Shown in pieces: positions 1 to 64,000 of a DNA stretch of 64,000 bases; the first letter of the stretch is position 1, and each line of letters opens with the position of its first letter. The notes under the pieces are model-generated. The model worked only from the letters and a program-made list of their open reading frames with translations, searched no databases and was not told where the DNA came from. The translations under genes were made by a program, and so were the position numbers. Source of the stretch: Burkholderiales bacterium (GTDB taxonomy: Bacteria > Pseudomonadota > Gammaproteobacteria > Burkholderiales > Casimicrobiaceae); contig JAEUPL010000006.1 of NCBI GenBank assembly GCA_016790165.1, positions 186,001 through 250,000 on the forward strand. The letters are read 5' to 3'.

Positions 1-87
1 GGAAATCCGCATGCGGCCCTGTACCCACTCCGAGCCGAAGTGCAGTGTGCGGTAGCCAAGGTGTTCCGAGATCAGCAGGTCAGACAT
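1..87 (-). CDS. Spermidine synthase-like protein, N-terminal fragment
   Basis: An open frame starts at the ATG at 87 (minus strand) and runs off the left edge, so only 29 residues are visible. They read as the N-terminus typical of betaproteobacterial spermidine-synthase-fold proteins: a short start followed by the motif YRTLHFGSEWVQGRMRI, which in that family precedes the methyltransferase-like fold. The family transfers aminopropyl groups or is a catalytically uncertain relative. The fragment is too short to say which. It points the same way as the VOC gene that follows on the minus strand. Confidence 0.6.
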   Translation of the reverse strand, partial: MSDLLISEHLGYRTLHFGSEWVQGRMRIS

Positions 88-185
88 GGACTGCGTGCAG
101 GGGGCGTCGGGGACGCAATCTGGCGATTTTTCATGTTCGCGGCGTCATGGGGCAGGTGGCCGCGCGGATTGGCTTTCGAGTGTGC

Positions 186-632
186 CTACTTCGCGAAGAG
201 CTGCGAGATGTTTTCAAACGCCTTCACTTCGATGGCGTTGCCGGACGGGTCAAGGAAAAACATCGTGGCCTGTTCGCCAGGCAACCCTTTGAACCGAATG
301 TAGGGTTCGATCACGAACTGGATGCCATGACCGCGCAGTCGTTCGGCCAGCGCATGCCATTCGGGCATCGGCAGAACGATTCCGAAGTGCCGCGCTGGAA
401 CCTGATGATCATCGACGCGGCTGTGGGCTCTGATGCCCAATTCCTCGGGCGCAACGTGCGCCACGATTTGATGGCCGTAGAAATTGAAATCAGCCCACTC
501 GCCCTCGCTCACGCGTCCTTCGCTGCAGCCAAGCACGTCGCCATAGAAGCGGCGGGCCACCGCCAAATCATGCACAGGGAAAGCGAGGTGGAATGGATGG
601 AGCAGGGCGGGGTTCGTGGTGGGGGCTTGCAT
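186..632 (-). CDS. VOC (glyoxalase/dioxygenase superfamily) protein
   Basis: A 148-residue protein with one vicinal-oxygen-chelate domain. The N-terminal strand reads [25 protein letters not shown], split here as [12 protein letters not shown] followed by [11 protein letters not shown], with a first metal-ligand-type His. The C-terminal [15 protein letters not shown] motif carries the conserved Glu. I chose the ATG at 632 because the domain begins about ten residues later. The family includes glyoxalase I, dioxygenases and antibiotic-resistance proteins; the substrate cannot be read from sequence. It is divergent from ribBA, about 140 bases away. Confidence 0.8.
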
Positions 633-769
633 GGTTTTGAAGTGGCCAGACGCGGGTGACACAAATTTGGAGGCGGCTCAGTCCCATCGTTCAGGCGGGT
701 ACAAGTCGCGGCGAGCGAAATAGAATACGCCATTCCGCTCCTTCTAGCCTCGTGCTTTCGCTCTTTATC

Positions 770-1945
770 ATGCCGACGCCCAAATCCATGCTTTCCGCCG
801 CCCGCGACGCCGGCGCTGGCACCAGTACAGGTGCCTCGAGCAGCGAGGCTGCAGCGTCGACCGTCCTCTCCAGCATTCCTGAGATCATTGCAGAGCTCAA
901 GGCCGGACGTATGGTAATTCTGGTCGACGAGGAGGATCGCGAAAACGAAGGGGACCTCGTCCTGGCGGCCGAGTTTGTCACACCGGCGGCGATCAACTTC
1001 ATGGCGAAACATGGGCGTGGCTTGATCTGCCTCACTTTGACCGCCGAGCGCTGCGAGCAACTGAGCCTGCCACTGATGGCGAGCACCAACCGGTCGGGAT
1101 TTGGAACCAACTTCACTGTCTCGATTGAGGCGGCCGAAGGCGTGTCGAGTGGCATCTCGGCCGCGGATCGGGCGCGAACGGTTCAAGCTGCCGTTGCGTT
1201 CAATGCCAAACCCGAAGACCTGGTGCAACCGGGGCACATCTTTCCGCTCATGGCGCGTCCCGGTGGAGTACTCATGCGCGCTGGTCATACCGAAGCCGGC
1301 TGTGATCTCACCCGTATGGCGGGGCTGACACCGGCGGCTGTCATTTGCGAAGTCATGAAGGACGACGGCACCATGGCCCGCCTGCCGGATCTGCAGGTTT
1401 TCGCGGCGCAGCACGGCCTGAAAATTGGGGCCATTACGGATTTGATCCAGTACCGTGCGGCACAGGAAAATCTCGTCGAGTGCGTTGGGCAGCGTCCGCT
1501 CAGCACAGCGCAGGGGCCCTTCGTGCTCAAAGTCTTTCGCGAGAAGTTGACCGACGCAACCCACCTTGCCATAGTCAAAGGAATGCCGACACCGGAGACC
1601 GAGACGCTGGTGCGCGTGCACGAACCGCTCTCCGTCATTGACGTGCTGGACGCGGACAGCGGCGTGCATTCGTGGAGCATCGCGCGTGCGTTGACGCGTT
1701 TGCAACAGGCGGATTGCGGTGTACTGGTTCTATTGCACCAAAGCGAGTCTTCCGCAGAGTTGCGCGAGCGAGCGCTCAATCCTAAACCGCTTAACGCGCA
1801 TCGCATGGATTTGCGCACCTACGGCGTTGGCGCACAAATTTTGCGCGCACTGAACGTGCGCAAGATGCGCGTGCTCGCCAAGCCCCGGCGCATGCCGTCG
1901 ATGACCGGCTTCGATCTTGAGGTGGTTGGCTACGAAGCGCCCTGA
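770..1945 (+). CDS. ribBA: 3,4-dihydroxy-2-butanone-4-phosphate synthase with degenerate GTP cyclohydrolase II-like domain
   Basis: Forms the four-carbon riboflavin precursor from ribulose 5-phosphate. The N-terminal domain has the RibB signatures [21 protein letters not shown] and [11 protein letters not shown], and looks intact. The C-terminal half resembles GTP cyclohydrolase II and keeps [17 protein letters not shown], but the segment where RibA carries its three zinc cysteines reads [18 protein letters not shown], with no cysteine. The GCHII half is therefore probably not catalytic, and a separate ribA would be needed elsewhere. The ATG at 770 is chosen because the upstream in-frame residues look non-coding. 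No FMN riboswitch was found in the leader. It heads the rib/nusB cluster. Confidence 0.9.
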
Positions 1946-2021
1946 ACGCTCCCTCACAGCCAAATAGCCCCGACCGACGCTGCGGAAACGACGCAATCGA
2001 ATCAACAAACCAAGATATCTC

Positions 2022-2495
2022 ATGGCACTCAAACCTCTCATGAAACTGCGCGGCTCCGGTCTTCGCATTGGCATCGTCACCGCACGTTTCAACGAACCAA
2101 TTTGTGAGCAATTGCTGGCGGGCGCTCGCAAGGCGCTCGACGAGATGGGCGTGGATGGCAATGACGTTGCCGAGGTCACCGTGCCCGGCGCACTGGAAAT
2201 CCCGCTGGCACTGCAGTCATTTGCGGCGACCGAGCAATTTGATGCGCTGGTCGCACTTGGTTGCGTCATCAAGGGCGATACGTATCACTTTGAGGTCGTA
2301 TGCAATGAGTCCGCTGCCGGCATCACGCGCGTCGGACTAGATCTTGACATCGCGATCGGCAACGGCGTGTTGACGACCTTCACTGAAGCGCAGGCTCAGA
2401 GCCGCGCCGCGCAAAAGGGCTTCGAGGCGGCACAGGCCGCCGTCGAAATGGCGCTGCTACAGGAATGGACGCATTCCCAGTTTGGCGACGCCTGA
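2022..2495 (+). CDS. ribH: 6,7-dimethyl-8-ribityllumazine synthase
   Basis: Condenses the RibB product with 5-amino-6-ribitylaminouracil to lumazine, the penultimate riboflavin step. The 157-residue length is normal. Family landmarks are IGIVTARFNEPI near the start, the VPGALEIPLA loop, and GDTYHFEVVCNESAAGI containing the conserved catalytic His. The C-terminal segment NGVLTTFTEAQAQSRA is also typical. The gene follows ribBA by 76 bases and precedes nusB by 32, so cotranscription is likely. Confidence 0.95.
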   Translation: MALKPLMKLRGSGLRIGIVTARFNEPICEQLLAGARKALDEMGVDGNDVAEVTVPGALEIPLALQSFAATEQFDALVALGCVIKGDTYHFEVVCNESAAGITRVGLDLDIAIGNGVLTTFTEAQAQSRAAQKGFEAAQAAVEMALLQEWTHSQFGDA

Positions 2496-2527
2496 GTCAC
2501 ATCAATGCGACTGTGAGTCAATCGAGC

Positions 2528-3034
2528 ATGTCTGACCTACCCAAACCCAACGCCACGGACGTTGCCACGGCAAGCGCCAATGCCAACCCGCGGCCCAAGT
2601 CCGCCCGGCGCTGGGCTCGCGAGTTCGCCGTCCAGGCGCTTTACGAATGGCTCGTCGCGGGGCACGAAACCGCATCGATCCGTCTGCGCACTGAAGGCGA
2701 GACCGATTTCAAGCGTTGCGACCGCGATTTTTACCGCGACCTGTGGGCCGGCGTCACCGCTGAGGCCGACGGTCTGACTGCCATGATCCAGCCGCACGTT
2801 GATCGGCCGTTGCCGCAGATCAGTCCGATCGAGCGCAGCATTGTGCTGATCGGTGCCTGGGAGTTGCACCATCGGCTGGACATTCCATATCGAGTGGTGA
2901 TCAATGAGTCGGTAGAACTCGCCAAAACCTTCGGTGGCACGGACGGTCACAAATGGGTGAACGGTGTGCTCGACAAACTTGCGCCGACGTTGCGTGCCGA
3001 TGAAGTCGCAGCGCGCGTGATCAGACCCCGGTGA
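2528..3034 (+). CDS. nusB: Transcription antitermination factor NusB
   Basis: All-helical RNA-binding protein that, with NusE (S10), binds boxA RNA in rRNA antitermination. The start at 2528 gives 168 residues, about 20 longer than many NusB proteins because of a Pro/Ala/Asn-rich N-terminal tail before RRWAREFAVQALYEW. The C-terminal signature IPYRVVINESVELAKTFGGT and the KWVNGVLDKLAP helix are clear. The ribH-nusB-thiL order is conserved in many Proteobacteria. Confidence 0.92.
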   Translation: MSDLPKPNATDVATASANANPRPKSARRWAREFAVQALYEWLVAGHETASIRLRTEGETDFKRCDRDFYRDLWAGVTAEADGLTAMIQPHVDRPLPQISPIERSIVLIGAWELHHRLDIPYRVVINESVELAKTFGGTDGHKWVNGVLDKLAPTLRADEVAARVIRPR

Positions 3035-3101
3035 GAGACGCCCACAGCGTGCAGGGCGTGCACAGACTCGTACCTCTCGGCGCAACGGCTTAGCGTACGA
3101 C

Positions 3102-4151
3102 ATGACCGAATTCGAACTGATTGCCAGGTATTTCCAGCGACGGTCGCCGTCGGCGCTGGTGGGCAACGGTGACGATTGCGCTGTGATCGCGCCTACGCCG
3201 GGTCACGCGTTTGCGGTTACTACTGATACGCTGATCGAAGGCCGTCACTTTTTGCCTACGCTGCTTCCGGAGAAATTGGGGCGCCGCGCAGTGCATGTGA
3301 ACCTCAGCGATTTGGCAGCGATGGGCGCACAGCCCCGCTTTGCGCTGCTGTCGCTCACGCTGCCTGCAATTGACGAGGGTTGGGTCGCCGCGTTCTCGCG
3401 TGGCCTGTGGTCCGCGCTGAACGAATTTTCCGTTGAACTGGTGGGCGGCAACACAACGCGTGGCGCGTTGTCGGTGAGCCTGACCGCGTTCGGCGAAGTG
3501 GCGCCCGGCCGGGCGTTGTTGCGCTCTGGGGCGAGGTCAGGCCACGACCTCTGGGTGAGCGGCCCACTCGGCGATGCCGGTTGGGCGCTGACAGCCCTGT
3601 TGCAGGATCGTGACGGCGCGGGCCAAATTGCCGTGACTGCCACCACCGAGCAAATTGAAAGGTACGAGTCCCCGACGGCGCGCGTCGGGCTGGGCCTCGA
3701 TCTGCGCGGCGTGGCCAGCAGCTGCATCGATATTTCCGATGGCTTGCTCAGCGAAGCGGGGCACCTTGCGACCGCGTCCGGCGTCGGCATGGACATCTAT
3801 CTCTCTGCGATTCCGACCGGCGTCGCCCAGGTGCGATACGACGACGTTGCGGACGCCGCTGGCAAGCTGTCGGCCCACGCGATCACGACCGACGTCCACG
3901 CCGCGTGCCGAGCGCTCCTCGCTCAGCGTTGCGTGCTGCACACGGGGGACGCCTATGAGCTACTGTTCACCGCCGCACCGCGCCACCGCGCCACCATCGA
4001 AGGGCTGTTCTCCAAGCACGCGTTGGCCGGCGCTCGCATCGGTGTTGTCACGTCGGCGCGGCCCGGGGCGAATGTCTGCGTGCTCGACGCACGCGGCCGG
4101 CCCCTCGACATTGAGGCGACCGGTTGGGATCACTTCGCGGAGGTGCCATGA
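3102..4151 (+). CDS. thiL: Thiamine-monophosphate kinase
   Basis: Phosphorylates thiamine monophosphate to thiamine pyrophosphate. 349 residues, AIR-synthase/PurM fold. Landmarks: start MTEFELIARYF, GNGDDCAVI acidic metal/ATP-binding segment, TDTLIEGRHF, NLSDLAAMGA, ELVGGNTTRG and CIDISDGLLSEAGH. Its stop overlaps the pgpA start in an ATGA, indicating translational coupling. It matters for the thiamine salvage operon at 60-63 kb: any thiamine kinase there would feed this enzyme. Confidence 0.95.
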   Translation: MTEFELIARYFQRRSPSALVGNGDDCAVIAPTPGHAFAVTTDTLIEGRHFLPTLLPEKLGRRAVHVNLSDLAAMGAQPRFALLSLTLPAIDEGWVAAFSRGLWSALNEFSVELVGGNTTRGALSVSLTAFGEVAPGRALLRSGARSGHDLWVSGPLGDAGWALTALLQDRDGAGQIAVTATTEQIERYESPTARVGLGLDLRGVASSCIDISDGLLSEAGHLATASGVGMDIYLSAIPTGVAQVRYDDVADAAGKLSAHAITTDVHAACRALLAQRCVLHTGDAYELLFTAAPRHRATIEGLFSKHALAGARIGVVTSARPGANVCVLDARGRPLDIEATGWDHFAEVP

Positions 4152-4657
4152 CTGAACTCGAACCGGGGCGTGCGCCGCCGGTGCGCCCGACTTTGCGCTT
4201 CATGCTGTCGCACCCGGCGCACGTGATCTCGCTGGGTTTGGGTTCCGGTCTGGCGCCGGTCGCGCCCGGTACGTTTGGCACGTTGTTGGGCTGGCTCGCA
4301 ACGCGATATCTTCACCCGATGCTGGGTGATGTGGCCATGTTTGCGCTCCTCGGTGTGGCGTTGCTGCTTGGCACATGGGCGGTCGGCGTTACGGGGCGAG
4401 CGCTGGGCGAAAGCGACCACGGTGCCATTGTGTGGGACGAGGTGGTGGCGATAGCCATCATCACGGCGATGTTGCCCGGTGCGACGACCAAGCAGGTGTG
4501 GGCCTTCCTGTTGTTCAGGCTGCTCGACATCGCGAAGCCCGGGCCTGTGGGATGGGCGGATCGGCGCGTCAAAGGCGCCGTGGGCGTGATGCTCGACGAT
4601 TTGGTGGCTGCCGCGCTGACCTTGCTGGCCGTGGCGTTCTGGATTCGCCTCCTTTAG
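4148..4657 (+). CDS. pgpA: Phosphatidylglycerophosphatase A
   Basis: Membrane phosphatase that converts phosphatidylglycerophosphate to phosphatidylglycerol. The start at 4148 overlaps the thiL stop (ATGA) and gives 169 residues. Visible family features are the GLGSGLAPVAPGTFGTLLGW segment near the N-terminus, WDEVVAIAI, FRLLDIAKPGPVGWADR and a C-terminal membrane helix. About four hydrophobic segments are present, as expected. It sits in the usual thiL-pgpA-pncC order. Confidence 0.93.
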   Translation: MTELEPGRAPPVRPTLRFMLSHPAHVISLGLGSGLAPVAPGTFGTLLGWLATRYLHPMLGDVAMFALLGVALLLGTWAVGVTGRALGESDHGAIVWDEVVAIAIITAMLPGATTKQVWAFLLFRLLDIAKPGPVGWADRRVKGAVGVMLDDLVAAALTLLAVAFWIRLL

Positions 4658-4660
4658 CGC

Positions 4661-5215
4661 ATGATGTCACCCTCGATCAACCACGCCCTGCATCCTGAAT
4701 GGCTTGCGCTCGCTACCCATCTTGGGCGCATAGCCAGTGCGCGCGCTGCGATGGTCGCTGGTGCCGAGAGCTGCACCGGCGGACTGATCGCGGCAACACT
4801 CACGGCAGTGGGCGGCTCATCGACGTGGTTTGATCGAGCGTTTGTCACGTATAGCAACGAGGCCAAACAAGAACTGATCGGTGTGTCAGCGGCGACCCTG
4901 GCCCGCCACGGCGCGGTGAGCGAGCCCACAGCCACCGAGATGGCACGCGGTGCGCTTCGAACCAGCCACGCCACATTGGCTTACGCCGTCACTGGCATCG
5001 CCGGCCCGAGCGGTGGTAGCGCAGACAAACCGGTCGGAACCGTCTGCTTCGCTTTCGCAGATCAGCACGGCGTACAGTCCTCGACAGCACGTTTTTCTGG
5101 CGACCGCAGCGCCGTGCGCGAGCAGAGCGTTAACTACGTGCTTGGCGAATTGGTGCGCAGGCTGGAAATTGCGGCGCCGCTCGGCGCTGAGACCGTGCCA
5201 GAATCTCGCCTGTGA
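4661..5215 (+). CDS. pncC: Nicotinamide-nucleotide amidohydrolase (CinA C-terminal domain family)
   Basis: A 184-residue stand-alone CinA C-terminal-type protein, which deamidates NMN to nicotinate mononucleotide in pyridine nucleotide recycling. The motifs [42 protein letters not shown] and [20 protein letters not shown] are all present. The N-terminal molybdopterin-binding-like domain of full CinA is absent, as is usual in betaproteobacteria. Two adjacent ATG codons at 4661 and 4664 make the first residue ambiguous. It lies 3 bases after pgpA. Confidence 0.9.
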
Positions 5216-5237
5216 TCAACGACTTCCGTCTGCAGCG

Positions 5238-5798
5238 ATGAAATGTCCGTTTTGCGGTTCACTCGAGACGCAGGTGATTGACTCCCGTGTGTCCGAGACC
5301 GGTGACGCGATTCGCCGACGGCGCAAGTGCATGAATTGCGACAAACGGTTCACCACGTTTGAGACGGTTGAAATGCGTATGCCGCAGGTCGTCAAGAGCA
5401 ATGGCACGCGGATAGACTTCAATGTCGAAAAGATACGCACTGGCTTCAACCGCGCATTGCATAAACGATTTGTTCCCACCGAATTCGTCGATCAGGCCAT
5501 TGCACGAATTACCGCAAACGTGCACAGCCTGGGCGAGCGGGAAATTTCCTCGCGCAGCATTGGCGAAATGGTCATGGCCGAACTCTACAAGCTCGACAAG
5601 ATTGCCTACATTCGCTTCGCTTCGGTTTACAAGTCGTTTCAGGACGTCGAAGATTTCCGCTCGGCATTGCACGAAGTAGAGCGTCCGCCCGGCATTAAGG
5701 GCGGTAAGGCGGGCGCGAAACCCGGTAGCAAGGGAGCGGCGGGGCCGGGCAACAAGGCGCGGGTTGCCGTCGTAAAGTCACGCCCGACGTCGGCCTGA
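5238..5798 (+). CDS. nrdR: Transcriptional repressor NrdR
   Basis: Zinc-ribbon plus ATP-cone repressor of ribonucleotide reductase genes. It begins [17 protein letters not shown] and has the second zinc pair in [10 protein letters not shown], so four cysteines are intact. The ATP-cone runs from about residue 45 to 135. At 186 residues it is longer than the usual 150-160 because of a Gly/Lys/Ala-rich tail after VERPPGI that looks disordered. The start at 5238 is fixed by the zinc ribbon. In many relatives nrdR-ribD-ribE precede ribBA; here they follow pncC. Confidence 0.93.
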
Positions 5799-5804
5799 TT
5801 GCTT

Positions 5805-6908
5805 ATGTTCAGCGCGGTCGATGAACAGCACATGCGCCGCGCGCTCGCGCTGGCGGCGCTTGCCATGAACCATGCCACGCCCAATCCGCGCGTCGGGTGC
5901 GTCATCGTCCGGGACGGAATCGTGTTGGCCGAAGGCTTCACGCAGCCGCCTGGCGAGCCGCACGCAGAGGCGCACGCCATTCGCAGCGCCCGATCACGCG
6001 GTGTGTCGCTTGACGGCGCCACGGCCTACGTGACGCTCGAGCCCTGCAACCACTTCGGGCGCACGCCGCCGTGCACCGAAGGTCTCGTCGCAGCAGGTGT
6101 TGCGCGCGTGGTTGCAGCGATGGAAGACCCCAACCCGAAAGTCAGTGGTCGCGGATTTTCCCGTCTGCGTGAGGCCGGCATCGACGTGCGCGTTGGCCTC
6201 TGCGCGCACGACGCGATCGAACTCAATATCGGTTTCATCAAACGCATGACCACTGGACTACCCTGGGTCCGGTGCAAAGTGGCCGCGAGCGTTGATGGTC
6301 GCAGCGCGCTGTCGAACGGCGAATCGCAGTGGATTACCGGCCCTGAGGCCCGTCGTGACGGTCACTACTGGCGTGCCCGCGCCTGCGCCATTCTTACCGG
6401 GTGCGGTACCGTCAAATCTGATGACCCGCAAATGACGGTCCGCGATGTCTTGCCGCCGTTACCTGCTCTCACGCTACGTCAGCCCCTACGCGTCGTGTTT
6501 GATCATCTCGGCGACATCCCCCCCACCGCACGCGTGCTGCGCGGCGGAGCGGTGGTTTACTGTGCGGACCGTAGACCGCAGAAGCTACTGGGCGACGTGG
6601 AGGTTGTTAGCCTTCCAGACAAAGTGAATTCGGCCAAGATCGACATGGCCGCCGCGCTACAGGACCTCGCCGGGCGTGGTGTCAACGAATTGCACGTTGA
6701 AGCCGGAGCGCGGCTGATGGGGCCGATGATCGCCGCCGGGCTGGTCGACGAGTTGTTGATCTACTTGGCGCCAAAGATTCTTGGCCGTGACGCGCGTGAG
6801 ATGTTCAGTCTGGCCGAACCCCTTAAGCTGGCCGACGCAGTGCAGTTTGACGTTCACGACGTCACCCGCGTCGGCACTGATGTGCGCATGATTCTGCGGG
6901 CCACGTGA
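5805..6908 (+). CDS. ribD: Bifunctional diaminohydroxyphosphoribosylaminopyrimidine deaminase / reductase
   Basis: Carries out the deamination and side-chain reduction steps of riboflavin synthesis. The N-terminal deaminase has the zinc motif PHAEAHAI and the CxxxxxxxxC pair in PCNHFGRTPPC. The C-terminal reductase begins near VRCKVAASVDGRSAL and contains WITGPEARRDGHYWRA and HVEAGARLMGPMIAAGLVDE. The ATG at 5805 is preferred over an upstream TTG at 5799. It is six bases from the nrdR stop, so the two are probably cotranscribed. Confidence 0.94.
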   Translation: MFSAVDEQHMRRALALAALAMNHATPNPRVGCVIVRDGIVLAEGFTQPPGEPHAEAHAIRSARSRGVSLDGATAYVTLEPCNHFGRTPPCTEGLVAAGVARVVAAMEDPNPKVSGRGFSRLREAGIDVRVGLCAHDAIELNIGFIKRMTTGLPWVRCKVAASVDGRSALSNGESQWITGPEARRDGHYWRARACAILTGCGTVKSDDPQMTVRDVLPPLPALTLRQPLRVVFDHLGDIPPTARVLRGGAVVYCADRRPQKLLGDVEVVSLPDKVNSAKIDMAAALQDLAGRGVNELHVEAGARLMGPMIAAGLVDELLIYLAPKILGRDAREMFSLAEPLKLADAVQFDVHDVTRVGTDVRMILRAT

Positions 6909-6967
6909 TGCAGTCAGTCACGATGGCTGTTAGCCTACAGCGCGGGGCACCTGAACCAACGCTCAAA

Positions 6968-7053
6968 TTCGTGGTGACCTGTCGACGGTCTCCAGGGTAA
7001 TCGCAGCATTCCCGACTCGAACCCGTTGACAGCGAGCTTGTCGAGCCGTGAAC
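6968..7053. repeat. Possible dispersed inverted-repeat remnant between ribD and ribE
   Basis: The 197-base ribD-ribE gap holds TTCGTGGTGACCTGTCGA at 6968-6985 and, further on, GAGCTTGTCGAGCCGTGAAC at 7034-7053. Both resemble halves of the TTCGTGGTGAGC.TGTCGAA palindromic repeat found scattered in many betaproteobacterial genomes. Sequence decay makes this tentative. It separates ribE from the upstream genes. Confidence 0.35.
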
Positions 7054-7105
7054 GACCCCGAGCCAATCTATTCCTTCGTCTTCTGCTGACCGTCTATTAG
7101 AAACT

Positions 7106-7705
7106 ATGTTCACAGGCATCATTACCGGACTCGGTCGCGTCACCGAGCATCTACCGCTCGGTAACGGGCAGCGCATCACGGTTGCATGCGGCGACTGGCC
7201 CCTCGAGGACATTTCGATTGGTGATTCCATCGCACACTCGGGCTGCTGTCTGACAATCGTCGAAAAAGCGCCTGGTCTGCTGCGATCCGACGTATCTGCG
7301 CACTCACTCAGTGTGGTTACTGGTCTGTCGGTCGGTGCGCTGGTAAACCTCGAAAAGTCAGCCACACTGGCCGATAAACTGGGTGGACATCTGGTCACTG
7401 GGCACGTCGATGCCGCTGGCTTGGTGACGCGCTGGGAAAATATCGAAGAGAGCTGGCTACTGGAGGTCGAAGTGCCTGCGGCATTCGGCAAGTACCTTGC
7501 CAAGAAGGGCTCCGTCACGGTGAACGGGGTCAGTCTGACCGTCAACGACGTGAGCGACCAGAGCGACGTCACGCGGTTTCAGATCAACGTCATTCCACAC
7601 ACGTTTCAGGTCACCAATTTTTGTGAGCTCAAGACCGGCGACCGCGTCAATATCGAAATCGACACGATCGCCCGATATGTGGAGCGAATGTTGCAGCGGG
7701 TCTAG
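7106..7705 (+). CDS. ribE: Riboflavin synthase, alpha subunit
   Basis: Dismutates two lumazine molecules to riboflavin. 199 residues made of two tandem lumazine-binding barrels: the first starts MFTGIITGLGRV, the second near KLGGHLVTGHVDAAG. The motifs DSIAHSGCCLTIVE and KGSVTVNGVSLTVNDV mark the equivalent positions of the two barrels. The C-terminal NIEIDTIARYVERML helix drives trimerisation in the family. It is separated from ribD by about 200 bases, so it may have its own promoter. Confidence 0.95.
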   Translation: MFTGIITGLGRVTEHLPLGNGQRITVACGDWPLEDISIGDSIAHSGCCLTIVEKAPGLLRSDVSAHSLSVVTGLSVGALVNLEKSATLADKLGGHLVTGHVDAAGLVTRWENIEESWLLEVEVPAAFGKYLAKKGSVTVNGVSLTVNDVSDQSDVTRFQINVIPHTFQVTNFCELKTGDRVNIEIDTIARYVERMLQRV

Positions 7706-7715
7706 CAACCTGCTC

Positions 7716-7821
7716 GGGAAACGCTGAACAAGGCTCACGCGTGCGTCGCATCGTCGGGCTTGGCAGACAGCTGTCCCAATCCGAAGGGCGACTTATCGCG
7801 AAGTCCTGTTCAGCGTTTCCC
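7716..7821. mobile_element. 106-bp MITE-like palindromic element
   Basis: A perfect 15-base inverted repeat GGGAAACGCTGAACA lies at 7716-7730 and, in reverse complement, at 7807-7821. The similarity continues inward imperfectly for roughly ten more bases (AGGCTCACGCG against GGACTTCGCG). The interior of about 55 bases has no coding potential. This is the shape of a miniature inverted-repeat element. I could not identify a convincing target-site duplication, so a strong hairpin terminator after ribE is the alternative. Confidence 0.5.
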
Positions 7822-7955
7822 TGGCCGATGCTGCGCAACGAGGGTGCACACGCCGCCGGCGGTTGAGCGATTTCGGGGCGGACCACGTTTGTCCGTCAGT
7901 TCCCTACAATCAGTTTCAATTCCCCCATCCACTATTTTGCGGCGAAAGCGTCTCT

Positions 7956-9143
7956 ATGGCCTCCCCTAAAGCCACCTTCAACTGGAGCGATCCACTCCTG
8001 CTTGACCAGCAACTCACCGACGATGAGCGCATGGTGCGTGATACCGCGCAGCAGTATGCACAGGACCAGCTCCTGCCGCGCGTGACGGAGGCTTTCCGGC
8101 AGGAGCACACTGACCCCGCAATCTTTCGTGAGATGGGGGCGCTTGGTTTGCTGGGGCCGACCATTCCGGAGCAGTATGGTGGAGCGGGGCTGAACTACGT
8201 CTGCTACGGCCTCATAGCGCGCGAGGTCGAGCGCGTCGACTCCGGCTATCGCTCGATGATGAGCGTGCAGAGTTCGCTGGTCATGGTGCCGATTCACGAG
8301 TTCGGCAGCGAAGCACAAAAGCAAAAGTACCTGCCGAAACTTGCCACCGGTGAGTGGATCGGCTGCTTCGGACTGACTGAACCGAACCACGGCTCTGACC
8401 CCGCGAGCATGATCACCCGTGCCCGCAGTGTGCCGGGGGGCTTTTCGCTCACCGGCGCCAAGATGTGGATCTCCAACTCACCGTTCGCCGATGTGTTCGT
8501 CGTGTGGGCCAAAAACGACGAAGGCCGCATTCGCGGCTATATCCTTGAGAAAGGGATGAAGGGGCTATCGGCGCCGGCGATCAAGGGCAAGGTCGGACTG
8601 CGTGCGTCGACGACGGGCGAGATCGTGATGGACGAAGTGTTCGTGCCGGCAGAGAATGAAATGCCTCGTGTCGAAGGCCTGAAAGGGCCGTTCACCTGTC
8701 TCAACAGCGCTCGCTATGGCATCGCATGGGGGGCGCTGGGCGCAGCGGAGGACTGCTGGCACCGCGCGCGGCAGTATGTGCTCGACCGAAAACAGTTTGG
8801 TCGTCCGCTAGCCGCCAATCAGCTCATTCAGAAGAAACTCGCGGACATGCAGACTGAGATCACACTGGGACTGCAAGGCTGCCTGCGCCTGGGGCGCATG
8901 AAAGATGAAGGGACGGCCTCGGTCGAGATCACCAGCATCATGAAGCGAAACAGTTGCGGCAAGTCGCTCGACATCGCCCGCCTGGCGCGCGACATGATGG
9001 GCGGCAATGGCATCAGCGACGAGTTCGGCGTGGCGCGCCACCTTGTAAATCTCGAGGTTGTGAACACCTATGAAGGTACACATGACATCCATGCACTGAT
9101 TCTCGGTCGCGCGCAGACCGGCATCGCGGCCTTCTCCAACTGA
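7956..9143 (+). CDS. gcdH: Glutaryl-CoA dehydrogenase (acyl-CoA dehydrogenase family)
   Basis: Oxidatively decarboxylates glutaryl-CoA to crotonyl-CoA, passing electrons to ETF. 395 residues with the full acyl-CoA dehydrogenase fold: [13 protein letters not shown] (FAD/substrate loop), [38 protein letters not shown] and the C-terminal [20 protein letters not shown], whose Glu is the catalytic base. The N-terminal segment [20 protein letters not shown] and [19 protein letters not shown] are typical of the glutaryl-CoA branch. The start at 7956 matches this N-terminus. It is a catabolic gene at the edge of the aromatic island. Confidence 0.88.
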
Positions 9144-9160
9144 ATGTAATCGGGCGCACC

Positions 9161-9817
9161 ATGCCGCGAATGAAGCTCTACAACTACTACCGCTCTTCGG
9201 CAGCATACCGTGTTCGTATCGCGCTCAATCTCAAGGGATTGAGCTGGGATCATGTGGGTGTGCATCTGCTCAAACGCGAGCACCGCAACACAGAGTACCT
9301 CGCCTTGAATCCAGCTGGACTGGTGCCAACACTCATCGATGACGATGGCACGACCCTAACGCAGTCACTGGCGATCATCGAGTATCTGGAGGAGACCAAG
9401 GCGGGCACCCCGCCGTTGTTGCCCAAGGACCCGGCTGCACGCGCCTACGTGCGGTCCCTCGCGATGGCGCTGGCCTGTGATGTGCATCCGCTAAACAATG
9501 TGCGTGTGCTCAACTACATCACGGGCGAGCTGGGTGCGACTGACGCACAGAAATCGGCTTGGATCGCACACTGGATCGAGATCGGCCTGGACGCATTCGA
9601 AAAAGTTCTGTTGCAATCGGGATTGAGCGGTCAGTTTTGCTACGGCGACTTGCCTACGATGGCCGATTGTGTGCTGGTACCGCAGGTATTCTCGGCGCGC
9701 CGATTCAATGTGGATGTGAGCAAATTCCCGCGAGTCGCCGCCATTGAGTCCCTCTGCAACACGCTACCCGCTTTCATTGGCGCGCACCCGAAGAACCAAT
9801 CGGACTTCGCGCCGTAG
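9161..9817 (+). CDS. maiA: Maleylacetoacetate isomerase (zeta-class GST)
   Basis: Glutathione-dependent cis-trans isomerase of the homogentisate route (maleylacetoacetate) or gentisate route (maleylpyruvate). 218 residues, GST fold. The zeta-class signature SSAAYRVRIALNLKG follows the start directly, with the active-site Ser pair. NPAGLVPTLIDDDG and TQSLAIIEYLEET form the glutathione site. A second ATG at 9170 is possible. No other homogentisate gene is nearby, but the FAH-family gene at 36.1 kb could act downstream of a maleylpyruvate isomerase. Confidence 0.88.
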   Translation: MPRMKLYNYYRSSAAYRVRIALNLKGLSWDHVGVHLLKREHRNTEYLALNPAGLVPTLIDDDGTTLTQSLAIIEYLEETKAGTPPLLPKDPAARAYVRSLAMALACDVHPLNNVRVLNYITGELGATDAQKSAWIAHWIEIGLDAFEKVLLQSGLSGQFCYGDLPTMADCVLVPQVFSARRFNVDVSKFPRVAAIESLCNTLPAFIGAHPKNQSDFAP

Positions 9818-9913
9818 AGCACGCAGCCCGCGCCAGATTGCCGCCCATGATGCAATGGCCCGGCGGCGAATTGCAGGGAAGTTTTCATCGTCGGATAGTC
9901 GAGGTAGACCAGC

Positions 9914-10351
9914 ATGAATCCCATTTCCTCCAACGCCGTCGGACTCATCCATGCGTGTCTCGCGATGGTGCTGCTGGTGGCTATCGTTGTTGTGCGCATG
10001 CTGATGTGCCGTATTCGCGAGTACAAGCACAAGCGCCTGCATCCGCAACAGACGGCCACGTCGCTCCAGATGGCGCAGCAGCTCGAAGACGTGCAGGCGG
10101 CCGACAACTTCCGCAATCTGTTTGAGGCACCGGTGCTGTTCTACGCCCTCGTGACAGTGGCGCTGGCCACGCGCCACACGCCCGACTGGCTGCTCGTGGG
10201 GGCGTGGCTGTTCGTCGCCCTCCGTTACGTACACAGCTACATCCACTGCACCTACAACAAGGTAATGCAGCGCTTTACGGTGTACATCACGGGCTTGGTC
10301 GTCATCGTCGCGTTGTGGGTGCAATTCGTGCTTACGCTGCCGCGGGCATGA
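9914..10351 (+). CDS. MAPEG family membrane protein
   Basis: 145 residues with four hydrophobic segments, the size and topology of the MAPEG family (microsomal GST / eicosanoid metabolism relatives). The motif QAADNFRNLFEAPVLFYAL and the later LRYVHSYIHCTYNKVMQRF are characteristic of the bacterial branch. Function in bacteria is not established. The stop codon overlaps the start of the next gene in an ATGA, so the two are translationally coupled. Confidence 0.85.
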   Translation: MNPISSNAVGLIHACLAMVLLVAIVVVRMLMCRIREYKHKRLHPQQTATSLQMAQQLEDVQAADNFRNLFEAPVLFYALVTVALATRHTPDWLLVGAWLFVALRYVHSYIHCTYNKVMQRFTVYITGLVVIVALWVQFVLTLPRA

Positions 10352-10992
10352 ACCCGCTCGTCACGCAGACGCTGTCGACGGCGCAAACCGTCATCGAAAT
10401 CGCGGCGACCGGTGCATTCGCGCTCTCCGGTGTCATGGAAGCGGCACGCAAACGACTCGACGCCGTAGGCATCGCTGTCGTGGCCTTTCTTGCGGCTTTC
10501 GGTGGCGGCACCTTGCGCGATGTGCTGCTGGATCGCCGCCCCTTTTTTTGGGTGGCGAACCCGTGGTACGTGTGGGCACTACTGGCGTTGTGCGTGGTGG
10601 CCATGCTTACCCTTCGTGCGCGGCACTTTCGCGTTACTGAGCGAGCGAGGCAGTGGCCCGACGCGCTCGGCCTCGGGCTGTTTGCTGCGAGCGGGACCCA
10701 GATCGCTCTTGCCGCGCAGATGCCCAGTCTGGTTGCCGTGCTGATGGGCGTCATGACTGCCGTGTTCGGTGGTGTGTTGCGCGACATTGTCTGCAACGAG
10801 ATCCCTTCGGCCTTCCGTGACCATCGCCCATACGCGGTGTGCGCGTTCGTCGGAGGGTGGGTGCTCGTGGCCATCGACCGCGTGGCAGACCTGCCGACGC
10901 TCGCGCTGGCGGTGAGCGCATTGGTGACGACGCTGTTCCGGGCGTTGGCGATCCGGTGTAACTGGACTTTGCCGCAGTGGCGAACCGATTGA
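10348..10992 (+). CDS. TRIC-type (UPF0126/YadS) membrane channel protein
   Basis: 214 residues forming two copies of a roughly 85-residue glycine-rich membrane module. Repeat 1 reads GAFALSGVMEAARKRLDAVG then FGGGTLRDVLLDR, and repeat 2 has GLFAASGTQIAL then FGGVLRDIVCNEIPSAF. These are the signatures of the prokaryotic trimeric intracellular cation channel family, previously UPF0126. The start at 10348 overlaps the MAPEG stop. Physiological role is unknown. Confidence 0.88.
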   Translation: MNPLVTQTLSTAQTVIEIAATGAFALSGVMEAARKRLDAVGIAVVAFLAAFGGGTLRDVLLDRRPFFWVANPWYVWALLALCVVAMLTLRARHFRVTERARQWPDALGLGLFAASGTQIALAAQMPSLVAVLMGVMTAVFGGVLRDIVCNEIPSAFRDHRPYAVCAFVGGWVLVAIDRVADLPTLALAVSALVTTLFRALAIRCNWTLPQWRTD

Positions 10993-11117
10993 GCTCAACG
11001 AAGCGACACGCCGAAACCACGATGGCAGCTGAGGTCGGCCCTGGTGCGCTGGAATGGCGGCTGGCGATGCGCAGCCGCAGTCGCTGCGTCAAGCGCGCGT
11101 GAGCGAATTTACCTCAC

Positions 11118-11915
11118 TTAGCGGCGCCCCGAGATGATCGCTGCAACAGCTTCGATCACCGCGTCAGGCCGATCCCGATGCGGCGAATGCCCGCAGTGCT
11201 CAAGTTTCAGCCGACGTGTCTGCGGGACGTGTTTTGCGATGACGTCGATCTGCGCCATGGTGCCGTACTCATCATCGATCCCCTGAATCGCCAACAACGG
11301 ACAGACGATGTAGGGCAGCAGGTCTTCGATGTTCCAGGCGCGAAATGCCGGGTTGAGCCAGATGTCATTCCAGCCCCAAAACGCGGAGTCAGCGTCGTCG
11401 TGAAAACGTGCGAGCTTGCTGCGCAGGTCAGTGTTCAGGTAGGCCTCACGTGTGCGGGCGATACTCGCGACGGATAGGTCCTCAACGAAGAGGTGCGGGG
11501 CCGCAACGATGGTGCCTGCCACCTGCTGCGGAAAACTGGCCGCATGGATCAGTGCGATCGAGCCGCCGTCGCTGTGGCCAAACAACCACGGCGTGTCGTG
11601 GTTCGTGTCGATCTGCAACGTGCGCAGCAGCGCAGGCAGGACGTCGCAGGCCTGACGGTGCATGAAATCGACGCCCCACGACTCGCCGTGCGGCCGCGGC
11701 GTCGAGCGGCCGTAGCCCGGGCGCGAATAGACGAGCCCGCGCAGCCCGAGTGCATCGCAAAGCCGCGCAGGAAAATCGCGCCACATCGCAACCGAGCCAA
11801 GGCCCTCGTGCAGAAAGACCATCAGCGGTGCCGATGGTGCCCGATTGCCGACGAACGCACATTCGATTGCGATCTGCGAGCCAGACGTCGAGGTGACCGC
11901 GCTGAGTTCAGGCAT
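11118..11915 (-). CDS. Alpha/beta hydrolase of the benzoate cluster
   Basis: 265 residues with an alpha/beta hydrolase core. The oxyanion region FLHEGLGSVAMWRDFP, nucleophile elbow GHSDGG (Ser), and the C-terminal catalytic His in EHCGHSPHRDRP are visible, with the acid likely in GIDDEYGT. It lies 12 bases downstream of the benzoate-CoA ligase stop on the same strand, so it is part of the ligase/boxD arm. Similar hydrolases accompany box genes elsewhere; acyl-CoA thioester hydrolysis or ester activation of a substrate would fit but is inference. Confidence 0.8.
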   Translation of the reverse strand: MPELSAVTSTSGSQIAIECAFVGNRAPSAPLMVFLHEGLGSVAMWRDFPARLCDALGLRGLVYSRPGYGRSTPRPHGESWGVDFMHRQACDVLPALLRTLQIDTNHDTPWLFGHSDGGSIALIHAASFPQQVAGTIVAAPHLFVEDLSVASIARTREAYLNTDLRSKLARFHDDADSAFWGWNDIWLNPAFRAWNIEDLLPYIVCPLLAIQGIDDEYGTMAQIDVIAKHVPQTRRLKLEHCGHSPHRDRPDAVIEAVAAIISGRR

Positions 11916-11927
11916 ACGGACTCGCGG

Positions 11928-13532
11928 TCAAGCCCGCGACTTTTCCAGTTCGCGCAGCTTGAAGCGCTGGATTTTTCCTGTCGCGGTCTTCGGTAGTTCG
12001 GGCAGAAACTCGATCTGGCGCGGATATTTGTACGGCGCCAGCTTGGCCTTGACAAAAGCTTGCAACTCATGCGCCAGCGCCTCGCTGCCAAGGCTCTTGT
12101 CCTTGAGCAGCACGAAGGCTTTGGCGCGTGTCAGGCCGTTGGCGTCGTCAACACCAATCACTGCCGACTCCAGCACGGCGGGGTGCTGCATCAGCGTCGA
12201 TTCCACTTCAAACGGCGAAACGTACTGGCCGCTCACTTTCAGCATGTCGTCGCTGCGTCCGGCGTAGACATAGTAGCCGTCGGCATCGCGGAAGTATTTG
12301 TCGCCACTCTTGGTCCATGCGCCGCGGAATGTCTCGTTGGATTTTTCCCGGTTGCCCCAGTACATCAAGGCCGACGAGGGGCCACTGATGTAGAGGTCGC
12401 CGACTTCGTCGCTGCCCGTGAGTACGTGCCCGGTGTCGTCGCGCAGTTCGACCACGTAACCGGGCACGGCCTTCCCCGTTGTGCCGTAGCGCACATCGCC
12501 AGGGCGATTGGACAGGAAGATGTGCAGCATTTCGGTGGAGCCGATGCCGTCGATAATTTCGCAGCCGAAATGCGCTGTCCATCGCTCGCCAATCTCGCGC
12601 GGCAACGCTTCTCCCGCAGACGAGCACAGGCGCAGGGCGACTTCCGTTCGAGAGGGCAGCTTCGGCGAGGCGAGCATGCCAGCGTATCCGGTTGGCGCGC
12701 CGAAAAACACCGTAGGTCTCAGCTCTGTAAAGCGCCGGAAGCAGGCATCGGGCGTGGAGCGCTCCGCCATGAGCACCACCGTGGCACCCACTGACAGCGG
12801 GAACGAGAGGCCGTTGCCCAGGCCGTACGCGAAGAACAGTTTGGCCGCTGAAAAGCAGACGTCTTGTTCGCTGAGGCCCAGCACGGGTGCCGCGTAGAGC
12901 TCCGCAGTCCAGTACAGATTTCCGTGTGTGTGCGCCGTGCCCTTGGGGCGGCCCGTGGATCCGGACGAATACAACCAGAATCCGATGTCGTCCCGGCCAG
13001 TCGGCACCGCCGTCGCCATCGGCGTCGCACTCGCAACGCAATGATCGAAATCGAGGGTCGGCGTGCCCGATGCCGACGCCCCGCCACCGACCGGCGCCGC
13101 AGGGGATGACACCACAACGGCCTGCACTTCGTGCGACGCTTTGGCTATTGCCGCCTGCAGCGTCGGGAGCAGCGCTGATGAGACCAGCGCCACCTGTGCG
13201 CGGCTGTGCTCCAGCATATAGGCGTAGTCATCAGCGGTGAGCAGTGTGTTGACGGCCACGGGTACCACGCCCGCGTAAAGGCTGCCGAGAAAGGCGACAG
13301 GCCAGTCATTGCAGTCGTGCATCAGCAGCAACACACGTTCCTCGCGCCGCACACCCAGCCCCATCAGCACGCTGGCGAATCGTTGCGCGCGGTCCGCGAG
13401 TTCAGCGTAGCTCAGGTGGCCGTTGTCGTCGATGTATGCGGTCTTGGCGCCGCGTGCTCTATTGCGTGCAAATAGATGCTGCGCAAAGTTGAAACGATCC
13501 GGCAGTGACGATGGCGCCGTTTGTGTGGTCAT
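11928..13532 (-). CDS. bclA: Benzoate-CoA ligase
   Basis: Activates benzoate with ATP and CoA, the entry step of the box pathway. 534 residues of the AMP-forming acyl-CoA synthetase superfamily. The P-loop YSSGSTGRPKGTAHTH, GIGSTEMLHIFLSNRPG, YVYAGRSDDMLKVSGQYVSP and the C-terminal catalytic Lys region PKTATGKIQRFKLR are all intact. The HIFLSN context after STEM is characteristic of benzoate ligases. A strong Shine-Dalgarno (AAGGAGG) sits seven bases before the ATG. It is between boxD and the hydrolase on the minus strand. Confidence 0.9.
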   Translation of the reverse strand: MTTQTAPSSLPDRFNFAQHLFARNRARGAKTAYIDDNGHLSYAELADRAQRFASVLMGLGVRREERVLLLMHDCNDWPVAFLGSLYAGVVPVAVNTLLTADDYAYMLEHSRAQVALVSSALLPTLQAAIAKASHEVQAVVVSSPAAPVGGGASASGTPTLDFDHCVASATPMATAVPTGRDDIGFWLYSSGSTGRPKGTAHTHGNLYWTAELYAAPVLGLSEQDVCFSAAKLFFAYGLGNGLSFPLSVGATVVLMAERSTPDACFRRFTELRPTVFFGAPTGYAGMLASPKLPSRTEVALRLCSSAGEALPREIGERWTAHFGCEIIDGIGSTEMLHIFLSNRPGDVRYGTTGKAVPGYVVELRDDTGHVLTGSDEVGDLYISGPSSALMYWGNREKSNETFRGAWTKSGDKYFRDADGYYVYAGRSDDMLKVSGQYVSPFEVESTLMQHPAVLESAVIGVDDANGLTRAKAFVLLKDKSLGSEALAHELQAFVKAKLAPYKYPRQIEFLPELPKTATGKIQRFKLRELEKSRA

Positions 13533-13607
13533 GAGATCCTCCTTGTGCGCTTCAGTTGGGCGACATCAGCTCACCATCGCGGCGACTGGCCCGTGCGGTT
13601 GCGCAGG

Positions 13608-15170
13608 TTACGGGGCAAACGGTGCGGCGATGATCTGATCAAGCACCGCGCCGTCGGCTTGAATCGCAGCGCGGCGGTGATAGAAGTTCAGTGCGCGCAG
13701 GCCACCGAGCTCCTCCCCGCCGCCCGCGCGACCGGGGCCGCCGTGCAGCGAATGCGGCATGACGTTCCCATGGCCGGTGTTTTGCGCGGCGATCGCGGGC
13801 GAGATCACATGCACGCGGCCGTGGCTGTCGGCCAGTTCGGTCGCCGCGCGCGCAAGGGCTGCGTTGTCGTCTCCGTAAACTGAGGCGACCAGCGACCCTT
13901 CGCCGCGCCGCGCGAGTGTGAACGCGTGGTCAAGGTCGCGATACGGCAGCAGTGTCGAGACCGGACCAAATACCTCCATTCGGTGCACGACGTCGGCGGT
14001 GTCGGCATCGCGAGTGCCGAACAGTGTCGGGCCAACACAGGCCGCGATGGCCGGGTCGCAATCGACCAGCGCATGCTGACTGCCGTCATGCAAGCGCTGC
14101 GCCGCTTGCCCCAACGCAGTGATGCCTTCGATGACAGACTGATGTTGCTCGCGACTGACCAGCGAACCCATTCGAACGGCCTCATTGCGTGGATTCCCCA
14201 CCGTGGTTTTGGCCAGCCGCGCGCTGATGGCTTCGGCAGCCGCATCGTACAGGGACTCCGGGACGAAGATGCGTCGAATCGCCGTGCATTTCTGCCCGGA
14301 CTTCACCGTCATCTCGCGAACGACTTCCTTCACCAGTAGCGAGAACGCCTCGGCGTCGGCGGTGACGCCGGGTAACAGCAGCGCCGAGTTCAGGCTGTCA
14401 GCTTCGATGTTCACGCGCACCGAATTTGCCGCGACTGCACGATGAGCGCGAATGGTCGCCGCGGTCTCGGCGGACCCGGTGAATGAAAGCACATCAAACG
14501 GCTGCAACGCATCAAGCAGGCCACTGGAACTGCCGCAAAGGATCGATAGTGCACCGACGGGTACGACGCCTGCGTTGACGACGTCGGCCACCATGCGCTG
14601 CGTGAGCCAGGCCGTCGCGGTCGCGGGTTTGGCGATCACCGGCACGCCCGAGAGCAGGGCGGGCGCGGCCTTCTCCCACAACCCCCAGGACGGGAAATTG
14701 AACGCGTTGATGAACAGCGCGACGCCGCGCGTCGGCACCATGAGATGCTGGCTCGCAAATCCTTCCTTGGCGAGTTTCGCGCGGGTGCCATCCAGAAGCG
14801 CTCGCTGCTCGCCAAGCGCGGCACCCCAGCGCGCATACTGACCCAGCGTGTAGATACCGCCGTCAATGTCGACTGCCGAATCGTTCTTCACGGTGCCGGA
14901 GTTGGCCGTCGCGATGTCGTAGTAGGCGTCGCGGTTCGCCTGCAGTACTTTGGCAATTTCACCCAGCATGGCGGCGCGCTCCGTGTAAGTCATGGCGCGC
15001 AGCGCCGCACCGCCGGCGTTTCGTGCAAAGCGGAAGGCAGTATCGACGTCGATTCCGTCGCGACTCACACGGACCAGGTCGGTACCGAGGACGGGGTCGC
15101 GCAGCACTGCGCCGGGTCCGTTGCCGGCGACCCATTGTCCACCGATGAAGTTCTTGAGCAGTTCGGTCAT
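13608..15170 (-). CDS. boxD: 3,4-dehydroadipyl-CoA semialdehyde dehydrogenase
   Basis: Oxidises the BoxC product to 3,4-dehydroadipyl-CoA with NADP. 520 residues, aldehyde dehydrogenase superfamily of the PaaZ-like branch. FINAFNFPSWGLWEKAAPAL, LSFTGSAETAATIR, the Glu in VNIEADSLNSALL and the catalytic Cys in VKSGQKCTAIRR are visible, as are HGGPGRAGGGEELGGL and FYHRRAAIQ near the end. The ATG at 15170 starts directly with MTELLKNFIGGQW; the in-frame codons further upstream fall in the regulatory region shared with boxR. Confidence 0.9.
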   Translation of the reverse strand: MTELLKNFIGGQWVAGNGPGAVLRDPVLGTDLVRVSRDGIDVDTAFRFARNAGGAALRAMTYTERAAMLGEIAKVLQANRDAYYDIATANSGTVKNDSAVDIDGGIYTLGQYARWGAALGEQRALLDGTRAKLAKEGFASQHLMVPTRGVALFINAFNFPSWGLWEKAAPALLSGVPVIAKPATATAWLTQRMVADVVNAGVVPVGALSILCGSSSGLLDALQPFDVLSFTGSAETAATIRAHRAVAANSVRVNIEADSLNSALLLPGVTADAEAFSLLVKEVVREMTVKSGQKCTAIRRIFVPESLYDAAAEAISARLAKTTVGNPRNEAVRMGSLVSREQHQSVIEGITALGQAAQRLHDGSQHALVDCDPAIAACVGPTLFGTRDADTADVVHRMEVFGPVSTLLPYRDLDHAFTLARRGEGSLVASVYGDDNAALARAATELADSHGRVHVISPAIAAQNTGHGNVMPHSLHGGPGRAGGGEELGGLRALNFYHRRAAIQADGAVLDQIIAAPFAP

Positions 15171-15308
15171 TGGGAGGTCTCGCTCTGTCGTGCGGTTGGG
15201 TTGATTGTGGCAGCGTGCCGGCCGCGGCTGCGCGTTGATATTGATCGTCGAATCCGCAAGAATGCCGCGAAAGTGACGCAAAATGCTAGATAGCGCATGC
15301 CTGAAAAC

Positions 15309-15325
15309 GCAATATAATGCATTTT
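15309..15325. promoter_or_regulatory. Candidate BoxR operator between boxD and boxR
   Basis: The sequence GCAATATAATGCATTTT lies in the divergent boxD/boxR intergenic region. A closely matching copy, GCAACATAATGCGTTTC, is found before boxC at 16336. The shared core is GCAAYATAATGCRTTT, and it contains a TATAAT at 15313-15318 that could be the boxR -10. Two copies at the only two promoter-bearing gaps of the cluster suggest the regulator's binding site. Binding itself is inference. Confidence 0.6.
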
Positions 15326-15341
15326 CTGAAAGTTCTCATGA

Positions 15342-16301
15342 TTGTATTGGTGCGAATTACTTTCCTCCCCGGAACCGAAGCCCGTGCGGCGCGCTGAGGT
15401 GCCGCTGCCGGAAGTTGACGAGCGCGACCCGTTTCTGGTTGCGCTGGGTGAGCGTGTCCGTTCGCTGCGCGCACGCAAGGGGATGACACGGCGCGATCTG
15501 GCGGTCGCCTCCGACGTGTCCGAGCGCCATTTGGCGAGCCTGGAGGGCGGCGTCGGCAACGCCTCGGTGTTGATCCTGCGGCAAGTCGCTCAGGCATTGG
15601 ATGGGCAAATTGCCGAGCTGCTGGGCGACGAAACGACGGCGTCGCCGGAGTGGCTGTTGATTCGCGATTTGCTGCGCAATCGCAGTGATGACGAATTGCG
15701 TCGCGGGCGGCTGGCGCTCGCTGAAACCTACGGCGAGGCCGGCAGCCTGTCGGCGCGCGCGCGTCGCATCGCGCTGATCGGCTTGCGCGGTGCCGGCAAA
15801 TCGTCGCTCGGGCAGCGCTTGGCACACGCGATGGACGTGCCGTTTGTTGAACTCAACCGAGAGATCGAGCGGGTGTCGGGCTGTGGTCTGGCCGAGATTC
15901 ACAACCTCCTTGGACCGAATGCCTATCGCCGTTACGAGCGCCGTGCGCTGGAGGAGACGATCCAGTTGTATCCCGATGCCGTCATCGCCACACCGGGCGG
16001 AATTGTGTCGGACGCGTCCAATTTCAATCTGCTGCTCTCGAATTGCTTCACGCTCTGGCTCAAGGCGTCACCTGAGGAGCACATGAATCGGGTGATTGCG
16101 CAGGGCGATCTGCGCCCGATGGCGGGTAGTGGCGGCGCTGCCGCCAGCGAGGCGATGGATGACCTCAAGCGCATTCTTGCGGGGCGGGCGCCGTTCTACG
16201 GCAAGGCTGACATTTCGTTTGATACGACGGGAAAGAGCCCGGACGAATGCTTCGCTGGCCTGATCGCGCTGGTCCAGGCGGCAATCAAGAAAACGCAGTA
16301 A
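15342..16301 (+). CDS. boxR: BoxR-type regulator: XRE helix-turn-helix fused to shikimate-kinase-like domain
   Basis: Transcriptional repressor family of aerobic and anaerobic benzoate genes (BoxR/BzdR), responding to benzoyl-CoA. Counting from the TTG at 15342, an XRE helix-turn-helix spans about residues 33-90 (RARKGMTRRDLAVASDVSER). A shikimate-kinase-like domain follows, with Walker A GLRGAGKSS at 147-155. No ATG fits the start; TTG at 15342 and GTG at 15384 are alternatives, and both keep the helix-turn-helix whole. It is divergent from boxD and in line with boxCBA. Confidence 0.88.
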   Translation: MYWCELLSSPEPKPVRRAEVPLPEVDERDPFLVALGERVRSLRARKGMTRRDLAVASDVSERHLASLEGGVGNASVLILRQVAQALDGQIAELLGDETTASPEWLLIRDLLRNRSDDELRRGRLALAETYGEAGSLSARARRIALIGLRGAGKSSLGQRLAHAMDVPFVELNREIERVSGCGLAEIHNLLGPNAYRRYERRALEETIQLYPDAVIATPGGIVSDASNFNLLLSNCFTLWLKASPEEHMNRVIAQGDLRPMAGSGGAAASEAMDDLKRILAGRAPFYGKADISFDTTGKSPDECFAGLIALVQAAIKKTQ

Positions 16302-16316
16302 ATTGCAGTTGATGGC

Positions 16317-16345
16317 TTGACATGGCGCCAGACATGCAACATAAT
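16317..16345 (+). promoter_or_regulatory. Sigma70 promoter of boxC
   Basis: Consensus -35 TTGACA at 16317-16322 and -10 CATAAT at 16340-16345 are separated by exactly 17 bases. The start of transcription would fall near 16352, giving a leader of about 95 bases before the boxC ATG. The candidate BoxR operator overlaps the -10, so a bound repressor would block polymerase. Confidence 0.7.
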
Positions 16346-16352
16346 GCGTTTC
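16336..16352. promoter_or_regulatory. Candidate BoxR operator upstream of boxC
   Basis: GCAACATAATGCGTTTC matches the site at 15309 at 14 of 17 positions. It covers the -10 and probable transcription start of the boxC promoter, the geometry of a repressor site. Confidence 0.6.
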
Positions 16353-16446
16353 ATTGATTAAGACACCTCACCCGCACAGATCGCATTCACCCTGCGATGG
16401 GTGCCCCAGACGCCCCCACCCGAAGCCGCAGGATCAGGAGCCCACG

Positions 16447-18114
16447 ATGTCCACTGCACCCGCCGTCGAGCGTATTGACTACCGCACCGAACCGTCGAAA
16501 TATCACCACTGGGCGTTGTCGTTCGACGGCCCGATTGCCACGCTGGCGATGAACGTCGACGAAAACGCCGGACTCAAGCCGGGCTACAAATTGAAGCTCA
16601 ACAGCTACGACCTGGGCGTGGATATCGAGCTGCATGATGCCGTCAATCGCATCCGTTTCGAGCACCCCGAAGTGCGCGCCGTGGTGGTCACCAGCCTCAA
16701 GGACCGCGTGTTCTGCTCTGGCGCCAACATCTTCATGCTTGGCGTGTCGAGCCACGCCTGGAAAGTGAACTTCTGCAAGTTCACCAATGAAACACGCAAT
16801 GGCCTCGAAGATTCCAGCGCCCATTCGGGCCTCAAGTTCCTCGCTGCGGTGAATGGTTCCTGCGCCGGCGGTGGCTATGAGCTGGCGTTGGCTTGCGACG
16901 AAATCCTGCTGGTGGATGACCGTTCGTCCGCGGTTTCGTTGCCGGAAGTGCCGCTGCTGGGGGTGCTGCCCGGCACCGGTGGGCTCACTCGGGTGACCGA
17001 CAAGCGTCATGTGCGCCACGATCTGGCGGACATCTTTTGCACGACGACCGAAGGCGTGCGCGGCCAAAAGGCGAAGGACTGGCGCCTCGTCGACGACATC
17101 GCCAAGCCCGCGCAGTTTGCCGACAAGGTGAGGGCACGCGCGCTTGAACTCGCCGCGAAGAGCGACCGTCCCGCGGCAGGCAAGGGTGTCTTGCTACCGC
17201 GCGTTGAGCGCAGCGAGACGGCGGATTCGCTGACCTACGCCAACGTGACGGTCAACATCGACCGCGCGCGCCGCCAGGCCACCTTCACCGTAAGGGCGCC
17301 GAAGGTCGCAACGCCAGACAGCATCGACGCGATCGAGGCGCAAGGCGCCGCGTGGTGGCCGCTGGCGATGGCTCGTGAGCTCGACGATGCGATTCTCTCG
17401 ATGCGTACCAACGAACTCGACATCGGCACCTGGATTCTGAAGACTCAGGGGGACGCCGCGGCCGTTCTGGCCAGCGACGCCACGCTGATGAAGCACCAGG
17501 ACCACTGGTTGGTGCGCGAAACGATTGGCCTGATTCGGCGCACCTTCTCGCGTATCGACGTCTCGTCGCGCAGCTTGTTCGCGTTGATCGAGCCCGGCTC
17601 CTGCTTTGCCGGCACCTTTCTGGAGCTGGCGTTGGCGGCGGATCGCAGCTACATGCTGGCGCTTCCGGATGAGGCCGAGCGCGCCCCGAAACTGATCGTC
17701 GGTGAGATGAACTTCGGCATGCTGCCCATGGCGACGGGACAGTCGCGACTGCAACGCCGCTTCTACGAGGAAGCCCCCGCGCTCGACGCCGTGCGCGCCA
17801 AAGCGGGTCAGGCGCTCGATGCTGACGCCGCCAACGCGCTGGGACTCGTGACCTCCGCGCCGGACGACATCGACTGGGACGACGAGGTGCGCCTCGCACT
17901 CGAGGAACGCGCCGCGATGTCGCCCGACGCGCTCACCGGCATGGAAGCCAATCTCCGTTTCAACGGCAAGGAGAACATGGTGACGCGCGTCTTCGGCCGG
18001 TTGACGGCATGGCAGAACTGGATCTTCCAGCGCCCCAATGCGGTGGGCGACAAGGGCGCGCTCAAAGTCTATGGCAAGGGCGAGAAAGCGGCGTTTGACA
18101 TGAACCGCGTGTAG
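16447..18114 (+). CDS. boxC: 2,3-epoxybenzoyl-CoA dihydrolase
   Basis: Hydrolytically opens the epoxidised ring to 3,4-dehydroadipyl-CoA semialdehyde plus formate. 555 residues with two crotonase-like halves. The first half shows KDRVFCSGANIFMLG and NGSCAGGGYELALACDE, the oxyanion-hole and acyl-CoA region. The second half has ALIEPGSCFAGTFLELALAAD. The ATG at 16447 follows an AGGAG; earlier in-frame codons overlap the promoter leader. The formate released here is the probable substrate of the dehydrogenase encoded at 21.3-25.9 kb. Confidence 0.93.
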   Translation: MSTAPAVERIDYRTEPSKYHHWALSFDGPIATLAMNVDENAGLKPGYKLKLNSYDLGVDIELHDAVNRIRFEHPEVRAVVVTSLKDRVFCSGANIFMLGVSSHAWKVNFCKFTNETRNGLEDSSAHSGLKFLAAVNGSCAGGGYELALACDEILLVDDRSSAVSLPEVPLLGVLPGTGGLTRVTDKRHVRHDLADIFCTTTEGVRGQKAKDWRLVDDIAKPAQFADKVRARALELAAKSDRPAAGKGVLLPRVERSETADSLTYANVTVNIDRARRQATFTVRAPKVATPDSIDAIEAQGAAWWPLAMARELDDAILSMRTNELDIGTWILKTQGDAAAVLASDATLMKHQDHWLVRETIGLIRRTFSRIDVSSRSLFALIEPGSCFAGTFLELALAADRSYMLALPDEAERAPKLIVGEMNFGMLPMATGQSRLQRRFYEEAPALDAVRAKAGQALDADAANALGLVTSAPDDIDWDDEVRLALEERAAMSPDALTGMEANLRFNGKENMVTRVFGRLTAWQNWIFQRPNAVGDKGALKVYGKGEKAAFDMNRV

Positions 18115-18223
18115 CACACCGCCTGCAGTGGCGTTTTCAGCGACCGGTGCCCGACGCACCGTCACGCCGTCGCGACAGCTGCTCCAATCAGCACAGCAGC
18201 AGAATTCAACGAGGAGTCCCCGA

Positions 18224-19654
<1,431 letters not shown>

Positions 19655-19697
19655 CGCGATCCGGGACGGCTTGCCGCCCGAATCACTCGCCACGTTC

Positions 19698-19732
19698 GAA
19701 CGGACGGGCGGCGCTGCGCTCGCCCGCCGTTC
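19698..19732. terminator. GC-rich hairpin in the boxB-boxA gap
   Basis: GAACGGACGGGCG pairs with CGCCCGCCGTTC (one bulged A) around a short loop. No T-run follows immediately, so it could be a Rho-dependent or attenuating structure, or an mRNA-stability element setting different boxB and boxA levels. The gap is 295 bases, unusually long for subunits of one enzyme, and otherwise shows nothing I recognise. Confidence 0.45.
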
Positions 19733-19949
19733 AACGTCGCGCAGTGGCTTTTTGGCCGCAACGGCTTTTCTGTGGGCGTTTCGTGGCAATTTTTCTGATA
19801 GTCGACTTAAGGCTAGATCGCGGTCAAACGACCATCCGGCTGTCGGTTACGGCGAAAAGTTGTTAGCGCCTCTTGGCACGCCTATGCTTACCTGCGCACC
19901 GCGTCGCGGTACCGCTCCCAAAACGCCTTGAGGCTCTGAGTGAACTGAC

Positions 19950-21209
19950 ATGAGTGCTACTGCCGATCCCGCCATCCTCCGCCAGCATTTGATCGACCCG
20001 GAAATCTGCATTCGCTGCAACACCTGCGAAGAGAGCTGTCCGGTCGATGCGATCACCCACGACTCGCGCAACTACGTGGTGAAGGCCGACCAGTGCAACT
20101 ACTGCATGGCCTGTGTGCCGCCATGCCCCACCGGTGCGATCGACAACTGGCGCAACGTGTTGAAGGCCGACGCGTACAGTGTCGATGAACAACTCACCTG
20201 GGACTTGCTGCCCTCCCAAAAGCACATTGAGCTGGCGGCCAAAGGCGATGCGATTGCCGCCTCCAGCACCGAACTGCTGCCGGCCGAAGCGGAGCAGCTG
20301 GCGCAGGCCAACTCGGCCATCGCACTGGGGGCCGGCGCAACCGTGCCGCCGTGGTCGGCTGCGCATCCGTATGTGAATCTCTACGGCCACAAAGCGCCGG
20401 TGACGGCGACCGTGAGTGGCAACTTCCGTGTCACCGAGCTTGGCACCGACAGTGACACGCATCACATCGTCCTCGACTTCGGAAGCCTGCCGTTCCCGGT
20501 CCTGGAGGGGCAGTCCATCGGCGTGATTCCGCCGGGCGTGGATGGCAACGGCCGGGCGCACCACGCCCGGCAGTACTCCATCGCCAGTCCGCGTGACGGT
20601 GAACGGCCCAACTACAACAACATTTCACTCACCGTAAAGCGGGTGACTGAGGACTACGACGGCAAACCGGTGCGCGGCGTGGCGTCGAACTACCTGTGCG
20701 ACCTCAAGAAGGGCGACATCGTGCAGGTCATCGGTCCGTTCGGCGCGAGTTTCCTGATGCCCAACCACGCCAACAGCAATCTCCTGATGATCTGCACCGG
20801 CACCGGCAGCGCACCGATGCGCGCCATGACCGAGCGCCGCCGACGTCGTCGGGACATAGGCGAAGGCGGCAAGCTGATGCTGTTCTTCGGTGCGCGTTCG
20901 CAGAAAGAGCTGCCGTACTTCGGTCCATTGATGAACCTGCCGAAAGACTTCATTGACATCAATTTCGCGTTTTCGCGGACCCCGAACCAGCCCAGGCGCT
21001 ACGTGCAGGACGCCCTGCGCGAGCGTGCCGCCGATGTCGCCGCATTGCTTAAGGATAAGAACACCAGCATCTACGTCTGCGGCATCAAGGGCATGGAAGC
21101 TGGCGTGCTCGACGTGCTGCGCGATACAGCGATTGCGCATGGCATGGACTGGCAGTCGCTGCATGCGGATCTCAAGCGCGAAGGCCGGCTCCACCTGGAG
21201 ACGTATTGA
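19950..21209 (+). CDS. boxA: Benzoyl-CoA epoxidase reductase component
   Basis: NADPH-dependent flavoprotein that reduces the diiron centre of BoxB. 419 residues. An N-terminal two-cluster ferredoxin domain has cysteines at 20, 23, 26, 30 and 49, 52, 55, 59, that is two [4Fe-4S] sites. A linker is followed by a ferredoxin-NADP reductase module, with the FAD motif [12 protein letters not shown] and the nucleotide-binding [12 protein letters not shown]. The length and domain order match BoxA. It is followed after 80 bases by the formate dehydrogenase genes. Confidence 0.93.
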
Positions 21210-21289
21210 CCGGCTGGCGATTTGCTCTTCGCTGCATCGAGGCTACGTTGACGTTCAAATCGGCAAGCTCGAAGTGAAACAATAGAACG

Positions 21290-23037
<1,748 letters not shown>

Positions 23038-23041
<4 letters not shown>

Positions 23042-25860
23042 GTGGCACGATCAAGCTCGATGGCGAAGTCGTCGCATTCACGCAAGGCGAAACGCTTTGG
23101 GAAATTGCGCTAAGAAACGGCACCGAAATTCCGCACCTTTGCCATACGCCGGGCTTGACGCCGGCCGGCAACTGCCGCGCCTGCATGGTGGAAGTGGCGG
23201 GCGAGCGCACGCTGGCGGCCTCCTGCTGCCGCTCAGCCAGTGATGGCATGGTGGTGCACGCGTCCAGCGCGCGGGCGCAATCGGCCCGCCGCATGGTGCT
23301 GGAGCTGCTGATGAGTGACGCCGGCCGCAGCACGGACCAGCTGACGCCGCAATCGGAATTGACGCGCTGGGCCGCGCACGAAGGCGTCAAGCCATCGCGG
23401 CTGCCCGCCCGCGGCCCGGTGGCAGCCGATACGTCGCATCCGGCGATGGCGGTGAATCTGGATGCCTGCATCCAGTGCACGCGCTGCCTGCGCGCCTGTC
23501 GCGACGAGCAGGTGAACGATGTGATTGGCCTCGCCGGGCGCGGTGCACACGCAAAGATTGTTTTCGACGCGGATGCGCGGATGGGCGAGTCGTCCTGCGT
23601 CGCTTGTGGCGAGTGCGTGCAGGCGTGCCCGACCGGTGCGCTGATGCCCGCCGCACAGGCCGGAATGCGCGCGATCCATCGCGCGGTGGATTCGCTGTGC
23701 CCGTACTGCGGGGTCGGCTGCCAGCTTACCTATCACGTCGGTGCGGATGCGCATGGCGCGGAGCGAATCGAGTTCGTGACCGGGCGGGACGGCCCGGCCA
23801 ATCACGGACGGCTGTGCGTCAAAGGCCGCTACGGGTTCGACTACGTGCGGCATGGCGAGCGGCTCACCGTGCCGTTGATCCGGCGCGAAGGCGTTGCCAA
23901 GGACGCGACCGACATTGAGCGCGTGAAACGTGGCGAACTGCCGCTGTCCGTGCTGTTCCGCGAAGCAAGCTGGGATGAAGCGCTTGACGTTGCAGCAACG
24001 GGCTTGCGCGCATTGCGCGACGCAACTGACGGGGGCGCAGCGTCCGCACTCGCGGGCTTCGGCTCGGCAAAGGGCAGCAACGAAGAGGCCTATCTCTTCC
24101 AAAAGCTCGTGCGACAAGGGTTTCGCAGCAACAACGTGGACCACTGCACGCGGCTCTGCCACGCCAGTTCGGTCGCGGCCCTGCTCGAGGGCATCGGCTC
24201 CGGCTCGGTCAGCAACCCGGTGGAGGATGTGGCGCACTCCGAGCTCATCTTTCTGATCGGTGCCAACCCGAGCTCGAACCATCCCGTCGCCGCGAGCTGG
24301 ATCAAGAATGCGATCAAGCGCGGCGCCCGCCTGGTCCTCGCCGACCCGCGGCAGACACCGCTCGCGCGCTTCGCCGAGTGGCATCTGCAGTTCCGGCCCG
24401 ACACCGATGTGGCGCTGCTGAACGGCCTGTTGCACGTGATCGTTCACGAGGGCTTGACCGACCCGGCGTTCATTGCGGCGCGCGTCAACGGTTTTGATGC
24501 GCTGAAAGCGTCGATTGCCGACGCCACGCCGGAGCGCATGGCCGACATCTGCGGCATCGACGCTGCCACGATTCGCGCCGTTGCACGCGCCTACGCGACG
24601 TCGAAAGCGTCGATGATTCTCTGGGGCATGGGCATCAGCCAGCACGTGCACGGCACCGACAACGCGCGCTGCCTGATCGCGCTGGCGATGACGACCGGCC
24701 AGATTGGCCGCGCTGGCACCGGCCTGCATCCGCTGCGCGGGCAGAACAACGTGCAGGGCGCGTCGGACGCGGGGCTCATCCCGATGATGCTGCCCAACTA
24801 TCAGCGCGTGACCAACGCCGCCGTGCGGGAGCATTTCACGGCGCTGTGGGGTGTGCCGATTGCCGACAAGCCGGGCTTGACCGTAGTGGAGGTGATGAAC
24901 GCCATCCACGCCGGCACGGTGCGCGGCATGGTCATCGAGGGCGAGAACCCGGCGATGTCCGACCCCGATCTCAACCACGCCCGCGCTGCGCTGGCCAAGC
25001 TCAGGCACCTCGTGGTGCAAGACATCTTTCCGACCGAAACCGCCATCCTCGCCGATGTCATCCTCCCCGCCTCGGCCCACGCCGAGAAGTGGGGCAGCTA
25101 CACCAACACCGACCGCCTGATTCAGATCGGTCAACCCGCGCTGGCGCCGCCCGGTAGCGCGCGGCAGGACCTCTGGGTGATCGAACAGATGGGTCGCCGT
25201 CTGGGGCTGGACTGGAATTACTGGCGCGCTGAGGATGGTGACGGCCATCGTGCGGCCGAGGCGCCCGTCGCCCGCGTGTACGAAGAAATGCGCGCCGTGA
25301 TGGCACCGCTCACCGGCGTGCCCTGGGCACGCCTGCGGCGTGAGGACGCCGTGGTGACACCGGCGCAGCATGACCACGCGCCGGGCGATGCCGTGGTGTT
25401 CGTCGATCACTTCCCGACGCCGGATGGCCGCGCGACGCTTGTTCCCACCCAGTTTCAGGCCGGCGTGGAGCAGGTGAGCGCGCAGTACCCGTTCGTGCTG
25501 GCGACGGGCCGCATCCTGCAGCACTGGCACGGCGGCGCAATGACGCGGCGCGCGAGCACGCTGGAAGCGCTGGCGCCCGAGCCGTTGTTCAACCTGCATC
25601 CTCATGACGCCGCCCTCGCTGGCCTGCACGATGGTGACCGGGTGTCCGTGGCGTCACGCCACGGCGAGGTTAGCGCCCGCATTGCGGTGGAAGCCAGCGT
25701 GCAGCGCGGCCAACTGTTCATCCCGTTTGCCTACTGGGAAGCGGCCGCCAACAAACTCACGGGCCACGCGCTCGACCCGTTCGGCAAGATTCCCGGCTTC
25801 AAGGTGACCGCCGTGCGTATTGAGCGCGCAGAGACCACCGAACGGGCCACGACGACCTGA
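23038..25860 (+). CDS. fdhA: Formate dehydrogenase alpha subunit (Mo/W-bis-pterin, cysteine type)
   Basis: Oxidises formate to CO2. 940 residues. Order: N-terminal [2Fe-2S] domain (Cys35, 46, 49, 63 or 64), two ferredoxin-type [4Fe-4S] sites (144/147/150/154 and 187/190/193/197), a further cluster (221/224/228/260), then the molybdopterin domains. The metal-coordinating residue is Cys374 in NNVDHCTRLCHASSV, where selenocysteine sits in E. coli FdhF. HPLRGQNNVQGASDAG and the C-terminal dinucleotide-binding region from LATGRILQHWHGG are present. Whether Mo or W is used cannot be read. No fdhD maturation gene is nearby. Confidence 0.9.
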
Positions 25861-25930
25861 TGGCGAGGCGGGCAAGGGGACGAACGGTCGGTCCCGCGCC
25901 ACGGCGACGCACCAACACGAAAGAGAATGC

Positions 25931-26377
25931 ATGAAGTTTGCGGAGTTTTACGCGGGGCAAGTGATCGAGGCGGGACCGTACCCGGTCAGCGAGGCGGAGA
26001 TCCTCGCCTTCGCCACTGCCTATGATCCGCAGTGGTTTCACACCGATCCCGGGGCCGCCGCGAGCGGGCGATTCGGGGGCCTGATTGCGAGTGGCTGGCA
26101 CACCTGCGGCATTGCCATGCGGCTCGTCGCCGACGCTGCGCTCAAAGGCTCGGAATCGTTTGCCTCGCCCGGCCTTGCCTATGTGAAATGGCTGCACCCC
26201 GTGCGGCCCGGCGACGCGCTCAGCGTGCGCGCCACGGTCATCGAATGCCGCCGTTCAGAAAAGCGCCCCGAGCTCGGCGTGCTGCGCTGGCGCTGGCAAC
26301 TGTTCAACGCGCAGCCGACTGAAGTGCTTGATCTGGAAGCGACCAGCTTGTTTGACCTGGCCGTCCGCAACGCCTGA
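25931..26377 (+). CDS. MaoC-like acyl dehydratase / hot-dog protein
   Basis: 148 residues, single hot-dog fold. The hydratase-type Asp/His pair appears in FATAYDPQWFHTDP, followed by FGGLIASGWHTCG. The family hydrates enoyl-CoA thioesters or acts as a dehydratase. It starts 70 bases after fdhA with the ATG at 25931. Within this island it could act on CoA intermediates derived from 3,4-dehydroadipyl-CoA; the substrate is inference. Confidence 0.85.
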   Translation: MKFAEFYAGQVIEAGPYPVSEAEILAFATAYDPQWFHTDPGAAASGRFGGLIASGWHTCGIAMRLVADAALKGSESFASPGLAYVKWLHPVRPGDALSVRATVIECRRSEKRPELGVLRWRWQLFNAQPTEVLDLEATSLFDLAVRNA

Positions 26378-26461
26378 CGGAGTGCAGTCGGTCGGGACCA
26401 TTGCCGGTGCATGCGATACGCTTGCGGCAACACGTTTGGCCCTACTTGGAGGATTCTTGCC

Positions 26462-27433
26462 ATGAAACTAATCAACGCGATTGCCGCCGTCGCTGCGATG
26501 GCGTGTGTGTTCAGCGCCAATGCCGTGCAGGCCCAGGCCTGGCCAACCAAACCGGTGCGCATCGTGGTGCCCGCGCCGGGCGGTTCGTCGCTGGACATCG
26601 TGGCCCGGTTGCTGGGCGACAAACTTAAGGACAAGTGGGGCCAGCCGGTTGTGGTGGACCCGAAGCCGGGTGCGGGTGGCACGATTGGTGTGGACATCGC
26701 GGCGAAGGCGACCGATCAGCATACGCTGGTGATCGGCTTCCCCGGCCCCACGGCGTATGGCCCGTTCCTCTACAAGAAGATGCCGTATGACGTGACGAAG
26801 GATTTGGTGCCCATCGTCATCACCACCACGCAACCGAACGTGCTCGCGATCAACGGCAACCTGCCGGTGAAGACCGTGGCAGAGCTGGTGGCGTACGGCA
26901 AGGCGAATCCGGGCAAGCTCTCCTATGCGAGCGTTGGCAACGGGTCATCGTCGCATCTGGCGATGGAACTGTTCAAGACCGAGGCGGGTTTTGATGCCCA
27001 GCACATTCCGTTTAATGGCTCGCCACCGGCCGCGCTGTCGACGGCCAACGGCGACACGCAACTCCTGTTCGCGGTGGCGTCGGGCATCGCGCCGCATGTG
27101 CAGAGCGGCAAGATTCGCCAGATTGCAGTGACCAGCAAGGGCCGCTTCGATTCGTTGAAGGATCTGCCGAGCATCGCCGAGAGCGGCATCAAGGATTTTG
27201 AAGCCGTGGCGTGGAACGGGCTGTTCGGGCCGTCGTCGCTGCCTGCGGACGTGGTGGCCAAAATCAACGCGGATGTGAACGCAGCGCTGGCCGAACCCAG
27301 CGTGAAGGATCGCATCGTCAACGCCGGCATGGCGCCCGGTGGCGGCACGTCCGCCGCGTTCAAGGCGATGCTTGAAGCGGACATGAAGAAATGGGGCGGC
27401 ATCATCAAGCGGTTGAACATACAGCTTGATTAG
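26462..27433 (+). CDS. TctC/Bug-type periplasmic solute-binding protein
   Basis: 323 residues, with a signal peptide over about residues 1-25 (hydrophobic run, then AVQAQAWP). Family motifs PVRIVVPAPGGSSLDIVARL, GAGGTIGVDIAAKA and the later YASVGNGSSSHLAMELF are clear. These proteins usually serve tripartite tricarboxylate transporters or sensing, and are greatly expanded in Burkholderiales. No tctA/tctB partner is in the window. A strong TTGGAGG lies ahead of the ATG. Its position after the box genes suggests an aromatic or carboxylic acid ligand. Confidence 0.9.
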   Translation: MKLINAIAAVAAMACVFSANAVQAQAWPTKPVRIVVPAPGGSSLDIVARLLGDKLKDKWGQPVVVDPKPGAGGTIGVDIAAKATDQHTLVIGFPGPTAYGPFLYKKMPYDVTKDLVPIVITTTQPNVLAINGNLPVKTVAELVAYGKANPGKLSYASVGNGSSSHLAMELFKTEAGFDAQHIPFNGSPPAALSTANGDTQLLFAVASGIAPHVQSGKIRQIAVTSKGRFDSLKDLPSIAESGIKDFEAVAWNGLFGPSSLPADVVAKINADVNAALAEPSVKDRIVNAGMAPGGGTSAAFKAMLEADMKKWGGIIKRLNIQLD

Positions 27434-27501
27434 CTCGGTGACCAGCCGGCGGTGATTGCAGGGTGATTTGCGTCGGAGTCGACTTCGACAAAAATTTGTC
27501 T

Positions 27502-27526
27502 GTAACGACCGCCGGACGGTCGTTAC
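27502..27526. terminator. Perfect 10-bp-arm hairpin after the benzoate island
   Basis: GTAACGACCG and CGGTCGTTAC flank a five-base CCGGA loop. It lies 69 bases after the binding-protein stop and 150 bases before the next gene. No T-run follows. Either a weak terminator closing the island or a palindromic operator for an unlinked regulator. Confidence 0.5.
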
Positions 27527-27675
27527 GTGTAGAAAGCCATTCGCGTTGGCTGCGCGCGCGGCGCGATCGTTCAGGAACTCAATTGCGACACAAGCCATGC
27601 GTGGTCCGCCCCACGCACTTGCCGACAAAACTTAAGGTGTAAGATACTGACCTTTATTTACGATGTAAGGTTGGT

Positions 27676-29664
27676 ATGTGGCAGCGTGGGCAACGAAAGA
27701 GACCGTCGGGCGTGACGCGTGATCGGCCAGCCCAGGGCCGGAGCGCGGCGGACCAGCACCCTGCGTCGGCTTCGATGTCGCGCCACCTGGCGGGCGCGCC
27801 GACATCGGAGCGCCGCCGCCAGACTCGGTGCGGGCGCTGGCGCCGCGTGCTGCTGATCCTCCTCTCCGGGGTGCTGCTACCGTCAACACCCGCGCTCGCC
27901 GCGTTCGCCAACGGCACCGGCATCGCCCGCATTCCCAACGTCGCGACGAGCGACGAGGGGCTCGCGGTTGCGATTCAGACGGACGGTCGCATCCTCGTGG
28001 CCGGGCGCTGTATCGGGAGCAACCCAGAGTACCGGCTCTGCGTTGCCCGACTCAACGCCGACGGCAGTGCGGACACGTCCTTTGATGGTGGCGGTAGCGG
28101 CCAAAGTGTCGCCGGAAAAGTGCTGATTCCGACGCTCAAAGTGGCCGTCGGCGTGAGTAGTCGCGCCGTAAAGTTGGTGATCGACAGTAGTGGACGCATT
28201 GTCGTCGCGAGTACCTGCCGAGAGACGTTGAGCAGTCCGACGCGATTCTGCATCGCACGTCTGTTGTCCAATGGCGCGCTGGATGCGAGTTTCGATGGGC
28301 CCGATGGCGGCAATGCGGGCAACGGAGCTTTCTCTGTTCCCATTTCAGCGACCTCGGATGATCGGTTGTTTGACATTGCGCTGCAGCGCATTGACGGTCG
28401 TATCGTACTGGTCGGTGGATGCGAGCGGCACGTGTGCGTAGCCCGCCTTCGTGCCACCGATGGCAGCTTTGATGACAACAGCGCAGACTACGGTTTCCTG
28501 AAGCCCCCGGCCAACGCACGCGTCAGTATCGACCCGCAGCAGAACGGTCGCGGCATTTACAGCACACCGAGCTATTTCAATAGCGGTGAGGGGCAGGGGC
28601 AGGCCGAGAGTGTGCTGACGACCGACGAGGGCAAGATTCTGCTGGTCGGCACCTGCGGCATGCTCACGGTCGGCGGTGCTTCGCAGATTTGCATGATCAA
28701 GTTCAACCGCGATGGCACGTTCGACGATGACTTTCGCGGCGACTCGTTGCCGGTTGGTAGCGGCGGGCGACTGGTCATCAACACGCTCAATGAAACCGGC
28801 GGCCACGTCAACGAATGGGGGCGCAACGTGCGCATGCAGGCCGACGGCCGGTTTCTCCTGCAGTGCGAATACTTCCGCACCTCGAGCGCGAGCCAGTGCA
28901 TGTACCGGATCAATAGTGGCGGCACGATCGCGACGAGCTTTAGTAGCGGCCTACCGTTCCCCAGCGAACCCGGTCGCGTGATTTACAACACCGTCGGCAG
29001 CGCGCTGAGTTTTGCCATCACACCGCCCACGGCGGGCGCTTACGCCAACCGCGTGCTCGCCCTCGGCAGTTGTAGCGGCGTCGGCGGCTACAGCGGCACA
29101 TCGCGTATTTGCGTCACGGCGATTCGCAACGGCACTGGCGCGCCACCCAATGGCGACGGCACCATCGACACTTCACTCACCGGCCCGAATGGCAGCGGCG
29201 CGGGCACGTTTGTGATGAGTACGCAGTTCACGTCCAATGTGCTCGGCAATGAAGTGCGCGAAATCGTGACGGACGCCAGCGGTGCGTTTTACGTCGTCGG
29301 TGAATGCGACAACCAGATGTGTGTCTACAAGTTTCGTCCCGACGGCGCGCTGGATACGGGGTTGTGCACGCTCGATGTCGACGGTGACGGCAAGGTGACG
29401 GCTACCGCAGACGGGTTGGCCATTGTGCGTCGCATGCTGGGCGTGCCGACGAACGTCAATGTGCCGACGGGAAATGGTTACGACGTTGACGGCGACGGAG
29501 CGTTGAATGCGTCGCGCGATGGCGTTCTGTTGCTTCGTCGCATGCTCGGTTTCAATGGCGCGGCGCTGGTGCAAGGCGTCTCGTTCGCCTCCTATGCGCG
29601 ACGTTCGACGGCGACGGATATTGGCACGTATCTTCATTACCGCTGTGGACTGCCAGCGCCGTAG
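27676..29664 (+). CDS. Secreted delta-60-repeat protein with C-terminal dockerin-like calcium motifs
   Basis: 662 residues. A hydrophobic export segment RVLLILLSGVLLPSTPALA lies about residues 55-73 behind a long basic N-terminus. Several delta-60-type beta-propeller repeats follow, recognisable as DGRILVAG or GRIVVAS, then CIARLLSNGALDASFDG. From residue 564 two EF-hand/dockerin-like motifs appear, each DVDGDG followed by a helix ending in RRMLG. Start 27676 has an AAGG nearby; ATG 27775 is the alternative if the long N-terminus is not real. Likely extracellular or surface-bound; ligand unknown. Confidence 0.78.
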   Translation: MWQRGQRKRPSGVTRDRPAQGRSAADQHPASASMSRHLAGAPTSERRRQTRCGRWRRVLLILLSGVLLPSTPALAAFANGTGIARIPNVATSDEGLAVAIQTDGRILVAGRCIGSNPEYRLCVARLNADGSADTSFDGGGSGQSVAGKVLIPTLKVAVGVSSRAVKLVIDSSGRIVVASTCRETLSSPTRFCIARLLSNGALDASFDGPDGGNAGNGAFSVPISATSDDRLFDIALQRIDGRIVLVGGCERHVCVARLRATDGSFDDNSADYGFLKPPANARVSIDPQQNGRGIYSTPSYFNSGEGQGQAESVLTTDEGKILLVGTCGMLTVGGASQICMIKFNRDGTFDDDFRGDSLPVGSGGRLVINTLNETGGHVNEWGRNVRMQADGRFLLQCEYFRTSSASQCMYRINSGGTIATSFSSGLPFPSEPGRVIYNTVGSALSFAITPPTAGAYANRVLALGSCSGVGGYSGTSRICVTAIRNGTGAPPNGDGTIDTSLTGPNGSGAGTFVMSTQFTSNVLGNEVREIVTDASGAFYVVGECDNQMCVYKFRPDGALDTGLCTLDVDGDGKVTATADGLAIVRRMLGVPTNVNVPTGNGYDVDGDGALNASRDGVLLLRRMLGFNGAALVQGVSFASYARRSTATDIGTYLHYRCGLPAP

Positions 29665-29746
29665 CGGTGGGACGCGTGCGTTGCATGGGATCAATCGTCA
29701 CTCGGGGGAGTTACCTTGTCTGCTGTACATCTGAAAGGAGCTCAAC

Positions 29747-30595
29747 ATGAAATACCTTTACACATTTGACGTCAGAATTTGTGAAGCCCGTCAGCCTTGG
29801 TGCGCAAAGGTGTTCGCCGCGCTTGGGTTGGTGGGAACTCTGTTCATCGCTCCCGCGACGGCGCAAAGCAGTGCCGAGAACAGCGTCACGGTGACGCCGT
29901 CGATAGCGGTCGTAGACACGGCGCGACGCATCACCATTCGTGGCAACTGGCCCACTGCGTGTTTGCCGTCCACCGCCGAGATCGTCGCTGACGCGAGTCC
30001 GACTCCCACGCAGTTAACGATTCGCCTCAACGAAATTTTTGCTTTCGTTGCGTGCGCGCAGGTCATTACCCCGTTCGCTTACGAGGTGAACTACACGCCG
30101 CGGCTGGCGGGCGTGCTGCCGATTGTGGTGGTGGGCACGGGCGGACAGAAAATCGCTGAAGGACGAATGACGACGGTCGGGAAGGACAACGCGACCGCGA
30201 CGTTCAATCTCACGGGAACATGGTTTGAATTGCCGACGGTGAAGTCACTGCTGATGCTGAGTCACAGCGCAACGAATCCTGACGCGTTGGTGGGGATATG
30301 GAGCGTGTTTGACAGCGACGGCAAGTCGCGCGCCCTTCTGTTTCACAGCAGCGTGCGCATGTCAACGCCGAGCGTGTATCAGGCGAAGTTGTACTCGTTG
30401 AGTGTCAGCGCCTCAGCGGTGGACGCCGCCTGCCCCAATTACGGGTGTCCCGCACCGGGATTTTTTGGGGCAGAAGTCGGATGGGTACGCATTGATGTTC
30501 GCTCGAGTCGAGAGTTGAAGATCGAGGCGTGGATGCAAGGCGCACCGACGGATGTCTTGGCGTTTGGTAGCGTGATGACGCGACACGATTTCTGA
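29747..30595 (+). CDS. Unrecognised secreted protein
   Basis: 282 residues, not assigned to a family. A hydrophobic stretch VFAALGLVGTLFIAPATAQ (about residues 22-40) looks like a signal peptide with cleavage after ATAQ, behind an unusually long N-terminal region. The mature part is beta-rich, with an Ig-like flavour around the conserved-looking RITIRGNWPTAC, and carries paired cysteines, including CPNYGCPAPGFFGAE. A strong AAAGGAG precedes the ATG. It follows the delta-60 protein by 82 bases, so the two may be an extracellular pair. Confidence 0.65.
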   Translation: MKYLYTFDVRICEARQPWCAKVFAALGLVGTLFIAPATAQSSAENSVTVTPSIAVVDTARRITIRGNWPTACLPSTAEIVADASPTPTQLTIRLNEIFAFVACAQVITPFAYEVNYTPRLAGVLPIVVVGTGGQKIAEGRMTTVGKDNATATFNLTGTWFELPTVKSLLMLSHSATNPDALVGIWSVFDSDGKSRALLFHSSVRMSTPSVYQAKLYSLSVSASAVDAACPNYGCPAPGFFGAEVGWVRIDVRSSRELKIEAWMQGAPTDVLAFGSVMTRHDF

Positions 30596-30627
30596 GCCGA
30601 GCTCAGCGTTTGTCCACAACAATCCCC

Positions 30628-31560
30628 ATGACCGAGACGATCATGCTGTCGCTGGCGGCGGTTCTACTCTGTGCGTTTGCCGCGTACTTTCTTTTGCCGC
30701 ATTCCTCCGCACGAGCGCTGATCGCACTCAATCGGAAAGTCTCAGGCCTTTCTGTCGGGGCGGTGACGGTCGGTCCGCACAGTGTGCGCTACTTGAGCGG
30801 TGGGCGTGGCGCGCCGGTGTTGCTCCTGCACGGCATCTTTGCTGAGAAAGATCACTGGGTGGACTTTGCGCGAGCACTTCACGGCGCTTACACGATTTAT
30901 GCGCCCGATCTTCCGGGGTTTGGCGAGAGCCGTCGCTTCGACGAACAACGCTACGACTACGACGCACAGATTGAACGTGTGAAGTCATTTCTCGACGCGC
31001 TCGGAGTCGAACGCGCGCACATCGCGGGGAGTTCGATGGGCGGGACGCTCGCGGCGTTGTTCGCTCTGCGCTATCCCACGCGTGTGATGAGCGTGGCGTT
31101 CATCGGCGCGCCGCACGGCATCAGGACGCCTACCCGGAGCGAGATGGACGTTGCGATTGATGCGGGACGACCGAGTCCGCTGATTGCGAACACCGAGACG
31201 CAGTTTGAAGCGATGCTCGGCTTCCTGTTTCACCGACGTCCGTGGCTGCCGTATCCGGTGGCGTTCGTAGCGCGAGCGAATGCGTTGCGTGATGCGTCAT
31301 CGAATGTGCGCATTTGGCATGAGCAATTGAAAGATCGCTACTTGCTTGATGCACAGATTGACACGCTGCAAACGCCGACGCTGGTGTTGTGGGGCGAGCA
31401 TGACCGACTGTTCGATGCTTCGGGCGCAGCGGTGTTGCGACAGCGTTTGCCGCACGCAGATGTTCAACCCATGCCGAACGTCGGGCACCTGCCGATACTG
31501 GAAGCGGCAAAGCCGGCTGCGGACGCATATACGGCGTTCCTTTCGCGCGTCAATGGATGA
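30628..31560 (+). CDS. Membrane-anchored alpha/beta hydrolase (lipase-like)
   Basis: 310 residues. An N-terminal hydrophobic anchor or signal (MLSLAAVLLCAFAAYFLLP) precedes an alpha/beta hydrolase core. HGIF after VLLL forms the oxyanion strand, the nucleophile is in GSSMGG, the acid in LWGEHDRLFD and the His in VGHLPILE. The ATG at 30628 is preferred over an upstream TTG. The overall layout resembles monoacylglycerol-lipase-like enzymes; the substrate is unknown. Confidence 0.82.
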   Translation: MTETIMLSLAAVLLCAFAAYFLLPHSSARALIALNRKVSGLSVGAVTVGPHSVRYLSGGRGAPVLLLHGIFAEKDHWVDFARALHGAYTIYAPDLPGFGESRRFDEQRYDYDAQIERVKSFLDALGVERAHIAGSSMGGTLAALFALRYPTRVMSVAFIGAPHGIRTPTRSEMDVAIDAGRPSPLIANTETQFEAMLGFLFHRRPWLPYPVAFVARANALRDASSNVRIWHEQLKDRYLLDAQIDTLQTPTLVLWGEHDRLFDASGAAVLRQRLPHADVQPMPNVGHLPILEAAKPAADAYTAFLSRVNG

Positions 31561-31715
31561 TGCGCTGACGGGTCGCCGCTTCGACAGCTTCTTCCACCCA
31601 GTGCAACGGGTCGGCCCCGCTGCGTTTCACCTCTGTTTTTTGCACACGAGCAAGCAAACCGACAGCGCGGACGTGATCACGCTCCCGTGTGCCGACGAGC
31701 GCGGACACGCCTGGC

Positions 31716-33101
31716 CTACGGGCCAACTGAACGCCGTTGGGACGCTCGCGCCGGACCTGCAATCATCCCGGCGGCGGCCGTCGCGTGGGTGCCCGGATCC
31801 ACCAGCACAAACGAGCCGAGCACTGCGCTCTCGGCAAACGCTGCGAGTGGCAGCGGCTGCGCGAATTCAATTTCGGCGCGCACGAGATCGTTGGCGTTGA
31901 CCGCCGGGGCGGGGCCGGGCTCTGCAGCCCAGTCGTCATTGCTGGCGACTGCGACGTCACTCCATTCACCGGCTTGCAGATCGAGCCGCGACGAGATCGC
32001 TGTCACGCGCGCCGGCAACCAGCGGGTGCCGTGCCGCACCACATACCGCCGGCCAACCGTCAGCGGCGCGGTGTCAAGCCACGCGAGCGTCGCCTGAGCT
32101 GTCTGGCGCGGAGCACCGGCATTCTGTGCGTCTGCCACGATCCAGTCTCCACGCGCCATGTCGACCTGACGGTCGAAGCGCACGGCAACGGCTTCGCCTG
32201 GCTGCGCCTGCTGCACTTCGCCACGCGCGGTGCGAATGGCCGCAACCCGTGCGACAGCGCCACCCGGGAAGACGCGAATCTCGCCCCCCACCGCAAGCGC
32301 CGCTTCAGCGACGTCGCCGGTGACCCAACGCACATGGTCGTCGCGGTCGTCGCGTGTGACCCATTGCACGGCAATGTGCGCCCGGCTGCCAGCGTGTCCA
32401 TCGTGCAGGGAAAGCGATTCGAGGTGCGGCAGTAGCGCCGGCCCCTGAAACCACGCGGTTCGCCCCGTGTGCGCCACGACGCCATCGCCGTCGAGCGCCG
32501 AAAGCGGGATGGCGGTGAACGACGCGATACCGAGCGACGCGGCGAGCGCGCCGAAAGCCCGCACCACGCGCTCGAACTTGTCGGCATCAAAACCGATCGC
32601 GTCCATCTTGTTGACCGCAACAACGATGTGCTGCAGGCGCAGCAGCGCGACCAGCGCAGTGTGCCGCTTGGTTTGCGGCAACAGCGCAACCCTGGCGGTG
32701 GAGAAATCGAGCTTGGTGACATCGATCAGGACGACGGCGACGTCGCTCCTTGATGCACCCGTCACCATGTTGCGCGTGTATTGCTCGTGGCCGGGCGCGT
32801 CGGCGATGATGAACTTGCGCTTGGGCGTGGCGAAATAGCGGTAAGCAACGTCGATGGTGATGCCCTGTTCGCGCTCCGCTTCCAGGCCATCGGTCACCAG
32901 CGAGAGATCAAGCTGCCCGTTGCGGCTCTGTGCGCCGCGGGCACGTCCGAGCGCATCGAGCTGGTCCAACATCAGTGCCTTGCTGTCGTAAAGCAGGCGG
33001 CCGATCAGGGTGCTCTTGCCATCGTCTACGCTGCCACAGGTGATGAAGCGGAGCGGGCGGTTCTGCGCGGACTGGGTGTCGTTCGAGGATGAGGTGTTCA
33101 T
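31716..33101 (-). CDS. cysN: Sulfate adenylyltransferase subunit 1 (GTPase)
   Basis: GTPase subunit that drives APS formation together with CysD. 461 residues; translation-factor G domain: GSVDDGKSTLIGRLLYD (P-loop), REQGITIDVAYRYF (switch), DAPGHEQYTRNMVTGAS and VNKMDAIGF. Beta-barrel domains follow. There is no C-terminal APS-kinase fusion, consistent with direct APS reduction by the neighbouring CysH. The start at 33101 places the P-loop near residue 23. It is the last gene of the tauE-cysH-cysD-cysN run. Confidence 0.93.
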   Translation of the reverse strand: MNTSSSNDTQSAQNRPLRFITCGSVDDGKSTLIGRLLYDSKALMLDQLDALGRARGAQSRNGQLDLSLVTDGLEAEREQGITIDVAYRYFATPKRKFIIADAPGHEQYTRNMVTGASRSDVAVVLIDVTKLDFSTARVALLPQTKRHTALVALLRLQHIVVAVNKMDAIGFDADKFERVVRAFGALAASLGIASFTAIPLSALDGDGVVAHTGRTAWFQGPALLPHLESLSLHDGHAGSRAHIAVQWVTRDDRDDHVRWVTGDVAEAALAVGGEIRVFPGGAVARVAAIRTARGEVQQAQPGEAVAVRFDRQVDMARGDWIVADAQNAGAPRQTAQATLAWLDTAPLTVGRRYVVRHGTRWLPARVTAISSRLDLQAGEWSDVAVASNDDWAAEPGPAPAVNANDLVRAEIEFAQPLPLAAFAESAVLGSFVLVDPGTHATAAAGMIAGPARASQRRSVGP

Positions 33102-33120
33102 ATTCTCTTGTTCCAACGGG

Positions 33121-34077
33121 CTAGAAGTAGCCCTCTTTCTTGCGCCGCTCCATCGCGGCGTCGTTGGCCCGGTCGTCCATGCGAGTCGCACCGCGTTCCG
33201 ACGCGGTGGCGGTGATTGTTTCCAGAATCACGTCGTCGGCGGTGGCCGCCCTGCTCGCCACCGGGCAAGTGCAGGAAATGTCGCCCACCGTCCGGAAGCG
33301 AACGTCCCGGGTGACGACGGTTTCCCCTGCGCGTGGCGGTGTGATGTCGGTCACTGGTACCAGCAGCCCGTTGCGCTCAACCACCTGGCGCGGATGCGTG
33401 TAGTAAATCGACGGCAACTCGATGTTCGCTCGGGCAATGTAGTTCCACACGTCGAGCTCGGTCCAGTTCGAGATGGGAAACACACGGAAATGCTCCCCCG
33501 GCGCGACGCGGGTGTTGTAGAGGGTCCAGAGCTCGGGCCGCTGGGCGCGTGGCTGCCACTGGCCGAAGTTGTCGCGGTGCGAGAACACGCGCTCTTTGGC
33601 GCGAGCCTTCTCTTCGTCGCGCCGTGCGCCACCCACCACCGCATCAAAGTGGTTGGCTTCAATGGTTTCGAGCAGCGTGATCGTCTGATACGGGTTACGG
33701 CTTTCGAGCGGATGCGCGAGGCGAAGGGTGCCCTTGGCGATGGAGTCGTCGAGGTGGCCTACGATCAGGCTGAGGCCGTGCTTTCGCACCAGATGTTCGC
33801 GGAAGGAAATGACCTCGGAAAAGTTGTGGCCCGTATCGATGTGGACGATGGGCACCGGCAGTTTGCCCGGCGCCGCAGCCTTCTGCGCCAGATGCAGAAC
33901 CACCAGCGAATCCTTGCCGCACGAGCAGAGGATCGCCGGCCGCTCGAAACTGCCGAACACTTCGCGCAGGATGCTGATGGCTTCGTCCTCCAGCCAGTCG
34001 AGGTGACGGCCGTGGTCATGCGCGAGTTGGTGATCGCTGATCGCGGGTGAATCGAGAAATGCGTCGCGGGCAGTCAT
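33121..34077 (-). CDS. cysD: Sulfate adenylyltransferase subunit 2
   Basis: ATP sulfurylase catalytic subunit. 318 residues, PP-loop family. The PP-loop reads CSCGKDSLVVLHLAQKA. FPISNWTELDVWNYIARANIELPSIYYTH and GARRDEEKARAKERVFSHRD are diagnostic, as is the C-terminal MERRKKEGYF. The gene overlaps cysH by ATGA and is 19 bases from cysN. Confidence 0.94.
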   Translation of the reverse strand: MTARDAFLDSPAISDHQLAHDHGRHLDWLEDEAISILREVFGSFERPAILCSCGKDSLVVLHLAQKAAAPGKLPVPIVHIDTGHNFSEVISFREHLVRKHGLSLIVGHLDDSIAKGTLRLAHPLESRNPYQTITLLETIEANHFDAVVGGARRDEEKARAKERVFSHRDNFGQWQPRAQRPELWTLYNTRVAPGEHFRVFPISNWTELDVWNYIARANIELPSIYYTHPRQVVERNGLLVPVTDITPPRAGETVVTRDVRFRTVGDISCTCPVASRAATADDVILETITATASERGATRMDDRANDAAMERRKKEGYF

Positions 34078-34910
34078 GCGGGTACTCCGGTGGGTTGATG
34101 CGCCGTGGCATCAGGGATGTTGTGAGCGACGTGAATGCCGCATTCGGTGGCGGTGCCGGACACTGTGGCCTCCCACCACCAGCGCCCGGCGCGGGGATGC
34201 TCGTCAAACCGAATGGGGCGCGTGCACGGGTCGCAGCCAATGCTCGCGTAGCCGTTCTCGTACAGCGTGCTGACGGGGACGCGTTCGGAATCGATGAAGA
34301 ACCAGAGCGCTTCATCAGACCAGTCCGCGAGCGGATTGAATTTCTCAAGGCCAAAGCCGACATCGCGCTCCTGGCGCGGCACGTTGGCCCGGCCCGCGCT
34401 TTGCGCGCGGCGCAGGCCGGTGACCCACGCGCGCTTGCCAGCGAGTGCTGTGCGGAGGGGTTCAGTCTTGCGCACCGCACAGCAGAGTTCGCGCGCGGCC
34501 TTGTTTTCATAGATCGCGCTTTCGGCCTGCGCAGCGTTCAGGCTCGTCCGGCGATCACACGTTGGGGTTACCCGCTCGATGGGGGCGGCGTAGTGTGATT
34601 CGGCGGCCTGCCAAAGGTCGAGGGTGGCTCGCGGCAAACGCCTGGTGTCGAGCGCAAAGGTGCTGATCGGCAAACGCTCCCTCTGGATCAGATGGAACAG
34701 CGCCATGTCGTCTGCGGAGAGGCTGCTGGCCAGCACACAGGGCGCATGCGCGGCTGCGATGCGCAATGTTGCCATCGTGTCAGCCAGCAGTGTGTCGAAT
34801 CGATCGGGGCGGGTAGTGACCCGTGGTCGCCGGTACCACGGTTTAGCGGTGGAGGAGAGGGGCGGTGTGGTCATGTCTATTGTTGAATATGTGGTCGTGG
34901 TCCGTGTCAT
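34074..34910 (-). CDS. cysH: Adenylyl-sulfate (APS) reductase, assimilatory
   Basis: Reduces APS to sulfite. 278 residues, PP-loop fold. The [4Fe-4S]-type cysteines that distinguish APS from PAPS reductases are present: Cys143-Cys144 and Cys226/Cys229 in GCDPC. The catalytic C-terminal ECGIH has Cys257. The start at 34910 overlaps the upstream tauE stop in ATGA; ATG 34874 is a less likely alternative. The APS type agrees with the lack of an APS kinase in the cluster. Confidence 0.92.
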   Translation of the reverse strand: MTRTTTTYSTIDMTTPPLSSTAKPWYRRPRVTTRPDRFDTLLADTMATLRIAAAHAPCVLASSLSADDMALFHLIQRERLPISTFALDTRRLPRATLDLWQAAESHYAAPIERVTPTCDRRTSLNAAQAESAIYENKAARELCCAVRKTEPLRTALAGKRAWVTGLRRAQSAGRANVPRQERDVGFGLEKFNPLADWSDEALWFFIDSERVPVSTLYENGYASIGCDPCTRPIRFDEHPRAGRWWWEATVSGTATECGIHVAHNIPDATAHQPTGVPA

Positions 34911-35707
34911 GCCACCAGCTTGACGCCCGCGAAACCGAGCGCAGCGACAAGCAGACTGCGCGTGGCGACCTCGGGCACCCGTTTCGAAAGCCGGGCGCCG
35001 AGCAGGATGCCGGGCACCGAGCCGACCAGCAGCGCGATCAGCAGTGCGACGTCAAGGTGGCCTACGCTGGCGTGGGCCACCCCGGCGGCGGCCGTGAGTG
35101 GCACCGCGTAGGCGATGTCAGTACCGACGATCCGCGTGATCGGCAGCGCAGGGTGCAGCAACAGCAGGGCAGTGACGCCGATGGCGCCTGCCCCGACCGA
35201 GGACAACGTGACCACCGCGCCGATCACAACGCCGAGTGCGATGGTGGGCCATAGTCGCTGCGTGTCTGCGATGTCGTGCGCCGGTTCGCCGCGGGCATGC
35301 GCGCGGCGGAAGCGCAGTAACCAGGGGCGCATCAGTAGTGCAACGGCGGTGGCGAACAGCGCGAACCCGAGTGCACCACGTATGACGCGATTGAGCGAGG
35401 CGACATCCGGTTTGAGGCCGTGCACCAGGGCGAAGGCGATACCGGTACCACTCAGGCTGGCGATGATCAGCACCCGCAGAAGATGTTTCGCCACATTGCC
35501 GACACGCCAGTGCGCCAGCGCACCGAAGGACTTGGTGATCGCCGCAAACAGCAGATCGGTACCCACGGCAACCGCAGGTGGGACACCCAGACCACCCACC
35601 AGGATTGGCGTCATCAGGGAGCCGCCACCCACACCGGTCAGGCCAACGATGACGCCGATCACCAGACCGATCAGTGGCAAATGCAGGTTCGAAAGAAGTT
35701 CGCTCAT
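34907..35707 (-). CDS. TauE/SafE-family membrane transporter, first gene of the cys operon
   Basis: 266 residues with about eight hydrophobic segments. The family motifs GVIVGLTGVGGGSLMTPIL near the N-terminus and TLSSVGAGAIGVTALLLL in the second half are clear. The family exports sulfite or sulfonate-derived anions, or imports sulfur compounds. It is overlapped with cysH, so it is translated with the sulfate reduction genes. A sulfate/sulfite role is therefore likely, though direction is unknown. The start at 35707 is chosen because upstream codons overlap the promoter region. Confidence 0.88.
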   Translation of the reverse strand: MSELLSNLHLPLIGLVIGVIVGLTGVGGGSLMTPILVGGLGVPPAVAVGTDLLFAAITKSFGALAHWRVGNVAKHLLRVLIIASLSGTGIAFALVHGLKPDVASLNRVIRGALGFALFATAVALLMRPWLLRFRRAHARGEPAHDIADTQRLWPTIALGVVIGAVVTLSSVGAGAIGVTALLLLHPALPITRIVGTDIAYAVPLTAAAGVAHASVGHLDVALLIALLVGSVPGILLGARLSKRVPEVATRSLLVAALGFAGVKLVA

Positions 35708-35746
35708 GCCGACGATGCTAGAGAGCGTGGTACCCCTGCTAGCGCA

Positions 35747-35794
35747 GCAAAACGCAATTAGTTCATATGCTTTCCAACATAAAGCAAAACGCAA
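35747..35794. promoter_or_regulatory. Direct repeat upstream of the cys operon
   Basis: GCAAAACGCAA occurs twice, at 35747-35757 and 35784-35794, 37 bases apart start to start, within an AT-richer stretch between tauE and tRNA-Ser. Seen from the operon it reads TTGCGTTTTGC. The position 40-90 bases before the tauE start suits an activator site such as CysB, but the match to a CysB consensus cannot be confirmed by eye. Confidence 0.4.
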
Positions 35795-35840
35795 GGAGCA
35801 ACGCCAGTCATCGGGGCGGTACAATACTCGGCTAACCACC

Positions 35841-35931
35841 GGAGGGATGGATGAGTGGTTTAAGTCGCACGCCTGGAAAGCGTGTTTAGGTTAATAGCCT
35901 AACCGGGGTTCGAATCCCCGTCCCTCCGCCA
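35841..35931 (+). tRNA. tRNA-Ser (anticodon GGA)
   Basis: The 91-base sequence begins GGAGGGATG and ends TCCCTCCGCCA, giving a perfect seven-base acceptor stem with encoded CCA. The anticodon arm ACGC-CTGGAAA-GCGT has anticodon GGA. A long variable arm (TAGGTTAATAGCCTA region) and the T-arm GGGGTTCGAATCCCC are typical of type II serine tRNAs. A TACAAT hexamer at 35820-35825 could be its -10. Confidence 0.96.
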
Positions 35932-35937
35932 CAACTC

Positions 35938-35962
35938 ACGGGACCTTGCGTCCCGTTTTTTG
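35938..35962 (+). terminator. Intrinsic terminator after tRNA-Ser
   Basis: ACGGGAC and GTCCCGT form a seven-base stem round CTTGC, followed directly by a run of six T. It ends seven or so bases after the tRNA CCA. Confidence 0.9.
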
Positions 35963-36106
35963 TTTCTGTGCGCAGATGACCGACAGGCGCAGGCGCTACG
36001 ATGGTTCTCTCGGGTTCGCTGAGCCAGAGTCCTGGCGCTTCGCACGCCGGGCTACGTCTGCGTGAGTGCGCCCCGCTCATACTTTTCTGCTGCAAGGATT
36101 TCGCTC

Positions 36107-36802
36107 ATGTCTTTTGTATTGCCGCCGGTGAAGCCGGTCTCGCTTGCCGTTGCTGGAACCAGCGATCGCTTTCCCGTGCGACGGGTGTACTGCGTCGGCC
36201 GCAACTATGTCGAGCATGCGAAGGAGATGGGGTTCTCCGGTCGCGAGGCGCCATTTTTTTTCCTGAAGCCGGCAGACGCTGTGGTCCCCTGTGCTGTGGG
36301 TGAGAGCGTCACCATCAACTATCCGAGCCTGAGCAAAGACTTTCACCATGAAGTGGAGTTGGTCGTGGCGATCGGTGCGGCAGGGAAGAACATCGCGGCG
36401 ACCGACGCCGCAAAGCACATTTTTGGCTACGCGGTGGGGCTGGACATGACGCGGCGCGACTTGCAGGGCGAGGCAAAAAAGCTCGGCCGCCCGTGGGAAG
36501 TGGGTAAGGTCGTGGATCAGTCGGCACCCATCGGCCCGATTACACCCATTGCGCAATCGGGCGAGTTGAAGGCCGGCACCATTTCATTGACGGTGAACGG
36601 CGCAATGCGCCAGTCGAGCGACATTGACAAGCTGATCTGGAACGTCAACGAAGTCATCGAGCACCTGTCGGCGGCGTGGGAGCTGCAACCGGGTGACCTG
36701 ATCATGACCGGAACGCCCGAGGGCGTTGCCGCCGTGGTGCGTGGTGACGTCATGGCGGCCAGTTGCGTCGGCGTGGCTCCGATTACAGTGAACGTGGCGT
36801 AA
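36107..36802 (+). CDS. Fumarylacetoacetate hydrolase family protein (fumarylpyruvate hydrolase-like)
   Basis: 231 residues, FAH C-terminal-domain fold. [18 protein letters not shown], the metal-binding [22 protein letters not shown] and [16 protein letters not shown] are characteristic. Size and motifs match the fumarylpyruvate hydrolase / acylpyruvase branch. With the GST isomerase at 9.2 kb this could complete gentisate breakdown, but no gentisate dioxygenase is seen here. The start at 36107 follows an AAGGAT. Confidence 0.88.
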
Positions 36803-36814
36803 TACTGCGCTCCA

Positions 36815-38080
36815 CTACGCCGGACGACTGCCCGCGTTCGCAATCGCTGGTGCGGGCTCCGCACGCACTACCCGGTTGCGACCAGTCTGCTTGGCCACGT
36901 AAAGCGCGCGATCAGCACGATCGATCAGTTCGCGAGCTTCTTCCCGGTGATCCCATTCGGCAACACCGAAGCTGGCGCTTACGGTGCCCACACGATCGAA
37001 CGGGACGTTGGCGATCTTCGCGCGCACCGCCTCGGCAATGGCCATCGCAGCATCAATTCGTGTCTCGCGCAGCAGGATCATGAACTCCTCGCCGCCAAAG
37101 CGCGCAGCGGAATCTGAACTGCGTAACAGTTCGCGCACGCGCAGCGCCGTGTTCTTGAGCACGACATCACCGCTGTCATGCCCAAAGGTGTCGTTGATGC
37201 GTTTGAACAAGTCGATATCGAACATCACGACCGACAAACCGGTGTTGTGAACGCGTGAATCGGCCATTGCCGACGCAAGTTGCTCGAAGAAGCGACGCCG
37301 GTTGACCAGGTCGGTGAGGAAGTCCCGTGTCGCGAGGTCTTCCAGTTTGCGGTTGAGGCGCGCCATCGGCTCAATGACCAACCCGGAGAGCGAAGAGTTC
37401 AGCGCAATGAAAGTGAGCACGAAAATTGTCAGGAGCGACGCCATGAACGCGTAAAACGTTTCACGCGCCTTCTCAATGGGGTAGAGCATCGGTAGCTTGA
37501 CCAGTTGCATTCCCACCGTCTCGTTGAGCTGCCAGCCAAAGCCGTTCTTCTCACCGTAAACACTGAGCATCGACGCGGGCGCCGCTGCCGGTTCGCTGTG
37601 ACAGGCCAGACACTGCGCCTGCTTGATGACGATGGGTCGCGCCACGTACACAGCGCGCTGAATGCCTTCGCCGTGCGTGCCTGTGAACTCCGTCTGTGAC
37701 GGGTCGGCGCGAAATTTCTCGATCAGGGAACGTTCCCACTCGTTGGCGCGATCTCGAGTGTTGGTCGGATTGAGCACGGCCTCCTTGTACTCGTACGCCG
37801 GGAATTTGTCGCGCAACCGGCGCAGTGTCTCCGTCGCCGCAAATGCAGGCACCGTCTGCGGCAGGAACCGCTGTGCGTTCATCGGATCGAGGTGTGGCTT
37901 GATCTCGTCGGTCGTGTAGCTGCGAATCGCGAGCGCGGTTTCCATCAGCACCTGCGAGTTGTTCCGTACTTCATTGATCGCGTTGCGCTCGAGGTATCCG
38001 TTGTAATACATCGCGGCACCAATCAGGCTCAGCGCGAACACCGCGATCAGGATCAGGTTGAATTTCAGTCGTAGCGACAT
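36815..38080 (-). CDS. Diguanylate cyclase with c-haem-type DUF3365 sensor domain
   Basis: 421 residues. Membrane segments lie at about 8-26 and 210-230. The periplasmic region between them is DUF3365 (Tll0287-like), with a haem c attachment motif CLACH at 157-161. A GGDEF domain follows with GGEEF at 329-333, an I-site RSSD at 320-323 and FDIDLFKRINDTFGHDSGD, so cyclic-di-GMP synthesis and product inhibition look intact. It probably reports redox or gas state. It is convergent with the FAH gene and downstream of the VWA gene. Confidence 0.88.
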   Translation of the reverse strand: MSLRLKFNLILIAVFALSLIGAAMYYNGYLERNAINEVRNNSQVLMETALAIRSYTTDEIKPHLDPMNAQRFLPQTVPAFAATETLRRLRDKFPAYEYKEAVLNPTNTRDRANEWERSLIEKFRADPSQTEFTGTHGEGIQRAVYVARPIVIKQAQCLACHSEPAAAPASMLSVYGEKNGFGWQLNETVGMQLVKLPMLYPIEKARETFYAFMASLLTIFVLTFIALNSSLSGLVIEPMARLNRKLEDLATRDFLTDLVNRRRFFEQLASAMADSRVHNTGLSVVMFDIDLFKRINDTFGHDSGDVVLKNTALRVRELLRSSDSAARFGGEEFMILLRETRIDAAMAIAEAVRAKIANVPFDRVGTVSASFGVAEWDHREEARELIDRADRALYVAKQTGRNRVVRAEPAPAIANAGSRPA

Positions 38081-38103
38081 GCAAACTCCCGAGCGGTCTG
38101 ATC

Positions 38104-39156
38104 CTAAGCAACACGCCCGTACCAGGCGAGCGAAAGTCCGGTTGCGATCAGCGCGAACGCGGCGGCCACCAACGCGAAGAGGCCGGAGATTTCCGTCTCT
38201 TTCTTCTCCACCGCCAGCTTGGTGCTGAGTGTGTTGTAAACCTTCTTCAAATCATCGGCCGTGCCGGCATAGAAATATTCGGCGGCGGTGCGGTTGGCGA
38301 TTTGCTTCAACGTGTCTTCGTCCAGTCGCACGCGCATCGACCAACCCTCGAAGCCAATCGTCTCTCCGTTGACCGTACCGATGCCGACGGTGTAGACACG
38401 CACACCACGGTCCGCTGCCATCTTTGCAGCTTCCATCGGGTCAACGCCGGTGGTGCGCTGACCGTCTGTGAGCATGATGATCGCGGCAGAGGTGTACGAA
38501 CCAGGCGCGACTGGATCGCGCTCCTTCTTGTCCTTGTCTTTCGCCGTGTCATCGAGCGAGCGCGCCTTGCCAAAGGCACCGGGACGGCCCCACTGCATCT
38601 GGCCGATGTCGATACCGTCGTCGGGAAAGAGCGTGGCGAGTGAGAGCACGATGCCGTTGCCGGTGGCGGTGCCACGCTGCAGCTGGAAGCGGTCAATCGC
38701 CGTGACCAGATCCTCGCGCGACAGTGTCGGCAGTTGCGCAACCTGAGCGGTACCGGCAAACGCGACGATTCCGACGCGCACATGGCGCGGCAGATCGTTG
38801 AGAAAGGCCTTGGCCGCGTTCTGCGCGGCCACGATGCGTGAAGGTTCAACGTCGGTCGCGCGCATGCTGCCCGAAACATCCATCGCCAGCATGATCGTCT
38901 GTTTGTTCGATGGCAAATGCACGATTGCGACTGGCCGCGCTGCAGCGATGAGCATGAGTGCGAGCGCGACCAGCATGAGCGCGGGCGGCACGTGGCGCTT
39001 CCAGATTGAGCGGCGCGTGGCCGCCTGGCGTACCAGCGCGAGGTTGGCAAACGCGATCGCGTTCTTCTTGCGTCGTCGCAGCAGCCAGACGTAAAGCGCG
39101 ACCAGCAGCGGCAATAGCAGCAGCGTCCACAGCAGCAGCGGCCAGGTGAAGGTCAT
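38104..39156 (-). CDS. BatA-like von Willebrand factor A domain membrane protein
   Basis: 350 residues. Two hydrophobic segments sit at the N-terminus (residues 5-25 and 57-76) and one at the C-terminus. The VWA domain has a complete MIDAS start DVSGSM (Asp93, Ser95, Ser97). Its start overlaps the DUF58 stop in ATGA. MoxR-DUF58-VWA triads are chaperone-like systems that mature or insert protein or metal complexes; the client here is unknown. Confidence 0.88.
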   Translation of the reverse strand: MTFTWPLLLWTLLLLPLLVALYVWLLRRRKKNAIAFANLALVRQAATRRSIWKRHVPPALMLVALALMLIAAARPVAIVHLPSNKQTIMLAMDVSGSMRATDVEPSRIVAAQNAAKAFLNDLPRHVRVGIVAFAGTAQVAQLPTLSREDLVTAIDRFQLQRGTATGNGIVLSLATLFPDDGIDIGQMQWGRPGAFGKARSLDDTAKDKDKKERDPVAPGSYTSAAIIMLTDGQRTTGVDPMEAAKMAADRGVRVYTVGIGTVNGETIGFEGWSMRVRLDEDTLKQIANRTAAEYFYAGTADDLKKVYNTLSTKLAVEKKETEISGLFALVAAAFALIATGLSLAWYGRVA

Positions 39157-40118
39157 GCTGCCGCCTTCCCTGACTGCCGTTGCTGCGGCTGGCGGCGGCG
39201 CGTCTGCGCGAAACGCACCAGCTGGTCGAGCAGCGATTGGTCGGTCGCGAGCGGCAGGAAGCCGGCGCCATAGCGGGCGCAGGTGCGCTGTATGTGCGTT
39301 GCCTGCGCTGCCGCCAGCGCGACATAGCGCTCGCGAAACGTTGGGTCTCCGGTGTCGACAAAAAACTGGTCGCCGGTTTCCGGGTCTTCCATCGTGATGA
39401 GGCCGAGGTCGGGCACCGTTTGCTCCGCGGGATCCGTCATGTGCACGGCGACCACATCATGCCGCTGCGCCAGGTGCGACAGCGGCGCCTCCCAGCCGGG
39501 CTCGCTGATGAAGTCAGAGACGATGAAGACCGCGCTACGTCGCTTCAGCGTGGCCGCCGCGCGTTGCAGCAGCACCGCCAATTGCGTCGGGCCAACGGCG
39601 CCGAGCACAGGCCGATGGCGCATCCCGTGCAGCAGATGCAACACATGGCGGCGGTCGCTGCCCGGCGGAATGACGGTATCGACCGTCGAGCCGTACAGCA
39701 TCGCGCCGGTGCGGTTGCCGTGCCGCGAGAGAAGTCGAGCCATCGTGGCCACGAAGCGCACCGCCACGTCGCGCTTGCTTTCCCGGTGTGACCCGAAATC
39801 AGCCGATGGGCTCAGGTCAACCAGGAACCACGCATTCATGTCGCGGTCCTCGCTGAACTGGCGGACGTAGGGGGCGGTCATGCGGGCCGTGACGTTCCAG
39901 TCAATGTGGCGGACGTCGTCTTCGAACTGATACTCCCGCAATCCGGCGAAATCGAGGCCAAAGCCGCGCAGCAGTGTGCGGTAGTCACCCTGCAGCAGGC
40001 CGTCGAGACGACGCAACACCGTCCACTCCAGCCGCAGCAGCACCTGCTCGTCGGTGTCGCGCGAAGCGCTCTCGTGCACCGTTTGCACGGCACGCTCAGG
40101 CAGCCTTTGGTTCTTCAT
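39153..40118 (-). CDS. DUF58 domain protein
   Basis: 321 residues. The DUF58 signature FAGLREYQFEDDVRHIDWNVTA is split here as FAGLREYQFEDD and VRHIDWNVTA. It is followed by FLVDLSPSADFG, a VWA-like degenerate metal site. No membrane segment is visible. The N-terminus overlaps the moxR stop by 23 bases and the C-terminus overlaps the VWA gene, so all three are translated together. Confidence 0.88.
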   Translation of the reverse strand: MKNQRLPERAVQTVHESASRDTDEQVLLRLEWTVLRRLDGLLQGDYRTLLRGFGLDFAGLREYQFEDDVRHIDWNVTARMTAPYVRQFSEDRDMNAWFLVDLSPSADFGSHRESKRDVAVRFVATMARLLSRHGNRTGAMLYGSTVDTVIPPGSDRRHVLHLLHGMRHRPVLGAVGPTQLAVLLQRAAATLKRRSAVFIVSDFISEPGWEAPLSHLAQRHDVVAVHMTDPAEQTVPDLGLITMEDPETGDQFFVDTGDPTFRERYVALAAAQATHIQRTCARYGAGFLPLATDQSLLDQLVRFAQTRRRQPQQRQSGKAAA

Positions 40119-41100
40119 CGCGCGATTGCAGCGGCTTGATCGGTGCGGCCACCTTGCTTATGATGCGGCTCAGGATCGCGTCGCTGGTGACGCCATCGGA
40201 GAGTGCCTCGTAGCTCAGCGAGATGCGGTGGCGCAGCACATCGTGCACCAGATCGGTCATATCTTCCGTCAATACATAACGGCGACCGCGCATCAACGCC
40301 AGCGCGCGTGCGCCTTCGGTCAGCGCAATGCTGCCGCGCGGGCTGGCGCCGTAGGTGATGTACTTGCTGAAGTCGGTTAGCCCGATCTTTGCCGGGTTGC
40401 GAGTCGCGGCGACCAACTTCACGGCGTATTGCACCAGTGCCGGGTCGACGTACACATCGCGACAAGCCCCCTGCAGCGATTGCAATTCTTCGGTGGTGGC
40501 GATCGGCACGAGGTCGGTGCGCGGGCCGGTGACGCGCTGCACGATGACGAACTCTTCTTCATCGGTGGGATAGTCCACCAGCACCTTCATCATGAAGCGG
40601 TCTACCTGCGCTTCTGGTAAGGGATAGGTGCCTTCGGTCTCAATCGGGTTCTGCGTCGCCATGACCACGAAGGGCGCCGGCACGCGATGGGTTTCGCCAG
40701 CAATGGTGACTTGTCGCTCCTGCATCACTTCCAGCAAGGCACTCTGGACTTTGGCCGGGGCACGATTGATCTCATCGGCGAGCAGCAGGTTGGCGAACAC
40801 CGGGCCGAGCGTGGTGCTGAAGGCACCCGTGCCGGGGTGGTAGACGCGTGTCCCGACAAGATCCGCAGGCACCAGATCGGGCGTGAACTGAATACGCCGA
40901 AAACTGCCGTGAATCGCGGTCGCCAGCGTTTTCACGGTGAGTGTTTTCGCGAGACCGGGCACACCCTCCACCAGCAGGTGCCCTTCGGAGAGCAGGGCCA
41001 CCATCACCCGCTCAAGAAAGCGGTCCTGCCCAACCACGACGCGCTTCACCTCAAAGAGGATGCGCTCCATCAGCTCGCCACTTGCTGTGTCAGTGCTCAT
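40096..41100 (-). CDS. MoxR-family AAA+ ATPase
   Basis: 334 residues. Walker A is in EGVPGLAKT, Walker B in LLLADEINRAPAKVQSALLE, and sensor 1 in VMATQNPIETEGTYPLPEAQ. The C-terminal lid domain is present. MoxR proteins act as chaperones with VWA partners, which are encoded next. The ATG at 41100 is preferred over an upstream TTG at 41118. Confidence 0.92.
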   Translation of the reverse strand: MSTDTASGELMERILFEVKRVVVGQDRFLERVMVALLSEGHLLVEGVPGLAKTLTVKTLATAIHGSFRRIQFTPDLVPADLVGTRVYHPGTGAFSTTLGPVFANLLLADEINRAPAKVQSALLEVMQERQVTIAGETHRVPAPFVVMATQNPIETEGTYPLPEAQVDRFMMKVLVDYPTDEEEFVIVQRVTGPRTDLVPIATTEELQSLQGACRDVYVDPALVQYAVKLVAATRNPAKIGLTDFSKYITYGASPRGSIALTEGARALALMRGRRYVLTEDMTDLVHDVLRHRISLSYEALSDGVTSDAILSRIISKVAAPIKPLQSRDEEPKAA

Positions 41101-41114
41101 AGGTGTCCCGCGTT

Positions 41115-41960
41115 TCAAAAGGGTGGCATGCCTACTGCCGATGCGGCATTTTCGATCGGCACCGCGAAACCGATGCCGACAAACGTCCGCTGGTTCTCGT
41201 TCGGATTCAGGATGGCGGTCACAATGCCAACGACCTCACCTTCGGCAGTCACAAGCGGACCACCGGAGTTGCCTGGGTTCGCCGCTGCGTCAAACTGAAT
41301 GAGGTTCGACAACATGCGCTTGCCTTCCGGCGACATGAAATTGCGGTTGAGGCCGGACACAACCCCGGCGGACACCGATGGCCCAATGCCAAACGGAAAG
41401 CCCACCGCGAACACATGATCGCCCGGCGAGAGGTTTTGCGTGCTGGCCATCGTCGCCGCCACCATGTCGTCGGGGATCTTCTGCGCGCGGATCACGGCGA
41501 GGTCATGCTCCGGGCGCGCGCCGCTGAAGTAAGCCACGCTTTCGAGACCATCCATGAACGTGACCTTGATCGTCTCGGCCCCGTGCACCACGTGAAGGTT
41601 GGTGAGTATGGTGCCGTTGTCGACGATCACGACGCCGGTGCCCACGCCGTACTGCACTTGCTCTTTGGTCTTTGCGTCGGTCACGTATCCGTTGACACGC
41701 ACGACCGAGGGAAGTATCGCCTCGTAGGCTTTCGCCGCGGGCGAGGGCAGCACGGCCTCCTGCAGGCTGTGCGCGACGGCGGCGTCAATCTTTTCCTGTG
41801 TGATGCGCACTGGCTTGGGCGCAAAAGCCGCGTAGAGACCAGCACCCACGGCGAGCACCGCCAACGCGCCAACCGCGCCTGCCAGCGCCGACCTGACCGC
41901 TGGTCCGTCGGGGCGCGCCACCCGTTTCCTCAACCCGAACAAAAACGCCCGCAGGTTCAT
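41115..41960 (-). CDS. Membrane-anchored trypsin-like serine protease (S1C/HtrA-like, no PDZ)
   Basis: 281 residues. One N-terminal membrane anchor about residues 26-47. The catalytic triad is visible: His in TILTNLHVVHGA, Asp in EHDLAVIRA and Ser in NPGNSGGPLV. The protein ends shortly after the protease domain, so the PDZ domains of DegP/DegS are missing. It is 14 bases upstream of moxR on the same strand and probably part of that operon. Confidence 0.88.
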   Translation of the reverse strand: MNLRAFLFGLRKRVARPDGPAVRSALAGAVGALAVLAVGAGLYAAFAPKPVRITQEKIDAAVAHSLQEAVLPSPAAKAYEAILPSVVRVNGYVTDAKTKEQVQYGVGTGVVIVDNGTILTNLHVVHGAETIKVTFMDGLESVAYFSGARPEHDLAVIRAQKIPDDMVAATMASTQNLSPGDHVFAVGFPFGIGPSVSAGVVSGLNRNFMSPEGKRMLSNLIQFDAAANPGNSGGPLVTAEGEVVGIVTAILNPNENQRTFVGIGFAVPIENAASAVGMPPF

Positions 41961-42092
41961 GGGACATCACCGCTGAAGGATCACGCATAGTAATCCTTGT
42001 CGACAGCGAGTCAAGACTGGCGAACCGCTTTGGGCACAGGTTCAATCCCTGCGCCACGCGCAGGCAGCAGTGGCTCCGGGGAGGCGGCCGCG

Positions 42093-42605
42093 TCAATCCT
42101 CGCGCGAGAGCTGGTGCGGGCGGGTGGCGTCGTAGCCTTCGAAAGGCTGGTGAATCCACGGGTTGGTGGGCAGATACTCGACGAAGTAGTCGGGGTGGAA
42201 CGTGGAGACACCTTTCTTCCACAGCACGCCGGTGCGCACTTCTTTGAGATGAGGGTAGCGCGCGGGCAGCTCCTGCTTCACCACATGCAGCGTGTGGCCG
42301 GAATCGACCATGTCGTCCACCACCAGTACGCGCTCGCCAAGCTTGGCGCTGGTCATCGTCAGGTGCTCGGAGACGAGCAGCTTGCCGCGCACGGTGCCGC
42401 CTTCTTCCACGTAGCTCGACGTGCTCATGATGGCGAGCGGCTTGTCAAAGATTCGCGACAGTTGATCGCCCACGCGCAACCCCCCACGGGCGATGCAAAT
42501 GATGTGGTCAAACTCCCATTGGGAGTCATGAACCACCAGCGCGAGCTTTTCGATCAGGCGGTGATAGCGTTCCCAGGTGACGTAAAGGTGGCCGGTGTCG
42601 GTCAT
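42093..42605 (-). CDS. Phosphoribosyltransferase (hypoxanthine/xanthine-type)
   Basis: 170 residues, type I PRTase. The PRPP loop VLVVDDMVDSGHTL is intact, and CIARGGLRVGDQLSRI forms the preceding PPi loop. FHPDYFVEYLPTNPWIHQPFE near the C-terminus is typical of the purA-linked group in betaproteobacteria. The ATG at 42605 is preferred to a TTG nine bases upstream. Context with purA suggests purine salvage; the base used is not certain. Confidence 0.87.
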   Translation of the reverse strand: MTDTGHLYVTWERYHRLIEKLALVVHDSQWEFDHIICIARGGLRVGDQLSRIFDKPLAIMSTSSYVEEGGTVRGKLLVSEHLTMTSAKLGERVLVVDDMVDSGHTLHVVKQELPARYPHLKEVRTGVLWKKGVSTFHPDYFVEYLPTNPWIHQPFEGYDATRPHQLSRED

Positions 42606-42611
42606 GGCGTA

Positions 42612-42734
42612 CAAGGACGAATGACGAAGGACGAGTGATGAAGGTCACCCGAATTCTCGCACTGCGCCCTCCCTCCCTCGTTGTGTTTCGTCCAGCGACC
42701 AACGGTCGCGTTCGTCATTGGTCATTCGTCCTTG
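42612..42734. repeat. 123-bp inverted repeat of degenerate GACGAA(T/G) units
   Basis: CAAGGACGAATGAC at 42612-42625 is perfectly repeated in reverse complement at 42721-42734. Inside each arm there are further imperfect heptamer-like units (GACGAAG, GACGAGT, GTCATTG). The centre is pyrimidine-rich. This low-complexity palindrome lies between purA and the phosphoribosyltransferase and resembles dispersed intergenic repeats of betaproteobacteria. It may form a hairpin in the shared transcript. Confidence 0.6.
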
Positions 42735-42748
42735 AAAACTGAGCGTGC

Positions 42749-44077
<1,329 letters not shown>

Positions 44078-44089
44078 TCAGCGCCCTAA

Positions 44090-44269
44090 GACGACGGCCT
44101 GCCTGCGGCGGCCCGGGACGGCGCTCGCATTCGCTCGCTAGGACGCGATGTGCAAAAAAGGGGAGGGCGCGAGGGCAAATCGTGCCCAATATGGCCGACT
44201 CGGACGGCGCCATCGGCGATACGGGTGGCAAATCATTGCGTCTTAGGCCGCCACAGGCAGGCCGTCGTC
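44090..44269. repeat. 180-bp element with 24-bp inverted repeats between hisZ and purA
   Basis: GACGACGGCCTGCCTGCGGC at 44090-44109, continuing GGCC to 44113, is matched in reverse complement at 44246-44269 with one mismatch. Nearby, GTCGTCCTGGCGCG and GTCGTCCTGGGGCG form a direct repeat at about 44264-44303. The interior contains CGCTCGCATTCGCTCGCTAG, a further imperfect palindrome. There is no coding potential. The structure looks like a REP/MITE-type intergenic element that has been inserted in the gap. Confidence 0.55.
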
Positions 44270-44326
44270 CTGGCGCGAGCGCAGCGACGCGCGTCGTCCT
44301 GGGGCGCGCAGCGCCCGACGTCCTCA

Positions 44327-45307
44327 TCACGCGGTGACCTCGGCCAGCGCCCGCAGATCAACAAACGAGAAGCCGGTCGCTGGCCGCGCGCAGGCGTTGC
44401 CTTGCGTGAACGCTTCGCCGACGCCGTCGTAGCGCCCGCCGCGGGCCACCACGTGCGTGGTGCCCTGCAGGTAGGCTACGAAGACGAGGCCGGTGTGATA
44501 GTCGAGCCCCGGCAGATCGGCGAGGTCGAGTGAGCATTGTGCGCCGGATTCGCTGATCGCAGTTGCGACGGCTTCGAGCTGGTCGAGCGCGGCGGTGATC
44601 GCAGCGTTGCGCGGCAGCGCGGCACGGGCGCGTTGCAGCACGGTTTTGGCCGGGCCGAAGAGGGTGGTTAGCGCGGCGAGGGTTTGCCGGGCTTCGTCTG
44701 ACAGCGACTTAATCTCGGCCAGCGCGCTGCTGCTCTTGGCGGCGAGTGCTGCGTCTGCCGCCTGTGTTGCCTTCGGCGATAGCTCGAAATGCTGCGCCAG
44801 TGCCTTGAACACCCCGACATGGCCGCAATCCAGCAGGAGTGGTGCGGCGCCCGCGGCTTTGGCCGAGGCGATCATGAGTTTGACGATTTCAACGTCGCCG
44901 CTGACCGTGGCAACGCCAAAGAGCTCGGCGCCCACCTGCGTCAGCGCGCGGCTGGAGCCGATGCTCGCCTCGGCGCGCAGCACTTCGCCAGCGTAGCAAT
45001 AGCGGCGAGGCGTGCTGCTGTCGGTGCCGGAATAGGTCGCGTCGATCCGCGCCACCTGCGGCGTGATGTCGGGCCGCACGCCGAGCAACTTGCCGGAAAG
45101 CGGATCAATCAGCTTGAAGGTGTTGTGCTCAAGATCGCGGCCGGTGCCGGTGAGCAGTGCGTCGAGATGTTCTATCAGTGGTGGGTTGACCAGTGCATAG
45201 CCAGCAGCGTCGAAGCTGTCGAGCAGCGCGCGGCGCGTGGCTTCCATGCGCTGCGCTTCGGGCGGCAGCACATCTTCAACAAAATCGGGGAGAACCCATT
45301 TGCGCAT
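44327..45307 (-). CDS. hisZ: ATP phosphoribosyltransferase regulatory subunit
   Basis: HisRS-like non-catalytic partner of the short HisG. 326 residues. Landmarks: start MRKWVLPDFVEDVLPPEAQ, KLIDPLSGKLLGVRPDITPQ, ARIDATYSG, RRYCYAGEVLRA and the motif GLDYHTGLVFVAYLQG near the C-terminus. It lacks the anticodon-binding domain of histidyl-tRNA synthetase, which identifies it as HisZ. It precedes purA on the minus strand. Confidence 0.94.
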   Translation of the reverse strand: MRKWVLPDFVEDVLPPEAQRMEATRRALLDSFDAAGYALVNPPLIEHLDALLTGTGRDLEHNTFKLIDPLSGKLLGVRPDITPQVARIDATYSGTDSSTPRRYCYAGEVLRAEASIGSSRALTQVGAELFGVATVSGDVEIVKLMIASAKAAGAAPLLLDCGHVGVFKALAQHFELSPKATQAADAALAAKSSSALAEIKSLSDEARQTLAALTTLFGPAKTVLQRARAALPRNAAITAALDQLEAVATAISESGAQCSLDLADLPGLDYHTGLVFVAYLQGTTHVVARGGRYDGVGEAFTQGNACARPATGFSFVDLRALAEVTA

Positions 45308-45617
45308 GGCGCGGGTGGAGCGCTCGGCAGGTCGCGAACGCTGGAGTTATTGACAACGAATTCTACTGAACCGATTTTCACGCCAAGCTGACGCGGCGGG
45401 TTCGATACAGCTTTGTTGCTATAAGTACTATGCAACCTAGCTTCTACCTGATTTCATTGAAAAGTCGACTTACTCAATAATCTGGCGTAAAGCACCACAG
45501 CGCCGTCGATAACGCATGAAAGCTGTTAAGAACACCAGGGCGACGAGCTTCCCGTGTCCAGTTTTGCCGACGACCTGCGTTCTCACGGTAAACCCGTTGC
45601 TGGAAAGGAAGCGCACC
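45308..45617. other. 310-base AT-richer gap between hisZ and a hydrolase gene
   Basis: This divergent region is noticeably AT-richer than its surroundings (45340-45490). It holds a TTGACA at 45350-45355, with only a poor -10 at the right spacing. It should contain the promoters for both flanking genes. No palindrome or RNA motif was recognised. Confidence 0.4.
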
Positions 45618-46565
45618 GTGACCGCTGCCGTAACCAATGCCGCCACCGAATTTCATCGCATTGCTGACCCGTTGGGTGCCGCCGCTGCAGCCCGACACAC
45701 CAGCGCCGCGTTCTTCAGCGACCGCCGCCTTGGCGCCCTGCGGCGCTTCAATCGTGCTTTGTGCCGTGTAGCGCCCGCTGCGGCGGCGGTCTGGGCGCGG
45801 CGTCTGATCGCAACACCACCGCGCTTCGCAGAGCGGGCGTGGGAGACCGATTTGCGCCGCGGCGCAGCGCGCTCTCTGGTGACCGTGGGCAAGCGCGATC
45901 TGCCGGTCCTGAGTTGGGGGCGTGGCGCGACCGTGCTGTTGGTGCACTCCTGGGGTGGCCGCGCGACGCAACTGGGCCGCTTTGTTGATCCACTGGTTGA
46001 GGCGGGGTTTCGCGTCGTTGCGTTTGACCTGCCCGCACACGGCGAGGGGAGCAGCGGCGAGACCGACATGATCGACTGCGCGGCCGCCGTGGCACGCGTC
46101 ATCGCCTTGCAGGCGGAGCAGGGTCACGCTTTGCACGGCATCGTGGCGCATTCATTTGGCGTGATGGCAACACTGCTTGCAGCACGCGAGCACGGCATTG
46201 CCATTCCACGGCTCGTGAGCATCGGCGCGTTCGAGAGCTGCCGCTGGTTTATCGACGCGGCACAGACCCAACTCGGACTGTCGGAAGACGTTGGCCAGCG
46301 GCTGCGCGACAACTTCGAGGCACGACATGGTCACCGCGTTGAATTTGACCGCCTGTCGGTAGTGGAGATGCTGCGCCAATCGCGCGCACGCACGCTGGTG
46401 ATCCACGATCGATATGACCGTGAAATACCCTATCTCCATTCCTACGCGCTGCGTTCGGCAGGCAAGCAGATCGAAGCGTTTCCGACTGTCGGACTCGGCC
46501 ACCGGCGGATACTGGCGGACGCTGCGGTGATCGCTCGCAGCGCGCATTTTCTGAGCGCGCGCTAG
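45618..46565 (+). CDS. Alpha/beta hydrolase
   Basis: 315 residues from a GTG at 45618 that follows a good AAAGGAAG; an ATG at 45516 would add 34 unlikely residues. Hydrolase landmarks: VLLVHSWGGRATQL (oxyanion strand), FDLPAHGEGSSG, nucleophile elbow VAHSFGVMA, and a C-terminal His in VGLGHRRIL. The acid is probably in VIHDRYDREIP. A basic, alanine-rich N-terminal 100 residues precede the core. It is upstream of, and codirectional with, the ECF sigma gene, but 153 bases away. Confidence 0.8.
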   Translation: MTAAVTNAATEFHRIADPLGAAAAARHTSAAFFSDRRLGALRRFNRALCRVAPAAAAVWARRLIATPPRFAERAWETDLRRGAARSLVTVGKRDLPVLSWGRGATVLLVHSWGGRATQLGRFVDPLVEAGFRVVAFDLPAHGEGSSGETDMIDCAAAVARVIALQAEQGHALHGIVAHSFGVMATLLAAREHGIAIPRLVSIGAFESCRWFIDAAQTQLGLSEDVGQRLRDNFEARHGHRVEFDRLSVVEMLRQSRARTLVIHDRYDREIPYLHSYALRSAGKQIEAFPTVGLGHRRILADAAVIARSAHFLSAR

Positions 46566-46718
46566 CGGGCCGACGCGGATGCCGTGCTCAGCATTGACGC
46601 CGCGGGATAAGGATTTGTCCGAAACGCGCTTGACCGCGGCGGCCTGAGTGCGCACACTCGGTGCAACGGGTGCGATTCGCCCGGCGGCAAGTAACACGAG
46701 GCGAGACATCGAGGGGAC

Positions 46719-47315
46719 ATGAGCGAAGCGGACAACGGCGCGACGAGGCACGTGCGCAGCGAATCGGTGACCGAGGTCATTGCAGCGGCCGGCAGCAACG
46801 TCCCCGGTGCGGTGAACCGCCTGTTTGACCTGCTCTACCGCGATCTCTATCGCGTTGCGCGAAACCGCGTGCGGCAAGATGGCCGCGAAATGGACTTGTC
46901 GGCCACGTCACTGGTACATGAAGCCTATGAGCGCCTCGTGCAGCTCAACGAACTCAAGGTGAGCGACCGGCAACAGTTTTTCACCTACGCCGCAACCGTG
47001 ATGCGTTCAGTCGTCGTGGATCTGGCCCGCTCGCGCCTCGCGGAGCGACGCGGCGGTGGGGCACAGGCGGTTCCCCTCGATACCGTCCTCAGCAACATGG
47101 TGGCGACGCCACTTGACGAATCCGTGGTGCGACTGAACGACGCGCTGTCCCACCTCGAAGCCGTCGAACCGCGGCTGGCGCGTGTGGTCGAGATGCGCTA
47201 CTTCGCCGGCATGACACAGGAGGAAACCGCCGAGACGCTCGGGCTCACCGTGCGCACCGTCACGCGCGACTGGACCAAGGCGAAGTCACTGCTCGCCGCA
47301 ATTCTCTCCACGTAG
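46719..47315 (+). CDS. ECF sigma factor of the kinase-linked type
   Basis: 198 residues. Region 2 spans about 33-100 and region 4 about 140-195 (MRYFAGMTQEETAETLGLT followed by RTVTRDWTKAK). Where ordinary ECF factors have acidic DAEDLVQE, this protein has SATSLVHEAY, with Thr63 and Ser64 replacing the acids. That substitution is known in ECF factors activated by Ser/Thr kinase phosphorylation (EcfP/PknT, EcfK/PknS). No anti-sigma gene is adjacent; a kinase gene follows after 46 bases. Phospho-activation here is inference from these features. Confidence 0.87.
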   Translation: MSEADNGATRHVRSESVTEVIAAAGSNVPGAVNRLFDLLYRDLYRVARNRVRQDGREMDLSATSLVHEAYERLVQLNELKVSDRQQFFTYAATVMRSVVVDLARSRLAERRGGGAQAVPLDTVLSNMVATPLDESVVRLNDALSHLEAVEPRLARVVEMRYFAGMTQEETAETLGLTVRTVTRDWTKAKSLLAAILST

Positions 47316-47361
47316 CGCGACGCGGCACGATGATGTTTGGTTCCACCCGAGCGCCACGTCC

Positions 47362-50300
47362 ATGAGCTTGACGCTTGCACAAATCGCGACGCTGGCGCGC
47401 TGGTCCGATCGTTGGCTGGATTCGGATGCCGCAGCGCGTGCTGCAGTGCGCGCAGAGGCCGCCCGCGAGGGAGACGCCGTATTGCGCGCGTTTGATGCGA
47501 TGGTGGCGGCACTCGATGTCGATCCGCGAGCGGCCGCAGCCGGTGCCCTGCCGCCTCCCATCACACCCACGATGCGTGCTGAGGCGCTGGTGGGTGCCGC
47601 GTCGCGCACGAACGATGTCGGCGCAGCGCTGACCAACGCGATGTGGCTCGCACCTGGCGTCGTCGCGTCACGCGTTGCTGGCCAGCATATTGGGCCGTAC
47701 CGACTGATTCGCGAGCTCGGTCGTGGCGGCATGGGCGCGGTATGGCTGGCCGAACGCGCCGATGGTCAGCACACACGGCAGGTGGCACTCAAGATGCCGC
47801 TGGTTGAAAACCTCAACTGGTTGCTCGCCGCTCGCTTTGCGCGAGAACGGAGCATTCTGGCGAGCCTTGAGCATCCCGGTATCGCACGACTCTATGACGC
47901 AGGAGTGGACGAGGTTGACCGATTGGCGCAACCCTACATTGCCATTGAGTACGTTCACGGTCAACCGATTACCGCGTACGTCAATGAGCGGAAGCTGAAA
48001 CCGGAGCTCATCGTACAGCTTTTCATTCGCGTGATCGAAGCGGTAGCGCACGCGCATGCGCAGCTTGTGATCCATCGTGACATCAAGCCGTCGAACGTGC
48101 TTGTCGACGCCAAGGGCGATCCGCATTTGCTTGATTTCGGTATAGCCAAGTTGCTGGATGACGAAGGGGCCGATGCCGACGCCACACAGTTGACGCGCCT
48201 TTCTGGCCGTGCGCTGACCCTGGACTACGCCTCACCGGAGCAGGTCAACGGTGCCGCGTTGGGCACCGCCAGTGACGTCTATTCACTCGGGGTGTTGCTC
48301 TACGAGTTGTTGACCGGGAACCGGCCGTATCGACCGAAGGGAGCAGGCCGACGCGAGCTCGAGCGAGCGATTCTTGAGCAGGAACCGACCAAACCGAGCG
48401 ACCAATTACTCACCACCGGTGACAGCGAAGCCGGCAGGAGCGCGCGCCGTTTGCGCGGTGACCTCGATACGATCGTCCTCAAGGCGTTGCGCAAGGAACC
48501 GGGGCACCGCTACGCAACGGCTCAGGCATTCGCGGATGACCTCAAACGCTATATCGCATTTGAGCCGATTGCCGCCAAACCGGATGATGTCTGGTACCGC
48601 GTCGCGCGGTTCGTCCGACGGAATCGGGTGGGTGTTGGGGTGGCGGCGACGTTGCTGGTAGCGACCGCTGTTGGAACCGCGAGCACGGCATGGCAGGCCG
48701 CGCGTGCCGAACGTGAAGCAGAACGCGCCAATGCCGAAGCTCGCAACAAGGAAAGCGAAGCAACGCGGGCCAATGTTGCGGCGGCCGATGCGCAGTTGAA
48801 GCGCGAAATTGCAACCAGGGAGGCTTTTCGCGCGGAACAGGCGCTCATCGCTGCGACTCGTGAGCGGGCGGCTGCCGCGGCCGCAGCCAGAGAGGCGATC
48901 GCCGCGCGCACCGAGGCAGTGCGCTTTGCCTCCGTCGCGGCGCAGCAACGTGACGAAGCCCGACGTCAGAGCGCTATCGCCAGAGAAGAAGCGAGCCGTG
49001 CCGATACGACGACGGATTTCCTGGTGGGTGCATTTGCCGAGGCGAAACCCGGCACTGTACAGATGGCCCCGGTGACCGTGGTCAAGGTGACCGAAGAGGC
49101 CATCGCCAAAGCGCTCTCAGATTCGCGGATGGCCCCGGCGGTGCGAGTGCCCCTGTTGACGCAACTGGGAACCGTTCTGCTCGCGCAAGGGCGCGTCGTG
49201 CAAGCACAACGTCTCCTCTCCGAAAACTTCGCCGACGCGCAATCTCGGCTAGGCAGCGACGCACGCGTCACGATTCATGCAGGCGTTGCACTTGCAAACG
49301 CGGATATTGTGGCCGGAAATTTCGCCTCCGCGCGCGACTTGCTCAACCGGTTGCTTGACCAGACGCGCTCCGCTGCACCGGCATTGCGCACGCAGGTGCT
49401 GGGTCCGTCGGGATTGCTCGCGTCGAGGTTGCGGCAACGCGACCGAGGCATCGCCGAAACGGCTGAAGCGTATCAATTGTGCGCAACGCATTGTCGGGTC
49501 GAGGACGCGATCGAGCGCGGCTCGGAGTACGCCAATGTGCTGACAACCTTTGGTCTGTACCGTCGGGCCATGTCGGTTTACCGCGAGGTGGACCAACGCA
49601 TCCAGGAGCGATACGGTGAAACGCATGTTCGGCGCGCAACGCTGTTCGCGGCCATGTCGAGAACGGCACGGCTGATGCACGAATACAGCCCCGCAGCGGA
49701 TTACGCTCGCCGCGCGATTGCAATCGATGACGCTGTGCTGCCGGCAATCGACTATCGTCGCGCGTTGCACATGTATTTCCTTGCGCTGGCGCTCGCCGAA
49801 CTGGGCGACGTTGTGCAGGCGACTTCGGTCTTGACAGAGTCTGTTCGAATCGCGAGGCTGACTCGGGATCCGCAGCACCCGGACCTGGCGCACCAGCTGA
49901 ACATGCTTGGCATGCTGTTGCTGCAGCGCCGGGATCACGCCGCCGCAGTCACGTCGTTGGCCGAAGCGGTGGTCATCTCCACGCGCGCGCTTGGTCCGGA
50001 CCACCGTCTCACGCTGCTGAAGCGCGCAAACTATGGCTACTCGCTGACCCTCAGCGGAAGACACAGCGACGGTGTCGCGGAAATCGATGCAGCGATTGTT
50101 GCATTGAGTTCGGGTGACGCAGGCGGGTCGGACGAGCTGGTGCCGGCACTGGAGCGGCGTGCGTGGGTCGCCGTTGATCATCGCGATGGAGCGGCAGCGC
50201 TTGCCGCGTATGAGCGTATCGCCTCCGTCCTGCGTGAATTGGGCGGTGAGCGGCCGTACTGGCGCGGTCGCGTGGAGCTCGGCATCGGGTGGTCGAATTT

Positions 50301-50550
50301 CCTGCTTCGGCGACTCGACCAGGCTGAACAGTGGATCGCCGCAGCGCAACTCGCGCTCTCGAGTGCCACGCTGCAGCAGACGGAAGCTACCCTGCAGGCA
50401 ACCGTGCTCGCCGGGCTCATTGCGATGACCAAGGGAGACGCGCAACTCGCGCAGCAGCAACTGCAACTTGCGAAGATGCAACGAGATCGCGTGATGTGGC
50501 CATCAGAGCGCACCGACGCGCTGCTCGAAACGCTGTCAGCGGGGCGTTGA
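47362..50550 (+). CDS. Transmembrane Ser/Thr protein kinase with coiled coil and TPR-like sensor region
   Basis: 1062 residues. Kinase domain about 113-400: glycine loop GRGGMGAVWLA, catalytic Lys144 in VALK, HRDIKPSN at 238-245, DFG 258-260 and an activation segment ending YASPEQ. A single membrane segment lies at about 423-445, followed by a strongly charged Ala/Glu/Arg coiled coil (447-550) and a long helical, TPR-like C-terminal half. It follows the ECF gene and would be the natural sigma-factor kinase. The kinase lobe closely matches the second kinase at 54.3 kb, while the C-terminal halves differ. Confidence 0.88.
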   Translation: MSLTLAQIATLARWSDRWLDSDAAARAAVRAEAAREGDAVLRAFDAMVAALDVDPRAAAAGALPPPITPTMRAEALVGAASRTNDVGAALTNAMWLAPGVVASRVAGQHIGPYRLIRELGRGGMGAVWLAERADGQHTRQVALKMPLVENLNWLLAARFARERSILASLEHPGIARLYDAGVDEVDRLAQPYIAIEYVHGQPITAYVNERKLKPELIVQLFIRVIEAVAHAHAQLVIHRDIKPSNVLVDAKGDPHLLDFGIAKLLDDEGADADATQLTRLSGRALTLDYASPEQVNGAALGTASDVYSLGVLLYELLTGNRPYRPKGAGRRELERAILEQEPTKPSDQLLTTGDSEAGRSARRLRGDLDTIVLKALRKEPGHRYATAQAFADDLKRYIAFEPIAAKPDDVWYRVARFVRRNRVGVGVAATLLVATAVGTASTAWQAARAEREAERANAEARNKESEATRANVAAADAQLKREIATREAFRAEQALIAATRERAAAAAAAREAIAARTEAVRFASVAAQQRDEARRQSAIAREEASRADTTTDFLVGAFAEAKPGTVQMAPVTVVKVTEEAIAKALSDSRMAPAVRVPLLTQLGTVLLAQGRVVQAQRLLSENFADAQSRLGSDARVTIHAGVALANADIVAGNFASARDLLNRLLDQTRSAAPALRTQVLGPSGLLASRLRQRDRGIAETAEAYQLCATHCRVEDAIERGSEYANVLTTFGLYRRAMSVYREVDQRIQERYGETHVRRATLFAAMSRTARLMHEYSPAADYARRAIAIDDAVLPAIDYRRALHMYFLALALAELGDVVQATSVLTESVRIARLTRDPQHPDLAHQLNMLGMLLLQRRDHAAAVTSLAEAVVISTRALGPDHRLTLLKRANYGYSLTLSGRHSDGVAEIDAAIVALSSGDAGGSDELVPALERRAWVAVDHRDGAAALAAYERIASVLRELGGERPYWRGRVELGIGWSNFLLRRLDQAEQWIAAAQLALSSATLQQTEATLQATVLAGLIAMTKGDAQLAQQQLQLAKMQRDRVMWPSERTDALLETLSAGR

Positions 50551-51264
50551 CCAGTCGCTGGTTGCCTTCGCCGCATGACGTCGTCGCGTGGCCTTTTGCG
50601 TCCGATCGCCGACACGTTGTCGAACGAAACCGAAAGGTGAGTTCGGCCGAGAGATCAAGTCTCGCCAACAGATGACGCCGCGCGGTTGCTGATCGAGGGG
50701 GCGCGTCGCCGTCGTTGCAGCGTTTCGGACAGTAAGGCGTGATGCCGATGTACTGGGGGGCGGCGGTCGCACTTTTCCACGCCCGTCCCGCATGTCGTCC
50801 CTGGTCGGTCCACGAAATCAGAACGCCATGCTCACGCGCGAAACGCTGGCAACAACGTTCGTTAGCAGTCGAATGTCCAGATTTGCGCTGAAAGCGCGTT
50901 CTGCACACTGAGACTAGTGGTCAGGTGATCTGGAGCGCGGTGAGCAAACGCGTCGCGCATGTCGCTGATTGGGAGTTCGTGTGATGCCCTTGAGTCTGCC
51001 AACGTCGAGCTGCCGATGGCCATTGATCGGTTATCCGGTCGCTGGTCAGCCAATGCCGGCGTGTCCGCCGGGCCGCGGTTGCGCACCCCCGCATCTGGAG
51101 GCGTCGCGGTCAGCGAACTCAGCTGCAGTCACGGCTTCGAAGTCTGGCCGCCCACCCTTTGCGACGCGAAGTGATGCGTCGCAACCGGGTTGCAGGCGAA
51201 CTCTAGTGTGAGGCGAGTATGCGTTCGCCACGGACGTACAACGGCTTGATCAGGAGCGACAGGA
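50551..51264. other. 714-base non-coding gap with a 9-bp-arm palindrome
   Basis: Short frames on both strands lack ribosome sites and family features. A perfect inverted repeat TTGCGACGC / GCGTCGCAA with an eight-base loop lies at 51159-51184, 80 bases before the next gene, and could be an operator or terminator. ACCAG-TCG-CTGGT just after the kinase stop could form a small hairpin. The gap may contain decayed coding DNA. Confidence 0.45.
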
Positions 51265-52521
51265 ATGAGTGATTCGAAAATTACGGCGGCCCTACAGTCG
51301 CAGAACAATGCCTACCTTGGGGAGATGAGCGCTGCGTTGGCGGTTGCCGAAGTTCGATGGGCGCAGGTATTCGATACGTACAGTGACGCATGGACCGCAG
51401 CTTGGAGTAGTTTCACCGATGTCCTGATTCCAATCGGCCAGCGACGACAACAACGCATTCTGGCAGACAGGGCGCTCCTGAGCCTCGCCATGGATGTGGC
51501 AGTGGTCGTGGCGTTGAACGCAGGCGGCGCCGCCGCGATTCGCCTGGCGCCCATCGCGACAGCGCGGGCATCACTTTTCACAAGTCACCTGTCAAAGTCC
51601 TGGCAGGCTACGGTTGACACGCTTGGTCGCGACCTCGGCGGTCGCGCCGCTGAAATTGCCAAGGCGCCGCAGAAATACCTGACCGGCCAGCTGGCAGATG
51701 CGGAAAAAGGGGTTCGAACCTGGGTTCTAGACAAACTATACCCCGTACGGACAGCGGAAGAATTGGTCGGCTTGAAGCCGCTCCCTGATGGCGCGACACC
51801 TGCCAGCATCTCGAAAGCATTCAAAGAGGCTTCACGGCTCGAGAACGAACGACTCGCCGTTTGGGTGCATAGCCTGAGTCGTCTTAACGCAGATCGTGAC
51901 GCGTTTGCGGTATTTATTCCGCTGGCGCGGGGCGCCTTCCTGCAGTCGGACTGGATTGCGAAGGTGCCGGATGCTGCGCGGTCGCAGGGAAATTTGCCGA
52001 TTCTGTCGGAGGCGATCGAGATTGCACTATGGCTCCGCTGGGTCCGCAGCCTGGACAAGGCGTACTGGTATGAGAATTCGAAGGCGTACGAGCAAAGTTA
52101 TCCGATCTCCGGAACACCCAAAGAGAAGTGGAATGCGCTCCTGGCGAACTACAGGCACTTCAGCCCGCTCGCGGAATTCATGCCCGTCGCAGAGCGACTC
52201 ACGCGCCTCGACACCTACTATGCACGGCACACACGGCAGTTGATGTCGGGTGTCTTTACCGGTTTCAAAGGCGATGGTGCGGTGGTGTATCCGCCGGAGA
52301 AGCGGGTCGTCGATATCTCGCGTTTGCAGCGGGATTTGAGCAGGTGGGACCCCGTGAAACAACGATTCCAACGATTCGGCGTCTCAGGCGTCGCCAAGCA
52401 TGCACTTGATGCGATGCGAGCAAACAATTCCAGCGACGCGCCGCAAAACTTGAACACGTTCTGGGCGGCAGTGATGCGCGGCGCAAAGGAGAGTGTGGCC
52501 GCAGCACAAACGGTCAGGTGA
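51265..52521 (+). CDS. Unrecognised 418-residue protein between two kinases
   Basis: Not assigned to any family I know. The ATG at 51265 follows AGGAGCGACAGGA. The N-terminal 60 residues are helical, with regularly spaced Trp and Tyr (VRWAQVFDTYSDAWTAAWSS). Residues about 70-105 form an alanine/valine-rich hydrophobic patch (ALLSLAMDVAVVVALNAGG) that could be a membrane-active helix. The rest is mixed helical and basic, with WYENSKAYEQSYPISG around residue 270. No signal peptide or zinc motif is seen. Codon use looks like its neighbours. Candidate effector or kinase substrate, by position only. Confidence 0.65.
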   Translation: MSDSKITAALQSQNNAYLGEMSAALAVAEVRWAQVFDTYSDAWTAAWSSFTDVLIPIGQRRQQRILADRALLSLAMDVAVVVALNAGGAAAIRLAPIATARASLFTSHLSKSWQATVDTLGRDLGGRAAEIAKAPQKYLTGQLADAEKGVRTWVLDKLYPVRTAEELVGLKPLPDGATPASISKAFKEASRLENERLAVWVHSLSRLNADRDAFAVFIPLARGAFLQSDWIAKVPDAARSQGNLPILSEAIEIALWLRWVRSLDKAYWYENSKAYEQSYPISGTPKEKWNALLANYRHFSPLAEFMPVAERLTRLDTYYARHTRQLMSGVFTGFKGDGAVVYPPEKRVVDISRLQRDLSRWDPVKQRFQRFGVSGVAKHALDAMRANNSSDAPQNLNTFWAAVMRGAKESVAAAQTVR

Positions 52522-52603
52522 CTACCCTTGGCCTCGGGCAGGCGTCGCGCTCAATGTGCCCGCCTGCACCCTTTGCAGCCCCCGACATGCGGAGGGCAGC
52601 AGC

Positions 52604-53416
52604 TCACTGCGTCGCACCTTGAAGCTTGAGCACCTCCGCCGCGACGGCCTTCACATCACCACCCGAATGCCGCCACTGCATACGCACCGTCTCCCAGGTG
52701 CTCTCCTGAAACGGTGGCGTGTTGTCAAGCAGTTTTCGCACGACGTAGAGCATGCGGACCATCTCGAGTCGAATGCGGTTGCCATAACCGCCGTGGCGCA
52801 ACATCGACTCGAGTTCGCGAAGGTGGCTTTCCGCTTCGCTGTCGAGCGCAAGTAGCGTCAACGCGACGGCGGGCCATGCGCGCGGATACTGGTCTGGGCG
52901 TCGGAACATGCGCAGCAGTGTTGCGCGTCCACGCAGACTATCGATGGCCAGCATGCACATCATCCCGCGCAGTTCGTTAGGGGCGTGAGCGCGCGACAGT
53001 GCGGCGAGTACCGTCGGCTGCGAAGTCAGTGCCACGCCGGTCGTGGGACTCTCGATGGCGCGCGCGAGCGCAGTGGCCATCGTGAGTGACTCACTGGCGG
53101 CCATCATTTGTGATGCGAACATTCGCAGGGCGATGGGTTCGGTCGGTGATATCACGATGTTGACGAGCACGAGCGCACATTGATCGGGATAGTGTGAGCA
53201 GAGCAGTCCAAGTGCGGCGATACGCGCCGCGACCTCAGCGTCCCTCAGCAACGCGACATCGGCACACTCCTGCCAGGTGGGCACGCCGTTCGCCGCCGCT
53301 CGTGCGAGGTGCCCGACGAGCACATCGCGCTGTTGTCGCAGCTGCGCTGGCGTGCGAGCCAGCTGTAGCTTGCCCACCATGCCCTGAATCACATGATCAG
53401 GCGCTCTCAGCGTCAT
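52604..53416 (-). CDS. Unrecognised all-helical protein, HEAT/ARM-like
   Basis: 270 residues predicted almost entirely alpha-helical, with repeated leucine-rich helix pairs of about 35-40 residues (ALLRDAEVAARIAALGLL, ALVLVNIVISP, LRMFASQMMAAS, LALDSEAESHLRELESML). This is suggestive of a HEAT or ARM solenoid, used for protein binding. There is no signal peptide or membrane segment. It is convergent with the 51.3 kb gene and oriented opposite to the kinases. No catalytic motif was found. The ribosome site is weak. Confidence 0.6.
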   Translation of the reverse strand: MTLRAPDHVIQGMVGKLQLARTPAQLRQQRDVLVGHLARAAANGVPTWQECADVALLRDAEVAARIAALGLLCSHYPDQCALVLVNIVISPTEPIALRMFASQMMAASESLTMATALARAIESPTTGVALTSQPTVLAALSRAHAPNELRGMMCMLAIDSLRGRATLLRMFRRPDQYPRAWPAVALTLLALDSEAESHLRELESMLRHGGYGNRIRLEMVRMLYVVRKLLDNTPPFQESTWETVRMQWRHSGGDVKAVAAEVLKLQGATQ

Positions 53417-54330
53417 CTCTTGCAGCCCCCTTGTCGTGCTCCCTGATGGCCGTGAAGGGGGCGAGCAAGCTCGGGGAGTATCACCGCGTCGGTTCGATGG
53501 CCCCGCTCAGCCCGACCCCGAGCCAGGTTCGCCAGGCGCAATCGCCGAGTGGAGTGTCGACCATCCTCTCCGCGCTTTTCTCCGGCACGTCCGCCGCAGA
53601 CGGTTGAATGCGTGCGCTCACCTGGCCGGGCGTCGTTGCAGTACAACCATCCCCGCAGGGGGCGTGGGTGAAATGCGGTCTGTGCTTGATCGCTCATGGG
53701 CGAGATCGTGAATCTTCGGTGGGCACCGATGGTCGGCGGACGCAGACCCGCATCGGGTGCGGAAGGTACCACGCCGTGGCGGGCAGCCGCACCCTGTTCC
53801 AGGGGGAGCTCCCGAGCGGCGGGGCGATCGCCCTCATCGTTCTGACCTTCAGCGACAGCTGCTGTCGTTGATCCCGCCCACGCCGAGCGACGCGAAAATT
53901 GATCGGGAGCAGCACGCGAGGGCATGATCGATGGCGTCGCAGGTCAAGTCGAAGGGAGCCATGGTGAGAACGCGGCGAACGTCCGAAACAAGACATTCGC
54001 GCGAACCGTGCTGCAGGCTTATGTGGTGAAACCACGTCAATACCACGCTATCAGTCGTTCACCGTCAATCATCGGTCGTCAACAAACGGCAGGATTTTTC
54101 CGGCTTTCCGTCCTTGTCTCTGCGAAGCGCGTGCTGCGCGCTTCGACCGGCCCGGCAAGGCGGCCGCACGTCCACGTAGACCGTCGTCAACTCCGAAATG
54201 ATGCCGAAGCGCGATGTCCGGTTTGCCTTAAAAAGTGCGTTCTCCCGGTGCGCTCTCGAATTGCAGCGCGTAACGACAGGGATGGATACAGCGTGATGTG
54301 CAAAGGGTTGTGGGTTTCCGGGGCCTGGTC
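53417..54330. other. 914-base gap before the second kinase, with a 9-bp-arm hairpin
   Basis: Several overlapping frames exist but none shows family motifs, consistent codon bias or a ribosome site. A perfect hairpin CGAAGCGCG / CGCGCTTCG with a five-base loop lies at 54123-54145. The stretch may be decayed coding DNA or a long regulatory leader for the kinase gene. Confidence 0.45.
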
Positions 54331-57153
54331 ATGCGACTGAGCGCTGCACAGCTGCGCGCGCTGTGCGACGACGCTGATCGATGGTTGGCTGCGGACGAAC
54401 GTGAGCGGATCGCCATCTCAGCGGAAGCCTGCGCTCGCGGCAACCCATTTGCGGAGGCCTTCGCCGCGATGATCGAACAGCTCTCTGGCGAGAACGATCA
54501 TGGCGTGCTGCGTCCGATCCCCGCGGCGATGCGTGACGCCGCACTCGCGGCCGCTTCTATCGGGCGCGCTTCGACGCCGCTGTCGACACAGGACTCGCCA
54601 CTGTCCGGTGAGATGCTGTCCGCAGTTAGCCGTCACTCCGCATATGGTGCCCTCGCAGTGCCACCGGAGCGGGTACCCGGCCAGTTGATTGGCCCGTATC
54701 GCCTGATCCAGGAACTCGGCCGTGGCGGCATGGGCGTGGTGTGGTTGGCGGAGCGCGCGGACGGGCAGCACACCCGGCAGGTGGCACTCAAGATGCCGCT
54801 CGTCGAGAACCTCAATTGGCTCCTCGCTGCGCGGTTCGCCCGCGAGCGAAGCATCCTCGCGAGCCTGGAGCATCCCGGCATCGCGCGGCTCTACGACGCG
54901 GGCGTCGATAGCGCGCATCACAGCAATCAGCCGTTCATCGCCATTGAATACGTTCAAGGCCAGGCGATCACCGCCTACGTCAGGGATCAAAAACTCAAAC
55001 CCGAAGCCACGGTTCAGCTCTTCATCAAAGTGATTGATGCCGTTGCCCACGCGCACACCCAGCTCATCATCCACCGCGACATCAAACCATCAAACATTCT
55101 GGTCGATGCCAGAGGCGAGCCTCACCTCCTCGACTTCGGTATCGCCAAACTGCTTGACAACGACAGCAACACCCTCGAAGTCACGCAGCTCACGAAACTC
55201 TCCGGCCGTGCCCTCACGCTTGACTACGCGTCGCCCGAACAGATCAACAACGCAAGTCTGGGCACCACCAGTGACGTCTACTCCCTCGGCGTCGTGCTCT
55301 ATGAACTCCTGACCGGTACCCGGCCGTATCACGCCAACGGCATGAGCCGACGCGACCTGGAACAAGCCATCCTTGACCAGGACCCGCCAAAGCCCAGCGA
55401 TCAACTCGCCACCCACAGCGCGAACACCCGCACACACACCAGTGCAACTGGCAAGTCCGCCCGCCGGCTACGGGGTGACCTCGACACCATCGTCCTCAAG
55501 GCGCTGCGCAAGGACCCGAGGCAGCGCTACGCAACTGCGCAGGCGTTTGCGGAGGATCTCCGGCGTTGCCTGGCCTACGAGCCGATCGCCGCCAAACCCG
55601 ATGATGCGTGGTACCGCGTCACTCGATTCGTGCGACGGCACCGCCTCGCAGTGGGGTTTGCCGCGACAGCCGGTGCGTCGCTCACTGTATTTGCTGCGCT
55701 CATTGCTCGCGAGAGTGCAATGCATCAGCGCACGACGCAGTTCCTGCTTCAGGCGCTCACGCCAACGAGCTACTACACCGACGGTGGCGGTGTGCTCTCG
55801 CACAGCGAATTGCTGAAACGGGCCGCCGACGGGGTGGCGAAAAAATTCGCCGACTCCCCGCGTGCGGCCTCGGAACTCTTTGACGCCATCGGCGAGAGTT
55901 TGTTTAACCTCGGGGCGCACGAAGAGGCGTTTCAGGTGCGAACGCGCGCGCAGCCAGGCGTGGATGCTGCGTTCGGGCGTACATCGCGAGAGGCAGTTCG
56001 CAACGCGGGCCGCGCGACGTACATGCATCTTACGCAGCGTCGCTTCCCCGAGTTTCTGCGGAGTATGGACGATTTGCGCGCGCGGTGTCCGAGTTTGGAC
56101 ACACTGCCAGTGCCGCATTGCTACACCTACATCTGGATGCAGACGCAGTACTACGCCTACACCGGCGAGGGGCACAAACGTCACGCGCTTTGGCAAGCGT
56201 ACGACGCCCGCATCACTCCAGCCGTTGATGCCAAAAGCCGGTGGCACACGTTGCTGAACTACTGGGGCGCGGGTGGGGCGCGACAGGCGGGTGACCTGCG
56301 CGCGTCGCGTGCGCGTTGGCAGAAATTGCTCGCGTTGCCCGAGACGCAGGACGGCGCGCTCGGCGAGCATATGACCGCGCTGGCAATTTGTTTGTATCTA
56401 ACCGAAGCCGGCTTCTACGCCGACGCGGCAAGGCTCTCGCGTGAGGTGTACGCCCAGGGCGAACGCTGGATGGGTGCGTCGTTTGATCCCCATTTGTTTT
56501 ACGTTCCCGGCGTGGCGATCGCGCAGGCGACCGCGGCTGTTGACGGCGATGTTGAAGCGCTCCTGCGTGACGGCATTGCTCGCGCCCAAGCCCGCACTGG
56601 AGCAACGGTCGATCAGCCAACGGCTGACGCGCGCGAGGCGTTGGCGCTCTGGTTGATAGCGCGTGGCCGCTTCGCCGAGGCCGTGGAGCCGCTCGAGCAC
56701 GCCATTGCATTGCAGCGAGCTCGCGGTGCGGCTTACAACCAGTACGTGACGCAAATGGAGGTTCAGCGCGCTGTGCTCACGGTGCTGCTGGCACCCGCCA
56801 CGCATGTCGTCATTGCACGCGAGGAAGCCATTTCCGGATTGCTGGCGCTGCGTGCGCAGGCGGCGGCGATTCCGGATCGGTCGACACTGCCGCGCATCGA
56901 CGCGACCCTCGCGGGGTTGGAGCGCGACACGGCGCGCAGCGAGGCGCATTGGCAGCGTGCGGTGACCGCGATGCAGGAGAGCGACCTGCGGCCCGGCGAT
57001 ACGGCGCTCCTGCTGCGCGCATTGGGTTCAGAACGGCGGTTTCCCGCTCCGGTCGACGATGAGGTGGTGGCGTCCATGCGCGCGTACGTGACCAAGGTGC
57101 TCGCGGTGACGCAAGTCGAAATGAGCAAACGCGAAAAGCCCGGCGCGCTGTGA
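54331..57153 (+). CDS. Second transmembrane Ser/Thr protein kinase, paralogue of the 47.4 kb gene
   Basis: 940 residues from the ATG at 54331, chosen by alignment with the first kinase; a GTG at 54298 is possible. Catalytic Lys154 in VALK, HRDIKPSN 248-255, DFG 268-270 and YASPEQ are intact. A membrane segment lies about 435-455 (AVGFAATAGASLTVFAALIA). There is no long coiled coil; the extracytoplasmic part is a helical, TPR-like array with different sequence from the first kinase. The N-lobe is almost identical to that of the paralogue at protein level, yet the DNA differs at many silent positions. Confidence 0.87.
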   Translation: MRLSAAQLRALCDDADRWLAADERERIAISAEACARGNPFAEAFAAMIEQLSGENDHGVLRPIPAAMRDAALAAASIGRASTPLSTQDSPLSGEMLSAVSRHSAYGALAVPPERVPGQLIGPYRLIQELGRGGMGVVWLAERADGQHTRQVALKMPLVENLNWLLAARFARERSILASLEHPGIARLYDAGVDSAHHSNQPFIAIEYVQGQAITAYVRDQKLKPEATVQLFIKVIDAVAHAHTQLIIHRDIKPSNILVDARGEPHLLDFGIAKLLDNDSNTLEVTQLTKLSGRALTLDYASPEQINNASLGTTSDVYSLGVVLYELLTGTRPYHANGMSRRDLEQAILDQDPPKPSDQLATHSANTRTHTSATGKSARRLRGDLDTIVLKALRKDPRQRYATAQAFAEDLRRCLAYEPIAAKPDDAWYRVTRFVRRHRLAVGFAATAGASLTVFAALIARESAMHQRTTQFLLQALTPTSYYTDGGGVLSHSELLKRAADGVAKKFADSPRAASELFDAIGESLFNLGAHEEAFQVRTRAQPGVDAAFGRTSREAVRNAGRATYMHLTQRRFPEFLRSMDDLRARCPSLDTLPVPHCYTYIWMQTQYYAYTGEGHKRHALWQAYDARITPAVDAKSRWHTLLNYWGAGGARQAGDLRASRARWQKLLALPETQDGALGEHMTALAICLYLTEAGFYADAARLSREVYAQGERWMGASFDPHLFYVPGVAIAQATAAVDGDVEALLRDGIARAQARTGATVDQPTADAREALALWLIARGRFAEAVEPLEHAIALQRARGAAYNQYVTQMEVQRAVLTVLLAPATHVVIAREEAISGLLALRAQAAAIPDRSTLPRIDATLAGLERDTARSEAHWQRAVTAMQESDLRPGDTALLLRALGSERRFPAPVDDEVVASMRAYVTKVLAVTQVEMSKREKPGAL

Positions 57154-57305
57154 AAGTTGCCGGTACCGAGGTGACGGATTTTGCCGGAAACAGCTTTTTG
57201 TGTTCAACGACAGTGAAATGCGAGCTACAGACCGAAATTCGGCATTGTCGATATTGAACAAAACTACGCCGCAAGGAGCGCCCAGCCGTCGTTTGATGAC
57301 GAAAG

Positions 57306-57839
57306 CTATTCCTTGCGGACAACGACGCGCGTCCCTGCGATCCGGTCATGCAGAAACTGCCGGGTCGGGTCGGCGAACGCCCAAAGGAAGTTCGCGAACA
57401 CCCCAAAGATCCACCACGCGGTTCCGTTGCGGCCGATGATCATGTACATCGCCAGCCCGAGCGCGGGGCCGATCCACGTGGCCAGATAGCGTACGACGGC
57501 CTGCTTCCGGCTGACGCCGCTCCCGTCCGTCGCCACCAGATGCAGCGACCAGGTCTTGAACGCCAGCGTACGCCGACCCTCAGTCCAGAAATAGATGAAA
57601 TACGCGCCAATCGAGACGAACAGATAGACCTGTTGCAGCACGGCAATCGGCCCCGACAGTACCTGCGGTCGACCGCTGCTCATTGATTCGCCGGAAAACG
57701 GAGCAAAGATCAGCCCGACGATGAATACGTAGGCCACGAGAAACAGCAGCTCGTGTACGAAGGCGCCGAAACGGCGCCACAAGCCGGCGATGGGCGCGGT
57801 GGTGGACGTTGCAGGCGGGTTCGTGGCGGGTGGCAGCAT
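57306..57839 (-). CDS. RDD family membrane protein
   Basis: 177 residues. The RDD signature residues are visible: LWRRFGAFVHELLFL at the start, FYFIYFWTEGRRTLAFKTW-like segment in the middle and ADPTRQFLHDRIAGTRVV at the end. There are three or four hydrophobic segments. Family members are small integral membrane proteins, some proposed as transporters or antiporters. It is convergent with the second kinase and 167 bases ahead of the DUF3106 gene. Confidence 0.85.
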   Translation of the reverse strand: MLPPATNPPATSTTAPIAGLWRRFGAFVHELLFLVAYVFIVGLIFAPFSGESMSSGRPQVLSGPIAVLQQVYLFVSIGAYFIYFWTEGRRTLAFKTWSLHLVATDGSGVSRKQAVVRYLATWIGPALGLAMYMIIGRNGTAWWIFGVFANFLWAFADPTRQFLHDRIAGTRVVVRKE

Positions 57840-58006
57840 CAGCGCATGTTAGCGGCAGCGGGGCACCGGTTCGCGTGTGCGCAATCGCGCCGTCCCGTTG
57901 CAACGTTCCGCGGCGGGGCGCGTCGAATTTCCAGACCCGGTGTTGTTTCGAAGCCCTGCGGCCGTTCTGCATTCCTGCGCATCTGCGCAAGCATTTCAGC
58001 CGCCCG

Positions 58007-58444
58007 CTATGGCTTGGCAGGTGCAGGTTTCGCGCCCGGCGCGGGTTTCGTGTCCACTGCTTTCCGGCGAAGCTCGTCACGCTTCTCGGGCGGCAAATTC
58101 CGGTACTCGTCCCACTTCTGCGGTGCCGCGGAGCGCTTTTCAGCAGGCAGGGCCTTGAGCTCGTTGTACTGCTCGCGAGCCTTGCGCCGCTCCTCGGGGG
58201 ACAGCTTGGCCCAGCCAACCATACGCGCCTGCAGCTTTTGCTGCTGATCTTGCGGCATCGTCGGGTATTTTTCGGCGATATTGCGCCATTTCTGCTTGCG
58301 GACAGCGCTCATGCTGTTCCACTCCGCCTGAAGCGGCGCAAGGGTTTTTTGTTCATCCGGCTTCAATTCCTGCCACTTCTGGGCGAAACCGGGCGCCGAC
58401 CAGAGGCCGACCGCTGTGCAAAGCAAAAAAGCCGCGAGGCGCAT
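58007..58444 (-). CDS. DUF3106 exported protein
   Basis: 145 residues with an N-terminal signal MRLAAFLLCTAVGLWSAPGFAQ. The mature part is highly charged and helical. It repeats motifs such as WQELKPDEQKTLAPL, WAKLSPEERRKAREQY and YRNLPPEKRDELR, the pattern of DUF3106, and ends in a Pro/Lys-rich tail. The start at 58444 places the signal first. It lies downstream of the sigma/DUF3619 pair in the order usual for betaproteobacteria. Confidence 0.88.
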   Translation of the reverse strand: MRLAAFLLCTAVGLWSAPGFAQKWQELKPDEQKTLAPLQAEWNSMSAVRKQKWRNIAEKYPTMPQDQQQKLQARMVGWAKLSPEERRKAREQYNELKALPAEKRSAAPQKWDEYRNLPPEKRDELRRKAVDTKPAPGAKPAPAKP

Positions 58445-58514
58445 GGCGGTCGCGGCTGGTCCGATGGCAACGGCGTCATTGCGCCGTCGTGGCGTGGCTT
58501 GCGCTGTCACAGCG

Positions 58515-58931
58515 TTATTGGTCTTCCTTGAGGAAATGCGAGAAACCCTTGTCAAGCAGGGCGTCGACGGGTACGTCGTCGGCCAGCAGCATGACGTCCA
58601 CGTCGGCCGCATCCCGCGCGGCCTGATTGTCGCTCCACTGCTGGTAGCCGTACACCGCGATGGCGCCCGCAACGAACAGCCCGGTGGCCCAAAAGCGCCA
58701 GTCATTGACGCGCGTACGCCAGCCACCGGCGAGCGCCAGGGTGCCGCCGCTGACGCCGGTGCTGCTGGCGGCCTGCGCATCCAGTGACGCGATGGCTGCA
58801 CGACGGGCCTCCGCCAGCCGGTACGCCACGCCGGGCTTGATGTTCTGGGCGCTGGCATCAAGGTAAGGGCGCAAGGCCTTGCCCACGCGATCCAGTTCGT
58901 GTTCAGAGAGGAGGATTTCTTCTTTTTTCAT
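58515..58931 (-). CDS. DUF3619 family single-pass membrane protein
   Basis: 138 residues. The N-terminus LDRVGKALRPYLDASAQNI and RLAEARRAAIAS precede one membrane segment (WRFWATGLFVAGAIAVYGYQ) and a short acidic C-terminus with DVMLLADDVPVDALLDKGF. Its start overlaps the sigma factor stop (TTATGA), so it is probably an accessory or anti-sigma-like partner; that role is inference from position and topology. Confidence 0.87.
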   Translation of the reverse strand: MKKEEILLSEHELDRVGKALRPYLDASAQNIKPGVAYRLAEARRAAIASLDAQAASSTGVSGGTLALAGGWRTRVNDWRFWATGLFVAGAIAVYGYQQWSDNQAARDAADVDVMLLADDVPVDALLDKGFSHFLKEDQ

Positions 58932-59590
58932 AACGTGATCCCTTTGTGCCGGAGCAGGCCCTGCAGCGCGTGCACCGCGCGGGAGCAGTGGGTTTTCACG
59001 CTGCCCTCGGAGCAACCCATGACCTGGGCTGTCTCGGCCGTATCCATATCTTCCCAGTAACGCAGCAGGAAGGCTTCGCGTTGACGCGCCGGGAGCCGGG
59101 CCAATGCCTCTTCGATGGCGCCCATCGCCTGCCCTTGCTCCAGCGCGGCGAGCGGCTGATCCTTGCCCACCGCACTGTCTTGCGACTCGAGGATCTCCAG
59201 CGGATCGAAATCGTCGTCGGCATCTGCGCCGCCGAGGCTGGAGAAGTTCGTGGTGTACTGATTGCGCGTTTTCGTGCGCCGAAAGTGATCGAGGATGGTG
59301 TTCTGCAGGATGCGCGTAAATAGCATCGGCAGCTCGCCGGCCGGTTTGTCGGCGTAGCTCTCGGTCAGCTTCATCATCGCGTCCTGCACGATGTCGGCTG
59401 CGGCGTCGTCGTCGCGCACGGCGTAGGCAGCCTGCTTGAACGCACGACGCTCCACCGAGGCGAGGAACGCATTGATTTCTTTGGCCTGAGCCAGAGTAGG
59501 ACCTTTCTTCGTCTTGCGTCCGAGCGACGGCAAGGCATCACCAAGTTGGGCGATTATAGGCAGCGAACCAGCGACAACGGCGGTCAACAT
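58928..59590 (-). CDS. RNA polymerase sigma factor (ECF type, DUF3619-linked)
   Basis: 220 residues. Region 2 begins VERRAFKQAAYAVRDDDAA with DIVQDAMMKL; region 4 contains LPARQREAFLLRYWEDMDTAETAQVMGCSEG, shown here as LPARQREAFLLRYWEDMDTA followed by ETAQVMGCSEGSVKTH. This is the standard sigma that sits before DUF3619 and DUF3106. The ATG at 59590 is my choice; its first 30 residues (ending GRKTKKGP) look like an extension relative to the usual start, so the true start may be internal. Confidence 0.88.
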   Translation of the reverse strand: MLTAVVAGSLPIIAQLGDALPSLGRKTKKGPTLAQAKEINAFLASVERRAFKQAAYAVRDDDAAADIVQDAMMKLTESYADKPAGELPMLFTRILQNTILDHFRRTKTRNQYTTNFSSLGGADADDDFDPLEILESQDSAVGKDQPLAALEQGQAMGAIEEALARLPARQREAFLLRYWEDMDTAETAQVMGCSEGSVKTHCSRAVHALQGLLRHKGITL

Positions 59591-59716
59591 CTGGACAGAA
59601 TCTCCCCTGCGAGCAACGCGCCGGACGACTCCCACAACGGGAGCACCGGCCGGATCTAAAACGCGCGTATGACAGCGACGGATGACAACGCACGATAAAT
59701 TTCAGCGGCGATGGCG

Positions 59717-60274
59717 TCAAGCCGCGCCGGGCAGCGCGAGGATGGCGTGAATCGCCGCGTCGGCGCGCGACGCTCCCTTCCCGCGAATGACTTGCCAGCA
59801 GCTTTCGCCTGCCGTCCGGCCGGGCGTCGCCAGTTCACGCGCCAGCGCCGTCTGGATGCGAGCCTGTGCGGCCGGACCGTCGCGCATGAAGCCATCGGCA
59901 GCCCACTCGAGATCGGCTTCGCAGAGCAGCGTCAGCGCGTAGATGCGCTGCAGCGTGCGGCCACGTGGGAGGAGCGATGCGTCACCGAATACATCTTCAC
60001 TATAAATCGCGGTGAGTAGCGGGGCCGTGTCGCAAAACACAAACGGCGCCCCGTGTCTCGCGGCGTCTTCGCGCGCTGCCAGGACATGGATATGCTGCGT
60101 TTCGAGGATCAGTGATTGCTCGTGGCGCTGCGGTGTGCGCTGATGGGCCTGGCAAAAGCTCCGCAGATATTCCGGCACCCAGGGGCAGGAAAATCGGGCC
60201 GCGAGAGCCTGCGCGAGCGTGGTTTTGCCGGTGCTTTCTGCGCCCATCAGGCACACCAGTTTCGGCGTGTTCAT
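59717..60274 (-). CDS. NadR-like P-loop kinase in a TPP-regulated operon (predicted thiamine kinase)
   Basis: 185 residues similar to the ribosylnicotinamide-kinase domain of NadR. Walker A is GAESTGKTT at residues 11-19. WVPEYLRSFCQAH, then VFCDTAPLLTAIYSEDVFGD correspond to the NadR substrate and Walker B-like segments. It overlaps pnuC by ATGA, and the operon leader is a TPP riboswitch. This makes thiamine phosphorylation more likely than nicotinamide riboside. ThiL, also in the window, could then make TPP from TMP. Substrate is inference. Confidence 0.8.
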   Translation of the reverse strand: MNTPKLVCLMGAESTGKTTLAQALAARFSCPWVPEYLRSFCQAHQRTPQRHEQSLILETQHIHVLAAREDAARHGAPFVFCDTAPLLTAIYSEDVFGDASLLPRGRTLQRIYALTLLCEADLEWAADGFMRDGPAAQARIQTALARELATPGRTAGESCWQVIRGKGASRADAAIHAILALPGAA

Positions 60275-60882
60275 GACGACGAAGCCCTTGCCAGGCGGCG
60301 CCGCCAGCCGATCCAGCCGCATAGGGCCAGTGCGAAGAAAATAACGTAGAGCAGCGCCGTGAGCGTCAGGCCTTTGTACGCGAATAGCGCGACGCTAGCG
60401 GCATTGACCACCAGCCACGTTGGCCAATTTTCAATGAGCTTGCGCCCGAGCAACACCGTGCCTGCGACACTGCCGGCGGTCACAAATCCGTCCGCCCACG
60501 GCACATCGGAATCAGTGACCGCGCGCAGGAGCAGGGCGAACACCAGCCACGTCAGCGCCCAGCCCAGCGCAAGCACCGTCACGCCCCGCGCGCCCAGCCG
60601 GGCGATCCGTAGCGGCCCGTCCGCGCCTGCGCGATGACCGTGCAGCCACTGCCACCAACCCCACAGCGCCGTGACCGCGAAGAATAGATTGACGCCGGCT
60701 TCGCCGTAGAGTTTGCTCGCGTAGAACAGCCACGCGTACAGCACGCTGGCGACGATCGTCAACGGCCAGCCCCAATGAATCTCGAACACGTTGCAGGCGA
60801 TGTTTGCCAACGCCAGCGTGAAGGCAATCACCTCAAGCCAGGTGACGGCGGAACCAAGCAAGGTGAACGCGGTGTCGAGCAT
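60271..60882 (-). CDS. pnuT: PnuC-family permease, probably a thiamine transporter (PnuT)
   Basis: 203 residues with about seven membrane segments. The PnuC-type motif WGWPLTIVASVLYAWLFY, YGEAGVNLFFAVTALWGWWQW and the C-terminal WPTWLVVNAASVALFAYKGL are clear. The family moves nicotinamide riboside, riboflavin or thiamine by facilitated diffusion with metabolic trapping. The TPP riboswitch upstream and the neighbouring kinase point to thiamine; the PnuC family call is direct and the thiamine assignment is inferred. Confidence 0.85.
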   Translation of the reverse strand: MLDTAFTLLGSAVTWLEVIAFTLALANIACNVFEIHWGWPLTIVASVLYAWLFYASKLYGEAGVNLFFAVTALWGWWQWLHGHRAGADGPLRIARLGARGVTVLALGWALTWLVFALLLRAVTDSDVPWADGFVTAGSVAGTVLLGRKLIENWPTWLVVNAASVALFAYKGLTLTALLYVIFFALALCGWIGWRRRLARASSS

Positions 60883-60973
60883 GATCTTCCTGCAAATTGC
60901 GGCGCACGGCCAGCACCGTTACGTCTACGCGACCCCGCGAGGAAACGCCACTTCCATTCGGGGCGTTCGCGGT

Positions 60974-63163
60974 TCAAAAATCGATCGTGACACTGCCGCG
61001 CAGCGTGCGCGGCGTCGACGGGAACAGGTAAGTGCCACCCCAGTCGGTGGTCGGCGCTTCGCGCCAGTACAGGCGATTGGTCAGGTTTTCAACGTTCAGC
61101 CGCCACAGCGTGGCTCTGCCCGCGAGTTGGGTTTGATACCGCAAGCCCAAGTCAAGCTGCCAGGCGTCCGGAAGTACGACGCTGCCGTCCGCCAGCGCGG
61201 TTTTGCCGCGCTCAAAGCTGGCCAGCGCGTTCAGCGCGAGCCCGCGCACCGCAGCGATCTTGTAGTCCGCGAACAGTGACGCCTTGGCGCGCGGTACGTT
61301 GGTCACGCGCTGGCCCACCAGCGCCGGATCCGCTGACCTGGTGTACGTCGCGTCGAGCAGCATCAGGCTAGCCTGCAGCGACAGGGCCTCATCGATGCGA
61401 CCGGTTGCTGCGAGCTCGAGCCCGCGATGACGTGCCACTTTGTTGCCCGCGACGCGGCGGGGCAAGCCGCTGGCCGTGTTCACGTCGTCGGCGTAGGGCT
61501 TGTCGATGCTGAACAGTGCGCCGCTCACCAGCAGTCGCGCGTTGGGCTGCCACTTCGCGCCGAGTTCAACTTGCCGACTCTTCAGTGCGGGCAAGGCCTC
61601 GCCATAGTTCACAAACTGCGTCGGTCGGTTCGGTACGACCTCCAGCTCCGCCCCTTCGCCCCACGACCCGTAAATCATCGCGCCCGTGACCGGCGTCCAT
61701 GCCAGGCCCGCCCACGGCGTGCTGACCGTCTGATCGTAGGCGACCGCGCGCGAGCCATCGCTGCGTTCGCTGGCCCGGTGCAGGCGAGTCACGCGCAGCC
61801 CAGCGAACGATTGCACCTGCGCGCCCAGTGTGCTCTGCACTGTGGCATAGCCTTCCAGCGCTCGTTCACGGCTGTTGCTGTTCAGATCGCTGAGTGTCCC
61901 GTCCGCGGCAAGCGGCACCGGCGCGAACACGTTGGTCGTGCCGACGTAGTTGTAGGTCTGCATCGGTGGCAGGTCGCTGCGGGTGCGGCGCCCCGCCAGT
62001 CCCAATCGAGTGACATGCGCGACGGCCGCGGTGTTGAATCGCCCATCCAGATGCAGGTCCCAACTGGCCAGCTTGCGCTGTTCGCCCTCGCTGCGGTAGT
62101 CGTACACGTCTACGTCACCGTTGCCGCAAAGACCGGGGTAAACATAGGTGCTCGCGCTGCTGCAACCATCCGGAAACGCCAGCCGGTCGTTGATGCGCGA
62201 CCATTGGCCATTCACGGCGACACGCGCGCTCCAGTCGGCATTGAAGCGATGATTGAGCGCCACCTCCGCCGCGCCGACCGTGGCCTGAAAAGGCAACGAC
62301 CACGACTGGTTGTTCAGGTTGAGGCGCGGGTTGATCGGGCTGGGCAGCGTTTCGCCCACGCCATCGCCGTTGCGGTCGAGCAGCCCGAGACCGGGCACCG
62401 AGCGCTGGCTCTTGCGGTGAAATTCCAGATCGACTGACGCGCCCGTCTGCGCGCTCAACGGCGTGGCCAGCGCGAGACTCACGAATTGGCGCTGGCCGTT
62501 CGCGTGGTCGAACTGCGGATGCAGGTTTTCCGCGGCCACGTTCAGCCGCAGGCTAAGCGCCCCCACGTTCGTATTGGCATCCACGTGCGCCTTGTGGCCG
62601 CCGCGCTGATCCACGGCAACCGTCGCCGTGGTGAAGGCATCGCGCAGAGGGACTTTGGTGACGTAGTTGACCAGTCCGCCGGGCGCGGACACGCCCGACT
62701 GCAGACCGGCGACGCCTTTGAGCACCTCGATCCGGTCCTTGTTCTCGAGCGCGATGGGGGCGTAGTTGGAGACCGACAACCCGTTGCGCCGGAAATTGCC
62801 CGCCTGGTCGAGCAGAAAGCCGCGAACCGAGAGGCTCTCGATGTAGCCCGTGGTGTTGTAGGCGTCGGCCAGCGACGCATCCAGCTTGAGCACGCTGGAC
62901 AGCGACTGCGTGCCGTTGGCGCTGAGCAGGTCGGCGCCGATCACGGTGATGCTCTGCGGCGTTTTCGCAATCGGGGCGCTGAATCCGCCGGCGTCGGCCT
63001 GGTCGGCGTCGAGCACCGGCGCGGATTTGCCGGTGAGCGTCACCGGCGCCACGCGTTCTGGGGCGGCCACAGGCTGTGCGTGGCTCGGTAGCGTAGCGAC
63101 TGCCGTCGCGAGCAGGGCCGCAGCGGCGCCGACGAACGCGTTGGGTTTCAGAGTGAGTGCCAT
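60974..63163 (-). CDS. TonB-dependent outer-membrane receptor under TPP riboswitch control
   Basis: 729 residues. Signal peptide about 1-29 (ending LPSHAQ). The plug domain contains PQSITVIGADLL and VSVRG-like LSVRGFLLDQAGNFRRNG, and VLKGVAGLQSGVSAPGGLVNYVTK. The beta-barrel follows and ends in RTLRGSVTIDF with a terminal Phe. It looks like a siderophore-type receptor in sequence, but the 5' leader carries a TPP riboswitch. Thiamine uptake is therefore the best prediction. The start at 63163 follows a GGAAG; another in-frame ATG at 63178 is possible. Confidence 0.88.
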   Translation of the reverse strand: MALTLKPNAFVGAAAALLATAVATLPSHAQPVAAPERVAPVTLTGKSAPVLDADQADAGGFSAPIAKTPQSITVIGADLLSANGTQSLSSVLKLDASLADAYNTTGYIESLSVRGFLLDQAGNFRRNGLSVSNYAPIALENKDRIEVLKGVAGLQSGVSAPGGLVNYVTKVPLRDAFTTATVAVDQRGGHKAHVDANTNVGALSLRLNVAAENLHPQFDHANGQRQFVSLALATPLSAQTGASVDLEFHRKSQRSVPGLGLLDRNGDGVGETLPSPINPRLNLNNQSWSLPFQATVGAAEVALNHRFNADWSARVAVNGQWSRINDRLAFPDGCSSASTYVYPGLCGNGDVDVYDYRSEGEQRKLASWDLHLDGRFNTAAVAHVTRLGLAGRRTRSDLPPMQTYNYVGTTNVFAPVPLAADGTLSDLNSNSRERALEGYATVQSTLGAQVQSFAGLRVTRLHRASERSDGSRAVAYDQTVSTPWAGLAWTPVTGAMIYGSWGEGAELEVVPNRPTQFVNYGEALPALKSRQVELGAKWQPNARLLVSGALFSIDKPYADDVNTASGLPRRVAGNKVARHRGLELAATGRIDEALSLQASLMLLDATYTRSADPALVGQRVTNVPRAKASLFADYKIAAVRGLALNALASFERGKTALADGSVVLPDAWQLDLGLRYQTQLAGRATLWRLNVENLTNRLYWREAPTTDWGGTYLFPSTPRTLRGSVTIDF

Positions 63164-63233
63164 CGAAAATTCTTCCATCGACGGCAGGGGTGAGGGCACG
63201 GACAACCCCGGCGACATGCCGGATGAATCTGCG

Positions 63234-63327
63234 ACGCTTCCCTGCGCAAGCATTACCTTGTTCAAGTTCCAGGGTGTCATCTCAGCCGAGGCGCACGTCT
63301 TGACGTGAACCACAGCACCCCTAGCGT
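63234..63327 (-). promoter_or_regulatory. TPP riboswitch (THI element)
   Basis: Read on the minus strand, the leader contains in order AGGGGTGC, CTGAGATGACACCC, GGAACTTGAACAAGGTAATG and CTTGCGCAGGGAAGCG, the conserved THI-box cores. The closing stem P1 pairs ACGCT (63323-63327) with AGCGT (63234-63238). It ends 71 bases before the receptor start, leaving room for an expression platform. A TACAAT at 63371-63376 on the same strand may be the -10. TPP binding should turn down receptor, permease and kinase together. Confidence 0.93.
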
Positions 63328-63655
63328 GATGGCCGCGCAACAGCGGAACGATGCAGCGGCGACGGGAGATATTGTAGGCGGGGCAGCGAGTCCGCATCGC
63401 GCGGGTGCCCACGGAACAGCTTTTTGCCCTAAACGACAGGCATACGGTGCATAGCGGTCCGTTTTTTACAATATCAACTATGTGCAAAAAGCGCATGCAA
63501 CGACTATCTAGCAGCCGTTGCCGCCGAAAAGCTGTTTGCATCGTTTCACTTTGTGCGACGTGGAGTCACGCCTCGCGCGACTTCCGCGACGGGTGTCGGT
63601 CAGTGACCCGACGGTGGCTAGACTGCCGGCGAATTCACGAAAGGGAGCGCGACCG
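63328..63655. other. Divergent promoter region between the thiamine operon and a DUF2157 gene
   Basis: 328 bases without a gene. The left part holds the probable -10 (TACAAT, minus strand) of the thiamine operon; the -35 is weak. The right part is AT-richer around 63460-63485 (ATTGTAAAAAACGG, minus-strand reading) and must hold the promoter of the gene at 63656. No repeat or RNA gene was recognised. Confidence 0.45.
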
Positions 63656-64000
63656 ATGAAGCGCAGCGATGTGGATACGTTGCACCACGACGGCATGATC
63701 TCCGAGGCCCAGCACGCGGCGATTGTTGCGCGCTATGCGCTGGACGCGCCCGGTGGCTCGCGGCTGGGCGGCATCTTCGCGATGATTGGCGCTGCGATTG
63801 CCATCGCCGGGGTGGCGCTGGTGATCTCGGCCAATTGGGCGGCGATTCCACGGCTGGTGAAGATCGCGGCGGCGGTGGTGCTGCTGATTGCGCTGCATGC
63901 GGGCGGATGGTCCGTGCGAACCCGAAACTACCCACGCATCGCGGCGGCGCTGCACATCGCAGGCAGCGTGATGTTTCTGCTCTGCATTGCGCTTCTCGGG
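63656..64000 (+). CDS. DUF2157 membrane protein, N-terminal part
   Basis: 115 residues are visible before the window ends. A soluble N-terminal helix region (MKRSDVDTLHHDGMISEAQ, then AAIVARYAL) precedes hydrophobic segments IFAMIGAAIAIAGVALVISA and KIAAAVVLLIALHAG. This is the DUF2157 pattern, including the NWAAIPRL between segments. AAGGGAG lies eight bases before the ATG. Function of the family is unknown; the gene continues beyond the right edge. Confidence 0.8.
   Translation, partial: MKRSDVDTLHHDGMISEAQHAAIVARYALDAPGGSRLGGIFAMIGAAIAIAGVALVISANWAAIPRLVKIAAAVVLLIALHAGGWSVRTRNYPRIAAALHIAGSVMFLLCIALLG

Follow-up and report, generated by a model that had tools for sequence, protein, structure and literature searches.

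Which vitamin does the operon at the end of this stretch handle, if a TPP riboswitch stands ahead of genes whose default names point to siderophores and NAD precursors? In the window, i.e., the whole stretch of 64,000 nucleotides analysed here, the leader is a TPP riboswitch upstream of genes for a TonB receptor, a PnuC-family permease, and a NadR-like kinase, all on the minus strand. Based on comparative genomics, the reading as a thiamine operon is well supported, and the kinase would be its new component.

The riboswitch, receptor and permease

The first-pass annotation had described a THI-box leader and proposed a comparison with the Rfam TPP model. Analysis with Infernal bore this out, revealing a match to RF00059 at 63332-63222 on the minus strand (model positions 1-105, E 2.6e-8), which scored 56.1 bits, the gathering score being 54.3. 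The margin of just 1.8 bits weighs against the thiamine reading. RF00059 aptamers in nine relatives from the same order reached 57.4-67.6 bits, and the window aptamer was the sole TPP match across its genome, the assembly of which is 91.9% complete, a value that we count against our best reading.

The first gene after the riboswitch, here as in the relatives, encodes a TonB-dependent outer-membrane receptor (60974..63163, minus; PF00593, PF07715), which we predict to be a thiamine receptor; it revealed 259.5 bits to the siderophore receptor model TIGR01783 (cut-off 223.5). The following permease gene (60271..60882, minus) is the single PnuC-family match in the window genome and carries the domain expected of PnuC and PnuT proteins (PF04973, 159.3 bits, cut-off 27.3). 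It also passed the NCBI equivalog cut-off for PnuC (TIGR01528 'nicotinamide riboside transporter PnuC', 63.7 bits, cut-off 42.45), which weighs against the thiamine reading; based on its genomic context, it is predicted to be a PnuT importing thiamine.

The family names of permease and kinase would suit nicotinamide riboside salvage, with PnuC importing nicotinamide riboside, the kinase converting it to NMN, and the riboswitch being captured or serving the receptor only. Pairs of an AAA_28 kinase and a PnuC without a riboswitch do exist, one of them in an E. coli record, where the kinase resembles NadR along its full length, and an NMN amidohydrolase-family gene in the window (4661-5215; TIGR00199 148.7 bits, cut-off 68.9) could close such a route. 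We nevertheless regard this explanation as highly improbable, since the TPP riboswitch linkage recurs in 37 rows with four layouts and further evidence from the kinase and its neighbours, given below, speaks against it.

Comparison of leader motifs revealed a plausible expression platform at 63159..63189 (minus), consisting of the motif CCCTGC (63189-63184) and a hairpin formed by GCCGTCGA (63185-63178) and TCGATGGC (63166-63159), which covers the ribosome site and the start codon of the receptor gene: its loop holds a Shine-Dalgarno-like GGAAG, and the receptor ATG lies within its 3' arm. Within the 3' part of the aptamer, the motif GCAGGG (63240..63245, minus) is complementary to CCCTGC and may form an anti-sequester pairing with it. 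Both motifs were invariant across 12 aligned sequences, the intervening 47-74 bases being poorly conserved. In the 12 aligned leaders, all 96 of 96 hairpin cells paired, compared with 16-58% in slid controls, and the variation consisted of one-sided changes with zero compensatory ones. The start-codon hairpin motif was present in 13 of the 14 leaders of the layout riboswitch-receptor-PnuC-kinase, L041 being the exception, and in none of the 23 riboswitch leaders of other layouts, so that it cannot be called general; its presence supports the thiamine reading, and its absence from L041 and these 23 weighs against it. Since folding of the single leader sequence was not convincing by itself (z -1.42, with 15 of 200 shuffles equally good), we relied on the comparative hairpin. 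A transcription terminator was rejected: the lone terminator-like site in 59400-64000 (shuffle mean 3.7), at 61109, belongs to the plus strand and falls within the receptor gene; translational control is therefore preferred.

The kinase and its clade

The kinase gene (59717..60274, minus) encodes a P-loop protein of 185 aa, a predicted thiamine kinase (thiamine to TMP). Its start had been placed at 60322, giving an ORF of 201 aa, and was corrected; translation most likely begins at the ATG at 60274, which overlaps the permease stop as ATGA, in agreement with the N-termini of relatives. The protein matched PF13521 (AAA_28) with 99.6 bits (cut-off 27) and displayed the Walker A motif GAESTGKT, with K17, E35, R38, and D82 invariant. 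Its nearest solved structures are NadR enzymes (PDB 9x6f, 6gye, 1lw7), which weighs against the thiamine reading. The NadR model TIGR01526 was matched only over profile positions 163-307, with 65.3 bits against a cut-off of 341. Thus, of the three default names foreseen by the first-pass annotation, siderophore receptor and nicotinamide riboside transporter held for the first two genes; the kinase stays under the NadR cut-offs.

NadR combines NMN adenylyltransferase and ribosylnicotinamide kinase, and AAA_28 was found alone even in the 201-aa ORF. In the kinase tree, all 37 riboswitch-linked kinases (37/37) fell into one clade of 90 rows with support of 100/97, the bootstrap of which is not quite settled, and E. 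coli NadR lay outside; the window kinase sits in this clade, separate from the NadR kinase domains. Left out of the tree were L070, which is partial, and L090 and L097, located on the same contigs as G198 and G017, while L071 gave no match. Walker A, E35, R38, D82, D127, and R131 are common to the kinase and the NadR-type rows; L37, R46, P48, Q53, and A89 of the clade were not found in NadR-type kinases. The absent adenylyltransferase domain and the separate clade rule out a plain NadR and also argue against nicotinamide riboside salvage.

Known thiamine-activating families did not fit either. PF01636 (APH), the family of ThiK, was unmatched by the kinase. TPK_catalytic (PF04263), expected of TPK, ThiN, and the thiamine pyrophosphokinase Tnr3, was likewise unmatched, and since it was found in 0 of 31 genomes searched, TPK was ruled out as the family of the kinase. 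As the ThiK search lacked a positive control, an APH-type thiamine kinase may exist elsewhere, which weighs against our best reading.

Distribution of the locus and gaps in the thiamine pathway

Operons with the same riboswitch, whose occurrence in other genomes had been proposed as a check, were indeed found in relatives: the window and 9 of 34 kinase stretches each unite a kinase gene with a TPP riboswitch, a TonB receptor gene, and a PnuC-family gene. With model R1, a riboswitch was detected in 29 of 80 named kinase loci, four of which (L089, L091, L092, L113) were confirmed with Rfam; the other 51 revealed none within the stretch examined, which weighs against the thiamine reading. The 37 distinct riboswitch-bearing rows displayed four layouts, namely riboswitch-receptor-PnuC-kinase (14 rows), PnuC-kinase-riboswitch-receptor (3), convergent (17), and kinase-riboswitch-thiBP (3). 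Since the riboswitch heads a receptor gene on the opposite strand in 17 rows and lies downstream of the kinase in 6 more, the kinase is not riboswitch-controlled in 23 of the 37, a further point against. A wider search of the class matched 14 of 369 genomes at 1e-12, two of them already known; the 12 new stretches harbored no riboswitch according to model R1, and no TPP match emerged when 10 of them were analysed with cmscan. Within the genomes sampled, the riboswitch-linked form of the kinase has so far been found only in Burkholderiales.

In the Rhodoferax-like loci L089, L091, and L092, the kinase gene ends 18-61 bases before a TPP riboswitch (59.5-63.8 bits), behind which lie a ThiB-like gene (TIGR01254 304-318 bits, cut-off 93.4) and a further gene with ThiP as its best model; no PnuC was found in the stretches examined. 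The ThiP-like and ATPase genes did not reach the equivalog cut-offs for thiP and thiQ, nor did ThiB reach the stricter TIGR01276, which weighs against the thiamine reading. That ThiB/ThiP-like genes adjoin the kinase in three genomes argues in turn against nicotinamide riboside as its substrate. It also bears on the proposal that the kinase substrate is not thiamine itself but one of its precursors or breakdown products (HMP, hydroxyethylthiazole, or analogues). Many bacteria salvage such compounds, and TPP riboswitches control such genes, according to PMC3766115; as the cargo of ThiBPQ-type systems is thiamine itself (PMC12632268), and as known enzymes could not join the two phosphorylated halves in these genomes without ThiE, we consider this proposal extremely unlikely.

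Among 200 genomes of the order, with 30 kinase matches, the riboswitch-linked kinase was present in 8 of 10 genomes without ThiE and in 2 of 190 with ThiE (Fisher p 3.6e-11 by genome, 1.9e-4 by genus). All eight ThiE-less genomes with the linked kinase (G000, G038, G125, G163, G198, G113, G017, and G147, the window genome being included) revealed neither ThiC nor TPK, and seven retained ThiL. In genus g61, the kinase occurs in G113, which lacks ThiE; G069 and G189 have ThiE, lack PnuC, and lie outside the 30 kinase matches. Three observations weigh against the thiamine reading or our best version of it: no ThiL was found in G198, G041 and G086 lack ThiE yet are outside the kinase matches, and ThiE is kept in 15 of 15 named genomes with the convergent layout. 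Nicotinamide riboside salvage is disfavored by the association with ThiE loss, and it would leave the eight genomes with no detected route from thiamine to TMP.

In the window, ThiL at 3.1 kb was verified as an ORF (3102..4151, plus) above the TIGR01379 cut-off (284.2 bits, cut-off 184.15), a predicted unlinked second step from TMP to TPP. The substrate of ThiL is thiamine phosphate (TMP), so that its retention in the absence of ThiE points to a thiamine kinase with TMP as product rather than a pyrophosphokinase. NadR-type kinases transfer one phosphate, which likewise tells against a kinase converting thiamine directly to TPP in place of Tnr3. Such an enzyme would stand where Tnr3 stands in the operon of Bacteroidetes (PMC5613172) and would suit G198 with its lack of a ThiL match; given that seven of the eight ThiE-less genomes with the linked kinase keep ThiL, we judge it very unlikely.

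Proposed function and known systems

Altogether, the riboswitch match, the association with ThiE loss in genomes without ThiC and TPK and usually with ThiL, and the ThiB/ThiP-like neighbours in loci where no PnuC was found support the initial suggestion of a thiamine salvage route behind NAD-type names. Very likely, the operon serves thiamine import and trapping, the NadR-like kinase being a non-orthologous thiamine kinase, a role assigned to it from the hole in the pathway. The TonB receptor would move thiamine across the outer membrane, the permease, a PnuT, would pass it through the inner membrane, and the kinase would use ATP to form thiamine monophosphate, which would be retained in the cell and turned into TPP by ThiL, encoded elsewhere. 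At high TPP, the ligand would bind the aptamer and make GCAGGG unavailable for CCCTGC, so that the downstream hairpin would form, mask both the ribosome site and the ATG of the receptor gene, and switch translation off; at low TPP, the alternative pairing of both motifs would open the hairpin.

In our best reading, the enzyme family is new and the kind of operon already known. No paper naming a NadR-like thiamine kinase was found in the open-access literature searched, and an earlier mention elsewhere is possible. The clade probably represents a further unrelated thiamine kinase family, of the P-loop type and related to nicotinamide riboside kinases, with the signature L37, R46-x-P48, Q53, and A89, spread in Burkholderiales with repeated co-loss of ThiE, able to switch its transporter partner (two PnuC lineages or ThiBPQ-type), and masked as 'AAA family ATPase' or 'NadR-like'. 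Such a family would supply the missing step that links imported thiamine to TPP in a set of Burkholderiales apparently auxotrophic for thiamine, and would put right three default names that mislead. It would also be a natural case in which a kinase type known from vitamin B3 has been adapted to vitamin B1, with residues that are candidates for its specificity.

With regard to known systems, the two proposed steps resemble ThiK and ThiL of E. coli, though ThiK is an APH protein (PF01636) and the window kinase belongs to the different family PF13521. The operon L185 of Sphingomonas parapaucimobilis also combines a TPP riboswitch, a TonB receptor, and a PnuC-family gene, but in the order riboswitch-receptor-APH-PnuC, with a protein of the ThiK family in the kinase slot, which adds to the case for thiamine. 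From the NadR ribosylnicotinamide kinase domain, with which it shares the AAA_28 family, the window kinase differs by lacking the adenylyltransferase domain, by its own clade, and by its five specific residues. Judged by their descriptions, two further parallels to the permease are PnuT of Shewanella woodyi (PMC7749635) and, in acI Actinobacteria, the pnuC genes linked to riboswitches (PMC5301498), PnuC-family permeases that have been tied to thiamine by experiment or by a TPP riboswitch. The closest parallel in composition is the OMthi-pnuT-tnr3 operon, known in Bacteroidetes (PMC5613172), which likewise unites a TPP riboswitch, a TonB receptor, a PnuC-family thiamine permease, and a thiamine-activating enzyme; where it carries Tnr3, the window carries an AAA_28 kinase, with ThiL as the second enzyme.

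The riboswitch operon and its genome

The operon of the window lies on the minus strand, where a TPP riboswitch (63332-63222; 56.1 bits, gathering threshold 54.3) is followed by three genes. The first encodes a TonB-dependent receptor (63163-60974), the second a PnuC-family permease (60882-60271) and the third a NadR-like AAA_28 P-loop kinase, a predicted thiamine kinase, ending at 59717. The long ORF of the kinase starts at 60322. Since the permease stop and an alternative ATG at 60274 share the sequence ATGA and homologues begin at about this position, the kinase probably starts there and comprises 185 aa. In the genome of the window (91.9% complete), this was the only TPP riboswitch found, the permease was the sole PnuC-family match, and one of three AAA_28 matches, the kinase itself, exceeded the cut-off. 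A sigma-70 family factor (58928-59635), likewise on the minus strand, follows the kinase at a distance of 81 bases and is not obviously an operon member.

ThiL was detected over cut-off by profile (3102-4151, plus) within a gene run ribBA-ribH-nusB-thiL-pgpA-pncC, assigned by eye apart from the profile matches for ThiL and the PncC domain. The second gene after thiL (4661-5215, plus) belongs to the NMN amidohydrolase family (TIGR00199, 148.7 bits, cut-off 68.9) and bears on nicotinamide riboside salvage, the rival reading of permease and kinase. Genes of the PncC type reveal little about what the kinase acts on. Rfam also revealed a match to the Vibrio antisense RNA V_AS9 (957-1047, minus; 52.8 bits, gathering threshold 50) antisense within the ribBA-like ORF (656-1945, plus), which may merely reflect coding conservation.

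Related loci and protein families

The first-pass annotation had named operons with the same riboswitch in other genomes as a check on its reading, and such operons were indeed found. Among 200 genomes of the order, a protein search revealed kinase homologues in 30, and 34 wider kinase stretches were taken. Rfam (28 stretches) and R1, a covariance model of ten aptamers run on the 25 stretches without an Rfam TPP match or unsearched by Rfam, identified a TPP riboswitch in nine of the 34, each with TonB receptor, PnuC-family gene and kinase. A scan of named genomes, of which the best 80 of 573 loci were used, yielded exclusively beta-proteobacterial loci (some placed by similarity), with a PnuC-family match by tblastn in 75 and a riboswitch by R1 in 29; the four of these run with Rfam (L089, L091, L092, L113) were confirmed. 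Locus L090 duplicates G198 and L097 duplicates G017 of the order sample.

Altogether, 37 distinct riboswitch-bearing loci including the window (the named ones from the best 80 of 573) displayed four layouts: riboswitch-receptor-PnuC-kinase in one direction, as in the window (14), PnuC-kinase-riboswitch-receptor (3), PnuC-kinase convergent to riboswitch-receptor (17), and kinase-riboswitch-thiBP (3). In the last three (23 loci), the kinase gene has no riboswitch at its head, and therefore the linkage there is one of neighbourhood only. In Undibacterium squillarum (L106), a TonB-receptor-like ORF (4985-7243; best model TIGR01782, 162.9 bits, below cut-off) lies directly upstream of PnuC and kinase, and R1 found no riboswitch in this locus.

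When 125 kinase domains were placed in a maximum-likelihood tree (bootstrap correlation 0.985, 0.99 wanted), all 37 riboswitch-linked kinases fell into one clade of 90 (support 100/97) that left out E. coli NadR (L182), the NadR-like L187 and further AAA_28 proteins. Residues G11, G16, K17, E35, R38, D82, Y91, D127, R131 and R170 are 98-100% conserved in the clade and common in NadR-type kinases too; L37, R46, P48, Q53 and A89 reach 96-100% in the 90 clade members, and none of them attains a quarter in either the 12 NadR-type kinases or the 10 further ones linked to PnuC. No riboswitch was present in the stretch examined for 53 of the 90, several of these stretches ending near the kinase, and 42 of the 53 form one group (support 100/99). 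An enolase-like ORF just before PnuC-kinase was seen in 7/8 examined members of this group and matched TIGR01060 in L093, the one locus profile-scanned. Such loci without a TPP riboswitch in the stretch (L093, L095, L101, L134 and similar), three of the four named lying in genomes without PF02581 (ThiE/TenI) over cut-off, are perhaps constitutive thiamine salvage loci.

A quick PnuC tree grouped 81 clade permeases in a single branch (SH-aLRT 90, not starred). Because the permeases of G017 and G147 fell outside it, the kinase may be paired with a second PnuC lineage. Two clade kinases (L045, 7282-7974; L047, 7167-7847) carry a cysteine-rich C-terminal tail, CxxCxxPxCERRLF, a possible metal-binding knuckle. 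In other Burkholderiales, PnuC is adjoined by short AAA_28 kinases of a second, distinct family (168-179 aa; L052, L053, L056, L059, L063, L064), with no TPP riboswitch.

Gaps in the thiamine pathway

ThiC, ThiE, TPK and ThiL were searched in 31 genomes: all 30 that have a kinase homologue, plus G083. TPK was absent from all 31, ThiC from nine (G000, G038, G163, G125, G198, G113, G017, G147, G089), and PF02581 from the same set without G089, while ThiL exceeded the cut-off in 30. Ten genomes harbored a riboswitch-linked kinase: the eight lacking ThiE, the window's genome among them, and G072 and G056 with the convergent layout. In the whole 200-genome sample, PF02581 was lacking in ten genomes. 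Besides these eight, they comprise G041 and G086 of one genus, which were not among the kinase matches of the search; a PnuC-family gene was present in G086 and none in G041. Linked kinase and ThiE absence were associated with a Fisher p of 3.6e-11 by genome and 1.9e-4 by genus, the latter being fairer since the genomes are related. Within genus g61, G113 possessed the kinase and no ThiE; G069 and G189 had ThiE, no PnuC and no kinase match.

For named genomes, 50 of the 80 loci (best 80 of 573) were chosen and 49 of the 50 searched for PF02581; completeness is not given for these genomes, and many are MAGs. It was missing over cut-off in 12/29 riboswitch-bearing genomes, namely 8/9 with the window's layout, 2/2 with PnuC-kinase-riboswitch-receptor, 2/3 with the thiBP layout and 0/15 with the convergent one; these counts include L090 and L097, the repeats of G198 and G017. 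Where the stretch of a clade member showed no riboswitch, it was missing in all five close relatives (L077, L078, L081, L082, L088) and in 9/15 others.

ThiE is the known internal source of TMP, the substrate of ThiL, and ThiL was kept in seven of the eight ThiE-less genomes with a linked kinase. We infer that the kinase makes TMP from imported thiamine rather than TPP directly, which would explain both the loss of ThiE and the kept ThiL. The ThiE-less genome G198 (L042) carries the operon and gave no ThiL match, owing either to a gap in the assembly or to a further activity of the kinase. E. coli ThiK as query, in a search without positive control, gave no match in 13 genomes.

Leader architecture and comparison with known systems

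The leader of the window ends with CCCTGCCGTCGA-loop-TCGATGGC. The motif CCCTGCC[G/A]TCGA-loop-TCGATGGC was detected in 13/14 leaders of the window's layout (absent in L041) and in 0/23 leaders of the others, a distribution that narrows only the regulatory reading. In 12 aligned leaders, all 96 cells of the 8-pair hairpin pair (slid controls 16-58%), with one pair changed one-sidedly from G-U to A-U in two leaders and no compensatory change. Because the 3' arm contains the receptor ATG (with GGAAG in the loop in the window) and CCCTGC is complementary to the invariant aptamer GCAGGG 47-74 bases upstream, the leader sequence suggests a translational off-switch. The 3' arm is part-coding (Met-Ala), and coding alone could keep those letters; the fold of the window's leader alone was not unusual. 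The position of the hairpin favours 63163 as receptor start.

PnuT and receptors in thiamine uptake are already known as predictions from passages of PMC5613172, PMC5301498, PMC2771747 and PMC7749635, and a Variovorax thiamine operon with permease and TonB receptor is described in a passage of PMC10409787. No naming of a NadR-like thiamine kinase was found among the open-access papers searched, and an earlier mention in older work is possible.

The transporter is exchanged in L089, L091 and L092, where a TPP riboswitch starts 18-61 bases past the kinase end and is followed by a ThiB-like gene, with 304-318 bits (cut-off 93.4) for TIGR01254, a subfamily model named thiamine ABC transporter substrate-binding protein, and 97-99 of 317 for the stricter TIGR01276. 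A permease gene comes next (best model ThiP, below its cut-off), then in L091 and L092 an ABC ATPase gene, whose thiQ score (TIGR01277, 173-174 bits, cut-off 245) also lies below models of other ABC ATPases. Neither a PnuC-family gene nor a receptor of the window's type was found in these three stretches.

The slot beside PnuC is occupied by Tnr3 in Bacteroidetes, according to a passage of PMC5613172. A plasmid of Sphingomonas parapaucimobilis carries a riboswitch (66.4 bits), a TonB receptor, an APH-family phosphotransferase, the family of E. coli ThiK, and PnuC; a Novosphingobium plasmid harbors the same genes with no riboswitch at gathering threshold. Different enzymes therefore fill this slot: Tnr3 in Bacteroidetes, a member of the APH family in Sphingomonas and a NadR-like kinase in the window. 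The S. parapaucimobilis plasmid and the window have riboswitch, TonB receptor and PnuC in common and differ in the APH-family protein of the former and the NadR-like kinase of the latter.
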